A stretch of DNA of 53,427 bases from an uncultured bacterium (GTDB lineage Bacteria > Verrucomicrobiota > Kiritimatiellia > CAIKKV01 > CAIYGI01). A program made the translations under genes and the position numbers. The notes beneath the pieces are model-generated. The model saw nothing but the letters and a program-made list of their open reading frames with translations. It searched no databases and was not told the origin of the DNA. The DNA lies in the NCBI GenBank assembly GCA_903925685.1, contig CAIYGI010000336.1, positions 1 through 53,427 on the forward strand, written 5' to 3'. Below, one piece after another: positions 1-53,427 of this stretch (its first letter is position 1; each line of letters opens with the position of its first letter).

Positions 1-364
1 GGAATGCGAGCGGACATAATGAATATAGTGATATACCACCAATATATCGCCTGTCAAGACCAAATTGCATCTTTTTTCAGATTCATCTAGGAAATTTACA
101 CCTGCGCACTCCCTGCCCTCTCTCTACGCGCGGATCATGGTTTGCAGAACCGAGTTTTGAGCGATAATCGGGCAGTTAAGCTGCCCATTGACCCGTCGCA
201 TCGAATTGCCGACCAGGTGAACTGAACAGAGGGTTGAGTGGAGGGGGCGGCGCGGTTGGGGCAGGACGATTGTCGCCGTTGCCGCAATCATCCGCCTAGT
301 ACCCGCGATTCCAGAACGACGTTCGCGGGGGAAAACCCAAAGCGCGCATAAGAACGCCGACCTG
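1..364. other. No gene recognised; A+T-rich left edge
   Basis: The first ~110 bases are A+T-rich, unlike the rest of the window, and hold no convincing reading frame. From about 290 the frame of the next entry is already open but has no ATG and no ribosome-binding site. I see no RNA gene or terminator here. Confidence 0.4.
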
Positions 365-772
365 TTGAAGCGGTTTCTGGACATCGGTTATTCCGTTAAC
401 GACCAGACGAACGGCGGATCATCGCATGTGGAAGCGTTGCTCAGTCACATGGACAGGCCGAGTTTGTATGCCCAGGACCGCATCGACACGGATGAATCAC
501 GTGAAAAGTTGAAGATGCTGCACATGCTGATGCAGCATGGCGCGCGGTGGATTCCCATGAATCCGTCAGAGATGAAAGAAATCCGCCAGAGTCTGCGAAG
601 GATGACGCCTGATTACACCATGGAGGTGATTTGGATCATGGCTAAATACGGCGGGTGTACCCAGCAGGTGATCGAGGATCTGCTCAAAACCCCGACTATG
701 TTTGCACACATTTTCTCGCATACAGTACGGATCAACGAATTGGTTGCGCGGTTGCCGGAAGTACTGCCCTGA
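365..772 (+). pseudogene. C-terminal part of an ankyrin-type protein, 5' end lost
   Basis: The 135-residue frame begins at a weak TTG, and the same frame is open further upstream, so it looks like the tail of a longer gene. It contains ankyrin-like helical text: a LLKRFLDIGY segment near the start and a MLMQHGARW segment around residues 53-61. It ends in a conserved-looking block (TPDYTMEVIWIMAKYGG, residues ~79-95) that I associate from memory with C-termini of some bacterial ankyrin proteins. No ATG, ribosome-binding site or upstream repeats are visible in frame, so it is probably a 5'-truncated remnant. It converges with the metallophosphoesterase gene. The family link is moderate; the truncation is inferred. 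Confidence 0.5.
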
Positions 773-785
773 AATGTGGTCGGCG

Positions 786-1676
786 CTAAGTGCTTTTTGG
801 GGGCTGACCCCGTCGCTCCCCGCCGAATACGCTGTGCCGCAGGTTGGCGACGGTGTAGTCGTCCGTGATATCGAGGGTCACGTAGTGCAGGCGGTCGTTG
901 ACCTGGCCTGGTTGTAACCATGTCGTGTTTCCGATCTTCGCCACCCATTGGCCGCCGGGTTGATGCGGGGATTCGTGGATGTGGCCGCTGCAACCGAGAA
1001 GAGGCTGGTTCTCCTGGATGAACCGCAGGAGGGCGGGACTGCCGACCTGTGGACCTCTGGCGCAGATGTCCATGCCGAGTCCAGCCGGCGGTTGGTGCAC
1101 AATCCATATGGAATGGGCCATTTCGCCGGGTTGGAGTTGTGATTTCAGTCCCACCAAGTGTGCCAATAATGTAGGTTTGGCTAGCAGATATTGCCGGAGA
1201 TCGGGGATAGTGATCTCCTTCCCTGCGTCATTGAAGGTAATGCCGCGGGGGCAGAACTGGACCGGATCAGTGATCCAGTCGCCATCTGGCACGCAGTAAT
1301 GCTTGTAACCAAATGGGTAGTCCCGGACCATGTTCATGCCGCAGAACACCAGGCCGGCCTCACGGTAGACGCGTTGGTTCATGTTCACGCAGAGGTTATC
1401 GGCCTCCAAATCGTTCACCAGCGGTTCCAGGAAATGGCCGTCGTCGTTGGATAGGTACAGGAGGACGCGCGCATTGGTCTGATCCCGCAAGTCGGTTAGT
1501 AGTTCGCGCAGGTACGGGAAGAACTGGCGTTGCCGGGAGAATCCGCCGTCTTTGGGCAGAATGTCGCCAGCAATCAGGACAAATTGCGGCCGTTCCTCAG
1601 TTACGGCCGTCGCCAGTTGATTCCATTTTGACGGATGCTGGTGGAGGTCAGTTGTGATCAGCAGGTGGTGCATCAT
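786..1676 (-). CDS. Metallophosphoesterase (calcineurin-like)
   Basis: A 296-residue protein with the metal-binding motifs of the calcineurin-like phosphoesterase fold in order: D10-x-H12, GD at 37-38, N76-D77, a histidine in VHQPP at 194, and G-H-I-H at 231-234. These are the usual two-metal ligands, so it should be an active hydrolase of phosphomono- or diesters. The substrate cannot be read from sequence. There is no signal peptide, so it is cytoplasmic. The start has two adjacent ATG codons and no strong ribosome-binding site. It lies downstream of, and in the same direction as, a glycosylase-fold gene and a broken helicase gene, which suggests a decayed defence or repair cluster. Family confident, role unknown. 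Confidence 0.85.
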   Translation of the reverse strand: MMHHLLITTDLHQHPSKWNQLATAVTEERPQFVLIAGDILPKDGGFSRQRQFFPYLRELLTDLRDQTNARVLLYLSNDDGHFLEPLVNDLEADNLCVNMNQRVYREAGLVFCGMNMVRDYPFGYKHYCVPDGDWITDPVQFCPRGITFNDAGKEITIPDLRQYLLAKPTLLAHLVGLKSQLQPGEMAHSIWIVHQPPAGLGMDICARGPQVGSPALLRFIQENQPLLGCSGHIHESPHQPGGQWVAKIGNTTWLQPGQVNDRLHYVTLDITDDYTVANLRHSVFGGERRGQPPKST

Positions 1677-1724
1677 TGCCCTGTTTGGGATGTCTTTTCC
1701 ATTTCCTTTGGAGTGGGCTTTTTA

Positions 1725-2489
1725 TTAGATAATACGTGGTTTCGTTGTAGTCATCCAGGTTTCGTGCAAGGCAGCCCACTTCTCAGAATGGATTCCCAGG
1801 CGTCCGATTTGCCGGGGGTGGGCAAGCGGTAGAAGTTTGATCTGGCGGTCCCCGAGTTGGAACGGATGCAGTTGTCCGTAGCGTTCGACGTCATCGCCAT
1901 AGTCGGCGAGCCGACGTTTCGTGCCGAAAAGTGGGGCGGCAAAGAATTGCAGCGGTTTGTCGCCTAGCGTGATGAGAATGGTGGCGGTTGAGGCGGTCAG
2001 TTCGGCACGGATCTCGTCGCGGCGAGTATCATCTGCAAGGCAATCTGGAACTTCGGGCCAATCCGGAATGGGGAGACCTTCCCGTTTCAGCGCCTTCTTT
2101 TGACCAGGATTCATGCAACTGTATGGGACTAGATCGCAGAGCCATGCGTCGGCCCTGGAGATGCGGAGTGGTGCGAGAATATCGCTGTCGAGTGTTTTTC
2201 CAGATGGTCCGTTGAACTTTCCGTCGGCGGGTTCAAGGCAACCTGTGTTGTTCGGTGGTGCAATCTTGGCAATGATTGCAGCGGCGCCTTTGCCCGTCCA
2301 GAATATTTCGGGTTCTGAAGCCACCGCTAGTGCCGTGATGCGTGGTTTTTTGCAGTTTTGGCAGAACCAGCAGGCATGCACGGCGCTAGCGTAAACGCCG
2401 AGGACGAAGACCCTTTTGTTGGGAGTGCAATCGGTTTGTTTGACGATCTGAATGGGCTGACCGGAAGGAAAGGTGCCGATGGTTTTCAT
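1725..2489 (-). CDS. Uracil-DNA-glycosylase-fold protein
   Basis: A 254-residue protein that resembles the uracil-DNA glycosylase superfamily. It has a VFVLGVYASA strand near residue 27, an ITLGDKPL segment at 173-180 where the family has its LGxxA strand, and a LAHP motif at 222-225 where the family has its HPS loop. A CWFCQNC cluster at 40-46 could bind a metal or an Fe-S cluster. A good ribosome-binding site (GGAG, four bases before the ATG) supports the start. It is downstream of the truncated helicase gene and upstream of the phosphoesterase gene, all on the same strand. A base-repair or nucleotide-sensing role is inferred; the active-site water-activating residue is not obvious, so catalysis is uncertain. 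Confidence 0.5.
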   Translation of the reverse strand: MKTIGTFPSGQPIQIVKQTDCTPNKRVFVLGVYASAVHACWFCQNCKKPRITALAVASEPEIFWTGKGAAAIIAKIAPPNNTGCLEPADGKFNGPSGKTLDSDILAPLRISRADAWLCDLVPYSCMNPGQKKALKREGLPIPDWPEVPDCLADDTRRDEIRAELTASTATILITLGDKPLQFFAAPLFGTKRRLADYGDDVERYGQLHPFQLGDRQIKLLPLAHPRQIGRLGIHSEKWAALHETWMTTTKPRII

Positions 2490-2500
2490 GTGACTCCTAG

Positions 2501-3028
2501 TTAGCGACGCGAACGCGAAAGTATCATGGCTATTTCAGGCGTTGCCGTCTCCGCAGTCATACCTTCACAGGCGATCCGACAGCGAATCCAGTCCGCGCAC
2601 TCGCGGGCAACGCGCTTCTGCTCAAGGGTATTGACGAGATGGAGACCGGCGGGGTCAATCAGGAACGCCTTTTTCTCCGTGCGGTCTGGATCGAGTGCGT
2701 TGATGAAGCGCGGTTCGCCGAACAGGAAGTCTAGGTGGTCAATACGTGAGAGGCGATCCTTCAGCGCGTCGAAGGCGTAGATGGTGAAGTAGGCCGAAAC
2801 AACGGAAAGGCGGGAATTAACGGCGATTTTAGCCCGCAGGAAATCCCCCGCGGTTCCGCGACGGTAGTTATCGCGAATGCCGGAGGCCACGGGGGATGCC
2901 GATGGGGTCGGCGATACATCTTGCTTTTCGCTCTTCAGTGGCTTGCTCACAATTGCATTTAATATACTCATGCCGGTAGGTTCAGTCCAGACAATGTCAG
3001 GGCGAACCCAGGGCAAACGCATCATCAT
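2501..3028 (-). pseudogene. N-terminal stump of a PLD-domain helicase
   Basis: The 175-residue frame starts either at the ATG run at 3028 or at the ATG at 2971. From about residue 50 it reads like the N-terminal phospholipase-D-like domain of large defence-type helicases: IRDNYRRGTAGDFL, then SVVSAYFTIYAFDAL, then LDFLFGEPRF. It stops soon after WIRCRI, where full-length relatives continue into the catalytic HxK motif and a helicase of several hundred residues. None of that follows; the next gene starts twelve bases downstream. I read it as a truncated gene left by deletion. The family assignment is from memory of these proteins; the missing helicase part is seen directly. Confidence 0.55.
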
Positions 3029-3069
3029 AATGAGCCGCAGATATGTAACCCGAAAACCGCAAATTGAAG

Positions 3070-3195
3070 AATAATGGGCGCGAATTCGTTGACGCAGAAA
3101 GGCGCAAAGACGTAAAGAAGGCTTTCTTGAGTTAAAACCAAAAACCGCTTTTCTTTGCGTCTTCGCGCCTTTGCGTCAAATCTTCCGCTCTTTCC
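3070..3195. repeat. Interspersed inverted repeat, TTTGCGTC family, copy 1
   Basis: The left arm begins around GAATTCGTTGACGCA and is rich in GCGCAAAGACG; the right arm is its rough complement, ending CGCCTTTGCGTCAAATC. The same element recurs at about 8380-8495 and 50797-50960, so it is a dispersed family rather than a local hairpin. The rest of 3029-3295 shows nothing else I can name. Confidence 0.8.
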
Positions 3196-3295
3196 GTAAT
3201 CCATGGTTAACTCGATTACATCGAAATTCATGATGCGTTCGCCCTGAGGGCGAACCGCTTGATCGCACCGGCCACTATTTGGTAAGGTGCTTTGC

Positions 3296-3445
3296 ATGAA
3301 AAGCCACGAGGATGTTGACCAACGCAGTCTTGCTCTTGCCCGATCCATTGTCGCGCTCATTGACGCGGATTTGGATCGCAAGGGACCAGCCATCAATGCC
3401 GGTAACCGTTTGCAGTCCGCCCTCTCCGGCCAACTGCCGCCTTGA
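3296..3445 (+). CDS. Possible 49-residue small protein
   Basis: ATG at 3296 is preceded by TAAGGTG eight bases upstream. The 49-residue product is charged and helical (HEDVDQRSLALARSIVALID at residues 4-23) and reads like the first line of a cytoplasmic protein that then stops early. It could be a genuine small protein or a truncated gene start. It ends about 80 bases before the peptidase start below. I do not recognise the family. Confidence 0.35.
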   Translation: MKSHEDVDQRSLALARSIVALIDADLDRKGPAINAGNRLQSALSGQLPP

Positions 3446-3527
3446 ATGGATGATAAACGGAAAAAGCAGGGCTTTGTTTCGTCAGCACGAAATGACGGTG
3501 CTGAGCAGGTCCGAACTGAAAACCAAC

Positions 3528-6275
3528 ATGACCACACCCAATACCAAAATAACTTGCGCCAACCGTCCCGAATTGCTCGCCCCGGCGGGCGAACCTTCCT
3601 CCGCGTGGGCGGCGCTGCATTACGGGGCCGACGCCATTTATCTGGGCTTGTCGCGTTTTTCGGCCCGCGCGGAGGCGGTCAATGTCACGCCTGACGAATT
3701 AACGCGCATTTGCGCCGCCGCGCATGCCGCCGTGCCGCGGCGCAGGGTTTACGTCACGCTTAACACGCTGGTGACCAATGCCGAACTGCCCGCCGTGGCC
3801 GGGGCGCTGGCCGATGCCGCCGAGGCCGGCGCCGACGCGGCGATCGTCCAGGATATGGGCGTCGCCCGTCTGGCCCAGCGCCACTTTCCGGAACTGCGCC
3901 TGCACGCCAGCACGCAAATGGCGATCCACAACCTGGCCGGAGCCCGCGCCGCGCGCGATTTCGGCTTCCAGCGCGTCACGCTGGCCCGCGAACTCAGCCT
4001 CGACGAGATTCGCAAGATCGCCTCCGAGAGCGGCGTCGAGGTCGAGGTTTTTCTCCATGGCGCCCTTTGTTACAGCTACAGCGGCTTGTGCTTTTTCTCG
4101 TCGTTGCTGCGCGGCCGCAGCGGCAACCGCGGGCGCTGCCTTTATCCCTGTCGCGACCTCTTCATGCCGGCCAACGGCGCCGCCGGCGCGCTGCCTTATT
4201 CCATGAAGGATCTGGCGCTGCCCGATCTGGTTGACGAACTTGCCGCGGCGGGTGTCGCCAGTCTCAAGATCGAGGGCCGTAAGAAAAGCGCACTCTATGT
4301 CGCCGCCGTGGTGTCACTCTACCGCGGGTGCCTGGACCACACCCTTTCGGCCGCCGCGCGCACGGCCCGCGCGGCCGATGTGCGCACGGTCTTCAGCCGT
4401 CCTTGGACAGAGTTGTACCTGCGCGGACGGAGCGCGGCACAGGTGGTGGACCGCAACACCGTCGGGCACCGCGGCGCCGCCATCGGCCGCGTGGAGCAGA
4501 TCCAGAGCATGCCGGGCCGCGGTGGTCCGGCGCACGCCGATTCGCGCGCCCCCGCAACTTCACACGCTTTCTCCCGGCCCGCGGCCTCCGCCTATGCGCG
4601 CACGCCGCAGTCCGGGCCGGGCCAGGGCCAGGAACGCTGGCTGATATTCAGTTCCGCGCGCCGCCTGGAGGTGCATGACGGCATTCAGGTGGATCTGCCT
4701 GAGGCCGAGCGGCCGTACGGTTTCGCTATCGAAGCGCTGCGCCCATGCCCGGCGACCACGCCCACGCGTCCCGTGCGCCGCCTGCGCGCGCGCGCACAGG
4801 CGCCTTCGCCGCTGCCGCCGCGTCCCGGCAAACTGTGTTTCGAAACCCCCGCTGGCGCGCGGGTCGCCGTCCGCCTGCCCGCCGACGCCCCGGCATTACC
4901 CGTCGGCGCCGCGCTCTACTGCTCTTCGTCGCAGGAGGTCAAGCAGCGCTACCGCGTGCCCACACCCTCCGCGGAAGTCACCAAGGCCCGCCGCGACGTG
5001 GCGATCAAGGTTGCCGTTGCCGCCGACGGCGTGACCGCCACGGCAGTACACGTTCTGGCGGACGGAACCACAACGCTTTCCGTTCAAGCCGCGCAACCCG
5101 GCCGCCTGCAGCCGGGACGCGACCCGGCGGCCATGGCGCAAACGCTGCGCGCCGCCTTTGAACGGCTGGGCGACACAGCCTTTCGTCTGACCGGACTTAC
5201 GGCCGCGAATCCGCATGATCTGTTCGTGCCGATTTCGCACCTCAACGCCCTGCGGCGCGATCTGATGCGCCTGCTGGACGAAGCCTGGCAGAACGCCTGG
5301 CGCCAGCGGCGGAAGGCTTGCGCCGCGGATCTGGCCCCTGCCGCCACTGCCGCCGCGACGATTGAGTCGGCAAAAACGGTCGGGACGGCGCCCGACCCTC
5401 CAGAATATAAAATGGAGGGACGGCCTCCGTGCCGTCCGCTGGCGCCATGCAAGATGCTTTGGAGTCTGCGGATCGATCGTCGCGCCGTCCTGAATGCCTT
5501 TCAGGAGGAAGACTGGCGCGACATTGAACAGGTCGTCGTCAGCGTGATCGCCGATCCGCTCGACATCCTGCGCGCCGGACTGACCACGCTGGCGGATCAT
5601 GTCGGACGCGAACGCATTTGCCTGGCGCTGCCGACGATAACCCGCGTCTGGGAAGAGGCCGAGTTGCGCCGTCGTCTGGCGGCGCTCTGGGCCGACGGCT
5701 GGCGCGCCTGGGAAGGCGCCAATCTCGATGCGTTCACGCGTTTGCGCAAATTGGGCGCCACGACCTGGAACGCCGACTGGACGCTCTACGCCACCAACCG
5801 GCTGGCGGCCCGTCAATGGCTCGAACGCGGCGCCTCGGGGCTGGTGCTTTCGGTGGAGGATGGCCGCGAAAACATCGCGTCGCTCCTGGCCGAGTTCGCC
5901 GACCGCGCCGCGGTGATCGTCTATCAAGACACGCCGTTGTTCATCTCGGAAACCTGCGCGCGCAGCGTGCCGTGTCCCCGGTGCGGCGCGCCAAACGACT
6001 GTGCGGGGGCCGACGACCGGATCACCTCCGCCCACGGCGAACGCGTCCGCGTGCTGACCCATCAGGGCCGTTCCATCACTATCAGTGAAACACCATATTG
6101 TCTGGGCGGCCGGCTTGCCGAACTGGCTCGCTTCGGCGCCCGCCGTTTGCGCGTGGAATTCGCCCACCGCCACTACGCCGCCGATGAAGCGCTAAAAATC
6201 TGGCGCACCCTGCGCGCCGGCCACTCCCCCTCAATCCCAACCCACGAGGGCAATTGGGAGCGGGGGATAGTTTAG
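3528..6275 (+). CDS. U32 family peptidase (YhbU/RlhA type)
   Basis: About 915 residues if started at the ATG at 3528, which begins just ahead of the conserved ELLAPAGE motif (residues ~14-21); the open frame extends further upstream without family similarity. It has the U32 hallmarks: HYGADAIYLG, an SxxxMAIHN-type strand, and the cysteine-rich CYSYSGLC...GNRGRC segment near residue 185, followed by a SLKIEGRKK signature. Relatives act in collagenase-like proteolysis or in tRNA/rRNA hydroxylation; which applies is unknown. Two stretches look extra: a proline/alanine-rich linker (~4515-4625) and a palindromic DNA repeat translated in frame at 5378-5438. Its stop overlaps the stop of the convergent hydE gene. 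Confidence 0.85.
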   Translation: MTTPNTKITCANRPELLAPAGEPSSAWAALHYGADAIYLGLSRFSARAEAVNVTPDELTRICAAAHAAVPRRRVYVTLNTLVTNAELPAVAGALADAAEAGADAAIVQDMGVARLAQRHFPELRLHASTQMAIHNLAGARAARDFGFQRVTLARELSLDEIRKIASESGVEVEVFLHGALCYSYSGLCFFSSLLRGRSGNRGRCLYPCRDLFMPANGAAGALPYSMKDLALPDLVDELAAAGVASLKIEGRKKSALYVAAVVSLYRGCLDHTLSAAARTARAADVRTVFSRPWTELYLRGRSAAQVVDRNTVGHRGAAIGRVEQIQSMPGRGGPAHADSRAPATSHAFSRPAASAYARTPQSGPGQGQERWLIFSSARRLEVHDGIQVDLPEAERPYGFAIEALRPCPATTPTRPVRRLRARAQAPSPLPPRPGKLCFETPAGARVAVRLPADAPALPVGAALYCSSSQEVKQRYRVPTPSAEVTKARRDVAIKVAVAADGVTATAVHVLADGTTTLSVQAAQPGRLQPGRDPAAMAQTLRAAFERLGDTAFRLTGLTAANPHDLFVPISHLNALRRDLMRLLDEAWQNAWRQRRKACAADLAPAATAAATIESAKTVGTAPDPPEYKMEGRPPCRPLAPCKMLWSLRIDRRAVLNAFQEEDWRDIEQVVVSVIADPLDILRAGLTTLADHVGRERICLALPTITRVWEEAELRRRLAALWADGWRAWEGANLDAFTRLRKLGATTWNADWTLYATNRLAARQWLERGASGLVLSVEDGRENIASLLAEFADRAAVIVYQDTPLFISETCARSVPCPRCGAPNDCAGADDRITSAHGERVRVLTHQGRSITISETPYCLGGRLAELARFGARRLRVEFAHRHYAADEALKIWRTLRAGHSPSIPTHEGNWERGIV
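5378..5438. repeat. Palindromic repeat inserted in frame within the U32 gene
   Basis: CCCTCCA (5396-5402) and TGGAGGG (5413-5419) form the core hairpin around an A+T-rich loop, and GGACGG (5383-5388) pairs with CCGTCC (5432-5437). The segment keeps the reading frame and adds residues such as KMEGRPPCRP to the protein. It looks like a small mobile palindrome tolerated inside a coding sequence. Confidence 0.6.
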
Positions 6276-7342
6276 TCAGTCAAAGCGCCAGTTTCCGATG
6301 GCGCCTCCTGAGTGCGGCGGGAGTGGCCGGGGCCGCTGCCGATGGTGCGGCCCAAGGCTTGGACACGCATGATCACGCACTGGGCGCATTGCTCGCCGGT
6401 TTCGTTCAGGCATGGCTTGCCGGGATAGAGTTGATAATCCGCGCGATATTGCGCCGGCGTGCTGTTGGGCATGAAGACATTTGCGCCGCGCTGCAGGCAC
6501 CAATTGCGGCCCTCGCCTGGAAAGACGGCGTCGTAGGCCGTGGTGGCCGGGATATGCGCCTTCGGGTTAAAGAGGCGCAAGACGGCCAGCGCCCGGAAAA
6601 ACATATCCGGGTCGTCATGGTAGGCGTTGCGTTCGCCGGCCATGGGCGTGTCGGGATGAACGATGAACGGTCCGATGCCGATCATGTCCAGTTGCAACTT
6701 CCGGCAAAGCAGGATGTTGGCGGAGAGCACGGCGGGCGTCTCGCCCGGCACGCCGATCATGAAACCGCTGCCGACCTGCACGCCCAGATCGCGCATGGTC
6801 GTCAAACACGCCAGACGTTCCTCCAGCGTGCAGTCGGGGTGCAGACGCGCGAACAGGCGCGCATCGCTGGTTTCGAAGCGCAGCAGGTAACGGTCCAGGC
6901 CGCACTCGCGCCAGTAGCGGTACACTTCAGGCGGCCGGTTGCCGACGGAGAGTGTCACCGCCAGCGGGGTTTCGCGTTTGATTCGTTGGATCAGCGCGCC
7001 CAGCTCCTTGTCGCCGAAGGCTTCCGATTCGCCGGACTGCAACACGATCGTTGTCTGTTGGGACTCGGGCAGGCACCGGGCCACCTCCAGAATCTCGTCC
7101 TCGTTCATGGTGTAACGGCGGATCTTGCGGTTAGAGGCGCGGATGCCGCAGTAGCAACAGTCGTTCGCGCAGACATTGGAAAACTCCACGATGCCCCGCA
7201 GGAACACCGTATCGCTCATGTGCTCCCGGCGCACGGCGTCCGCGCGGGCATAGAGCGCCTCCAACTCCGGTCCCTGCGCCGATAGCAATCGCAACGCGTC
7301 GGCATCGGACGGCATCTGGTATGACTTGGTGCTATTTAACAT
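6272..7342 (-). CDS. hydE: [FeFe]-hydrogenase maturase HydE (radical SAM)
   Basis: Radical-SAM protein with the CxxxCxxC cluster ligands in NVCANDCCYCGIR near residue 60, followed by GFMIGVPGET and the IGPFIVHPDTP segment typical of HydE. Family members take part in making the organic part of the [FeFe]-hydrogenase H-cluster together with HydF and HydG, which are not in this window. The ATG at 7342 is six bases from the stop of bioB, so the two are transcribed together; a TTG two codons upstream is an alternative start. Length (~356 residues) fits the family. PylB and other BioB relatives are alternatives, but the C-terminal motifs favour HydE. It implies the cell carries an [FeFe]-hydrogenase elsewhere. 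Confidence 0.85.
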   Translation of the reverse strand: MLNSTKSYQMPSDADALRLLSAQGPELEALYARADAVRREHMSDTVFLRGIVEFSNVCANDCCYCGIRASNRKIRRYTMNEDEILEVARCLPESQQTTIVLQSGESEAFGDKELGALIQRIKRETPLAVTLSVGNRPPEVYRYWRECGLDRYLLRFETSDARLFARLHPDCTLEERLACLTTMRDLGVQVGSGFMIGVPGETPAVLSANILLCRKLQLDMIGIGPFIVHPDTPMAGERNAYHDDPDMFFRALAVLRLFNPKAHIPATTAYDAVFPGEGRNWCLQRGANVFMPNSTPAQYRADYQLYPGKPCLNETGEQCAQCVIMRVQALGRTIGSGPGHSRRTQEAPSETGALTD

Positions 7343-7348
7343 GTCCAA

Positions 7349-8335
7349 CTACCTGTCCACCCCTTCAAGCACAAAACCGGCCTCAGCGATCATGGCACGA
7401 TCCTTGGCCAGTCCCTGGCCGCCCGTTGTCAGGTACCCGCGCGTGAACATGGAGTCGGCCGCGAAAAGTGCCAGGGGCTGCATGATGCCGAGGCAGGCCT
7501 CGCGGCCGCCCGCCACGCGGATTTCCCGGTCCGGTAAGACCAGGCGCAGCATGGCCAGGATGCGCAGGCACTCGGCGGGTTTCAGGCGCGGCTGCCCCGC
7601 CAGGGCCGTGTGCGGGCGGGGGTCGAGAAAATTTACCGGCACGGCGTCGCTGCCGGCCGCGCTCAAGGCAAAGGCAAGTTCGATCCGGTCCTCAAGCGTC
7701 TCGCCCAGGCCGAAGAGACATCCGCTGCATAATTCCAGTCCGGCCTTCTTGACGATCTTGGTCGTTGCCAGGCGATCGGCGTAACTATGGGTCGTGCAGA
7801 TTTCAGGAAAAAAACGCTGAGAAGTTTCCAGATTGTGGTTGTAGCGGTCCAGGCCGGCGCGCGCAAGTTCGCCGGCCTGGGCCGCGGTCAGCAGACCGAG
7901 CGAGGCGCAGGTGCGAATCGGCAGCTCCGCCCGGATGCGGCGCACGGCTTCGCAGAGGCGCTCCAATTCGGCGTTCGAAGGCGCTCGTCCGCTGGTGACG
8001 ATGCAGTATCGGAACGCGCCGGCGCGGCTGGCCTTGCGGGCGCCCTGCACGATGGCGCTGACCGATTTGAGGGGATATACCGGCGCGCCCGCGGCGTCCG
8101 CCGACTGTCCGCAATAGCGGCAGTTTTCGGTACACATGCCGCACTTGGCGTTCTCGATCACATGCAGCCGCACGCGCCGCCCGAAATGGCGGAGGCGGAC
8201 GCGGAAGGCGGCATGGAGCACCGCGAGCAACTCGTCGTCGCCGGATTTCAGCACCGCCCTGGCCTCGCGGCGCGTGATGGCTTGGCCGGACAGAACGCGA
8301 TCGGATAGAAGATCGAAGTTGTTTGTTTTTTGCAT
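7349..8335 (-). CDS. bioB: Biotin synthase
   Basis: Radical-SAM enzyme that inserts sulfur into dethiobiotin. The cluster motif CTENCRYC is at residues 68-75, followed by SxGLL, the YNHNLETS motif that contacts substrate, a CSGCLFGLGET block, an NFLDPRP segment in place of the usual NFLxPxxGTPL, and RVAGGRE with the arginine that binds the [2Fe-2S] cluster. The start is placed at ATG 8335 because homology begins there; the open frame upstream runs into a repeat. Length ~328 residues is normal. It lies directly upstream of hydE. No other biotin genes are in the window. Confidence 0.9.
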   Translation of the reverse strand: MQKTNNFDLLSDRVLSGQAITRREARAVLKSGDDELLAVLHAAFRVRLRHFGRRVRLHVIENAKCGMCTENCRYCGQSADAAGAPVYPLKSVSAIVQGARKASRAGAFRYCIVTSGRAPSNAELERLCEAVRRIRAELPIRTCASLGLLTAAQAGELARAGLDRYNHNLETSQRFFPEICTTHSYADRLATTKIVKKAGLELCSGCLFGLGETLEDRIELAFALSAAGSDAVPVNFLDPRPHTALAGQPRLKPAECLRILAMLRLVLPDREIRVAGGREACLGIMQPLALFAADSMFTRGYLTTGGQGLAKDRAMIAEAGFVLEGVDR

Positions 8336-8379
8336 GGCAACTAAGCAGGCAGGGAGGGTTCGGGGTTTAGGGTGGAGGG

Positions 8380-8495
8380 GTGCAAATTCATTGACGCAAA
8401 GGCGCAAAGGCGCAAAGAATACGTTTTTTAGTTAACCAAAAGGTCCCTTTTTTATTGGCGTTTTGGCGCCTTTGCGTCGAATCTTCTTCTTTCGT
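8380..8495. repeat. Interspersed inverted repeat, TTTGCGTC family, copy 2
   Basis: Left arm TTGACGCAAAGGCGCAAAGG, right arm GGCGCCTTTGCGTC, with an A+T-rich centre. It matches the copies near 3070 and 50797 and sits between the divergently placed upstream end of bioB and the 3' end of larE. Confidence 0.8.
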
Positions 8496-8537
8496 TACTA
8501 AACTCTCGTGGCGGTTTCGTACAGTTTTTCGCTGTGT

Positions 8538-8576
8538 TTCCTTTAGCCTAACAGTCTACAGCCTAACAGCCTGAAC
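8538..8576. repeat. Short repeat, AGCCTAACAG family
   Basis: Contains AGCCTAACAG twice in slightly different form (TAGCCTAACAGTCTACAGCC then TAACAGCCTG). A reverse-complement relative lies at 48189-48222. It overlaps the last codons of larE. Confidence 0.5.
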
Positions 8577-9422
8577 TTCCTCCGTCTTTCCATCCCGCTC
8601 GTGAAAATAGCGCAGGTCCAGCGTAACGTGTTTGAAACCGCAGCGGCGCAGGGCGGCGAGCAGGGTGTTGCGCGCGGGTTCCTGTGTTGCCAGGGCCCAG
8701 GATTCGCGGGGCAATTCCAGCCTGGCCAGGTCGCCATGATAACGGACGCGGCCATCGGCGATGCCGAGCGCATGCAGGGCCTGTTCGGCCTTTTCGACGG
8801 CGGCCAGCGCCGCTTCGGTAACGGGCACGCCGGTGGGGAAGCGCGAGGCCAGGCAGGGACTGGACGGTTTGTCGGCGGTCGGCAGATCCGCGGCGCGGGA
8901 GACGGCGCGAATCTCGGCCTTGGTGAAGCCGTGGTCGATCAGCGGACTGCGCACACCCGCCTCGGCGCCCGCGCGCCGGCCGGGACGGTTGTCCGAGAGA
9001 TCGTCGGCGTTATTGCCGTCGAGCAAGCAGCGATAACCCTCCAGCCTGGCAACCAGCGCCAGCGCGGCGAAGAGATGGCGCTTGCAATGATAGCAGCGAT
9101 CGGGGCCGTTGGCGGCATAGTCCGGATCGTTAAGTTCACCGATCGGCAGAACGCGATGCGGGATCTGGAGCCAGGCGGCCAACTCGGCCGCCGCGTTGAG
9201 TTCGGCGTGCGCCAGCGAAGGCGAGACGCCGGTGATGGCCAGGCTGTTGCCGCCCAGCGTTTGCGCCGCCGCATAGGCCAGGAAGGCGCTGTCCACGCCG
9301 CCGCTGTAGGCCACGACGACGCGCGCCATTTGACGAAGATCGTCGCAAAGCCGCGCCAGTTTTGCGCCCAGTTCGGCGGGGAGATCCAGCCCGCCGATGG
9401 GATTCGGCCCTTCAGACTTCAT
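8556..9422 (-). CDS. larE: LarE-type ATP-dependent sacrificial sulfur transferase
   Basis: A 288-residue PP-loop ATP pyrophosphatase with AYSGGVDSAFLAY near residue 38, CYHCKRHLF near 112 and PCLASRFPTG near 168, the pattern of LarE. In lactate racemase maturation LarE adenylates a nicotinate-derived cofactor and donates sulfur from its own cysteine; the exact substrate here cannot be read. larB and larC are not adjacent. The ATG at 9422 has GGAGGAGG upstream, lies inside the last codons of mnmA and overlaps it by 11 bases, so the two sulfur-transfer genes are translationally coupled. The last codons run into a repeat, so the C-terminus may differ from relatives. Confidence 0.85.
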   Translation of the reverse strand: MKSEGPNPIGGLDLPAELGAKLARLCDDLRQMARVVVAYSGGVDSAFLAYAAAQTLGGNSLAITGVSPSLAHAELNAAAELAAWLQIPHRVLPIGELNDPDYAANGPDRCYHCKRHLFAALALVARLEGYRCLLDGNNADDLSDNRPGRRAGAEAGVRSPLIDHGFTKAEIRAVSRAADLPTADKPSSPCLASRFPTGVPVTEAALAAVEKAEQALHALGIADGRVRYHGDLARLELPRESWALATQEPARNTLLAALRRCGFKHVTLDLRYFHERDGKTEEVQAVRL

Positions 9423-10503
9423 CGATCCAACCTCCTCCCAGCACCGTATCGCCGTCGTAGAATACCGCCGCCTGTCCGCAGGTCACGCCGAAAACCGGAG
9501 CGGCGAAGGCGATTTCCGCCGTGTCCGACTTGGCGCCGCTCAACGTCAATCGTGATTCGATCGGCGTTTGCCGGTAACGGCAGCAGACGCCGGCGGAGAT
9601 CGCGGGCGCGGCGGGCTGGCCGTTCACCCAGGTCACATCCGCGACATGGCAGCGCGCGCTCATGATTTCTTCACGGGGCCCGACCACGACGGCGCCCGTT
9701 TGCATGTCGCGTGTTTTGACATACAGCCGCCGGGAAGAGGCCACGCCCAGGCCGCTGCGCTGGCCGCGCGTAAAGCGCAGCGCGCCGTCGTGGCGTCCCA
9801 GTTCGCGCCCGGCCCCGTCCACAATCGGGCCCGGTTTCAGGTTTTCGCCGGGGAAAAGTTGCGCATAGTCGTCGCCTTCGAAAAAATCCTGGCTTTCGTG
9901 CTGCGCCGCCAAATCGGGGAAGCCGGCTTCGATGGCCAGGCGCCGCGTCTCGGCCTTCGTCGAATCTCCGAGCGGGAAAAGCAGTCCGGGCAGTTGCGCC
10001 TGGGTCAGCCAGTAGAGAAAATATGATTGGTCCTTGGCCGGGTCCACGCCGCGCCGCAGGCGGTAGTCGCCGCCGGCCTCCGGGCCCGCGATGCGCGCGT
10101 AGTGGCCCGTGGCGAAGCGGTCGAAGGCGATGCCCGCGCGGCGCGCCGCCTCGGGCAGCAGCCCGAACTTGAGTTCGCGGTTGCAGATCATGCAGGGATT
10201 GGGCGTGCGTCCGGCGCGATGGTCGCGGCGGAAGTACTCCAGCACGCGCGCCTCGAAGGCGTCGGCCAGGTCCAGCGTATGGTGGGGAATGCCGAGGCGC
10301 TCCGCGCAGCGTCGCGCGGTTTCGATTTCCTGGGCCTCGCCGGGTCCGTAGCAGGCCGAGCGCGCATGCCGCGGCGCCTCCAGCCGTCCGCTCCAGATGC
10401 GCATCGTGATCCCCACGACCTCGAAGCCCTGGCGCTTCAGCAGCAGCGCGGCCATGGCGGAATCCACACCCCCGCTCATGCCGACGGCGATTGTCAAACG
10501 CAT
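9412..10503 (-). CDS. mnmA: tRNA-specific 2-thiouridylase MnmA
   Basis: A 363-residue enzyme that thiolates U34 of tRNAs for Lys, Glu and Gln. It has the PP-loop GMSGGVDSAMA (residues 8-18), the first catalytic cysteine in NPCMICN (~104-110), ATGHYARI, KDQSYFLYWL, and a C-terminal barrel ending in YDGDTVLGGGWI. At the place of the usual second cysteine (xICFI in the E. coli enzyme) this protein has HESQDFFEGDDY, with phenylalanine instead. It also carries an extra ACYGPGE segment with a cysteine near residue 52. This points to a variant subfamily, possibly Fe-S dependent. It is coupled to larE. Function confident, mechanism less so. Confidence 0.9.
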   Translation of the reverse strand: MRLTIAVGMSGGVDSAMAALLLKRQGFEVVGITMRIWSGRLEAPRHARSACYGPGEAQEIETARRCAERLGIPHHTLDLADAFEARVLEYFRRDHRAGRTPNPCMICNRELKFGLLPEAARRAGIAFDRFATGHYARIAGPEAGGDYRLRRGVDPAKDQSYFLYWLTQAQLPGLLFPLGDSTKAETRRLAIEAGFPDLAAQHESQDFFEGDDYAQLFPGENLKPGPIVDGAGRELGRHDGALRFTRGQRSGLGVASSRRLYVKTRDMQTGAVVVGPREEIMSARCHVADVTWVNGQPAAPAISAGVCCRYRQTPIESRLTLSGAKSDTAEIAFAAPVFGVTCGQAAVFYDGDTVLGGGWIDEV

Positions 10504-10684
10504 TTGACCACCATCCGGCCTGTCGGCCTTGCATGCCTATTCCCGCTGAATTGTGGAGCAATCACAGAATCATGATACCTAAAGGATGAGTTAGATGCAA
10601 AACTCACGTTCTATAAGAAGCCAGAAAACATAACGCGCAATAATGCACGATTATGACGTATGTAAAATAAATAGCATTATTATG

Positions 10685-10712
10685 TTGACAAGCAGCATAC
10701 GTGCTATATAAT
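10685..10712 (+). promoter_or_regulatory. Near-perfect sigma-70 promoter for the RM operon
   Basis: TTGACA (10685-10690) and TATAAT (10707-10712) are separated by 16 bases. The spacer and upstream DNA contain inverted motifs (GACGTATG at ~10655 against CATACGTG at ~10697), which could be an operator. A ribosome-binding site (TAAGG) follows, five bases before the ATG at 10741. Confidence 0.75.
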
Positions 10713-10740
10713 AACCGCGAAAAGTAACAGTAAGGCAAAA

Positions 10741-11328
10741 ATGCACCGACTAATCACCATAGCGGAAATACGAATGGGGGCGACCCTGCGAGGTCGGGAC
10801 GCGACGCGTCCGACCCCGTTAGGAACCTGTTTTTTCGTGCGAATTGGCGATATTTCTCAGGATGGCGAGTTTTTGACCGATGAATTAGTCCGCATCGAGC
10901 CCAATGAGCTTGTGAATGACGAGTTGTTTCTTCGTTCAGGCGATGTTCTGTTTCCTAATCGTGGTGCCCGCACGACGGCGCTAGCATATCGTCTCGATCT
11001 GCCGCGTACCCTTGTGGGTGCGCAGTTCTTTATCTTGCGGCCAGATGCCGGGCTGGTGCTTCCTGAATACCTCGCCTGGTTTCTCAGGACGGAAGAGGCC
11101 GCGCGATATTTCGATGAGCGGCGCAAGGGCACGTATGTCAAAATTATCCAGCGGAACGATTTGGCTGAGATGGAGATGCCGTTACCACCGCTGAATGTGC
11201 AGCGGAAAATCGTGGAGGCAGCCGGTCTGGCTTTGCGGGAGCGCATTCTTGCCGAACGCCTGACCGCTCTCCAGTGGAAACTAATGAATGGACAACTTTT
11301 GAAGGCGACTAAGGACGCAAACAAATGA
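10741..11328 (+). CDS. Half-size type I restriction S subunit
   Basis: A 195-residue protein with a single target-recognition domain: an opening IAEIRMGATLRGR, then CFFVRIGDIS, then FFILRPDAGLVLPEYLAWFL, ending in one conserved coiled-coil (LNVQRKIVEAAGLALRERI). Full HsdS proteins have two such halves. A half S could dimerise or act as an alternative specificity factor. Its stop overlaps the hsdM start in an ATGA (11325-11328). A 24-base imperfect palindrome in codons 19-27 (10791-10815) falls where the recognition domain begins. It is the first gene behind the strong promoter. Recognition specificity cannot be predicted. Confidence 0.8.
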   Translation: MHRLITIAEIRMGATLRGRDATRPTPLGTCFFVRIGDISQDGEFLTDELVRIEPNELVNDELFLRSGDVLFPNRGARTTALAYRLDLPRTLVGAQFFILRPDAGLVLPEYLAWFLRTEEAARYFDERRKGTYVKIIQRNDLAEMEMPLPPLNVQRKIVEAAGLALRERILAERLTALQWKLMNGQLLKATKDANK

Positions 11329-12815
11329 AAACAATGGACCAAGCCCAAATTAACGATGTTGCCTGGCGCGCCTGCGATACCTTTCGCGGTGTCATGGACC
11401 CTGCAGACTACAAGAATTACATCCTCGTCATGGTGTTCCTGAAATACATCTCCGATGTTTGGAACGACCATCGTGAACGCTACTTCAAGGAATTCAAGGG
11501 GGACGCCATGCGCGTGCAGCGCCGTCTTTCACGCGAACGTTTCCAACTCCCGGAGGAGTGCGACTTCAAAAGCCTTTATGAACACCGTAACAAGGCGGAC
11601 ATCGGGGAACGGATTGACGTGGCGCTGGGGGAAATCGAAGAGGCCAACAAGGGAAAACTGGAAGGTGTCTTCCGCGAAGTCAGTTTCAATTCGGAAAACA
11701 AACTGGGCCAGACACGGGACCGCAATGCCCGCCTGAAACACCTGCTGGAGGATTTCAACGATCCGCGCCTTGACTTGCGTCCCTCCGTGGTGGGCGACGA
11801 GGATGTGATCGGCAATGTCTATGAATACTTGTTGGAGCGTTTCGCTTCCGATGCCGGAAAGAAGGCCGGTGAATTTTATACTCCCGGTCAGGTTTCAACT
11901 CTGCTGGCCCGACTGCTTGCGCCGAAAAAAGGCGACACTATTTGCGATCCCGCCTGCGGTTCCGGATCGCTGCTGATCAAGGTTGGCCGTCAGGCCGACG
12001 AGCGAAATTTCGCCCTTTTCGGCCAGGAAAGCAACGGCACCACGCATGCCCTTTGCCGGATGAACATGTTTTTGCACGGTATGGATAATTTTCGCATCGA
12101 GTGGGGCGATACCCTGCGCAATCCGCGCCTGGTCGAGCATGACCAGTTGATGAAGTTCGACATTGTGGTGGCCAATCCGCCGTTCTCTTTGGAGAAGTGG
12201 GGCATGGAAGAGGCCGAGGCCGACCCGTTCCACCGCTATCACCGCGGTCTGCCGCCCAAGTCCAAGGGCGATTACGCTTTTATCACTCACATGATCGAAA
12301 CCGCCCGCGAGGGTACAGGTCGGGTCGGCGTTGTTGTGCCTCATGGCGTCCTCTTCCGCGGCGGCGCGGAAGGCAAAATCCGGAGGAAGTTCATCGAGGA
12401 AAACCTGCTGGAAGCCGTCATCGGCTTGCCGGCCAATCTATTCTTCGGCACCGGCATCCCCGCCGCTATCCTGCTTTTCAATAAAGCCAAGAATCACGGC
12501 GATGTCTTATTCATCGATGCCTCCCGCGAGTATAAGGACGCCAAGAACCAAAACATTCTCACTGAGGAGCATCTCGGCAAAATCGTCAAAACTTACCGCA
12601 AGTTTGAGACCGTGGAAAAGTATGCCTACCGTGCCACGGCGCAGGAACTTGCCGACAACGATTTCAACCTCAACATCCCCCGCTACGTGGACACCTTCGA
12701 GGAAGAAGCGGAAATCGATCTTGGCGCCGTGAAAAAAGAAATCGCCGGACTGCAGAAGGAACTCATCGCCATGCGTGCAAAAATGGACGGGTATTTGAAG
12801 GAACTAGGCGTATGA
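11325..12815 (+). CDS. hsdM: Type I modification methyltransferase HsdM
   Basis: A 496-residue N6-adenine methyltransferase. It has the N-terminal helical domain (FLKYISDVW, residues ~38-46), EFYTPGQVSTLLA leading into the AdoMet motif DPACGSGSLLIK (~209-220), and the catalytic NPPFS (~285-289). It works with HsdS to methylate the host's target sites and is required for restriction by HsdR. Start and stop are both in ATGA overlaps with the neighbouring genes, so all are translated as a coupled set. Length is normal and no defect is visible. Confidence 0.95.
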   Translation: MKTMDQAQINDVAWRACDTFRGVMDPADYKNYILVMVFLKYISDVWNDHRERYFKEFKGDAMRVQRRLSRERFQLPEECDFKSLYEHRNKADIGERIDVALGEIEEANKGKLEGVFREVSFNSENKLGQTRDRNARLKHLLEDFNDPRLDLRPSVVGDEDVIGNVYEYLLERFASDAGKKAGEFYTPGQVSTLLARLLAPKKGDTICDPACGSGSLLIKVGRQADERNFALFGQESNGTTHALCRMNMFLHGMDNFRIEWGDTLRNPRLVEHDQLMKFDIVVANPPFSLEKWGMEEAEADPFHRYHRGLPPKSKGDYAFITHMIETAREGTGRVGVVVPHGVLFRGGAEGKIRRKFIEENLLEAVIGLPANLFFGTGIPAAILLFNKAKNHGDVLFIDASREYKDAKNQNILTEEHLGKIVKTYRKFETVEKYAYRATAQELADNDFNLNIPRYVDTFEEEAEIDLGAVKKEIAGLQKELIAMRAKMDGYLKELGV

Positions 12816-13717
12816 ATATGGCGAAAGACAAAAAGACCACGATCAGTGTACAAGGCACGGCCATTGCCATCGTTTCTCAGCACCAGGAGGACTATATCTG
12901 CCTGACCGACATCGCGCGCCACAGAAAAACTGACCGTTCCGATGACCTGATAAGAAACTGGCTTCGCAACCGCAATACCGTCGAATTTCTCGGCATCTGG
13001 GAGCAACTCCACAATTCCGGTTTTAATCCCGTCGAATTCGACGGGATTAGAATGCAAGCCGGTCTGAACAGTTTTGCGCTGACCCCCAAGCAATGGATTG
13101 AGAAGACCGGCGCCCGTGGAATTGTCTCCCGAACCGGACGTTACGGCGGTACCTACGCACACAAGGACATCGCTTTTGAATTCGCCTCCTGGGTATCGGT
13201 CGAGTTTAAACTCTACCTAATCAAGGAGTTCCAGCGGCTCAAGGAAGATGAAAACCGCCGCCTTTCACTGGTGTGGAATCTCAACCGCACGCTGGCCAAA
13301 CTGAACTACCGCATCCACACCGACGCCATCAAGGATCATCTGATCCCTGCCGCACTGACTCCGGCGCAGATTAGTTACACCTACGCCAACGAGGCCGACG
13401 TGCTGAATGTTGCGCTTTTCGGCCAGACAGCCGGGCAATGGCGTGCGGCCACACCCAACATGGACGGCAATATTCGAGACCATGCCGCCATCGAGCAGTT
13501 GTTGGTCTTGGCCAACATCGAAGGCATGAACGCCGAGTTTATCCGCATGGGACTGTCTCAACCTGATCGCCTGATTCGGTTGAATCAAATCGCCATCCGC
13601 CAACTTCAGTCGCTGACGTCCAGAGATGCCGCGAAAGTTTTGGATTCCAAACCGGAATCCATCGCCAAGCGGCTGGAAGAAAAGAGGCCACATGGGAAGA
13701 GGGGCGGTCGAGAATGA
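12812..13717 (+). CDS. KilA-N domain DNA-binding protein within the RM operon
   Basis: A 301-residue protein. The N-terminal ~130 residues fit the KilA-N fold found in phages and large DNA viruses: YICLTDIARHR (~31), LIRNWLRNRNTVEFLGIWE (~47-65) and TGRYGGTYAHKDIAFEFASW (~108-127). The remainder is helical, with a repeated-looking segment ending LTSRDAAKVLDSKPESIAKR. It sits between hsdM and hsdS with ATGA overlaps on both sides, so it is made along with the RM subunits. It could regulate the operon, bind the complex or be an accessory defence factor. The domain is confident, the role unknown. Confidence 0.8.
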   Translation: MNMAKDKKTTISVQGTAIAIVSQHQEDYICLTDIARHRKTDRSDDLIRNWLRNRNTVEFLGIWEQLHNSGFNPVEFDGIRMQAGLNSFALTPKQWIEKTGARGIVSRTGRYGGTYAHKDIAFEFASWVSVEFKLYLIKEFQRLKEDENRRLSLVWNLNRTLAKLNYRIHTDAIKDHLIPAALTPAQISYTYANEADVLNVALFGQTAGQWRAATPNMDGNIRDHAAIEQLLVLANIEGMNAEFIRMGLSQPDRLIRLNQIAIRQLQSLTSRDAAKVLDSKPESIAKRLEEKRPHGKRGGRE

Positions 13718-14997
13718 AGTTTCCACGACACTGGCATGTACGCGCCCTCGAGGATGTGGCGGAGATTCAGACCGGGCTTTCCAAGAGTGCTGCCCGCCAA
13801 GGTCAATTCATCCGCTTGCCCTACCTTAGGGTTGCAAACGTTCAGGACGGACACTTTGATTTATTCGAGGTCAAGGAAATTGACGTCCCGCAAGACCTTC
13901 TCGATAGATTCCGCGTGCGTGTCGGCGATGTGCTGCTCACGGAAGGAGGAGACTTCGACAAGTTGGGAAGGGGCGCTGTATGGCAAGGTCAAATCAAGGA
14001 TTGCGTTCACCAAAATCACATATTCGTCGTTCGTCCGCATCCTCACGTGCTGGAGGCGCGATTCTTTGCATTTCAGACGCAAGGTCCACGTGGGCGTGCC
14101 TATTTTCATGCGTGTTCCAAGCAATCAACAAACCTAGCGAGCGTCAACAGTACACAGTTACGACAGTTCCCAACGGCACTCCCGCCACTCTCCGAACAGC
14201 GCAAGATCGCTGACATCCTATCCTCATGGGACAAGGCTTTAGATAAACTTGACGCCCTGATCACCGCCAAAGAACGCCGCAAGAAGACTCTCATGCAGCG
14301 GCTACTTGTCGGCAAAAAGCGGATGAAAGGGTTTTCAGGAACGAGGCTTACTGCAAAACTCGGCGAGTTGTTCACCGCACGGGTCGAGCAAAACCGGCCC
14401 GAACTGAATCTGCTGTCAATCACCGCCGATCGCGGGATAGTGCGCCGAGACGACATGGCAAAACGGGATACATCATCAGTGGACAAATCCAAATACCTGC
14501 GCATTGCTCCCGGCGACATTGGTTACAATACGATGCGCATGTGGCAGGGGGTGTCGGCCTTGTCAACGCTCGAAGGGATTGTGAGCCCGGCTTATACGAT
14601 CTGCACTCCCAACAAGCGCATTGATGCCCGCTTTGCTGCACACTTCTTCAAACTTCGTCATACAATTCATCTTTTCCGTCGGCATTCGCAGGGGTTGGTG
14701 GACGATACGCTTAACCTCAAATTCCCGGTCTTTGCTGGCATAGAAGTAACCATTCCTGCCGACATCAAAGAACAACGCCGGATCGCTGCCGTGCTCGATA
14801 CCTGTGACAAAGAATTGAGGCTTCTGCGAGAACAACGCGCCGCACTCGTCCGGCAGAAGCGCGGACTGATGCAGCGGTTGTTGACGGGGAAGGTTAGGGT
14901 GACAGTGAAGGCTGACACGGACGGGCACGGCGCACCGATTGATTGCGCGGGCGTTGGCGTGACAGTCTGTGGGCGTCTGTGCCGGTCCGTGTTCTGA
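13714..14997 (+). CDS. hsdS: Type I restriction specificity subunit HsdS
   Basis: A 427-residue S subunit with two target-recognition domains. Each is followed by a conserved helix of the same type: SEQRKIADILSSWDKALDKL (~167-186) and KEQRRIAAVLDTCDKELRLL (~350-369), ending in MQRLL repeats. HsdS sets the bipartite DNA site for both methylation and cleavage. The last ~30 residues, after LLTGKVRV, are unusual and encoded by DNA rich in GACACGGACGGGCACGG, probably a repeat that replaced the normal stop. ATGA overlap with the KilA-N gene. With the half-size S subunit upstream the operon has two specificity genes. Confidence 0.9.
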   Translation: MKFPRHWHVRALEDVAEIQTGLSKSAARQGQFIRLPYLRVANVQDGHFDLFEVKEIDVPQDLLDRFRVRVGDVLLTEGGDFDKLGRGAVWQGQIKDCVHQNHIFVVRPHPHVLEARFFAFQTQGPRGRAYFHACSKQSTNLASVNSTQLRQFPTALPPLSEQRKIADILSSWDKALDKLDALITAKERRKKTLMQRLLVGKKRMKGFSGTRLTAKLGELFTARVEQNRPELNLLSITADRGIVRRDDMAKRDTSSVDKSKYLRIAPGDIGYNTMRMWQGVSALSTLEGIVSPAYTICTPNKRIDARFAAHFFKLRHTIHLFRRHSQGLVDDTLNLKFPVFAGIEVTIPADIKEQRRIAAVLDTCDKELRLLREQRAALVRQKRGLMQRLLTGKVRVTVKADTDGHGAPIDCAGVGVTVCGRLCRSVF

Positions 14998-15018
14998 AGA
15001 GGAAGAGAAGGAACCTGT

Positions 15019-15639
15019 ATGAGCGAAAACGAGCGCCTTTTGCCGAAGCACGGCGGGTACAAGAACCTGCTTTCGTATCAGTTGGCGGAGCTGATCTTCG
15101 ACGTCACGGTGTTGTTCTGCGGGAAGTACATCCCGGTTCGGGACCGTACGAATGACCAGATGGTGCAATCGGGCCGTTCCGGTTTTCAAAATATCGCGGA
15201 AGGCTCGGTGGATTCCGGTGTTTCCAAGAAGAGCGAGATCAAACTCACGGGGATCGCCATCGGTTGCATGGATGAACTGGCCAAGGACTACAAGAAATAT
15301 CTCCAAAAGAAGAAACTGGAGGAGTGGCCGCCTCAGCATCCGGCTTTGCTGGATTTGAAGAGACGGCAGGTGAAGTCGCTGGATGAGTTCCGCGAGTGGG
15401 TCAAGGATGTCTGGGAGCAATCGGGGAAAACTTTGCCGCCGGATCAGGTCGCGGCGAACGGTGCTTTGTCGTTGCTGAATCTTGCGCTCTACCTGACACG
15501 AAAACAGTTGTCCGCGCTTGAGAAGAAGTTTATCGAAGAAGGCGGCATCACCGAGCGGATGTATCGGCTCCGGAAAGAGGCGAGAGAAAGAGGCGAACGG
15601 AGAGCCGCGGGCACACGGACAGACAAGGACTTGCAATGA
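15019..15639 (+). CDS. Four-helix-bundle (S23-like) protein in the RM operon
   Basis: A 206-residue helical protein of the four-helix-bundle group related to 23S rRNA intervening-sequence proteins. Diagnostic text is LLSYQLAELIFDVTVLFC (~18), MVQSGRSGFQNIAEGS (~47-62) and SGVSKKSEIKLTGIA (~66). The C-terminal half has a longer charged helix region. Such proteins are often found inside RM loci; their function is not known. It starts 21 bases after hsdS and its stop overlaps the hsdR start in ATGA. Both flanks carry GACACACGGAC-like repeats, which hints that the gene entered the operon as a repeat-associated unit. Confidence 0.8.
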   Translation: MSENERLLPKHGGYKNLLSYQLAELIFDVTVLFCGKYIPVRDRTNDQMVQSGRSGFQNIAEGSVDSGVSKKSEIKLTGIAIGCMDELAKDYKKYLQKKKLEEWPPQHPALLDLKRRQVKSLDEFREWVKDVWEQSGKTLPPDQVAANGALSLLNLALYLTRKQLSALEKKFIEEGGITERMYRLRKEARERGERRAAGTRTDKDLQ

Positions 15640-18600
15640 CGGACACACGGACGAATGAGAGTAAACGGGTTCCCTCCTTCCAGGAATCTCACATCAGCCA
15701 AATCCCCGCTGTGCGGTTGCTGCAGCAACTCGGGTATTCCTACCTGAGTCCGGAGGAGGTGTATGCCGAGCGGCGCGCCAAGTTGCGCTATGTCTTGTTG
15801 GAGTCCGTGCTCGCCAAGCAACTGAAACGGCTGAACACGATCGCGTTCAAGGGGCAAACCGTGCCGTTTTCGGACGAAAACATTGCCAAGGCCATTGAAG
15901 CGCTACGGGAGGTGCCGTTTGACGGGTTGGTGCGGACGAGCGAGAAGATCTACGACTTGTTGACTTTGGGTAAGAGCCTGGATCAGACCATTGACGGCGT
16001 GACCAAGGGTTTCACGTTACGCTACATAGACTGGGTCAATCCGCGCAATAATCTCTTCCATGTCGCCTCGGAATTCGAAGTGGAACGTACCGGCAGCCGG
16101 GAGACGCGGCGGCCGGACATCGTATGTTTCGTCAATGGCATCCCTTTTGTGGCGATCGAGTGCAAACGTCCCGAAGAAAAGCATTCGCTGGAGCAGGCGC
16201 TCAAACAGAGCATTCGCAATTGGCAGAATGACGAGATTCCGCATCTTTTCCTCTATACCCAACTCGTGCTGGCCTTGAACAAGAATGAAGGCAGTTATGC
16301 CACCACCGGCACGCCGATCAAGTTTTGGGCAAAGTGGCGCGAGATGCGCGATGTGGAAGCTGAGGTGCGCGCTGCGATCAATGGGCCGGTGCGGCGCGAG
16401 GAGCATGAAAAGCTCTTCAAAGGAGCCTTCGCCTACGCCAAGCAGGCTTTTGAGGAAATGGCGGTTCAGGATCGTGAGCCGACCGGACAGGACCGGTTGA
16501 TTTGGGCGTTGTGCCGTCCGGAACGATTGATCGAACTGGCCCGGCAGTTTGTGCTCTACGATGAGGGTGGCGCGGTGAAAAAGGTGGCGCGGTATCAGCA
16601 ATATTTCGCCATCCGCAAAACCTTGGAACGGGTGCATCAGCGTGACACGGAGGGGCGTCGCAAAGGCGGCGTGATCTGGCAAACTCAGGGTTCCGGCAAG
16701 TCGCTGGTCATGGTGCTATTGGGCAAGGCTTTGGCGTTGGACGACCAGATCAAGAATCCACGAATTGTAATCGTTACGGATCGAGTTGACCTTGACGAAC
16801 AGATTTGGAAAACCTTTCACCAATGCGGCAAAGAGCCGCGTATGGCCAAAACCGGGAAACATCTGCAAGAGTTGTTGCAGGATGATCGTGTGGCCGTGAT
16901 TACCACGGTGATCGACAAGTTCCGGGCGGCCGCCAATACCCCCGATAGCTTTAAGAATGAGGATGACGATATCTTCGTGCTGGTGGACGAAAGTCATCGC
17001 AGTCAATACGGAGAGGCCAATATCCGCATGCGTAAATCGTTGCCGAACGCCTGTTTTATCGGGTTCACCGGCACGCCGCTAATGAAGCAGGAAAAGAACA
17101 CAGCGCTGAAATTTGGAGGTTTCATCGAACCCGCCTATACCATTCGCGACGCCGTCGCCGATGCGGCAGTGGTTCCGCTGCTCTACGAAGGCCGCCACGT
17201 CATGCAGAACGTGAACCAGAAGGCCGTGGATCTGATGTTCGAAGCGATGTGCGAGGGCTTGACGCCCGAGCAGAAGACCGATCTAAAGCGAAAATTCGCG
17301 TCGCGCGACGAACTTAACCGCCTGGAAAGCCGCCTTTATCTGATCGCGTGGGATGTTTCACGGCACTTTTCGTCGCAGTGGGCGGGCACAGGTTTCAAGG
17401 GGCAGTTGACCGCTGCCGGCAAGAAGGAGGCGCTGATTCTCAAACGTTTCCTCGACCAGTTCGGGAAGGTGACCAGCGAGGTGGTTATTTCCGGTCCCCA
17501 CGAAATCGAAGGCGATGAAGGCGCCACGGCGATCAAAGAGGAGAGCGTCGAACGTTTCTGGAAAGCCATGATGGAGAAGTATGGCACGGAGAAGGAGTAC
17601 AACCGGCAGATCATCGGTGCGTTCAAAAACACCGATGCGCCTGAAATCATCATCGTGGTGGACAAACTGCTTACCGGTTTCGACGCGCCGCGTAACGTAG
17701 TGCTGTATATCGTGCGCAACCTGAAAGAGCACACGCTGCTGCAAGCCATCGCCCGTGTGAATCGCCTGCATACCGGCAAGGATTACGGTTATATCGTTGA
17801 CTACTATGGTGTGGTCACGCAGTTGCATGATGCGCTGGAACTTTACAGCGCACTGGAAGGCAAGTTTGACCAGGAGGATCTGGAGGGTACGTTGACCGAC
17901 CTGGCCGAAGCGCTCAAGGAACTGCCGAAGTTGCATGACGCGATCTGGGATCTGTTCCGGGAAGTTACCAACAAAAAGGACGAGGAATCCTTTGAGTTGG
18001 CGCTGGAAAAATCGGAACGGCGGGATGATTTTTACACCAAACTGTCGAAGTTTTGCCGTGCTTTGAAAATTGGGTTGTCCAGCATCGATTGGGTGAACGC
18101 CACCCCGTCAGACACGGCGGATCGATATAAACGGGACGCGGTATTTTTCCAAAAGTTGCGTGCCTCATTGAAGATCCGATATGCGGAAGAGATCGATTAC
18201 CGTGATTACGAGGCGCAAATCCAGAAAATGCTTGCGACCTATGTGCAGGCCGACGAGGTCATCCAGGTGGTGGAACCGGTGAATATCTTTGAACGCCAAG
18301 CCTTCGAAAAGGAAGTCGAGAAGGCGCGATCCCCCAGGGCCAAAGCCGACATAATCGCCAATCGGACGAAGAAAACGATCACCGAAAAGATGGCTGAGGA
18401 TCCGTTTTTCTACCGAAAATTCTCGCTGCTGTTGGAGCAAACGATTGCCGATTACAGGCAGCAGCGCATATCGGAAGCCGAATATCTGGCCCAGGCGAAG
18501 GAGATCATGGAAAACGTGCGCGATCGGCGCAAGTCGAACCTGCCGGTCTCGCTCGATGGAAATGATTTTGCGCAGGCCCTTTACGGGGCGGTTTCAGAAC

Positions 18601-18911
18601 AACTGTCTCCTGCCACAGGATGGGTTGTGCGGGAAAGTCCAGTTCCATTTGGAACCGAGGTATTATCTGAGGATTCCGTGATTGAGCAGATTCGCGCGGA
18701 AATGAGTCTGCAATTGGAGAAAATCATTCGGGATGAAGTTGTCGTTCGCTGGCGGGACAATCCGGATGCCCAGAACCGCATGCGAAATAAGATGGACGAC
18801 TTTTTGTTCCAACTTCAGAACACACGGGGGATCACTTTATCCTTGGAACAGATGGACTCGCTGATCGAATCCTGCCTTCAAATTGCGCGAAACCGCCCAA
18901 ATGACGTGTAA
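15636..18911 (+). CDS. hsdR: Type I restriction endonuclease HsdR
   Basis: A 1091-residue ATP-dependent DNA translocase and nuclease. The PD-(D/E)xK nuclease motif is visible as RPDIVCFVNG...VAIECKRP (~153-177). The helicase region has Walker A QGSGKSLVMV (~352), DESHRS (motif II, ~451), FTGTPL (motif III) and an RxxRL-type motif VI in IARVNRLHTGKDYG. The C-terminal ~350 residues are the helical domain that docks on the methylase. Length is normal, and no frameshift or lost catalytic residue is seen. It should be active, so the whole RM system looks functional. Confidence 0.95.
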   Translation: MTDTRTNESKRVPSFQESHISQIPAVRLLQQLGYSYLSPEEVYAERRAKLRYVLLESVLAKQLKRLNTIAFKGQTVPFSDENIAKAIEALREVPFDGLVRTSEKIYDLLTLGKSLDQTIDGVTKGFTLRYIDWVNPRNNLFHVASEFEVERTGSRETRRPDIVCFVNGIPFVAIECKRPEEKHSLEQALKQSIRNWQNDEIPHLFLYTQLVLALNKNEGSYATTGTPIKFWAKWREMRDVEAEVRAAINGPVRREEHEKLFKGAFAYAKQAFEEMAVQDREPTGQDRLIWALCRPERLIELARQFVLYDEGGAVKKVARYQQYFAIRKTLERVHQRDTEGRRKGGVIWQTQGSGKSLVMVLLGKALALDDQIKNPRIVIVTDRVDLDEQIWKTFHQCGKEPRMAKTGKHLQELLQDDRVAVITTVIDKFRAAANTPDSFKNEDDDIFVLVDESHRSQYGEANIRMRKSLPNACFIGFTGTPLMKQEKNTALKFGGFIEPAYTIRDAVADAAVVPLLYEGRHVMQNVNQKAVDLMFEAMCEGLTPEQKTDLKRKFASRDELNRLESRLYLIAWDVSRHFSSQWAGTGFKGQLTAAGKKEALILKRFLDQFGKVTSEVVISGPHEIEGDEGATAIKEESVERFWKAMMEKYGTEKEYNRQIIGAFKNTDAPEIIIVVDKLLTGFDAPRNVVLYIVRNLKEHTLLQAIARVNRLHTGKDYGYIVDYYGVVTQLHDALELYSALEGKFDQEDLEGTLTDLAEALKELPKLHDAIWDLFREVTNKKDEESFELALEKSERRDDFYTKLSKFCRALKIGLSSIDWVNATPSDTADRYKRDAVFFQKLRASLKIRYAEEIDYRDYEAQIQKMLATYVQADEVIQVVEPVNIFERQAFEKEVEKARSPRAKADIIANRTKKTITEKMAEDPFFYRKFSLLLEQTIADYRQQRISEAEYLAQAKEIMENVRDRRKSNLPVSLDGNDFAQALYGAVSEQLSPATGWVVRESPVPFGTEVLSEDSVIEQIRAEMSLQLEKIIRDEVVVRWRDNPDAQNRMRNKMDDFLFQLQNTRGITLSLEQMDSLIESCLQIARNRPNDV

Positions 18912-19604
18912 ATGGAAATTATTACTACAACCATTGGCCGTTGTTTTCTGGAGCGAAGCGGTCGCCGAACGCTTGCGATCAGCGTGCTACCGAATGGCAT
19001 GGTGGAGGTTGTCGCACCTTTGAACGCCGGCATTCCTGAAATATGGGAAAAGATTGCGAAACGTTCGGGTTGGATATTTCGACAGCGCCGTCATTTTCTC
19101 GCCCTTCAAGCCGAACGTCCGGAACGACGGTACTGCACCGGAGCAACCCATCGTTATCTGGGGCGGCAATACCGGTTAAAAGTGTCCGTAACAGACAAAC
19201 CGGTCGTTAAAATGCGTGGTGCCTACCTTCACATCGGTTCGCGATCCGCTTCCAGCATGGCGGTGGCTTCTTTGCTCTCAGGTTGGATAAGGGAAAGGGC
19301 CAAGGAACAATTCGAACGACGTTTGGGGAAATGGCGAACCTGGTGTGCGAAACGTGGGTTACCAGAACCCAAACTGCGTCTACTCGACATGCCCAAGAGA
19401 TGGGGCAGTACCCACACTAATGGACGCATGTTTCTGAACCCGGAATTGGTGCGCGCACCATCCCCCTGCATCGATTATGTGATGATGCACGAGGTTTGCC
19501 ATATCAAACATCCCCGACACGACAGCGGTTTTTATGCCGAACTTCAGAAGCTTTGCCCTACGTGGAAAGCGATCAAACGGCGCCTGGAGATGTCAGAGTT
19601 ATGA
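18912..19604 (+). CDS. YgjP-type M48-like metallopeptidase
   Basis: A 230-residue protein of the YgjP/DUF45 group. The zinc motif is HEVCHIKHPRHDSGFY (~191-206): HExxH followed by a third histidine (H202) in the usual HxxxFY position. A preceding block, KRWGSTHTNGRMFLNP, is also typical. The ATG directly follows the hsdR stop with no gap. These proteins are frequent last genes of type I RM operons. Their substrate is not established; protein turnover linked to the nuclease is a guess. Confidence 0.85.
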   Translation: MEIITTTIGRCFLERSGRRTLAISVLPNGMVEVVAPLNAGIPEIWEKIAKRSGWIFRQRRHFLALQAERPERRYCTGATHRYLGRQYRLKVSVTDKPVVKMRGAYLHIGSRSASSMAVASLLSGWIRERAKEQFERRLGKWRTWCAKRGLPEPKLRLLDMPKRWGSTHTNGRMFLNPELVRAPSPCIDYVMMHEVCHIKHPRHDSGFYAELQKLCPTWKAIKRRLEMSEL

Positions 19605-19807
19605 TTCAGTGTATCCCTGACGCCGTGCTCCGTAAAGGCCATGGGGGCGTATTGCGTGCCACCGCGCGTCTCTGTTTTTGAGGTCACAAATTGTGACCTC
19701 AAAGTTGCAGCATCTGTGGCCTCTGCATTGGAGGTGCCAAATTGGCACCTCCAATCCTTGCTCAAACGTGGCGATAGGTTCGGTCGTGTATAAGGCCGTT
19801 TTTGCAT
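19590..19807 (-). pseudogene. Remnant of an ORF6N-domain protein
   Basis: Read on the minus strand, this stretch contains WRCQFGTSN, then LRSQFVTSK, then RGGTQYAPMAFTEHGV, the order seen in ORF6N phage-type DNA-binding proteins. Both ends are missing and the frame soon closes, so it is a fragment. Two near-perfect palindromes lie inside it (19680-19700 and 19730-19752), each encoding a Q-F-x-T-S type segment. Nothing else is recognisable between the peptidase gene and the oxidoreductase gene. Confidence 0.6.
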
Positions 19808-19820
19808 TAAACAATCCTCC

Positions 19821-20717
19821 TCAAGCCACGGGCGGCACGGATACTTTGCGTCCCGTGGCGACGGACTCGCGCAGGGCTTCGAGCACGGCGATCGGCGCCA
19901 GCATGCGGGCGTCGTCGAACGGTTCTATTCCGCTGCGGAACATGGTCGTGAACAGTTCCGTGGTGGCCGCGTAAGCGCTGGCATCCATCTTGATTGTCTC
20001 GTGGAATGCGCCATCCATGCCCAGCACCGTGATCGAGAACGGCTTGACCCCCGGCATGCCGATCGTGACGTTCAATCCGTCAGGATAACTAACCACGCTT
20101 GCCAGTGTGCTGCCGTTGACCGTTGCCATGACCGACTCGGCCTGCATGCCGAAGAGGGAAATCATGAGATCGACCTGGTGGATGCCATAGAAGAAAATTC
20201 CGCCGTACTTGCTGTGGGGATCGCCGGGACCGTTCAGGTGTACGGTTCGCAGCGCGCCGATCGTTCCCAGTTGGCTGCGGATCCCGCCGATGCAGGACTG
20301 ATAGGGAATGCTGCTGAGGGTCGTGACCGGCACGCCGCGTTCCCGGCGGAAACGCAGGAATTCGCGCGCCTCGGCCAGCGAAGTGCTGATCGGCTTGTCC
20401 ACAAACACGGGGATACCGGCCTCGACAAAGGGCCGGGCGGCCGCCACATGATACTGCCCGTCGCGGTGGTCAACCATCAAACCGTCGATTTGTCCGAGCA
20501 TCTCCGCGGGGTCGGAGACGATGTTTGGAATCTGCCCCGCCTTGGCTGTATTGGCCGCGAACTCGGCCGTCTCGCCCCAGATGTGCGTCACGGCGAAGCC
20601 CGCCGGCGTCTTGGCGATGTTGATTTCCTTGGCGATGGCCGCCGCGTGCGAGTTCTCGGCGCCGATGATGCCGATCCTGAACGGTGTCCGGGTTGTCATG
20701 ACTGGCCTGGCGTTCAT
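19821..20717 (-). CDS. Gfo/Idh/MocA family oxidoreductase
   Basis: A 298-residue NAD(P)-dependent dehydrogenase of sugar or polyol substrates. The nucleotide-binding loop is FRIGIIGAENSHA (residues 13-25) and the family signature is VFVDKPISTS (~104-113); a GIHQVDLMISLF segment follows. The ATG at 20717 has GAGGAG seven bases upstream, which decides the start over the internal ATG six codons on. It lies just beyond the terminator hairpin of hppA, so it may be transcribed independently or by read-through. The substrate is unknown. C-terminal half is shorter than in many relatives. Confidence 0.85.
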   Translation of the reverse strand: MNARPVMTTRTPFRIGIIGAENSHAAAIAKEINIAKTPAGFAVTHIWGETAEFAANTAKAGQIPNIVSDPAEMLGQIDGLMVDHRDGQYHVAAARPFVEAGIPVFVDKPISTSLAEAREFLRFRRERGVPVTTLSSIPYQSCIGGIRSQLGTIGALRTVHLNGPGDPHSKYGGIFFYGIHQVDLMISLFGMQAESVMATVNGSTLASVVSYPDGLNVTIGMPGVKPFSITVLGMDGAFHETIKMDASAYAATTELFTTMFRSGIEPFDDARMLAPIAVLEALRESVATGRKVSVPPVA

Positions 20718-20737
20718 GCTATCTCCTCACGGCAAAA

Positions 20738-20766
20738 GAGCCTGTTCGAATAAATCGAACAGGCTC
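20738..20766 (-). terminator. Intrinsic terminator after hppA
   Basis: A perfect 12-bp stem (GAGCCTGTTCGA, 20738-20749, with its complement 20755-20766) around a five-base loop. On the minus strand it is followed by TTTT. It lies 28 bases past the hppA stop. Confidence 0.8.
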
Positions 20767-20793
20767 TGACTATACCCGTTAAGGCAGGGCGGT

Positions 20794-23247
<2,454 letters not shown>

Positions 23248-23465
23248 GAAACATCCCCTTTTTTCCGATGTGTCCGGGAAAATCCCGGTGTTTGAAGGCG
23301 CGCCGCCCACGGAGGCGCGCATATAAAAACGCGCAGCGAATCAAAGCATATCCGGTCATGGCCGGTCAAGGCGGAAATGCCGCAAGTTTCCGGTTGCCGT
23401 GGCGCGGGGTGGGGGAGCATCATAGCGCCACCGCTCCACCGAACTGGACGGTGGGGTGGAAAATC

Positions 23466-24098
23466 ATGGGCGATACGGAGATTCAACGCATCGGCGTCTT
23501 GGGCGGCACCTTCAACCCGGTGCATGGCGGACATTTGATCCTGGCCCAGGATGCCTGCGAATTGTTCGACCTGCAACAGGTGCTGTTCGTTCCCAGCGCC
23601 CAGCCGCCCCACAAACCATGCGGCGGGCTGCTGGGCGCGGAACACCGTCTGGCGCTGCTCGAACTGGCCGTGCAGGACGATCCGCGCTTTGAAGTGTGCG
23701 ACATCGAAATCGCGCGCGGCGGCGTGTCCTACACCGTGGACACCGCGGCGGCCCTGCGGGAGCGCTACCCCGGCGCGGAGTTGTGCTTCATCGTCGGCTC
23801 GGACTCGCTGCCAGAACTGCATCTCTGGCGCAGCGTCCAGCGCTTGCTGACGCTGGTGCGCATCGTCTCGCTCGCCCGCCCCGGTTTCGAGGAGGCATGG
23901 GCGCGCGCGCTGGATCTAAAACTGCCCGACCCCTGGCCGACGCGGCTGCTTGGCGATCTGCGCACCGGGCATCTGGCCGACATAGCATCCTCCGACATCC
24001 GGCACCGTCTCGCCGAGGGGCTGGGTATCCGCTACCTGGTTCCCGATGCCGTGGCCATGTACATTGCGGAACATCACCTGTATACTGGTCCAACTTAA
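23466..24098 (+). CDS. nadD: Nicotinate-nucleotide adenylyltransferase
   Basis: A 210-residue enzyme that makes deamido-NAD from nicotinate mononucleotide and ATP. Signature text is GVLGGTFNPVHGGHL (residues 9-23), the HIGH-type nucleotidyltransferase motif, then PPHK (~48), IVGSDSLPELHLW (~114-126) and the ISSSxIR-like IASSDIRHRL near the C-terminus. The ATG at 23466 is chosen because family similarity begins there; upstream codons lack it. The stop codon shares one base with the start of rsfS, a common pairing. Confidence 0.92.
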   Translation: MGDTEIQRIGVLGGTFNPVHGGHLILAQDACELFDLQQVLFVPSAQPPHKPCGGLLGAEHRLALLELAVQDDPRFEVCDIEIARGGVSYTVDTAAALRERYPGAELCFIVGSDSLPELHLWRSVQRLLTLVRIVSLARPGFEEAWARALDLKLPDPWPTRLLGDLRTGHLADIASSDIRHRLAEGLGIRYLVPDAVAMYIAEHHLYTGPT

Positions 24099-24487
24099 TG
24101 AAACCACTTACATCAGAATCGTCCGTTCCCGCGCCGGCAACCACCACCCTGACCGAGGCCCGCGATGTCGCCGTGCGCGCCCGCGGCCTGCTCCTCGAAA
24201 AGAAGGGGCGCGAGGTGATTGTGCTGGACGTGCGCGGCGCATCGTCGATCACCGACTACGTGGTGATCGCCTCCGGCGCCACGGCGCCGCAGATCAAGGC
24301 CATGACCAACGAACTCAAACGCGGACTCAAGGAAGTCGGCGTGCCGCTCTACCGCCAGTCCGGCCAGTCGGATGACGGGTGGGTGGTGATGGATTACGTG
24401 GATGTAGTGGTCCACCTGTTCATCGACGAGGTGCGCGCATACTACGCCATCGAGGATCTTTGGACCGCTTTGCCGAGGCTGGAATAG
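24098..24487 (+). CDS. rsfS: Ribosomal silencing factor RsfS
   Basis: A 129-residue protein of the RsfS/YbeB family that binds L14 and blocks joining of ribosomal subunits in starved cells. Diagnostic segments are VLDVRGASSITDYVVIASG (~43-61), the SDDGWVVMDYVDVVVHLF core (~92-109) and YAIEDLW near the end. It starts within the nadD stop (TAATG), so translation is coupled. The N-terminal ~15 residues are serine/proline-rich and not conserved. Confidence 0.92.
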   Translation: MKPLTSESSVPAPATTTLTEARDVAVRARGLLLEKKGREVIVLDVRGASSITDYVVIASGATAPQIKAMTNELKRGLKEVGVPLYRQSGQSDDGWVVMDYVDVVVHLFIDEVRAYYAIEDLWTALPRLE

Positions 24488-24492
24488 CGAGA

Positions 24493-24552
24493 ACAGAAGT
24501 CAGAAGTCAGAATTCAGTAGTCAGAGGCTACTGGCTTTTATTCTGACTTCTG
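24493..24552. repeat. Inverted repeat, CAGAAGTCAGAAT family, copy 1
   Basis: CAGAAGTCAGAAGTCAGAAT on the left and ATTCTGACTTCTG on the right, with GTAGTC/GGCTACT inside. It lies between the convergent rsfS and anti-sigma genes and could serve as a two-way terminator. Relatives lie at 26552-26580 and 26698-26755. Confidence 0.75.
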
Positions 24553-24562
24553 CTGCTTTTTG

Positions 24563-25087
24563 CTACGCCTTCTCATCCGCCAGGCTCAGCAGGTCGGCGC
24601 TCGACAAATCCTCGTCAAGCCCTTCCAACTGCAGTAGATCGTGAGCCAGCCCGTGGTGGTGATCGCCGGGCACAACCGGACTGCCTGTGCCTTCCTCGTC
24701 GATCAATACGGCCAGTACGCCGGCCACTTCGGCGGTCCGGTTGGCCTGGCGCTGCCAATGTCCATAGACGCCCGCTCCGCCCGCCGCGCCCAGCAGCATT
24801 ACAATCGCCGCGGCGCGGGCCAGCAGGCGCACGGCGCGCTGGTGACGCATCCGCCGGGCCTGACGGTATTGCTCCGCGTCGGCCAGCACGCGCGCGCCCA
24901 GAAATGCCGGAAATGTGACAGCTGCCTGTTGCGTGCGCGCCACGGTGTCGAAGCGGCGCAGCGCGTCCCGGAATGACCGGCACCCGGCGCAGGCGGCCAG
25001 ATGCGCCGCCAAAGCCGCCGCCTCGCGCGGGGAAAGTTCACCCGCTTCGTTCAGCAGTATCCGTTTTTCCTCTTGTTCGCAGTTCAT
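24563..25087 (-). CDS. Anti-sigma factor with zinc-finger domain
   Basis: A 174-residue protein with the anti-sigma zinc-binding pattern near its N-terminus (HLAACAGC at residues ~29-36, with a cysteine at residue 3), a charged linker, and one membrane segment (AIVMLLGAAGGAGVYG, ~93-108) followed by an acidic tail. It should hold the co-encoded ECF sigma factor at the membrane until a signal arrives. Its ATG overlaps the sigma gene stop (ATGA). The tail ends in a repeat-adjacent region but looks complete. Confidence 0.8.
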   Translation of the reverse strand: MNCEQEEKRILLNEAGELSPREAAALAAHLAACAGCRSFRDALRRFDTVARTQQAAVTFPAFLGARVLADAEQYRQARRMRHQRAVRLLARAAAIVMLLGAAGGAGVYGHWQRQANRTAEVAGVLAVLIDEEGTGSPVVPGDHHHGLAHDLLQLEGLDEDLSSADLLSLADEKA

Positions 25088-25683
25088 TTTCCACGCCTCT
25101 CCGTCGCAAATTCAGCTCCCAAACTTTTGCGTAACCTGCCCACCGCGTAGTGCATCCGCGCCAGCGCCGTATTGAGCGGCACCCGCTGCACGCGGGCGAT
25201 TTCCTTAAAATCCAGCCCTTCCGCCCGCAACAAAAAGACCTCTTTTTGCTCCGGCGAAAGCGCGTCCACCGCCGCCGCCAACTGCGCACACCACTCTCGC
25301 CGCTCCGCCGCCGCATCGGGCTCCAGCCCGTGTCCCGGCAGCAGATCCAGCCGCGTGGTCCCGCCGTCGCCCACACCCTCGTCCAGACTCACCGTCGGTT
25401 TGCGCCCGCGCGAGCGGTCAATCAGATGGTTGCGGCAGATCCGAAATATCCAGCCACGAAAACTGTCGCCGCGAAACCCGCCCGACTTCCGCACCACCCG
25501 CCGCCAGACCTCCTGTACCACGTCATTCGCATCCGCGGATTGTCCGGTCATCGTCAGCGCCAGCCGGTACAACGCCGGACTGTGCCGCTCAACCAGTACG
25601 GCCAGCGCCTCGGAATCGCCCGCCTGATAACGGGTCAGCAGCTCTCCGTCCCGGATCTCGTCCGTTGATGCTTCGATTGACAC
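25084..25683 (-). CDS. ECF RNA polymerase sigma factor
   Basis: A 199-residue sigma-70 family factor. Region 2 runs through ANDVVQEVWRRVV and FRGWIFRICRNHLIDRSRGR (~50-97), and region 4 through LSPEQKEVFLLRAEGLDFKEIA (~142-163) with the recognition helix after it. It directs transcription of stress or envelope genes and is likely restrained by the membrane anti-sigma factor overlapping its 3' end. It is 39 bases downstream of a membrane protein with an HExxH motif, which may be part of the same control circuit. Confidence 0.9.
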   Translation of the reverse strand: MSIEASTDEIRDGELLTRYQAGDSEALAVLVERHSPALYRLALTMTGQSADANDVVQEVWRRVVRKSGGFRGDSFRGWIFRICRNHLIDRSRGRKPTVSLDEGVGDGGTTRLDLLPGHGLEPDAAAERREWCAQLAAAVDALSPEQKEVFLLRAEGLDFKEIARVQRVPLNTALARMHYAVGRLRKSLGAEFATERRGK

Positions 25684-25722
25684 GCATTACCCCTATAAAC
25701 GTAACGCAACGCCGAAATATTG

Positions 25723-26436
25723 TCAGTTAATCCATGAGTAAAGCAAGCCCGCACTCCAATCGCCCACGGGCTGCAGGAGTTTGGCCCACAACCAGCCCAG
25801 TATCAAAAACAGGTGCTGCCAGAGGGCATCGCCGGTCTGTCCCAGCGTCGGAGGAAAGACCGCCACCACCCACAGGAGCAGGCCGATTCCGTTCGCCAGT
25901 ATGATCAGCGGATAGGCCAGCCAGCTGCCGACCTGCCGCACATCGGGCTGTCCGCCGGCCAGGGCCGAGATGGTGAAGGTGACGTGGAAACTCCAGCTGG
26001 CGCCGAGGACAGCCAGCCAGATATAACGATATGGCGTCTGGTCGGAAAACAGGCCCGTCAATCCCCAGGCGGCGAGTACACCCCACGTATAAAAAGGAAA
26101 GAAATATGGGGCCAGGGTGACCAGGACGTTGCCGTTGCTGACCTCCACGCTGCCGCCCTGGGAGTTCAAACGCAGGCGTTTGACGCGTCCGCCCATCGCC
26201 AGCGCCCACAAGGCATGGGTCAATTCGTGCGCCAGGATGTAGCTTCGCATGGGCCGCGGAAAGACCAGGAATAGAAGCATCCATGCCAGAAAGCCGCCCG
26301 CCAGCGCGGCATTTTCCCAGGTGGCTAGCCCGCCCCCCTGCGCCTGCGCCCAGCCCAGCGCGGTCAGCAGCGTCCAAAGGACCGCCACGCAACAAGGCCA
26401 CAACAAGATGCCCAGTAAGGCTCGCAGGAATCGCAT
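25723..26436 (-). CDS. Membrane protein with HExxH motif (M50-like)
   Basis: About 237 residues with five to six membrane segments. Between the second and third is ILAHELTHALWALAMGG, an HExxH zinc motif set near the membrane as in site-2-type proteases. I do not see the second NxxPxxxLDG motif, so an active intramembrane protease is not certain. ATG 26436 is chosen because it opens directly on a membrane segment. It precedes an ECF sigma/anti-sigma pair on the same strand, the setting expected for a protease that releases a sigma factor. Family moderate, role inferred. Confidence 0.55.
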   Translation of the reverse strand: MRFLRALLGILLWPCCVAVLWTLLTALGWAQAQGGGLATWENAALAGGFLAWMLLFLVFPRPMRSYILAHELTHALWALAMGGRVKRLRLNSQGGSVEVSNGNVLVTLAPYFFPFYTWGVLAAWGLTGLFSDQTPYRYIWLAVLGASWSFHVTFTISALAGGQPDVRQVGSWLAYPLIILANGIGLLLWVVAVFPPTLGQTGDALWQHLFLILGWLWAKLLQPVGDWSAGLLYSWIN

Positions 26437-26505
26437 TTCGGGGTTAGGGGTGTTCAGTGTTCGGTTTTCAAGACGGAAGACCTTTGATGGACGACATTTT
26501 ATCAC

Positions 26506-26828
26506 AAGTAATTAGACCCCATAAGAAGAAAAGGTTGATGCTGCGAAGGTATCCAGAAGTCAGAATTCAGAATCCAGAATAAGAAAAGGCCTGGCCAAGT
26601 CGCATTCTTGCATGGCGGCGTTTGACCTCCATGCTCCCGAAATGTCCCGACGCACATATTGGTCATGCGCTTTACGAAGTCCGAAGCTTTTGTGTTTCAT
26701 TCTGAATTCTGGATTCTGGATTCTGAATTCTGGATTCTGACTCCTGACTTTTGAAAAATCGGCTGACGATGTAAAATAGCAGCGGACCGCAGGGGTGGTT
26801 TGCGATGCCTGGGCGGAGAGGAAGATTT
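26506..26828. repeat. Gene-free stretch with CAGAAGTCAGAAT repeats
   Basis: CCAGAAGTCAGAATTCAGAA at 26553-26572 and a tandem block of TTCTGAATTCTGGA at 26698-26755 are inverted relatives of the copy at 24493. The ~115 bases between them have no ORF. A short hairpin-free lead follows to the pcm ribosome-binding site (GAGAGGAAG, ~26818). Confidence 0.65.
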
Positions 26829-27506
26829 ATGAAGAGCACAGGAGAAAACGGGGACGACGGCAAGGCCGGCGCGGCGCGGCGGGCCATGGTGGAGCTGATC
26901 CGCAGGCGGGGCGTGCGCGACGAGCGGGTGCTGGCCGCCATGGCGCGGCTGCCGCGCGAGCTTTTCGTTCCCCAAGCCAACATAGCGACCGCCTATGCCG
27001 ATGCCCCCTGGCCGATCGGCGAGGGGCAGACGATTTCGCAACCCTACATCATCGCCTACATGACGGAGGCGCTGGCCCTGCGGCCAGGCGAACGGGTGCT
27101 CGAAATCGGCACTGGCACGGGCTACCAGGCGGCCGTGCTGGCCGGCGCGGGCGCGCGGGTCTGGACGATCGAGCGAAATCCCGTGCTGGCGGCGCGGGCG
27201 CGGCGCGTGCTCGACGCCCTGAAGATCGAAGGCGTGCAGGTGCGGGTCGGCGACGGCTACGACGGCTGGCCGGAAGAGGCGCCGTTCGATGGCATCCTGG
27301 TGACCTGCGCCCCGCCGGAAATGCCGGCCCGCCTCACGGAGCAACTGGCCGAGGGGGGACGGATGATCGCGCCGGTTGGTCCGGTACACGGGGCACAGCA
27401 ACTCATTCGCTTGCGCCACGCAGCCGGCCGCCTCACGGCTTACGAGGATCTGTCCGTGGCCTTCGTCCCGATGTTGCCGGGCCTCGCCGCCGCCGCACGG
27501 GAATGA
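26829..27506 (+). CDS. pcm: Protein-L-isoaspartate O-methyltransferase
   Basis: A 225-residue AdoMet-dependent enzyme that repairs isoaspartyl residues in aged proteins. Motifs: GEGQTISQPYIIAYMTEAL (~62-80), the AdoMet loop VLEIGTGTGYQAAVLA (~89-104), and a CAPPEMPARLTEQLAEGG block. The ATG at 26829 has GAGGAAG five bases upstream. It is a single-gene unit between repeats and a convergent small gene. Confidence 0.92.
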   Translation: MKSTGENGDDGKAGAARRAMVELIRRRGVRDERVLAAMARLPRELFVPQANIATAYADAPWPIGEGQTISQPYIIAYMTEALALRPGERVLEIGTGTGYQAAVLAGAGARVWTIERNPVLAARARRVLDALKIEGVQVRVGDGYDGWPEEAPFDGILVTCAPPEMPARLTEQLAEGGRMIAPVGPVHGAQQLIRLRHAAGRLTAYEDLSVAFVPMLPGLAAAARE

Positions 27507-27545
27507 CAAAGCGCCGGGCTTACGATCATTTCCGGCGGCGCAGGG

Positions 27546-27848
27546 TCAGGCCAGCAGCGCACCGAGGCGATCCTTGATCGCGGATTCGATCTTCCCCTTG
27601 AAGAGCATGGCCGCGAAAGGGAGCTCGCCGGAGATGTCCACCTGCGACGGATTCACGGTCAAACTCCCGGTTATGGGATAACCCATGGCCGAGAAATCGA
27701 AGCGGCCCGTATGGCCGTCCCACGCCTCATGCAATTCTCCGATCGTATCGGCAAACTGCGTTCTCACATCGCCAAGCAGGTGCTTTACGCGCTTGACCGC
27801 TTCATCCTGCGCAAGACTGTGCGGGACCGTCATGTTGAATTTGGGCAT
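27546..27848 (-). CDS. Polyhydroxyalkanoate-system family protein
   Basis: About 100 residues. It begins MPKFNMTVPHSL and has VKRVKHLLGDVR, GRFDFSAMGYPITGSLTV and a PFAAMLFKGKIE tail, the pattern of the small proteins annotated as PHA granule or PHA-system family. The start at 27848 has GGAAG close upstream. No PHA synthase is nearby, and the real function in most bacteria is unknown. It is divergent from rpsT. Confidence 0.75.
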   Translation of the reverse strand: MPKFNMTVPHSLAQDEAVKRVKHLLGDVRTQFADTIGELHEAWDGHTGRFDFSAMGYPITGSLTVNPSQVDISGELPFAAMLFKGKIESAIKDRLGALLA

Positions 27849-27933
27849 TTCTTCCGTTTCTTTATTTTCCGGGTTTGTTGTCTGAAAGATATGCGAGGAT
27901 CGCGGCCTTTTGAGGTTGTTCCTGGAAAATGGC

Positions 27934-27961
27934 TTGACGTTGCCGCTAAAAATCATAGTAT
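27934..27961 (+). promoter_or_regulatory. Likely promoter of rpsT
   Basis: TTGACG (27934-27939) and TAGTAT (27956-27961) with a 16-base spacer, about 50 bases before the rpsT ATG. Confidence 0.55.
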
Positions 27962-28009
27962 AGGGCCGGATTTAATAACAAGCACGATCAGCAGCAGGGA
28001 AAACGGCCT

Positions 28010-28285
28010 ATGCCAAACATCAAGAGCGCAGCCAAGCGAGCCCGTCAGGCAATCGATAACCGCATTCGTAATCGCAGCGAAAAGGCGCTAGTAGCCAGCA
28101 TGCGGCGGAAACTGATCGATGCCCTCGAGGCAAAGGACGTCGAAAAGGCCAAGTCGATCGCCGACCGTTACGCGTCGGTGCTGGATAAAGCGGTCAAAAA
28201 GGGCATTGTCCCGAACAATACCGCCGATCGCCGTAAGAGCCGCGCCGCCTTGGCGCTGGCCAAGCTCTCCCAAGCCAAAGTTTGA
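28010..28285 (+). CDS. rpsT: Ribosomal protein S20
   Basis: A 91-residue basic, helical protein with the S20 pattern: PNIKSAAKRARQA at the start, NRSEKALVASMRRK in the middle, and GIVPNNTADRRKSRAALAL at the end. It is part of the 30S subunit. It converges with the DinD-like gene with a two-base gap and no terminator between them. Confidence 0.97.
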   Translation: MPNIKSAAKRARQAIDNRIRNRSEKALVASMRRKLIDALEAKDVEKAKSIADRYASVLDKAVKKGIVPNNTADRRKSRAALALAKLSQAKV

Positions 28286-28287
28286 TT

Positions 28288-29181
28288 TTAACCGTCCCGG
28301 CGTCTCTCGCGAAAACTTTCGATGGCGGCGGGTTCATTCATGGTTCGCCGCTTGATTTTTTTGGCGCTGCCCGGCGGCAGGTAGTTTTCGCCAGTCACGA
28401 CCTTTTTGCCGGTCTGGGCTTCGAGTTCCAAACGGGCGTGTTTTGCAATCCTGCCGCCGGTCTTCGCGGCGGTTTGGTTTTCAGGCAGGCCGGTGGCGGC
28501 GGTAGTCTCGGCAATCTGGCGGGTGGAAAGCTCGGCGAGGGCGGTAAAGATGAGTTCGGCCTCGCTCATGTGGTCGTGCAGGTTCTGGGTTTTGAGCCCT
28601 TTCAAATCCTTGTGGGCAGTGACGCTGACCCCGCTCCATTCCTGATGGATGAGATTGGTGAGGATGGCGTATTCGTCGCCTTGCTTGATGTCGTGCGTGG
28701 CCCAGTAGTCGGTGAGTTTGTTGCGGGTTTCCTGCCCGGTCATGCGTTGCTGAATCCACTTGTCGCTGCGGCCATGTTTCTGCCAGGTGGCGCGGGCGCG
28801 TTCGAGCGTGCGGGCGGGGTCGGCCATCTCCTGCATCCGCTCGTAGCCGACTTTGGCGAGCCAGAGTTTGATAGGCTCGGCCTTGGGGCTGGGAACGCTC
28901 TGGACGAGGCGCAGCAGTGTCTCGGCATTGGCGACGTCGGTGTGGTAGCTTTTGCCGTCGGCGGCGGGCAATTTGAGTCGGTGACAATTTGTCACCGACT
29001 GGTTGCCTTCCGTCCCAAGCCGTTCTTTCAGTTTGTTCCAATACTTTCTAGCCGTCTGGAAATCGGGCTGCTGGGTGAGAATTTGGATGATATCCACGAC
29101 GGAGAAGAACCAGGTTTCGGTCTTCTCGTCGTAGATACGGCGGATTTCGTGTCCCTCAAAAATGGCCAGGTCTTTATTCAC
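28288..29181 (-). CDS. dinD: DinD/Bro-N family DNA-binding protein
   Basis: About 297 residues from a GTG at 29181. The N-terminus is a Bro-N domain (IFEGHEIRRIYDEKTETWFF, ~9-28; SVVDIIQIL), followed by QSVTNCHRLKLPAADGK and KLWLAKVGYERMQEMADP, and a C-terminal part (GVSVTAHKDLKGLKTQNL, TGGRIAKHARLELEAQTGK) as in DNA-damage-inducible protein D. In E. coli DinD inhibits RecA. The gene starts 11 bases after the recA stop on the same strand, so co-transcription with recA is likely. A 25-bp perfect palindrome (28976-29000) lies within the codons for SVTNCHR. The start is inferred from similarity. Confidence 0.8.
   Translation of the reverse strand: MNKDLAIFEGHEIRRIYDEKTETWFFSVVDIIQILTQQPDFQTARKYWNKLKERLGTEGNQSVTNCHRLKLPAADGKSYHTDVANAETLLRLVQSVPSPKAEPIKLWLAKVGYERMQEMADPARTLERARATWQKHGRSDKWIQQRMTGQETRNKLTDYWATHDIKQGDEYAILTNLIHQEWSGVSVTAHKDLKGLKTQNLHDHMSEAELIFTALAELSTRQIAETTAATGLPENQTAAKTGGRIAKHARLELEAQTGKKVVTGENYLPPGSAKKIKRRTMNEPAAIESFRERRRDG
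28976..29000. repeat. 25-bp palindrome inside the dinD-like gene
   Basis: Arms AGTCGGTGACAA and TTGTCACCGACT around one central base. The core GTGAC-AAATT-GTCAC type motif recurs in the ORF6N remnant at 19680-19700. Confidence 0.8.
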
Positions 29182-29192
29182 AACAGCGAAGC

Positions 29193-30242
29193 CTATTTTG
29201 CAACAGACTCCTTCTTGTCCGCGGCGACCGGCTGGGTGGATTCCTTGATCCGCGCGATCAGTTTCTGTTGCAGGGCGACGTCGTGGACCAGCAATTCGGC
29301 GGCGGAATCGCGGCCCTGGCCGATCTGCTGCCCATCGAAGGAAAGCCACGAGCCGCGTTTTTCGATCAGTCCGCGATCCGTGGCGCAGTCCACGATCGAG
29401 CCTTCCCAGTAAATCCCGCGCGCGAACAAAATATCGAATTCCGCCTCGACGAACGGCGGTGCGACCTTGTTCTTGACCACCTTGACCCGCGCCCGATGGC
29501 CGATCACCTTGCCGGTCGCGTCCTTGATGATGTTGATCTTGCGGATATCGAGGCGCACCGAGGCGTAGAACTTGAGCGCCCGGCCGCCGGGCGTCGTTTC
29601 GGGACTGCCGAACATCACGCCGATCTTTTCGCGAATCTGGTTGGTGAAAATACAGAGCGTTTTCGACTGCGAGATCGCCGCGGTCAGTTTGCGCATCGCC
29701 TGGGACATCAGGCGTGCCTGCAGGCCGACATGCGCGTCGCCCATGTCGCCATCCAGTTCGGCCTTGGGCGCCAGCGCCGCCACGGAGTCCAGCACCACCA
29801 CGTCCAGCGCGTTGCTGCGCACCAGCGTCTCGGTGATGTTGAGCGCCTCTTCGCCCGATGAGGGCTGCGAGACCAGCAGATCGTCCAGATTGACCCCGAT
29901 CTTCTTGGCGTATGCCGGATCCATGGCGTGCTCGGTGTCAATGAAGGCCGCGAGTCCGCCGGTCTTCTGCGCGCTGGCGATCACATGAAGCGCCAGCGTG
30001 GTCTTGCCGGACGACTCCGGGCCGAACATCTCCACCACGCGACCGCGGGGCAGGCCCCCGACGCCCAGCGCCATGTCCAGCGTCAAAGCCCCCGTCGGAA
30101 TCACCGCGATGTTTTTCTGCGTCGCCTCGTTGCCGAGGCGCATGATGGACCCTTCGCCGAAATCCTTGCGAATCTGCGCCAGCACGGCATCCAACGCGGT
30201 CTGGTCTTCCTTCACATCCTTCTCGCCCTTGACCTTGCTCAT
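29193..30242 (-). CDS. recA: RecA recombinase
   Basis: A 349-residue RecA with Walker [14 protein letters not shown] (~64-76), [21 protein letters not shown] (Walker B, ~143), and the L2 loop [22 protein letters not shown] (quoted in part). It drives strand exchange and the SOS response. The start has AAGGAG seven bases upstream. No LexA-type box is obvious to me in the 60 bases before it. The acidic/alanine tail is normal. The dinD-like gene follows. Confidence 0.98.
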
Positions 30243-30310
30243 GTTTTCTCCTTATTCGTAACTGATCCTTACCACTATTCTAAACAAAACGTGACTCGAA
30301 AAGCACTGTT

Positions 30311-30648
30311 TTAACGCGTTTTCCCCTTTGTGACGTATTCGGCCCGCTTCTCCGCCACGGCAACGACTTTACTGACGAATTCTTCCTGGCCGATCCGGCC
30401 TTCATAAAGGTCCTTGATGGGAAAACACATTTCATAGTCCCCCAAACGAGATTCCCGTGCGTCAGCGAGAAACCCTTGAAATGCTCCTCGTCCAGAAACC
30501 GGCGGGTTTCAGGATTCGGAGAAACCCGAAGAAACGGCCCAAAATCAACGGTGGAGACATGGCCATCGCTGAATGTCAGTTCCAGCCGATATCGTCCCAG
30601 GTGGTCAACGCGCACAATATCCAGGGCAACCCCTGTGGCCAAACTCAT
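30311..30648 (-). pseudogene. DUF2442 protein, frameshifted
   Basis: The start (ATG 30648) has GAGGAG six bases upstream. The first ~70 residues match DUF2442: VDHLGRYRLELTFSDGH, then VDFGPFLRVSPNPETRRFLD, then FSLTHGNLVWG. At a run of five identical bases (30439-30443) the family reading (GDYEMCFPIKDLYEG) moves to another frame, which ends at 30311. One extra base in the run would restore it. It is either a decayed gene or a sequencing error in a homopolymer. These proteins often sit with toxin-antitoxin genes, as here. Confidence 0.7.
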
Positions 30649-30793
30649 GGCAACCTCCTCGAAATCAATTCCTACATCACCACCGTAGGTCTTGCACGTC
30701 TCGGCGACGCGCGGCACCACGTAGGTCGGGATCGAAATCCAGACCCGCAAAAGTCCCGCCGCCGTCCAGCAACGGTTCGACGCAACCACGCCC

Positions 30794-31207
30794 TCATCCG
30801 ACACCGACGGGTTGAAAACCCATCATGGCAAAGTGCCTGTCGTATCCAGCGAAAAGGTTGACCTTGTGTTTCCGCATGAGCGCAAAACTGACGCAATCGG
30901 CGTAACTGAGGGGGTTGTCGCCATAACGCCGCAGAATTTCGCGCGCTTCCGTCCGCGTGGTTGGATCGTCCTCCAGCAGACGCAACGGTGAGGCATCCAC
31001 ATGATCGAGAAAGGCCACGGCCAAATCATGCCTTTTCAGAGAACAATTGAGGTAGGTCACGGTTTCGCCAACGACACTTTCCGACGTAACGATTTCGTTG
31101 TCCTCAAAATCTCCGCTGAATACCTTTGTGGCATTGCCATGTTGACTGTCTTTGGCGTCCAAGAGGGCAATCCAAAAACCAGTATCGACATAGATGGCGC
31201 GATTCAT
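30794..31207 (-). CDS. PIN-domain toxin (VapC-like)
   Basis: A 137-residue PIN ribonuclease. Acidic site residues appear in YVDTGFWIALLD (D8), ESVVGET (E44 region), SYADCVSFALM (D~102) and GYDRHFAMMGF near the end. VapC toxins cut tRNA or rRNA until blocked by an antitoxin. Its ATG overlaps the stop of the small gene upstream (ATGA), the classic toxin-antitoxin layout. The short stretch 30649-30793 between this gene and DUF2442 holds no clear gene of its own. Confidence 0.85.
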   Translation of the reverse strand: MNRAIYVDTGFWIALLDAKDSQHGNATKVFSGDFEDNEIVTSESVVGETVTYLNCSLKRHDLAVAFLDHVDASPLRLLEDDPTTRTEAREILRRYGDNPLSYADCVSFALMRKHKVNLFAGYDRHFAMMGFQPVGVG

Positions 31208-31458
31208 GGCTTGTCAACCCCCGCGAGGTATTCGTCGTGCCGATCGGCGCCATCGGGTCGCTCCGCTACACATCCAATCAGATTCTTGAAGCCACGCCAT
31301 GAAGTGCCGGTCGCCCGCGGCTTGGTCTCAGATACGGATTCTATGGGTTGGTTTTCGACATCCTCAAATACGACAATGAGATTGTGCAGACCGCTCACCT
31401 GCAGTTTTCGTTCCCATTTCACCATCCCGTTGTCGTAAATCGCTTTTACAGTCAGCAT
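31204..31458 (-). CDS. Putative antitoxin partner of the PIN toxin
   Basis: An 84-residue protein starting MLTVKAIYDNGMVKW, followed by HNLIVVFED, a pattern seen in small antitoxin proteins of the DUF104-type group that precede PIN toxins. The ATG at 31458 has GGGAGGT five bases upstream, which decides the start over the longer frame. The C-terminal half is charged and likely wraps the toxin. ATGA overlap with the toxin gene. Confidence 0.7.
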   Translation of the reverse strand: MLTVKAIYDNGMVKWERKLQVSGLHNLIVVFEDVENQPIESVSETKPRATGTSWRGFKNLIGCVAERPDGADRHDEYLAGVDKP

Positions 31459-31804
31459 GGCACACCTCCCGTAGTGATCGTTCGACTCCAATACAAGCCA
31501 TGCATCCTTTATCTCCTCGTCATGTGCGGCCTGCAAGAATCGCCGTTACAACTCCTCGAAGTAAGAACCTGATGCGCCGGGATTTCAAGCCTTTTCTTTT
31601 GCCCAGTACGGGTTGAGCATCAAACTCTCGGCGCCGCCCGAAATCGGCAATCTTGAATCTCCTGTATGATTCTGCCACTTGCCACAATACTAAACTACGA
31701 AACACGCGAAAAGCGCGAAAAAGATTGGTTGGCGAAGCGCTCTTGCATTGTTCCCATTTTCGCGTCTTTCGCGTTTTTCGTAGTTTCCTCTTCTCCAGCC
31801 ATCA
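31459..31804. repeat. Gene-free stretch with an inverted repeat
   Basis: The main feature is AAACTACGAAACACGCGAAA (31692-31711) with its imperfect complement at 31757-31786 (TTTTCGCGTC...TTTTCGTAGTTT). This is a dispersed-type palindrome similar in style to the CACGAAGAACACGAAG repeats near 50758 and 53186. The rest shows nothing I can name; it is followed directly by the galE stop. Confidence 0.65.
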
Positions 31805-32776
31805 CTATTCGCCGTACCCTTGCGGGTGCTGGCATTTCCATGCCCAGGCGCTTTGCAGAATGTCGCTCAGCACCGGAAATTCCGGCTTCCACCCCAGCAC
31901 CTCGCGGGCCTGTGCGGATGCCGCCACCAGCCGGTCGGGATCGCCCGGACGCCGCGGCGCCGTCACCGCCGGAATCGCATGTCTGGTCACCTCTCGCGCC
32001 GCCGCTATCACCTCGCGCACGGAGTAACCATCGCCGTTACCAAGGTTAAAGGGACCGCTCACGGATTTTTCCAGTGCCAGCACATGGGCCTGCGCGAGAT
32101 CGAGCACATGGATGTAGTCCCGGATGCAGGTGCCGTCGGGCGTGGCATAGTCCTCGCCGAAGATCGTGATCTGGGGCCGCCGTCCCAGCGCGACATCAAG
32201 CACCAGCGGGATCAGATGCGTCTCGGGCCGATGGTCTTCGCCAAAACGCGCGTCGGCGCCGCAGGCGTTGAAATAGCGCAGGAAAACCGGCTGCAGCCCA
32301 TAAATCCGTTCGTACCAGCGAAACACGCCCTCGCATTGCAGCTTGGATTCGCCGTAGGGATTGATCGGCCGCTGGGGCACTTTTTCGTCAATCGGCACAC
32401 GTTCGGGATGGCCGTAAGTCGCGCAGCTCGAGGAGAAGACCAGCTTTTTGACGCCGGCCAGGCGCATGGCCTCGGCCAGATTGATCCCGCCGCCGACGTT
32501 GTTGGCAAAGTACAGGCCGGGATTTTCCATGGATTCGCCGACATAGGCGAAGGCCGCGAAATGCACGACCGCATCGGGCCGCGCGGCGGCCAGCGCGTCG
32601 CGAATCGCCGCCGCATTGCGCAGGTCGCCCGCCACCAGTCTGGCGCGCGCATCCACGGCCGCGCGGTGGCCGCGTTCGAGGCTGTCGAACACGACCACGC
32701 TGTGCCCGGCATCCAGCAGGCGCCTGGTGGTCACGCTGCCGATGTAGCCCGCTCCGCCGGTGACGAAGACCTTCAC
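31805..32776 (-). CDS. galE: UDP-glucose 4-epimerase
   Basis: A 323-residue short-chain dehydrogenase. The NAD loop is VFVTGGAGYIGS (residues 3-14), and the catalytic site is SSSCATYG with YGESK (Y-x3-K, ~142-146); PFNLGNGDGYSVREV lies near the C-terminus. It interconverts UDP-glucose and UDP-galactose for surface polysaccharide. The start overlaps the lpxD stop in ATGA, so it closes the envelope gene block. Other UDP-sugar epimerases are possible but the length and motifs fit GalE. Confidence 0.9.
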   Translation of the reverse strand: MKVFVTGGAGYIGSVTTRRLLDAGHSVVVFDSLERGHRAAVDARARLVAGDLRNAAAIRDALAAARPDAVVHFAAFAYVGESMENPGLYFANNVGGGINLAEAMRLAGVKKLVFSSSCATYGHPERVPIDEKVPQRPINPYGESKLQCEGVFRWYERIYGLQPVFLRYFNACGADARFGEDHRPETHLIPLVLDVALGRRPQITIFGEDYATPDGTCIRDYIHVLDLAQAHVLALEKSVSGPFNLGNGDGYSVREVIAAAREVTRHAIPAVTAPRRPGDPDRLVAASAQAREVLGWKPEFPVLSDILQSAWAWKCQHPQGYGE

Positions 32777-33813
32777 GGTTTGCGAGTTTCCTCCAGCGCC
32801 TTGAGGCGCGCTTCCAATTCCGAGACCCGCTCGCGCAGTTGCGGCAGGCGCGCCACGGCGGCGTAGCGCCGCGCCGCATCGCGGTGCGGAATCGCCGGCA
32901 CACCGAGAACAATGGCCCCGGATTTGATGTCGTTATCCACACCCGAAGCGGCGCAGACCGTCACGTCGTCGCCGATCACGATATGACCGGCAAAGCCCGC
33001 CTTGCCGCCCAGCATGCATCGCGCGCCGATGCGCGTGCTGCCGGAGATGCCGACCTGCGATGCCATGGCGGTGTCGGGCCCGACCACCACGTTGTGCGCG
33101 ATCATGACCAGGTTGTCGATTTTCACCCCGCGTTCGATGCGCGTTTCGCCGAAGCGCGCGCGGTCCACGGTCGTGTTCGCGCCGAGTTCCACGTCGTCGC
33201 CCAGCACCACGATGCCCAACTGCGGAATCTTCTTCCAGACGGCGCCCTGCTTGCTGTAGCCGAAGCCGTCGCTGCCGACAACCGCGCCGTTATGCAAAAT
33301 CACGCGGTCCCCGACGCGCACGTACTCGCGCAGCGAAACGAAGGGATAGAAGCGGCAATCCTCCCCCACCAGCGCGGACTGCCCGATGTAGACATGCGCC
33401 ACCAGCACCGTGCGGTCGCCCACCTGGGCGCCGGCCTCGATCACGCAATAGGGGCCGATCGAAACATCCTTGCCCAACCTGGCCGTCGGGGCAATCACCG
33501 CCGTCGGGTGAATGCCAGGCGCCGCGACGATCGGCGGGTTCGCGAGCAACAGCGTCACCTGGGCGAAGGCGGCGTCGGGATTGGCCACCCGGATCAAGGC
33601 CCCCGCGGCCGTGTCGCCCTGCCAGTCGGGCCGCAGGATCACGGCCGCCGCATGCGTCCCGGCCATGTCCCGCGCGTATTTCGGCTGGCTGAGGAAACTG
33701 ATCTGGTCGGTGCGCGCGTCGTGCAACGACGCCACCCCGGTCACCACCGCCGCGCCCGGACCTTCCAGCGTGCCGCCGATGCGGCCGGCAATTTCTGCTA
33801 CGGTCAGACTCAC
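32773..33813 (-). CDS. lpxD: UDP-3-O-acylglucosamine N-acyltransferase
   Basis: A 346-residue enzyme of lipid A synthesis. The N-terminal domain contains DQISFLSQPKYARDMA (~36-51), and the left-handed beta-helix follows as hexapeptide repeats (IGPYCVIEAGAQVGDRTVL and onward). The catalytic histidine is in NLVMIAHNVVVG (~231-242), and a C-terminal coiled coil ends the protein. Coupled by ATGA overlaps to ompH upstream and galE downstream. It shows that the organism makes lipopolysaccharide. Confidence 0.95.
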   Translation of the reverse strand: MSLTVAEIAGRIGGTLEGPGAAVVTGVASLHDARTDQISFLSQPKYARDMAGTHAAAVILRPDWQGDTAAGALIRVANPDAAFAQVTLLLANPPIVAAPGIHPTAVIAPTARLGKDVSIGPYCVIEAGAQVGDRTVLVAHVYIGQSALVGEDCRFYPFVSLREYVRVGDRVILHNGAVVGSDGFGYSKQGAVWKKIPQLGIVVLGDDVELGANTTVDRARFGETRIERGVKIDNLVMIAHNVVVGPDTAMASQVGISGSTRIGARCMLGGKAGFAGHIVIGDDVTVCAASGVDNDIKSGAIVLGVPAIPHRDAARRYAAVARLPQLRERVSELEARLKALEETRKP

Positions 33814-34535
33814 GGTTTGTCTCCGACCGGAAGCGCGCTCTTGGCGTCGGACTTGCCCGCCGGATTGGCGGGCGCCGCCGGCGGGACGGCCGCGTTGTCG
33901 TCGGCCTCCTTCATCGCCGGACGGCGTTCCTTGCGCGGCGACGCGGGGGCGTGCTGTCCGGCATTCAGCAGTTGAATCGCGCTCTCCGTCATGTCGAAGT
34001 TGGTCTGGGCGTAGATGACCGTTTCAAGTCCGATGGGCGACACCGCGGCGGCGTCCAGGACGATCGTCGCGCCATTGCTGACCGCCAGCGTGCGCACGGC
34101 GTCGCGAATGTCGCCGACCAGCCGCTTTTGCAGCCGGCGGCCTTCCTCGTCGATTTGTTTGCGGCGCACGGTGAGCGTTTCGCGGGCCTTGTTTTCGAAC
34201 TCCATCAGGCCGGTGAGCTTCTCCTCGGCCGCCTCTTTCTTCTTGCCGCGCGCCTCTTCGCTCAGGGCCTTGTTTTGCGCCTCGGCCTTGAGCGCGTCAA
34301 AATCCTTCTTGAGGTCCGCCGCGCCTTCGCGGAGTTTCTTGACCTCGGCCGACATGTCCTCGAGTTCGTCCTGCAGGTATTCGTCGGCCTGGGCGGCCTT
34401 GTAATACGACTTCAAGACCCGCCCGGAATCCACCGTCGCGAGTTTGACCTCAGGCGCCGGCGCGGCGGCCGCCGTTGAAACCAGACCCATCGCCACGAGC
34501 GCCGCTGCGCCAGTCATCCATCCGTATGTTTTCAT
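33810..34535 (-). CDS. skp: OmpH/Skp-family periplasmic chaperone
   Basis: A 241-residue protein with a signal peptide (MTGAAALVAMGLVSTAAAA, ~7-25), then the Skp pattern: VDSGRVLKSYYKAA and a long charged coiled coil (~50-135), ending in an NGATIVLDAAAV segment with a following TNFDMTESAIQLLN. A disordered proline/alanine/lysine tail of ~40 residues is longer than usual. It should guide outer-membrane proteins to the adjacent BamA. Classic bamA-ompH-lpxD order. Confidence 0.88.
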   Translation of the reverse strand: MKTYGWMTGAAALVAMGLVSTAAAAPAPEVKLATVDSGRVLKSYYKAAQADEYLQDELEDMSAEVKKLREGAADLKKDFDALKAEAQNKALSEEARGKKKEAAEEKLTGLMEFENKARETLTVRRKQIDEEGRRLQKRLVGDIRDAVRTLAVSNGATIVLDAAAVSPIGLETVIYAQTNFDMTESAIQLLNAGQHAPASPRKERRPAMKEADDNAAVPPAAPANPAGKSDAKSALPVGDKP

Positions 34536-34556
34536 GGGAACCTTTCCTGTCGTTGT

Positions 34557-36884
34557 TCAGAAGCCATAGCCTACCGCAAAACTGAACCGTTCGGTGCGTG
34601 TATTCGGATCGTCGCGCTGGATCGGCCAGGCGTAGTCGAGCCGGATCGGGAAGCCGGGAATGTTGAGCCGGATGCCGAAGCCCGCGCCCACCGCCAGGTG
34701 GCTGAAGTCCGTCTCGTAGGGATCGAACCAGGCGTTGCCGGCATCCACGAAGGTCGCAAAGCGCAATTTGCTGACAATCGGCACGGTGTATTCCACCGTC
34801 GCGATCGCCAGCGTCTGGCCGCCGATCGGACGGATGTCGCCGTTGTCCACCGCCACGCCCTTCGGGCCCACGCCGCGGTAGCGGAAGCCCCGGATGGTGC
34901 GGAAACCGCCCGCAAACAAACGTTCGGACACCGGTATCGGGTCGTTGTCCGTCAAGCCGTCCACCACCTGCGCCCGCACGCGTCCGTTCAGGATGTGATC
35001 CCACCAGGGCGAGACGTGCCCCGCAACACCGGCTTCCAGCTGGTAAAGTTGCGTGTCGCCGCCCATCGGCCCGCCCATCAGCATGCCCGTCGCATAGAGG
35101 CGTGTGCCGCGGGTCGGCAGGAAGACGCTGTCGCGCGTGTCGCGGCTCCAGGTCGCGGCCAGCGAGCTTTCCAGCCGCGGCGGTTCGACGAAACTGAAGA
35201 GGTTGGTTTCACCGTGTTTGTCCACGTAGACGTAGTTGTTGGTGTCCGTGATGTCGTTCACTTCCACCCGTTCGATGCGGTAGACCCAGTCGAGCCGCTG
35301 CGGCCCGCCGAGGCTCATGCCCAGACTGACGGCGGAGCCGATGCGGTTCAGACTGTAGTTGTCGTACTGGCGTTCCTGGTAATACAGGTCCACCCCCAGC
35401 GACAACTTGCGGTCCAGAAACCAGGGCTCGACGAACGACACGGTCAGGTCGCGGCGGTTGCTGCCGGCTTCGACGCGGATCTTGGCCTTCTGGCCGTTGC
35501 CGACGAAGGGCCAGCCCCGGATGTCGAAGTTGCCCTGGCTGATTTCCGCGTAGCCGATGATCTGGTCGATGCTCGAAAAACCGGCGCCGACCATGAATTG
35601 CCCGGTGCGCTGCTCTTCGACCTCGAAGACCAGGTCGCTGCGGTTGGATGCCGCGGTGGCCTCTTCGTAAGTCTCGACCGACGAGAAGAAGCCCAGGTTC
35701 TTCAGGCGCTTTTCGCTGCGCCGCATCTGCACGCCGTTGAAGGTCTCGCCCGGATAGACCGTCAGTTCGCGGCGGATCACCTTGTCGCGCGTGATGGCAT
35801 TGCCGCGGATCGTCACGTCGCGGATGGTGGTCAACTGTCCCTCCTGCACCGGAAAGCGCACATCCACCAGCCCCGTGCTGTCGTCCATCAGGTTCTCGAA
35901 GCTCACGCGCGTGCGCATGTAACCGCGGCCTTCGTAATAGTCGCGCAAGGCGTCCACCGCATTGTGCAGCGTGTCCACCGAGGCCACGTCGCCGGGCTTG
36001 ACCGCGAGCGCCCGACGCAGGTCGTTTGTGGAATAAATCGTCGCGCCGGTCACCGTCAGCGAACGGACGCGATAGAGGCGGCCTTCACTGATGGGGAAGG
36101 TCACCTCGTAGCGGCCGTCGCCACGCTCCAGCACGATCGGCCGGGCCACGCGCGCGTCAAGGTAGCCCTTCTTCTGGTAGGCCTGGACGATGCGGTCGAG
36201 ATCGGCTTCGAGCTCGTCCTGGTCGTACGGCGTGTGCGTGAACCAGCCGATCGGGTTGTACCAGGAATCGAGGCCGATGGCCTCCTTCAGCTCCAGCCGT
36301 CCCATGTGGTCGTTGCCAGTGAAATGAAAGCGCCGGATCGTGGTGCGGCTGCCCTCGTCCAGCGTCACGGTCAAGCGCGCCGTGCCGTCGCGCTCATTGA
36401 CGTTTTCCAGTTTCCAGGTCACGCGGATGAAAACGAAGCGCTTCTTGCGGTATTCCTGCTTGAGTTTCGAAACCGCTGCGGCCACGCTCGGCTGGTCCAC
36501 GAAATCCCCGGCCTTCAGCCCCAGCAAATCATGGACGCTGCTGACGCTGTTGTAATCGTTGCCTTTCACCACCACGGCGTCGATCAGTTTGAGCTTCGGA
36601 CGGATGCGGTAGGTGAGCGTGACCTCGTCGCCGCCCGCGGAACTGACGTCGGCCTGCACGGTCGAGACCCGTTCGGCCTTGAGCAGCGTGCGCACGTCCT
36701 GTTCCACCGCGCCGCGATCGAGCGTCTGGCCGGCGCGGATGGCCGTGTGCGCGATCAGATATCCGGTGTCCACCGTGCCCGGCCCCTCCAGCGCGAAACG
36801 GACCTCCCGCACGGATTCCGCGCGCGCCGCCGCGGCGAGCAGCAGGATCGACGCCAGCGTTACGCCATATCGCCAGGTCTTCAT
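34557..36884 (-). CDS. bamA: Outer membrane assembly factor BamA
   Basis: About 775 residues. A signal peptide (LASILLLAAAARA) is followed by five POTRA-type repeats (for example VVVKGNDYNSVSSVHDLL and FTGNDHMGRLELKEAIG) and a C-terminal barrel ending in FSFAVGYGF with the terminal phenylalanine. The barrel contains a GFRTIRGFRYRGVGP motif, the conserved RGF/Y-type loop. The start (36884) has AAGGA before it and overlaps the dnaB stop in ATGA. It inserts beta-barrel proteins into the outer membrane. The upstream open frame belongs to dnaB and is not part of it. Confidence 0.95.
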   Translation of the reverse strand: MKTWRYGVTLASILLLAAAARAESVREVRFALEGPGTVDTGYLIAHTAIRAGQTLDRGAVEQDVRTLLKAERVSTVQADVSSAGGDEVTLTYRIRPKLKLIDAVVVKGNDYNSVSSVHDLLGLKAGDFVDQPSVAAAVSKLKQEYRKKRFVFIRVTWKLENVNERDGTARLTVTLDEGSRTTIRRFHFTGNDHMGRLELKEAIGLDSWYNPIGWFTHTPYDQDELEADLDRIVQAYQKKGYLDARVARPIVLERGDGRYEVTFPISEGRLYRVRSLTVTGATIYSTNDLRRALAVKPGDVASVDTLHNAVDALRDYYEGRGYMRTRVSFENLMDDSTGLVDVRFPVQEGQLTTIRDVTIRGNAITRDKVIRRELTVYPGETFNGVQMRRSEKRLKNLGFFSSVETYEEATAASNRSDLVFEVEEQRTGQFMVGAGFSSIDQIIGYAEISQGNFDIRGWPFVGNGQKAKIRVEAGSNRRDLTVSFVEPWFLDRKLSLGVDLYYQERQYDNYSLNRIGSAVSLGMSLGGPQRLDWVYRIERVEVNDITDTNNYVYVDKHGETNLFSFVEPPRLESSLAATWSRDTRDSVFLPTRGTRLYATGMLMGGPMGGDTQLYQLEAGVAGHVSPWWDHILNGRVRAQVVDGLTDNDPIPVSERLFAGGFRTIRGFRYRGVGPKGVAVDNGDIRPIGGQTLAIATVEYTVPIVSKLRFATFVDAGNAWFDPYETDFSHLAVGAGFGIRLNIPGFPIRLDYAWPIQRDDPNTRTERFSFAVGYGF

Positions 36885-38311
36885 GGTCCCATCCTTTCGT
36901 CGCCGGCGTTCATGCCGTGCGCGCAATCGCGGAAGCGGGTGAAGTCTTCGTCGAAGAGCAGTCGCACTTCGTCGTTGGTCGGCCCGTTGCGGTGCTTGGC
37001 GACATCCACGATCGCCAGCGACGGCGTGGATTCGTCGTAGCGTGGATCGTCGGGATTCTTGCCGGGACGGCGCAGCAGCAGCACAACATCGGCGTCCTGT
37101 TCGAGCGAACCCGAGTCGCGCAGGTCGGAGATCTTTGGCACGCCCTGCTTGTCGCGCGTCTCGGGATTGCGGTTGAGCTGGCTCAGCACGAGCACGGGAA
37201 TGTTCAGTTCCTTGGCCATGCCCTTGAGCGTGGCCGAGACATGGGCGATTTCGCGTTCGCGGCTCTGGCGCGCGAAGGCCTCGGAGCGCACCAGTTGAAG
37301 GTAGTCGATCACGATCAGTTCGACTTTGTGTTTTTTCTGCATGCGCCGCGCCCGCGAACGCAGCTCCATGATGTCCAGCCCGGCCGTGTCGTCCAGGAAA
37401 ATCGGCGCCTTGGACAGACAGTCCACGGCGCTTACGAGCTTGCGATGGTTGGCCGCCGTGACGATGCCCTGCATGACCTGGTGCGAGGAGACCTCGGCGC
37501 GGCAGCAGATCATGCGGCGGGCCAGGTCGGAACAGGACATTTCCAGGCTGAACACGCCCACCGGGCGCGGCGGCGAGGAGCGGTAGTTGGGCGAGCCCGC
37601 GGCGACGCTCTCGACGATGTTCATGGCCATCGAGGTCTTGCCCATCGAGGGGCGCGCCGCGAGGATGATCAGGTTCGCCGGCCGCAGTCCGAGCAGGACA
37701 TGGTCGAGATCCAGAAAGCCCGTCGGAATGCCGGCCATGACGTGCTGGCCGGATTTGATGGCCTCGATTTCGCCGACCAGGGCGGTCACCACGGAGGACC
37801 AGGAGGGCATCTGGCCGTGCTGCCGCTCGCTGATGTCGTAAAAGGCCTGCTCGACCTGACCGAGTACTTCGTCGGCGCGCCCCTCCTCGGCGTAGCACAG
37901 CCGTTCGGCTTCGCGCGCCCTGTCGATCACCATCCGCAGCAGATGTTTCTGGCGGACCAGGTCGATGTAATATTCGGCGTGGGCCGCGGTGGGAATGGCG
38001 TCCACCAGCTGGTCGAGCACCGCCGGACCGCCGATGCGGTCCAGCAGGTTGGCGGAGCGGAAACGTTCGGTGACCGTGAGCAGATCGATCGGCCGGTTCT
38101 CGCGGGCCATCTCGATGCAGACGTCGAAGACCGCCCGGTGCGACGGATGGTAAAATGAATCGGGGCTCAGCTGCTGCGCGACGCACAGATCGAGCACGCG
38201 CCCGGCGTCGAGCAGCAGACAGCCCAGGACACCCCGTTCAGCTTCTTCGCTATGGGGCGGCACACGATCCAAACGCGGCGCGGCGGCCGGAGTGGGAATG
38301 CCGGGGGCCAT
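36881..38311 (-). CDS. dnaB: Replicative DNA helicase
   Basis: A 476-residue hexameric helicase. The N-terminal helical domain starts PPHSEEAERGVLGCLLLD (~18-35). The RecA-like domain has Walker A ARPSMGKTSMA (~220), a FSLEMSC segment, VIDYLQLV (Walker B, ~323) and LSQLNR (~376-381), ending in DVAKHRNGPTNDEVRLLF. It unwinds DNA at the fork. It follows rplI by 14 bases and overlaps bamA, so replication, translation and envelope genes share a transcript. No intein is present. Confidence 0.96.
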   Translation of the reverse strand: MAPGIPTPAAAPRLDRVPPHSEEAERGVLGCLLLDAGRVLDLCVAQQLSPDSFYHPSHRAVFDVCIEMARENRPIDLLTVTERFRSANLLDRIGGPAVLDQLVDAIPTAAHAEYYIDLVRQKHLLRMVIDRAREAERLCYAEEGRADEVLGQVEQAFYDISERQHGQMPSWSSVVTALVGEIEAIKSGQHVMAGIPTGFLDLDHVLLGLRPANLIILAARPSMGKTSMAMNIVESVAAGSPNYRSSPPRPVGVFSLEMSCSDLARRMICCRAEVSSHQVMQGIVTAANHRKLVSAVDCLSKAPIFLDDTAGLDIMELRSRARRMQKKHKVELIVIDYLQLVRSEAFARQSREREIAHVSATLKGMAKELNIPVLVLSQLNRNPETRDKQGVPKISDLRDSGSLEQDADVVLLLRRPGKNPDDPRYDESTPSLAIVDVAKHRNGPTNDEVRLLFDEDFTRFRDCAHGMNAGDERMGP

Positions 38312-38325
38312 GAGCGTACCCGGGA

Positions 38326-38778
38326 CTAGACCGCCTGGACCACGGCCACCTTGATCGTCGCCTCGACTTCGGGATGGATGCGGACCTTGATCTCGCAGGC
38401 TCCCAGAGCCTTGATCGGCGCTTCAAGCTGCACGGCATGCTTCTCGACTTCGAAACCCTGCGCGTGCAGCGCCTCGACAATGTCCGCGGCGGTCACGGAA
38501 CCGAATATCTTGTCCTCGGCGCCGACCTTGACGGCGATCGTATAAGCCTTGCCGGCCATGGCGTCCGCCAGTGCGCGCATTTTACCCAGCACGGCTTCGC
38601 GTTCGGCCAGTTGCGCGGCCTGGAGCTTGACCATCTGCCGGCGCGTGGCCGCCGTCACCGGCGCCGCGAGCTTCTGGGGAAACAGATAATTGCGGGCATA
38701 CCCGTCCTTGACCGACACGACGGCGCCCAGCGCGCCGAGTTCCTTGACATCCTGCATCAGCATTACTTCGATCGCCAT
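38326..38778 (-). CDS. rplI: Ribosomal protein L9
   Basis: A 150-residue L9 with the conserved N-domain (VMLMQDVKELGALGAVVSVKDGYARNYL, quoted in part), a long helix, and the C-domain containing KIFGSVTAADI. ATG 38778 has AAAGGAG seven bases upstream and gives the family's usual N-terminus; the longer frame does not. It is part of the 50S subunit. Confidence 0.96.
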   Translation of the reverse strand: MAIEVMLMQDVKELGALGAVVSVKDGYARNYLFPQKLAAPVTAATRRQMVKLQAAQLAEREAVLGKMRALADAMAGKAYTIAVKVGAEDKIFGSVTAADIVEALHAQGFEVEKHAVQLEAPIKALGACEIKVRIHPEVEATIKVAVVQAV

Positions 38779-38821
38779 GGGCGTTCTCCTTTGGAGTACC
38801 AAACAATAAAGGCGGGCTTGC

Positions 38822-39103
38822 CTACTTGACCAGCCCCACGACGCGCGAACGGCGGATCGCCTTGGCGATTTGCCGCTGCTGCTCGGGCGTACACCCGGTG
38901 CGCCGGCGGGGCATGATCTTGCCCTGCTCGGTCACGAATCGCCGCAGGAATTCCGGGTCGTTCAGGGCCAGCTCCTTGACCCCTTCCATAGGCAACGCGC
39001 GCCGCCGCATCACGCCGCCCATCATATTATTGCTGTCCCTGTCGCGATCACGATCGCGGTCGCGGTCTTTGTCTCGTTCCCTGGCAACAATTCGCATAGC
39101 CAT
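38822..39103 (-). CDS. rpsR: Ribosomal protein S18 with an Arg-Asp repeat N-terminus
   Basis: A 93-residue S18. The conserved core is DPEFLRRFVTEQGKIMPRRR (~49-68) followed by CTPEQQRQIAKAIRRSRVVGL. The zinc-binding cysteines of some S18 proteins are absent. The first ~25 residues are an unusual run of Arg-Asp pairs (RDKDRDRDRDRDRD), encoded by a near-hexamer repeat at ~39030-39080, not found in standard S18. The usual neighbour, ssb, is displaced by a ~2-kb insert. Confidence 0.92.
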   Translation of the reverse strand: MAMRIVARERDKDRDRDRDRDRDSNNMMGGVMRRRALPMEGVKELALNDPEFLRRFVTEQGKIMPRRRTGCTPEQQRQIAKAIRRSRVVGLVK

Positions 39104-39140
39104 ATTCGTTCTCCTTGTTACTAAAATCCTTTTCGCCGCT

Positions 39141-39184
39141 TCACACTAAAACGACAGATTGTCTTCGACCGGCATTCCCGGTCC
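39141..39184. repeat. 44-bp duplication of the ssb 3' end, displaced copy
   Basis: Matches 41167-41210 at 39 of 44 positions by direct count, including the stop codon and five bases beyond it. It forms the 3' end of the SUMF1-fold gene. Confidence 0.85.
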
Positions 39185-40519
39185 AACTGCCGTGTCCGCG
39201 GACGCACTGGAATCAGAAGCCTGTTTGGTGGCCGCAATAATCACCAGCCCGTTCTTCATACAACATTTCGTTTTGTTATTCAAGTTTTTCATGCCCGCTA
39301 CAGATGTTGCTTGGCGAGATGCGATCCCAACGGTCTCTGTGAGCAAGACAGTCCGGAAGCCAATCTGTCGGTCGGCGGTGTCCGGGTAGTAGTTGGGGCG
39401 AAAAGCAAGCCGACAGAAGTCGGTGCCGTAGGACCAACTGCCGCCGCGAAACACGCGGTACGAACCCGAAGTCGCACCTTGCGGATCACTCACCGTGCCG
39501 GGGTAACTCCCGTACCAGTCCAGGCACCATTCCAAAACATTTCCGTGAATGTCGTACAGCCCCCACTGATTTGGCAGATAACTGCCGACTTGGGCCGTCG
39601 CGCCTGATGTATCCACAGACTGTTCGTAGTTACTGCCGCCGTTATACCAGTACCGCCCAACCTCGGACATGTGCGCGTCACTGTTCGTGTTGGTAAGGTT
39701 GTAGCCCGAGTTCAGTGCAGTGGTCGTGCCGGCCCGGCCGGCATACTCCCATTGCGACTCCGTCGGCAGGTCGAATGTCTTTCCCGTACGTGCCCGCAGT
39801 CGGCCCATGAACGAATCTACGTCCACGTTGCCGTTGGCAGGCCAGTTTGTGCCGGCGCTCGCCCCGCGAATGTCGTTGTAACTCACCTGTTCAACTGGAC
39901 GGGAATCGCGATAACTGGTGTTATTGAACCAACTCGGCCAGGTTCCCATGACCCTTTCCCACTGCTTCTGCGTGACATCGAAGACGCAAATGTAGAATGG
40001 CTGCTTCAGGGTGACTTGATGCTGGGTTTCGTCGTCGTATCGCCCGAGTTCGTTCGTAGGCGAGCCCATCGTGAAGGTACCCGCCGGGATACGCCGAAAC
40101 ACCAGTTTGGTGGTCTTGTATTCTTCCGTCCATCCGCCCGCGGGAACGGTTGTCAGATAACTCACCGGGTAGTTCGTTGCCGACGGACCGGCAGAAAGGT
40201 CAATCATCATGTAGTCGGCAATCTCTGCCACAACTCGGTAGAAACAACTCGCCTCACTCACGCCCACCGTTGCCATGTTCTGACTGTAATCACGTGCCAC
40301 GATGCCCGTCACGCCGGGCGAACCGGTGTACCACACACCTGTAGGAGCATTCGCCCATTCCACCCGATATACGGTGGCTGTCGTGAATTCGCTGAAAGTC
40401 AGTTGTCCAGTGATATCGAAGGACTTGATCACCAGATCCGCCGCCTGGGTTAAACGCCCTGTATACATTACGCCACCCGCCATCGCCAATACCAACAACC
40501 ATATTCGTGACTTCATCAT
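39146..40519 (-). CDS. Secreted SUMF1/FGE-fold protein with an SSB-like tail
   Basis: About 457 residues with a signal-like N-terminus (IWLLVLAMAGGVMYTG). Residues from about IPAGTFTMGSP on are the formylglycine-generating-enzyme fold: ETQHQVTLKQPFYI, DLPTESQWEYAGRAG, GLYDIHGNVLEWCLDW, RVFRGGSW and IGFRTV. The two catalytic cysteines of true FGE are not both present (only one, in DFCRL), so it is probably a binding or other FGE-like protein. After the fold, a lysine/cysteine-rich linker leads to GPGMPVEDNLSF, nearly the SSB C-terminus, encoded by a copied ssb end. Start chosen at 40519; 40543 is possible. Confidence 0.8.
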   Translation of the reverse strand: MMKSRIWLLVLAMAGGVMYTGRLTQAADLVIKSFDITGQLTFSEFTTATVYRVEWANAPTGVWYTGSPGVTGIVARDYSQNMATVGVSEASCFYRVVAEIADYMMIDLSAGPSATNYPVSYLTTVPAGGWTEEYKTTKLVFRRIPAGTFTMGSPTNELGRYDDETQHQVTLKQPFYICVFDVTQKQWERVMGTWPSWFNNTSYRDSRPVEQVSYNDIRGASAGTNWPANGNVDVDSFMGRLRARTGKTFDLPTESQWEYAGRAGTTTALNSGYNLTNTNSDAHMSEVGRYWYNGGSNYEQSVDTSGATAQVGSYLPNQWGLYDIHGNVLEWCLDWYGSYPGTVSDPQGATSGSYRVFRGGSWSYGTDFCRLAFRPNYYPDTADRQIGFRTVLLTETVGIASRQATSVAGMKNLNNKTKCCMKNGLVIIAATKQASDSSASADTAVGPGMPVEDNLSF

Positions 40520-40643
40520 GACTTGCCTGTTTTCAATCTTCATCACGAGCCCGCTTTTAATGGCCACATTGCGTAGGACTCGCCATCGTAAATTTCCACA
40601 AATATGTGGCATTGGCCTACTGTCTGAGGAAATCCGACCACCA

Positions 40644-40886
40644 CTAAGACCGTGGCCCTGCGGTCTTTCTGGAGAGACTGTAACCCAAAAGGATCAAGAG
40701 AAGAGAAAGTAAAGTCCCAGTGGTATACCAGAAGACGTAGAAGTTCGCGGGCAACTCGGGTGGAACTCTGCTAGCCCATTGGGCGGAGTTGATCACCGGC
40801 AGAAACGTGACGACAAGGCCCACGGCACCGGCCAGAGCCAGAACGAAACCAAAGATCGCTCGACATGTTGTGAATAGCGACTTCAT
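40644..40886 (-). CDS. Small two-span membrane protein
   Basis: About 80 residues with two hydrophobic segments (IFGFVLALAGAVGLVVTFLP and VFWYTTGTLLSLLLILLGYS) separated by a short outside loop. It starts MKSLFTTCRA at 40886; the longer frame upstream overlaps the next small gene. I do not recognise the family. It sits inside the insert between ssb and rpsR with the SUMF1-fold gene. Confidence 0.5.
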   Translation of the reverse strand: MKSLFTTCRAIFGFVLALAGAVGLVVTFLPVINSAQWASRVPPELPANFYVFWYTTGTLLSLLLILLGYSLSRKTAGPRS

Positions 40887-40896
40887 AAGACTGAAC

Positions 40897-41172
40897 TCAG
40901 AATTGACGGTCCAACCAATAGTACGCTCGCGTCGCTCCGTAAACAGCCGGATCGACAAACCAGTCAAATACAACCGTGCCGAATCCGTTCTGCAGAAGGT
41001 TCCCGTACGTCACGTCGGTGAACTCCTCGCACTTCGACCATTTGCCTATGTTCCGCGAGATAAGCATGTCTCGAATCCAGGTGTTCTTGCTGTAGCCCCA
41101 GTAGCTTATTGTGAGCGCTGTCGGCGACGTAGCATTTTTGCAACTCTTGGGTCTTAACCCCACGTTCCACAC
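40897..41172 (-). CDS. Hypothetical 91-residue protein in the ssb-rpsR insert
   Basis: A GTG start shares one base with the ssb stop. The product is rich in aromatic residues (YWGYSKNTWIRDMLISR, VFDWFVDPAVYG, YYWLDRQF), which makes a chance frame unlikely, but there is no family I can name. The N-terminal residues just after the duplication may not be native; an internal start is possible. Confidence 0.45.
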   Translation of the reverse strand: MWNVGLRPKSCKNATSPTALTISYWGYSKNTWIRDMLISRNIGKWSKCEEFTDVTYGNLLQNGFGTVVFDWFVDPAVYGATRAYYWLDRQF

Positions 41173-41210
41173 TAGAACGGCAGATTGTCTTCGTCCGGCA
41201 ATCCCGGTCC
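41167..41210. repeat. 44-bp duplication of the ssb 3' end, ssb copy
   Basis: Partner of 39141-39184. The pair brackets the ~2-kb insert in the ribosomal/ssb operon. Confidence 0.85.
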
Positions 41211-41714
41211 CGCTCCAGAATTCACGGCTGAGCCCGATGTAGAGGCCGCCGCTGCGACTGCGGGAGTGGGCGCAGCAACAGATGGCGACGCCCTATCTGG
41301 CGTTGACGCCTGGGCCGTCCCACTGCGGGCCGCTGTATTTGCGGATGCGCCATGCGGGGCTTCGCCGTCGGCTGTCCGGCGGGGCGGGGGCCCCACGAAC
41401 TGGGTGCGTTCCGCCACCACGCGCACGCAATTGCGCTTTTGGCCGTCCTTCTCCCACTCGTCGTACTGCAGCCGCCCCTCGACGAAGAGCGGCGAGCCCT
41501 TGGACAGGTACTGGCCGCAGGTTTCGGCCTGCTTGCCCCAGACCACCACGTCCACAAAACAGGTCTCTTCCTTGTCCTCGCCCTGCTGTGTCTTGAAACG
41601 TCTGGTCGTCGCCAGCCGCAGAGTGGCATTGGCCATGCCGGAGGGCATATAGCGCACCTCCGGATCACGGGTCAGATTGCCGAGCAACAGCACACGATTG
41701 ACTGAAACGTTCAT
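41172..41714 (-). CDS. ssb: Single-stranded DNA-binding protein
   Basis: A 180-residue SSB. The OB fold runs from NRVLLLGNLTRDPEVRYMPSG (~6-25) through FVDVVVWGKQAETC and GSPLFVEGRLQYDEW to ~110. A long alanine/serine-rich linker ends in GLPDEDNLPF, the tip that recruits repair and replication proteins. It follows rpsF by 11 bases. The last codons and the stop are duplicated at 39141-39184, 2 kb downstream, marking the edge of an insertion. Confidence 0.96.
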   Translation of the reverse strand: MNVSVNRVLLLGNLTRDPEVRYMPSGMANATLRLATTRRFKTQQGEDKEETCFVDVVVWGKQAETCGQYLSKGSPLFVEGRLQYDEWEKDGQKRNCVRVVAERTQFVGPPPRRTADGEAPHGASANTAARSGTAQASTPDRASPSVAAPTPAVAAAASTSGSAVNSGAGPGLPDEDNLPF

Positions 41715-41725
41715 GCCGGACGATC

Positions 41726-42097
41726 CTAACGGGAATACCGGTCATGCGGCGCGCGATAATCGTGATCGTCGCGCGGGGGGCGGTCTTCGCGCGGCGCCGG
41801 CGGAGGGGGAATGCCCTTCGGCAACTTGCCGATCTGGGTGCGGAAGATATCCTCCATCAGGCGAAAGCGCGGCATCAGGGCCGTCACCTGCTGCGGGGTC
41901 ATTTCGAAAAAGACCGTCACGTACCAGCCGGCCTCGCATTTCTGCATCGTGCGGGCAAAAGGCCGGCGGCCCATCGCGCGCACTTCCAGCACCTTGCCGC
42001 CGTGCTTTTCGATTTCGGCGCGAACTTGGGCGGTGATGCCCTCCACCCGATCCTCGGGCAGTCTTTCGTGGTAGATAAACAACCCTTCGTATGTCAT
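41726..42097 (-). CDS. rpsF: Ribosomal protein S6
   Basis: A 123-residue S6 with YEGLFIYHERLPEDRVEGI at the start, GKVLEVRAMGRRPFAR and EAGWYVTVFFEMTP in the core, and a basic/proline-rich tail. Start overlaps the pth stop in ATGA. It binds 16S rRNA with S18, encoded a few genes downstream. Confidence 0.95.
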   Translation of the reverse strand: MTYEGLFIYHERLPEDRVEGITAQVRAEIEKHGGKVLEVRAMGRRPFARTMQKCEAGWYVTVFFEMTPQQVTALMPRFRLMEDIFRTQIGKLPKGIPPPPAPREDRPPRDDHDYRAPHDRYSR

Positions 42098-42699
42098 GCC
42101 CGTTCTCCTTCTTCGATCGCGCCCGTCGTGGGCCGTCCATTAAACCGATTCATCGCCGTTTCCAATCCCTGCGCAAGCCAGCAGGCCGCGGCATCCGCCG
42201 CCCGTCCCACCGCCTCGCGCATCGCCGCCCATGCCTCCGCATCCAGCGGACGCAACACTTGTTCGACCAGGGCTTCCGCCGCCGCGGACCGGCCGATGCC
42301 GATCCGCAATCGCGCAAATTCCTGGCTGCCCAGATGCTCGATCACCGACGCCAGCCCGCGATGTCCGCCGCTGCCGCCGCCGGGCCGCAATCTCAGCACG
42401 CCCGCATCCAAATCCGCGTCATCCGCCACCACCAGCAACTCCGCCGCGCCGGCGTTGCGGTACCGCATCAGCGGAACCACCGCCGCGCCGCTGGCATTCA
42501 TAAACGTCAACGGCTTCACCAGAAGCAGCGCGCCGCCCGCGGGCGCCTCCGCCTCGGCCACTTCCGCCTCGAACCTCCGCAGCACGCGGAACGAGGCGCC
42601 CCAGCGCGCGGCCAGTTCGTCCAGCACCAGGTACCCGGCGTTATGCGGCGTACGCGCGTACTCCCGCCCCGGGTTGCCCAGGCCGACGATCATTTTCAT
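42094..42699 (-). CDS. pth: Peptidyl-tRNA hydrolase
   Basis: A 201-residue enzyme that recycles stalled peptidyl-tRNA. Conserved text: MIVGLGNPGREYARTPHNAG (residues 3-22, with the catalytic histidine at 20), KPLTFMNASG, VVADDADL (the usual DD(L)DLP loop) and GGSGGHRGL (~107-115). ATG 42699 is 12 bases after the rplY stop; a TTG overlapping that stop is the alternative. Pairing of rplY and pth is common. Confidence 0.94.
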   Translation of the reverse strand: MKMIVGLGNPGREYARTPHNAGYLVLDELAARWGASFRVLRRFEAEVAEAEAPAGGALLLVKPLTFMNASGAAVVPLMRYRNAGAAELLVVADDADLDAGVLRLRPGGGSGGHRGLASVIEHLGSQEFARLRIGIGRSAAAEALVEQVLRPLDAEAWAAMREAVGRAADAAACWLAQGLETAMNRFNGRPTTGAIEEGERA

Positions 42700-42710
42700 C
42701 GAAAACCAAC

Positions 42711-43472
42711 TCAAGCCTTCTTGGCCTTGTGTTCCTTTGGCGCCGGCTTGTCCTTGCCGGCTTCCGCCTTGTCCTTGCCGCCCGCCGCTTCCTTCTCCTT
42801 GCCGGCCTCGGCCGCCGGGGCTTCCTCTTCGCCTTCCTTCTTCTTGCCGATAACTTCAGGACCCGCCTCGGCGCCTTCCACCGCGGCCGGCGCGGCCTCG
42901 ACGACCTCCGCCACCATCTCGGTCACCGTCGCCACCGCCAACTCGGGCGAGGTCAGCACCTTGTATTTGGCGTCGAATTTTACGTCGCGCACCAGCAGCG
43001 ATTCGCCCTTGTGCAGCTGGCTGACGTCCACCGGGAAGGAATCCACGATGTCGCCCGGCAGACACTCGACGTCGAACGAGCGCAGCGAGTGCTGCAGAAC
43101 GCCGCCTTCGACCGTAACGCCCACCGGCTCGCCGACGAACGCGATGCGGATCGTGACGCGCATGCGGTGGGTCATCGAAATTTCCATGAAATCGCCGTGC
43201 AGCAGCGCGTTGTCGACCGGGTGATGCTGCAGTTCGCGCAGCAGGACCTTGACCGGCGCGGCGCCGTCCACCACCAGGTCGAGCAGCATGTTGTCGCTGG
43301 TCGAGTGGCGGAGCAGGGTTTCGAAATCCTTGGTCTTGACCTGCAGGGCGCGGGCGCCGTGCTCGCCGTAGATGTTGGCCGGCAGCAGTCCGTCGCGCCG
43401 CAGACGGCGCGAGGTTGAACCGCCGTGCGTCGTGCGCGTGGTCGCATTCAGTGTGATCGTTTCGGTCGCCAT
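42711..43472 (-). CDS. rplY: Ribosomal protein L25 (CTC form)
   Basis: A 253-residue long-form L25/CTC: an N-terminal 5S-rRNA-binding domain (RRLRRDGLLPANIYGEHG, ~24-41), a beta domain (PVGVTVEGGVLQHSLRSFDVECLPGDI, quoted in part) and a charged Glu/Lys/Ala tail of ~60 residues. The ATG has AAGGAG upstream. It lies between prs and pth, as is widespread. Confidence 0.94.
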   Translation of the reverse strand: MATETITLNATTRTTHGGSTSRRLRRDGLLPANIYGEHGARALQVKTKDFETLLRHSTSDNMLLDLVVDGAAPVKVLLRELQHHPVDNALLHGDFMEISMTHRMRVTIRIAFVGEPVGVTVEGGVLQHSLRSFDVECLPGDIVDSFPVDVSQLHKGESLLVRDVKFDAKYKVLTSPELAVATVTEMVAEVVEAAPAAVEGAEAGPEVIGKKKEGEEEAPAAEAGKEKEAAGGKDKAEAGKDKPAPKEHKAKKA

Positions 43473-43497
43473 GGTACGTATCTCCTTGGTAAAGCGC

Positions 43498-44460
43498 TTA
43501 GATTTTGAACAGCGAGGATACCGATTGGTTGTCGTGAATGCGCAGGATCGCTTCGCCCAGCAGCCCCGCCACCGAAAGCACCTTGATCGGCAGGGTGGCC
43601 GTGTCGGCCCGCAAAGGCACCGTGTCCGTCGCCACGAATTCTTTGATCGGAGCGGCGCGCAGCCGCTCGACGCCCAGCGGCGTCACCAGCGCATGCGTCA
43701 CGGCCGCGTAAATATCGCCCGCCCCGTTTTTTTTGAGGATTCCTGAGGCCGCGCTGAGCGTGCCCGCCGTCGTGCAGAGGTCGTCCACCAGCACGCAGGT
43801 ACACCCTTGCACGTCGCCGACCATCGAGAGCACGTCCACGTCGGTCGGCCCCTTGCGCTGCTTGGCCACGATCGCCAGCCCGGCATTCAGCATCTCGGAA
43901 TAACTGTGGGCCATCTTGAGCCCGCCGGTGTCGGGCGAGACCACCACGATGTTCGAAAGGTTCTTGTCGCGCAGATATTTCACCAGCACCGGCGCGGCGT
44001 ACAGGTGATCCACCGGAATATCGAAAAAGCCCTGGATCTGCTGCGAGTGCAGGTCCATCGTCAGCAGCCGCTGCGCCCCCGCCGCCACCAGCAGGTTGGC
44101 CACCAGCTTGGCCGTGATCGGCACCCGCGGCTGATCCTTGCGGTCCTGGCGCGCATAGCCGTAAAAAGGCAGCACGGCCGTGATGCGCGCCGCCGACGAG
44201 CGGCGCAGCGCATCCATCATGATCAGCAGTTCCATCAGGTTCTCGTTGGGCGGGTTGCAGGTGGGCTGCACCACAAAGCAGTCCTTGCCCCGCACGTTTT
44301 CCTGAAGCTTGACGAAGACCTCGCCATCGGGGAAACGCTCGATCATGGCCTTGCCCAGAGAGATGCCGAGGGAATCGACAATTTTCTGCGTCAAATGCGG
44401 ATTTGCCGTGCCGGTGAAAATTTTCAACTCGCTGGTTACTCCTCGTTGCATACAATCCAT
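43498..44460 (-). CDS. prs: Ribose-phosphate pyrophosphokinase
   Basis: A 320-residue enzyme that makes PRPP. Motifs: ERFPDGEVFVKL (~42-53), YGYARQDRKDQPRVPITAKL for ATP binding (~100-119), MDLHSQQIQGFF, VVSPDTGGLKMA and the PRPP loop VLVDDLCTTAGTL (~225-237). The conserved DDxxxTxGT is present as DDLCTTAGT. ATG 44460 has GGAAG upstream and lies 12 bases after tRNA-Gln; ATG 44451 is an alternative. It leads the rplY-pth operon. Confidence 0.95.
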   Translation of the reverse strand: MDCMQRGVTSELKIFTGTANPHLTQKIVDSLGISLGKAMIERFPDGEVFVKLQENVRGKDCFVVQPTCNPPNENLMELLIMMDALRRSSAARITAVLPFYGYARQDRKDQPRVPITAKLVANLLVAAGAQRLLTMDLHSQQIQGFFDIPVDHLYAAPVLVKYLRDKNLSNIVVVSPDTGGLKMAHSYSEMLNAGLAIVAKQRKGPTDVDVLSMVGDVQGCTCVLVDDLCTTAGTLSAASGILKKNGAGDIYAAVTHALVTPLGVERLRAAPIKEFVATDTVPLRADTATLPIKVLSVAGLLGEAILRIHDNQSVSSLFKI

Positions 44461-44471
44461 CGTCTTCCGGT

Positions 44472-44545
44472 TGGTTGCCCGACTAGGATTCGAACCTAGA
44501 CTCTGGCCTCCAAAGGGCCGTGTGCTACCATTACACCATCGGGCA
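44472..44545 (-). tRNA. tRNA-Gln (anticodon TTG)
   Basis: A 74-base cloverleaf read on the minus strand. Acceptor arms TGCCCGA and TCGGGCA pair fully, the T-loop is TTCGAAT in a CTAGG/CCTAG stem, and the 3' CCA is encoded. The anticodon loop CTTTGGA gives TTG (44511-44513). The outermost anticodon-stem pair is a C-A mismatch. The first ~50 bases overlap the 3' end of ispE. Confidence 0.95.
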
Positions 44546-45455
44546 GCAGTCTCGCGGCCCGCGTCCACAACCACGGGCCCATCGTCATGCGCAAACGGTT
44601 CTCGACCTCGCGCGCGCGCCCTTCGTCACGCACAACGCCGAATACCGAGGCGCCGCTGCCCGACAAGAGCGCGCGCAAAGCGCCAGCCTCTGTCAACGCC
44701 TCCGCCAGCACCGCCAGCAGCGGATACTTGGCGAAAACCACAGGCTGCAACGCATTGCGCAAATCGCGCACGCCGCGTTCCACGTCACCCATTTCAAGCG
44801 CAAGAAAGGTATCTTTACCGGGATTTGGGCTTGGGGTCAAGCCGGATTTCATGTTTAGCCGGGCATACACGTCGCGGGTCGGGACCGGAAACCCCGGATT
44901 GGCCAGCACCAGCCACCAGGGCGGATGCGCCGCGCCTTCCGGGAAGAGAGGTGTCACGCGCTCGCCGCGGCCCTGCATCCGGCAGGCCCGGCCCAGCACC
45001 AGCGCCGGCACGTCGGATCCCAGGCGGGCGCCAAGTTCGAGCAGCCGGTCGGTGGACAGATTCAACGCCCACAACCGGTTCAGCCCCAGCAGCGCCGCCG
45101 CCGCGTCGGCGCTGCCGCCGCCCAGTCCGCCGCCGACCGGTATGCGCTTGCGCAATAATATCGCCGCGCCCCGCTCTCCGCCGCACTCCTCGCGCAACAG
45201 CCGCGCCGCGCGCAGGATCAGGTTGTCCTCCGGCCGCGGCGGCCGTCCGCCAAAAGTCGCCCCGTCGCTCTCTTCCATCTTCAGCGTCAGCTCGGACCCC
45301 GCCGTCGCCGTCAGTTCCAGCTCGTCGCACAGATCCAGCGGCGCCAGGATGCTGTCCAGTTCATGATAGCCGTCCGGCCGCCGCCCGAGGATCTCGAGCG
45401 TCAGATTGACCTTGGCTGGCGCCAGGATGGTAAGTTTGTCGGATTCATAAGCCAT
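44496..45455 (-). CDS. ispE: 4-diphosphocytidyl-2-C-methylerythritol kinase
   Basis: A 319-residue GHMP kinase of the non-mevalonate isoprenoid pathway. Motifs: PAKVNLTLEILGRRPDGYHEL (~12-31), the ATP loop PVGGGLGGGSADAAA (~105-119) and LSGSGASVFGV (~266-276). ATG 45455 gives the usual N-terminus. The C-terminus continues to a stop inside the tRNA-Gln gene, so the last ~16 residues are encoded by tRNA sequence; ending there is odd and suggests the normal stop was lost or that the two genes share DNA by design. Confidence 0.92.
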   Translation of the reverse strand: MAYESDKLTILAPAKVNLTLEILGRRPDGYHELDSILAPLDLCDELELTATAGSELTLKMEESDGATFGGRPPRPEDNLILRAARLLREECGGERGAAILLRKRIPVGGGLGGGSADAAAALLGLNRLWALNLSTDRLLELGARLGSDVPALVLGRACRMQGRGERVTPLFPEGAAHPPWWLVLANPGFPVPTRDVYARLNMKSGLTPSPNPGKDTFLALEMGDVERGVRDLRNALQPVVFAKYPLLAVLAEALTEAGALRALLSGSGASVFGVVRDEGRAREVENRLRMTMGPWLWTRAARLLPDGVMVAHGPLEARV

Positions 45456-45610
45456 GCCATGCCAATACCAGTCCCTCTCCACTACGTCAAGGACAGGGCG
45501 AACGAATTCGCACCCATTGCCTTGAGCCCCGTGACCTGGTTGCCGCCGGCCTTGCGGTTTGGTATATGTTGCGCGTTAGCGCCATTCACATCGAAAGCAG
45601 CAGGCAGGCG

Positions 45611-46003
45611 ATGTTTCAGGGGTTCTGGCCATATCTTTGCGTGGGAATCGGAGGACTGCTCGGCAGTCTCTGCCGTTACGGTCTCGCACTGCTGACGCAG
45701 GGGTACTCCTTTGCCCTGCCGCTCGGAACGCTGGGCGCCAACATCGCCGGCTGTTTTGTCATCGGCGTGGTCGCGCAGATCACCGCCGGCACGGAGCTTA
45801 TGTCGCCGGCCACGCGCCTCTTCCTGGCCACCGGCTTCTGCGGCGGATTCACCACCCTCTCGTCGTTGATCTACGAACTGGCCCAGATGATGAAACTGGG
45901 GGAATGGTGGTACGGCTTGCTCTACCTCAACGTCACGTTCATCGGCGCCATGGCGGCCTATGTCCTGGGAACATTGGCCGTGAAAACGGTGCTCAAGGTC
46001 TAG
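45611..46003 (+). CDS. crcB: Fluoride channel CrcB/Fluc
   Basis: A 130-residue protein with four membrane segments and the family signatures GGLLGSLCRYGL (~12-23), TLGANIAGCFVIG (~38-50) and TGFCGGFTTLSSL (~73-85). It exports fluoride as a dual-topology dimer. ATG 45611 opens directly before the first segment. A fluoride riboswitch is not evident upstream. It is followed by a DUF190 gene ten bases on. Confidence 0.92.
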   Translation: MFQGFWPYLCVGIGGLLGSLCRYGLALLTQGYSFALPLGTLGANIAGCFVIGVVAQITAGTELMSPATRLFLATGFCGGFTTLSSLIYELAQMMKLGEWWYGLLYLNVTFIGAMAAYVLGTLAVKTVLKV

Positions 46004-46012
46004 GGGGCGCTT

Positions 46013-46363
46013 ATGGAAATCGAAGGCGAAGCCAAGTTGTTGCGTATTTTCGTCGGTGAGTCGGATAAGCACCGCCACCTGCCGCTCTACGAGAGCATCG
46101 TCAAGGAAGCGCGCAGCGCCGGCCTGGCCGGCGCCACCGCCTGGCGCGGCGCCATGGCGTTCGGCGCCTCCAGCCGCATCCGCTCGATCAAGGTCATGGA
46201 CCTCTCGTCCGACCTGCCCATGATCGTCGAAATCGTGGACGCCGGGGGAAAAATCGACGCCTTCCTGCCCCGCCTGCATACGCTCTTCGATGAGGCCCGC
46301 TGCGGCGGACTGGTCACCATCGAAAAGGTTCAGATCATCAAGTATCTGCACGGAACGAAATAG
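46013..46363 (+). CDS. DUF190 family protein
   Basis: A 116-residue protein with the DUF190 pattern: KLLRIFVGESDKHRHLPLYE (~8-27), then GLAGATAWRGAMAFGASS (~37-54), IVEIVD, and a C-terminal LVTIEKVQIIKY. The fold is ferredoxin/PII-like. DUF190 genes often follow crcB, and a role in fluoride or nucleotide signalling has been suggested; none is shown here. The gene is ten bases from crcB, so they are co-transcribed. Confidence 0.85.
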   Translation: MEIEGEAKLLRIFVGESDKHRHLPLYESIVKEARSAGLAGATAWRGAMAFGASSRIRSIKVMDLSSDLPMIVEIVDAGGKIDAFLPRLHTLFDEARCGGLVTIEKVQIIKYLHGTK

Positions 46364-46405
46364 GCCTCCTAACTGTAAACCCCATAACCGAGCGAGTTGT
46401 TGCCG

Positions 46406-47704
46406 ATGATCTTTGAACGCCGCTGCGAAACGATGTCCCGGGACGAGTTGCGCCGGCTGCAGGGCGAACGCCTGCATGCCATGCTGCGGCGGGTGTACGA
46501 GGCTGTGCCTTTCTACCGCCGCAAGCTCGACGAAAGCGGCGTGACGCCGGAGAGCGTGCGCTCACTGGACGACCTGCCGCGTCTGCCCTTTACACTCAAG
46601 ACCGATTTCCGCGACCAGTACCCCTTCGGCATGTTCGCCGTGCCGATGTCCAAGGTGGTGCGCGTGCATGCCTCATCCGGCACCACGGGCAAACCGGTGG
46701 TGGTCGGCTACACCCGCAACGACATCGCGCTCTGGGCCCGCACCGTTGCCCGTACCCTGGCCGCCGGCGGCGGGACGCGGCGCGACATTCTGCAGATTGC
46801 CTACGGCTACGGACTATTCACCGGCGGCCTGGGCCTGCACTACGGCGGCGAGAAACTGGGCGCCACCGTGGTGCCCATGTCGGGCGGCAACACCCATCGG
46901 CAGGTCATGTTGATGCAGGACTTTGGCACGACGCTGCTCTGCTGCACGCCGTCGTACGCGCTGGAAATCGCCGAGGTGGCCGAGGAACTGCACGTCAACC
47001 TGCGCGACCTGCCGCTGCGGGCGGGATTTTTCGGGGCCGAACCGTGGTCGCAGGAGATGCGCCGGAAGATCGAGGAACGCATGGGCATCGAGGCCTTCGA
47101 TATTTACGGACTGACCGAAGTCATCGGTCCGGGCGTGGCCTGCGAATGCCGGGCCCACAACGGCCTGCATGTGTTCGAGGACCACTTCTATCCCGAAATC
47201 GTCGATCCGGTCAGCGGCGCGCCGCTGCCCGATGGCCAGCGCGGCGAACTGGTATTAACCTGTTTCACCAAGGAGGCGGGGCCCCTGATCCGCTACCGGA
47301 CCCGCGACCTCACCGCCCTGCACCGCGAACCTTGCGCCTGCGGCCGCACGCTGACGCGCATGGAACGGGTCTCGGGGCGCACGGACGACATGCTGATCAT
47401 CCGCGGCGTCAACGTCTTCCCCTCCCAGATCGAGACCGCCCTGCTACAGGTGCAGGGTGTGGCCCCGCATTACCTGATCATCGTGGACCGCAAGGGGCCG
47501 CTGGACGAGATCGAGATTCAGGTCGAGGTGGACGAAGCGCTCTTCTCCGATCAGGTGCGCAACCTCGAAATGCTGCAAAGACGCCTGGCCCACGAGGTGC
47601 ATGGCAGCCTGGGCTTGTCGGCCAAGATCACGCTGGTGGAACCGAAGACGATCGAGCGCACGCCCGGCAAGGCCAAGCGGGTGATTGACCGGCGCAAACT
47701 TTAA
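46406..47704 (+). CDS. paaK: Phenylacetate-CoA ligase (PaaK type)
   Basis: About 432 residues of the adenylate-forming family. Motifs: [16 protein letters not shown] (~89-104, ATP loop), [39 protein letters not shown] (~233-246), and the hinge [18 protein letters not shown] (~328-345) with the late lysine in [11 protein letters not shown]. It activates phenylacetate or another aryl acid with CoA. The ACT protein behind it is its usual partner in anaerobes. Start 46406 is the first ATG; its ribosome-binding site is weak. Confidence 0.9.
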
Positions 47705-47726
47705 TCGCAGGAACAGGGAGGTCGGC

Positions 47727-48158
47727 ATGAATGTGCGTCAGATCGGTTTGTTCATCGAAAACCGTGCCGGACGTTTGCAGACCGTCGCGCAGCGCCTGGG
47801 CGACGCCGGGATCGACATCCGGGCCCTGTCGCTGGCCGATACGAGCGACTTCGGCATCCTGCGCCTGATCGTCAACCGCACCGAGGATGCCGTCGCCGTA
47901 CTGAAGCAGGCCGGCTTCACGCTCAAGTTAGCCGAAGTGGTGGCAGCCGAAATCCCGGACCGCGCCGGCGGCCTGGCAAGCGTGCTGGCCGTGCTGGAAG
48001 CCGCCGGCATGAATGTCGAATACATGTACGCCTTCGTCGAAAAAACCGCCAGCCAGGCGGTACTGGTCTTCCGTTTCAACGATCCCGCCGCCGCCGTCCA
48101 GGCGCTGCAACAAGTTGGCATCCGCGTGCTCCAGGAAGCGGACGTGGGGCGGTTGTAA
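47727..48158 (+). CDS. Double ACT-domain regulatory protein
   Basis: A 143-residue protein made of two ACT domains: QIGLFIENRAGRLQTVAQRLGDAGIDI (~5-31, quoted in part) and VAAEIPDRAGGLASVLAVLEAAG (~71-93, in part). ACT domains bind amino acids or similar ligands. The ATG has GGGAGG seven bases upstream. It is 22 bases after paaK, and such ACT proteins commonly follow this ligase, so it may sense the ligase's substrate. Confidence 0.88.
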   Translation: MNVRQIGLFIENRAGRLQTVAQRLGDAGIDIRALSLADTSDFGILRLIVNRTEDAVAVLKQAGFTLKLAEVVAAEIPDRAGGLASVLAVLEAAGMNVEYMYAFVEKTASQAVLVFRFNDPAAAVQALQQVGIRVLQEADVGRL

Positions 48159-48407
48159 TAACAAACCACTGGCGTCCCGCGGGTACGCAAAGGCTGAAGC
48201 AGTTTAGGCTGAAGGCTGTTAGATGGAATTGCACGGGTCGCATCTGCGAATCGTCGTGGAAGCGCCTTGCCTTCTGGAGGGACGGGCTTGCTACTCTGCG
48301 AAGTGCAGCTTCGCAGAGTAGCAAGGTCGTCCATCCAAATTCGCGCTGTTACTTCCTCGTTGCTTTCCACCTGCAGATCACGATTCGCAGATGCGCCCGA
48401 AACAAAG
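48159..48407. repeat. Gene-free stretch with a 17-bp hairpin and short repeats
   Basis: GGCTGAAGGCTGTTAG (48207-48222) is the reverse complement type of the 8538 repeat. A perfect hairpin, CTTGCTACTCTGCGAAG (48287-48303) with its complement 48309-48325 around TGCAG, belongs to the same family as GCTACTCTGCGAAG at ~50886. The hairpin could end transcription of the paaK-ACT unit. Confidence 0.75.
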
Positions 48408-48500
48408 CCGTTGGCGCGTTGACTGTTGCGCCCCGAACCTATAACGTGCATCTCATTGTGTAGGTCGTCGCTCTTATCACGAGGCAGGCTTAATTAAGAC
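48408..48500 (+). promoter_or_regulatory. Shared promoter/leader repeat, copy A
   Basis: About 93 bases repeated at 51004-51097 at roughly 80 % by eye. It contains TTGACT, a 17-base spacer conserved in both copies, and TAACGT as a -10. The conserved ~60 bases downstream of the promoter form a leader; the arms GAACCTA and AGGCTT are near-complementary here. Confidence 0.65.
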
Positions 48501-48561
48501 CCTTTGCGTCATCGCCCAAACACAGGAGACCGCGCGTCTCTCGTATGCGTCAGTCTGTCGA

Positions 48562-49191
48562 GTGGTTGCTACAGACTGGAAGAACCTGCCCGGAATGACG
48601 AATCAAGAGATACGCTTGACCATCAAGAGCAAGATTCCTGAGGTTAAACCGTCTGATGTGCACTTGTATATTGATTCTCATCCTTTCCGAATACCTATCC
48701 CGGTTAAGCCAGACGGAGCTTTCTCGCTTCCCATCTCGGATGATCTTCTGAAGGAGAATCCGGATATTGTGGCAGACCAACCGCGCGGGACCCTTGAAGC
48801 CGACATAACGTTCAAGGGCAACCCTGCACCCCAAATGCCAGACGCGATCGGGGATTTACAGCGGTATGAGAGTCTGTTTCTCCTGGAAGATGTTAAGCAG
48901 CAACTCGCAAAGGCTCTGGCTGAACAGACTGCGGACAGCGTATTGTCGCGCACCGTAGTTGTGGCGTACCTTATTCCCAAACGTGATCCCGGGACGGCCC
49001 AGGTTGTGATTGAGGCCGCAAAAGGTGCCATCCGGGTACTGAGGGAAACGAACGGGACGTTTCGTCTGGCAAGGGACCCTCTCCTTGCAAGCGAGAACCC
49101 GTGGGTTCTAATGCCTACGAACCACGAGTGGAAAATAGAGATGCGACTGGAAGAACAAATAGAACACGGCGGTGGAACCCTACGCCGCTAA
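48562..49191 (+). CDS. Hypothetical 209-residue protein with uncertain start
   Basis: From a GTG at 48562 the product has the segments NQEIRLTIKSKIPEVKPSDVHLYI, PIPVKPDGAFSLPISDDLL and VADQPRGTLEADITFKG (each quoted in part), which suggest an exported beta-rich protein. No family is recognised. The frame is open further upstream without ATG, and internal ATG 48595 is another choice, so the real N-terminus, perhaps a signal peptide, may be frameshifted. It follows the same promoter/leader as the nuclease-fold gene at 51116. Confidence 0.5.
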   Translation: MVATDWKNLPGMTNQEIRLTIKSKIPEVKPSDVHLYIDSHPFRIPIPVKPDGAFSLPISDDLLKENPDIVADQPRGTLEADITFKGNPAPQMPDAIGDLQRYESLFLLEDVKQQLAKALAEQTADSVLSRTVVVAYLIPKRDPGTAQVVIEAAKGAIRVLRETNGTFRLARDPLLASENPWVLMPTNHEWKIEMRLEEQIEHGGGTLRR

Positions 49192-49625
49192 CGCAGCGAT
49201 GTTCACTGCCAACGTTGGTGGAAGACGAAAACGAAACTCATCCAAGCAACCATGGGCGCATTGCTGGCCGGTTTTTTCGCAGGATGCAGCACGGTCAAGG
49301 TTGCCCGATTGCCCGACCCTCACAGCCATTTCGGCAACCTTCACGCGCAACCCGCGGATACCCGAAGGGGATGCTGCTGGAGACTATCGACCATCGCGCG
49401 AGCAGGGGGCTTCAGACCTTCTACACCTCGAACTTCAGTCTCGGGGATTTGGATCGAAGGCTTGGCCCCCGGATCACCTCCAGGATCCTCAGGAACGGGT
49501 GTGTGTGGTTGAGATAAGGGCGGGTTTGGGCGAGCGTCCTCGCGAGCCGCGTGGATGTGAGGTGCCATGCCCGTCGACAGAATATCGAATGACTATAGGC
49601 AAGGGTTTGTGATCGATGATGCCTG
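49192..49625 (+). pseudogene. Decayed lipoprotein start and unassigned DNA
   Basis: ATG 49252 opens MGALLAGFFAGCSTVKVARL, a typical lipoprotein signal with a lipobox cysteine. The following codons lose protein-like character at once and stop at 49512. Other frames in 49380-49615 also look partly coding (for example EIRAGLGERPREPRG), so the gene has probably been broken by frameshifts. No intact gene is present. Confidence 0.4.
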
Positions 49626-49654
49626 TTGACATGCGGTATGGTTAGACGTAACAT
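49626..49654 (+). promoter_or_regulatory. Sigma-70 promoter for the DtxR-type regulator
   Basis: TTGACA (49626-49631), a 17-base spacer and TAACAT (49649-49654), 45 bases before the ATG. ACATG and CATGT flank the spacer and could be an operator. Confidence 0.7.
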
Positions 49655-49699
49655 GTTCTGAGTAACGAACAATGCAGGTTGACTTAGGGTGGGGGCCTT

Positions 49700-50164
49700 A
49701 TGACGGAATCCGATAAAACCTTAAGCGAGAGCACGGAAAATTATCTGGAGACGATTCTTTTGCTGGTTCAAAAGAGTCCGGTGGCCAGGGCCCGGGATAT
49801 TGCTTTGCGCCTGAAGGTCAACCGCTCTTCGGTGAGCGGGGCGCTTCACGACTTGAGCGGGCGTGGGCTGATTAACTACGAGCCTTACGGTTTCGTCACG
49901 CTCACGCCGGAGGGGATGGAGATCGCGACCAAAATTCTGCGCCGTCACGAGGCGCTGCGCGATTTCTTTGTCAACGTCCTGAGCATCGACCGCGCCGAGG
50001 CCGATCAGGCGGCCTGCCGCATGGAACATGGCGTCTCCAATGCGATTGTCGACCGCCTGCTGGACCTTTCGGCCTTCATGAAAACCTGCCCGAGGGTGGG
50101 GGACAAGCGTCCACGGCACATCGCCAGGAGAGTGCGGCGCACACGCGAACCCGGTACGGGATAG
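49700..50164 (+). CDS. mntR: DtxR/MntR family metal-dependent regulator
   Basis: A 154-residue regulator. The winged helix runs from SESTENYLETILLLVQ (~9-24) through RDIALRLKVNRSSVSGALHDL, and the dimer/metal region includes LRRHEALRDFF and ADQAACRMEHGVSNAIVDRL (~96-115). Family members sense Mn2+ or Fe2+ and repress transport genes. Tail residues after ~140 are basic and not conserved. No metal transporter is adjacent; the next gene, three bases on, is an ECF sigma factor. Confidence 0.85.
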   Translation: MTESDKTLSESTENYLETILLLVQKSPVARARDIALRLKVNRSSVSGALHDLSGRGLINYEPYGFVTLTPEGMEIATKILRRHEALRDFFVNVLSIDRAEADQAACRMEHGVSNAIVDRLLDLSAFMKTCPRVGDKRPRHIARRVRRTREPGTG

Positions 50165-50167
50165 ACC

Positions 50168-50740
50168 ATGCCAGACAAACCGACAGACTGGAGTCTGGTC
50201 GAGCAGGTCAAGGCCGGGGATGACAGGGCTTTTGACGCGCTGATGGCCCGTTACAAACTTCCGGTGCTGAACTTTGTCTATCGTATGACCGGCGATGGGT
50301 CTGAGGCGGAGGACGTGGCGCAGGAGGTCTTTGTGGACGCCTACCGGACCATCCGCAAACCTTCTTTCCATCGGACCACCGCGCAGTTCTCGACCTGGCT
50401 CTTTCAAGTGGCCCGCAATGCGGCGCTGGACTCGCTGCGGCATCGTAAACGGCATCCCGCCGAGTCCCTGTCCGTGCTGGAAGAGAACGGCGCCATGCTG
50501 GCAGGCGCCGCGCGAACGGCGCAAGAGGAGTCGGCTGACAAGGAAACCGGCCAAAAAATCGCCGCCGCCGTCGCGCTCCTGCCCGAAGATCAACGCAGCG
50601 CCCTGATTCTTTCCGAATACGAAGACCGTTCCTACGCCGAAATTGCCGCCGTCCTGAAATGTTCGCTGAAATCGGTTGAAGCGCGCCTCTACCGAGCCAA
50701 ACACTTCCTGCGCGACCGCCTGCGGAATCTGCTCGAATGA
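50168..50740 (+). CDS. ECF RNA polymerase sigma factor
   Basis: A 190-residue ECF factor. Region 2 is AEDVAQEVFVDAYRTIRKP and FSTWLFQVARNAALDSLRHRK (quoted in part, ~47-96); region 4 is LPEDQRSALILSEYEDRSYAEIA followed by the recognition helix with SLKSVEARLYRAK. Its ATG is three bases after the metal-dependent regulator. No anti-sigma gene follows, which is unusual; control may be through the regulator's promoter. Confidence 0.9.
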   Translation: MPDKPTDWSLVEQVKAGDDRAFDALMARYKLPVLNFVYRMTGDGSEAEDVAQEVFVDAYRTIRKPSFHRTTAQFSTWLFQVARNAALDSLRHRKRHPAESLSVLEENGAMLAGAARTAQEESADKETGQKIAAAVALLPEDQRSALILSEYEDRSYAEIAAVLKCSLKSVEARLYRAKHFLRDRLRNLLE

Positions 50741-51003
50741 CCATTCGGCGGATTTGTGCACCACGAAGAGAAGAACACGAAGTTGCTTAAGAACGAATAA
50801 TGGGCGCTAATTCGTTGACGCAAAGACGCAGAGACGCAAAGAAAGCGATTTTATTGGTTAAAACCATCAATCGGTATTCTTTGCATGCTACTCTGCGAAG
50901 AAGCGCTTCGCTACGTAGCACGAGTCTTAGCGCCTCTGCGTCAAATCTTCCGCTTTCGACGTCAAGCGCAATAGCTGAAACAAGCCGAAGACGGTGAAAT
51001 GTG
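50741..51003. repeat. Gene-free stretch with three dispersed repeats in a row
   Basis: A CACCACGAAGAGAAGAACACGAAG-type repeat (50759-50783), the third TTTGCGTC copy (50797-50960), and inside it a GCTACTCTGCGAAG repeat (50887-50925). The CTCTGCGAAG element sits in the centre of the TTTGCGTC element, so one repeat has inserted in another. Confidence 0.75.
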
Positions 51004-51097
51004 GCCGTTAGTCGTCTTGACTGTTACACCCCGAACCTATACCATGCATCTCATTGTGTGGGGAGTCGCACTCATCACGAGGTAGGTTCAATAAGAC
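51004..51097 (+). promoter_or_regulatory. Shared promoter/leader repeat, copy B
   Basis: Partner of 48408-48500. TTGACT (51018-51023), 17 bases, then TACCAT (51041-51046). In this copy GAACCTA (~51034) and TAGGTTC (~51083) are perfect complements that can close a stem in the leader RNA. The ATG of the next gene lies 18 bases past the repeat. Confidence 0.7.
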
Positions 51098-51115
51098 TGT
51101 TCGCCAGAGAATAAA

Positions 51116-51685
51116 ATGAAAACCAGACATAGCAACCAACTCACACGCCAGATCGGGGAGCATCTTGTTGTTTCCAAACTTGGTCGGCTCGGCATCCTCG
51201 CGACGCCATTTGCAGGAAATGTTCCAGATTTTGATGTGCTTGCCTCAGACCTATCAGGGCATTCCCTTCCACTTCAAGTCAAGACGATCAACGGGGGATC
51301 TTGGCAGTTCAATGCGAAAACGTTCTTGGAGATTGAGCAGCAGGGCGATTGCCAAGTCGTGAAGGGCGAGAAGAAACTCCGGAATCCAGATCTGGTCTGC
51401 GTTTTCGTCTTGCTGGCGCTCGATGAGAGAGATGAGTTCTACGTCTTTCCCTTGAAAACCCTGCAACAGTATTGCCGCAGAATCTACCGTGACAAAGGCT
51501 CCAAAGAGGATGCGTTCCCACGCGAAGTGCGCCGCCGAAAGAACCCAAAATCAACTCACTGCGCCGTACGGCCCCGCGACTTGCAGGAGTACCGAGTAAA
51601 GGAAGACCGGCACTGGGCATTGATAACCAAACACTTCAGTCCTATCATGGGAAGCGGCGAACAAGAGGCGGAACCGTACCGTTGA
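51116..51685 (+). CDS. PD-(D/E)xK-fold nuclease-like protein
   Basis: A 189-residue protein whose first 60 residues fit a small PD-(D/E)xK nuclease domain: IGEHLVVSKLGRLGI (~13-27), PDFDVLA (~37-43, acidic residue) and LPLQVKTING (~51-60, Q-x-K). Residues 140 onward are basic. The enzymatic target is unknown; DNA cleavage or a toxin role are possible. The gene has the shared promoter/leader in front and a large stem-loop over its stop codon. Confidence 0.5.
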   Translation: MKTRHSNQLTRQIGEHLVVSKLGRLGILATPFAGNVPDFDVLASDLSGHSLPLQVKTINGGSWQFNAKTFLEIEQQGDCQVVKGEKKLRNPDLVCVFVLLALDERDEFYVFPLKTLQQYCRRIYRDKGSKEDAFPREVRRRKNPKSTHCAVRPRDLQEYRVKEDRHWALITKHFSPIMGSGEQEAEPYR

Positions 51686-51724
51686 CCCGCGGCGGGTCAA
51701 CGTTCGGTTCGCCTCGCCGTTGGC
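51657..51724. repeat. Large attC-like stem-loop over the end of the 51116 gene
   Basis: GAGGCG-G-AACCG (51665-51676) pairs with CGGTTCGCCTC (51705-51715), leaving one G bulged. CGTTGACCCG (51680-51689) pairs with CGGGTCAACG (51693-51702) inside. Outside these, GCGAAC and GTTGGC (51719-51724) are nearly complementary. The gene's stop (51683-51685) is inside the stem. Confidence 0.55.
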
Positions 51725-51751
51725 CAAAGAAGAAATATCGGAGATAGCAGA

Positions 51752-52525
51752 ATGAATAATACGTTTCCAGCAATCACAGTCGAGGGCGGCAGGATTGACG
51801 CAAGACATTATATTGAGAAAGGAACTGGAGGCGCCGTTTTCGGTGCGTTCTTCTTGGCGATTATCGGATCGCTGTTTGGAATCCTCGTGTCATATGGCAT
51901 CCTGCTGATTGTCCTGCTCTTCTACCCCATGTTCGCATGGTACCTTCGCAAGAAGGCGACGGCATTGATTCATGGCTCCGGTGTCCACGTCAGCGAGGAC
52001 CAGTTTCCTGAGATTAACCGTTGTGTCGCGGATTTCAAGGCACGCCTCGATCTCCGAAAAGACGTTGATGTGTACGTTGTTGAAGACAACGTTACAAATG
52101 CGCTCGCAGTAAAATACGGCAAGAAAAACGTGGTTCTACTGACGGACGACCTGATTCATGGGTGTCTTGCGTCTGGACATCCAGAAGCCCTGGCCTTTGT
52201 TATCGGTCATGAACTCGCCCACATCTCCCTCAATCACAACGGCGTGTTCCGTTCTTGGATGTCGCAGCATATGAAAAAACTCGGACGCTTGGACGAGTAC
52301 TCGGCTGATTCGGTGGCGACGGCTTTGGTGGGTGACAAGGCCGCAGCGTTTCACGGCCTGCTGCTCCTGACTGTAGGTTACGCCTTGCTCGCCTATGTGA
52401 ATTCGGAAAGCATCGTCCGCCAAGCCCAGGAGGTCGCTGCCAACAAATACTCAAAAAAGGCCGAGCGAGGGCTGACACATCCGTTGCTTCTGAACCGCTT
52501 GCAACGCATTCTTAAGGGCAATTAG
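51752..52525 (+). CDS. Membrane-anchored M48 family metallopeptidase
   Basis: A 257-residue protein with a long hydrophobic region (AIIGSLFGILVSYGILLIVL, ~33-52, in part) and the M48 zinc site GHELAHISLNH (~152-162) with the third ligand in DEYSAD (~179-184). HtpX-like proteases of this family cut damaged membrane proteins; the target here is unknown. It starts 27 bases after the attC-like stem-loop. A ribosome-binding site (GGAG) lies about ten bases before the ATG. Confidence 0.8.
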   Translation: MNNTFPAITVEGGRIDARHYIEKGTGGAVFGAFFLAIIGSLFGILVSYGILLIVLLFYPMFAWYLRKKATALIHGSGVHVSEDQFPEINRCVADFKARLDLRKDVDVYVVEDNVTNALAVKYGKKNVVLLTDDLIHGCLASGHPEALAFVIGHELAHISLNHNGVFRSWMSQHMKKLGRLDEYSADSVATALVGDKAAAFHGLLLLTVGYALLAYVNSESIVRQAQEVAANKYSKKAERGLTHPLLLNRLQRILKGN

Positions 52526-52567
52526 GCGAGGTCTTGGGACGTCCGACACGATGCACCAGAAAAGCTG

Positions 52568-52596
52568 TTGACGTGTAATCACAATGTGACTACATT
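52568..52596 (+). promoter_or_regulatory. Promoter/operator of the MazEF-type pair
   Basis: TTGACG (52568-52573), 17 bases, TACATT (52591-52596). The spacer GTAATCACAATGTGACTAC is nearly palindromic, a likely site for antitoxin autoregulation. The -10 ends only six bases before the ATG, so the mRNA may be leaderless. Confidence 0.6.
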
Positions 52597-52602
52597 GAAG
52601 GC

Positions 52603-52857
52603 ATGAAAACAACACTGATACCCATCGGGAATTCGCGTGGCGTTCGGATACCGAAGCCGTTCATAGAGCAGTGCGGCCTTGGCGAGGCAGTGGAGATGGA
52701 TGTACAGGACTGCATGATCCTCATCCACGCACCCCGCCAACCGCGGGCTGGCTGGAGTGCAGCGTTCGACCGTATGGCCCGGCAGGGCGACGACAAGTTG
52801 CTTGACCCAACGCCTGTGCCCGCACAATGGGATAACGTGGAGTGGCAATGGAAGTAA
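52603..52857 (+). CDS. MazE-like AbrB-fold antitoxin
   Basis: An 84-residue protein with an AbrB/MazE DNA-binding N-terminus (LIPIGNSRGVRIPKPFIEQC, residues 5-24) and a tryptophan-rich, acidic tail (PVPAQWDNVEWQW) that should block the toxin. It is autoregulatory in known systems. The toxin start lies inside its last codons. Confidence 0.85.
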   Translation: MKTTLIPIGNSRGVRIPKPFIEQCGLGEAVEMDVQDCMILIHAPRQPRAGWSAAFDRMARQGDDKLLDPTPVPAQWDNVEWQWK

Positions 52858-53171
52858 GTCGCTTCGATGTCTTCCTCGTCGCTCTCGACCCAACGATCGG
52901 GCGCGAAATCAAGAAGACCCGTCCATGCACGGTAGTCTCGCCGGATGAGATGAATCACCATGTGAATACGGTCATCATCGCTCCCATGACCACCCAAGTA
53001 CGCGCCTATCCAACGCGTGCGGCCTGCACGTTTCAGGCGGTTGACGGACAAGTCGTGTTGGACCAATTACGCACGGTTGACAAGACAAGACTGGTCAAGA
53101 AACTGGGGCGGTTGTCTTCGGCGGCGGCAGACCGCGTGCTGGATGTTCTGATCGAGATGTTCCAGAAATGA
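52848..53171 (+). CDS. MazF/PemK-like toxin
   Basis: About 107 residues of the MazF/PemK fold: RFDVFLVALDPTIGREIKKTRPCTVV (~4-29, quoted in part; R-x-x-K-T-R-P-x-x-V motif), NTVIIAPMTT (~41-50), and VVLDQLRTVDKTRLVKK (~70-86). It cuts mRNA. It overlaps the antitoxin gene by ten bases; ATG 52848 is preferred over the GTG two codons upstream. Confidence 0.9.
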   Translation: MEVSRFDVFLVALDPTIGREIKKTRPCTVVSPDEMNHHVNTVIIAPMTTQVRAYPTRAACTFQAVDGQVVLDQLRTVDKTRLVKKLGRLSSAAADRVLDVLIEMFQK

Positions 53172-53183
53172 AACCCCAATTTC

Positions 53184-53222
53184 ATCCACCTTCGTGTTCT
53201 TCGTGACCTTCGTGGTGAACTA
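53184..53222. repeat. CACGAAGAACACGAAG family repeat, inverted copy
   Basis: CACCTTCGTGTTCTTCGTG followed by CCTTCGTGGTGAAC, the reverse complement of the repeat at 50759-50783. The remaining ~200 bases to the window end show no gene I can support. Confidence 0.65.
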
Positions 53223-53427
53223 CACACAACCGCCCGCCTGATCTCATTCCACTCACGGCGGCCGGCCCTCCAAAACATACGGTCGCCTTCTAGCCCAAGT
53301 TTCGCGCTTTGCGTCATAAATCATTGAAAATCAACGCCCAAATTTTCGCGGCACTACAAAGTTGCCGACCGGGCGCGATCTTCGATCTGAACGGGATGTT
53401 TCCCGATCACGGATCGGTTACGGGGCA

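Follow-up and report, generated by a model that had tools for sequence, protein, structure and literature searches.

The window, the 53,427-nucleotide stretch of DNA analysed here, carries on its minus strand the order rpsF, ssb, a 91-aa ORF, an 81-aa ORF, a gene of the SUMF1/FGE fold, rpsR, rplI and dnaB (Table 1). In the genome to which it belongs (G000; 4.12 Mb in 347 contigs, 96% complete, with the look of a metagenome bin) ssb and rpsR lie about 2.03 kb apart, with the ssb end present as a direct repeat on both sides of the interval. According to an earlier note on this DNA, three unrelated genes break the order rpsF-ssb-rpsR. The interruption is present, but homology supports only the SUMF1 frame as a gene.

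Table 1. Features of the interrupted ssb operon (window coordinates)
Feature	Position	Strand	Basis or remark
rpsF	41726..42097	-	first operon gene; open reading frame, syntenic in 29 relatives
ssb, 180 aa, ending in the probably incoming tail PDEDNLPF	41172..41714	-	PF00436, E=2e-34
Last ~50 codons of ssb, possibly of foreign origin	41172..41324	-	poorly alignable to G001; GC3 0.59 vs 0.79 upstream
Repeat copy A (attL-like), core 41167-41210	41163..41227	-	ssb end
91-aa orphan ORF with its GTG start at the ssb stop; may be a gene fragment	40897..41172	-	no convincing match
81-aa hydrophobic ORF from ATG (109 aa from an upstream TTG); orphan	40644..40889	-	no convincing match
SUMF1/FGE-fold protein, 457 aa, apparent signal peptide	39146..40519	-	PF03781, E=7e-42
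C-terminal extension of the SUMF1-fold protein, 64 residues; last ~20 are the probably displaced ssb end PVEDNLSF	39146..39340	-	
Repeat copy B (attR-like), most likely the native ssb end, core 39141-39184	39137..39201	-	52/62 vs G001 empty site, continuous into rpsR
rpsR	38822..39103	-	directly downstream of ssb in 29/29 relatives examined

The two copies of the repeat (39137-39201 and 41163-41227) align without gaps and are identical at 51/65 positions. Their core (39141-39184 and 41167-41210) is the 44-bp repeat that had been described around the insert; 39 of its 44 bases are identical, so that copies A and B differ at 5/44. The pair has a BLAST E of ~3e-13. Elsewhere in the window the next best gapless match to the 65-mer is 34/65, and composition shuffles gave a maximum of 33/65. 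When up to 3 mismatches were allowed, the core was found exactly twice in the whole of G000, at these two sites, and once in G001. The likeness between A and B runs on for about 10 bases beyond the stop codon. As had been claimed, the second copy is read in frame as the last residues of the SUMF1-fold protein (ORF 40519-39146, minus strand).

About 2 kb of DNA is inserted at the 3' end of ssb, with duplication of that end. The empty site is seen in G001, the only genome of the same genus that was found, where ssb has a single tail and is followed directly by rpsR. Its locus (L011) is 94.0% identical to the window up to 39198 and 95.8% from 41325, with one ssb end between; it is the relative with adjacent ssb and rpsR that the earlier note had proposed as a check. 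The order rpsF-ssb-rpsR-rplI is uninterrupted in 29/29 relatives of the same genus, order and class, two of them with one operon end outside the fetched stretch. The insert was seen in G000 only, and its GC content is 0.55 vs 0.63-0.64 in the neighbouring operon genes. No close pair of intact SSB-tail codings on one contig was found among 146 genomes of the class with a pattern that misses decayed copies such as B. A search of G000 for further copies of the insert gave only SUMF1 paralogues and no additional tail. A plasmid origin was dropped at the DNA level, where the region had no match.

About 100 bp near pth in G001 (L011:3002-3102) also match the window, at 86%, in a different and unrelated place (31692-31792), which suggests a dispersed repeat in the genus.

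Probable native and incoming ssb ends

At neutral sites copy B agrees with the empty site of G001: both have ATG where copy A has TTG, and TTT where copy A has TTC. After the stop codon copy B continues GAAGCGGCGAAAA...rpsR as G001 does, and copy A does not. Copy B is identical to the G001 empty site at 52/62 positions, and native-looking sequence is found slightly upstream of the A/B core as well. Copy A agrees with G001 against copy B only at selectable positions, namely GAC (Asp) and CCG (Pro). On the strength of these neutral sites copy B would most likely be native and copy A incoming, with the caveat that a few states are common to A and B but absent from G001 (see below). The account given earlier, in which the insert brought its own ssb tail and pushed the old one onto a passenger gene, fits these diagnostic sites.

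Cargo and probably displaced SSB tail

The best solved relative of the SUMF1 protein, by sequence, is Treponema denticola variable protein 1 (TvpA, 2y3c; E=1e-23), a known DGR target protein. The family is abundant in the class (109/288 genomes at E<=1e-40), and a paralogue of the gene lies elsewhere in G000. For neither of the small ORFs was a convincing relative found in the 288 genomes of the class. The 91-aa ORF had no match in phage or plasmid records either, and a phage or plasmid origin by protein was set aside; abutting the ssb stop, this ORF may be a truncated fragment. No reverse transcriptase (PF00078) was found in G000, G001 or G288 (a rumen bin, see below), and DGR homing was rejected as the cause of the insertion. 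Since G000 has no reverse transcriptase, the window's SUMF1 protein would be at most an orphan variable protein of the DGR kind.

Among the close homologues of the SUMF1 protein, most terminate no further than about 10 residues from the GFR motif. The window's protein extends for 64 residues past the matched part, and this extension is absent from most homologues. For the ~40 residues before the ssb-derived end (TETVG...ATKQ; within window 39149-39340) there was no match in 2.2 Mb of fetched loci. The displaced tail itself is decayed. The SSBs of the window and of its relatives end in Pro-Phe in 30/30 cases, and 27/30 have Asp or Glu at position -7. Copy B reads PVEDNLSF, in which the penultimate Pro has become Ser (NLSF) and the acidic residue at -7 has become Val; it lacks the combination of acidic stretch and terminal Pro-Phe of a functional SSB tail. 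The same Pro-to-Ser change is present in the E. coli ssb-113 protein (P176S), which is temperature-sensitive (PMC4118853). The simplest reading is that the tail on the SUMF1 protein is a decaying, non-functional fossil. The earlier note had expected a tail on an exported protein to be useless for DNA work, and so to be either a fossil or newly employed; loss of the invariant penultimate proline agrees with a useless tail, and nothing was found in support of a new job.

Mode of insertion

We lean towards site-specific integration of a small mobile unit at the 3' end of ssb, which would have left a CIME-like relic. The unit, ~2 kb now and possibly larger once, would have integrated in the G000 lineage, most simply after the split from G001. 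Its own ssb-end copy (A, attL-like) would complete the present ssb, and the native end (B, attR-like) would have been displaced to the rpsR side and fused in frame with the SUMF1 gene of the cargo; the SSB tail on this apparently exported protein would be the fossil described above. The likely reaction would be a single-crossover (Campbell-type) integration, catalysed by a tyrosine-type integrase which either has since been lost or acted in trans, and the product would be a relic with both att copies kept and the integration genes gone. The enzyme, the circular form and the former size of the unit are what we infer in this reading.

In ICEs and IMEs, tyrosine integrases act on short repeats of 2-60 or 8-60 bp, preferably at the 3' ends, sometimes at the 5' ends, of tRNA and housekeeping genes (PMC5704250, PMC4701971); in a CIME the att sites are kept and the integration genes lost (PMC5704250). 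The length of the repeat and the 3'-end target fit the reported elements, which counts for integration. Such events are known in kind; what is new here is the ssb target (unnamed in the ICE/IME surveys PMC5704250 and PMC4701971, though earlier reports elsewhere are possible), the in-frame fossil tail and the small size. Between the repeats lie only the SUMF1 gene and the two orphan ORFs and no integrase, as had been noted before; an integrase-bearing related element at ssb was not found in the 29 relatives. Several tyrosine recombinases are encoded elsewhere in G000. The integration reading is weakened by the missing integrase, by the A/B differences at 5/44, by the single carrier genome and by a divergence of ssb that starts upstream of the core.

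This last point bears on a second explanation, to which we give roughly half the weight. Linear DNA with a foreign ssb 3' part (e.g. from an element-borne ssb) and the cargo would have recombined near codon 130 in a homology-facilitated replacement. The other junction would be illegitimate, just upstream of the native tail, with deletion of ~100 bp of native linker, and the apparent duplication would be the donor tail plus the retained native tail. Such replacement is known from competent bacteria and from E. coli (PMC3240628). From about codon 131, upstream of the repeated core, the window's ssb no longer aligns well to that of G001, and copy B retains native sequence slightly upstream of the A/B core. 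GC3 is 0.79 in ssb codons 1-130 and 0.59, insert-like, in codons 131-180, and is 0.82 in the G001 linker. SSB linkers are fast-evolving, but the foreign stretch in ssb may begin upstream of the core, a pattern that replacement would explain better than one simple crossover within the core would. However, the likeness of A and B for ~10 bases past the stop is unexpected with an unrelated donor ssb, and no donor with this gene order is known, rpsR following ssb in every relative examined.

A purely local origin is improbable. The ssb end would have been tandemly duplicated in the lineage, and unrelated DNA captured later between the copies; the few states that A and B have in common and G001 lacks (CCGGGA, GAC, TAG) are in keeping with this. 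But two steps would be required, the intermediate was not seen in the 146 genomes of the class, and A and B differ at neutral sites, with only B matching G001. An assembly or binning artefact, by which the insert was misplaced between ssb and rpsR, might be suspected in a metagenome-like bin of 347 contigs but is very unlikely, as the copies, 78-89% alike, are too different for repeat collapse, a single 53-kb contig runs through both flanks, copy B has substitutions found in neither A nor G001, and a SUMF1 paralogue is present elsewhere in G000.

SUMF1 units at other gene ends and comparison with known systems

SUMF1 loci were scanned for bracketing repeats (296 SUMF1 segments in 181 loci). 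In the rumen bin G288 a 1,358-bp unit (L131:1986-3374) has tRNA-Val on one side and, on the other, 31 bp that repeat the tRNA-Val 3' end exactly; the only evident gene of the unit encodes a 401-aa SUMF1 protein. The empty site is present in five close relatives (G290, G291, G293, G294 and G295), in which a radical-SAM gene abuts tRNA-Val with one copy of the 31 bases; both flank alignments of L131 with these five overlap on them. Like the ssb insert, this unit is integrase-less, carries a SUMF1 cargo and has a duplicated target 3' end and an empty site in relatives. It differs in its exact 31-bp repeat, its tRNA target and its single gene, and its SUMF1 cargo keeps a normal end and faces the intact target gene. 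The analogy with integration at tRNA ends, drawn in the earlier note, thus has a parallel, in which the action of an integrase would again be presumed. The one match to a tyrosine recombinase in G288 is a frame of 317 aa, perhaps Xer. Because G290 has a 71% similar SUMF1 gene ~3.7 kb from tRNA-Val, the L131 unit could be of local origin.

A weaker parallel is found in Oligosphaera ethanolica (L085:3315-8650), where a complete DGR consists of a SUMF1 variable protein, an avd-like ORF, a reverse transcriptase and a template repeat, with 21/35 adenine sites changed vs 1/109 others. Its 5.3 kb are bracketed by the start of murF (codons 4-22) and a 57-bp, 91% copy of it, and no integrase lies inside. 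When the window's SUMF1 gene was compared with the Oligosphaera template, only a weak adenine bias was seen (11/15 A, 10/41 other). L131 and the Oligosphaera DGR are the only further gene-end cases in the 181 loci among the repeats examined, the rest of which proved to be terminators, contig ends or SUMF1 copies in tandem; the idea that SUMF1 genes generally occupy gene-end duplications was accordingly discarded. A tRNA-end copy was seen in L131 alone among 47 tRNA entries, some of them from overlapping loci. No terminal motif common to the ssb insert, L131 and L085 was seen by eye.

Eight related rumen genomes (G288-G295) have 15-40 SUMF1 matches each. Among them SUMF1 segments of 1.3-4.7 kb are present or absent at the same place, mostly without target duplication (L211, L235 and L268 vs L232, L215 and L246).

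Conceivably, though we think it unlikely, SUMF1/DGR-target genes of the PVC group move as very small integrase-less cassettes, driven in trans, into the ends of tRNA and housekeeping genes, where a target of 31-65 bp is duplicated and rebuilt. The ssb insert, the tRNA-Val unit and the Oligosphaera DGR would then be three cases of one unrecognised kind; the idea draws on two or three cases, from SUMF1 loci only. The parallel at tRNA-Val hints that SUMF1 lectin-like proteins, abundant in these bacteria, might on occasion be spread in compact units; such spread would be relevant to the separation of DGR-type variable proteins from reverse transcriptases. The locus in the window illustrates cleanly how DNA can enter an essential ribosomal-protein/ssb operon, with ssb probably preserved by a replacement end and the displaced SSB tail visibly decaying. 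Were an integrase responsible, ssb would join the 3'-end targets used by small islands.

Among known systems, the insert resembles a CIME, a decayed ICE or IME or a relic genomic island in its 3'-end direct repeats on both sides, its probably rebuilt target and the absence of integration genes. It differs from these in its size of ~2 kb, in carrying no recognisable mobility gene and in having the displaced end in frame with a cargo gene, and from an autonomous ICE, IME or prophage in having no integrase gene inside the repeats. With DGR variable proteins the window's protein shares the SUMF1/C-type-lectin fold and a variable-looking stretch before the terminal GFR motif, whereas G000 has no reverse transcriptase and the SUMF1 gene no template repeat. 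Copy B encodes a recognisable SSB C-terminal tip; it differs from a genuine one in the Ser for the penultimate Pro, in the Val at -7 and in its place on an apparently exported protein.
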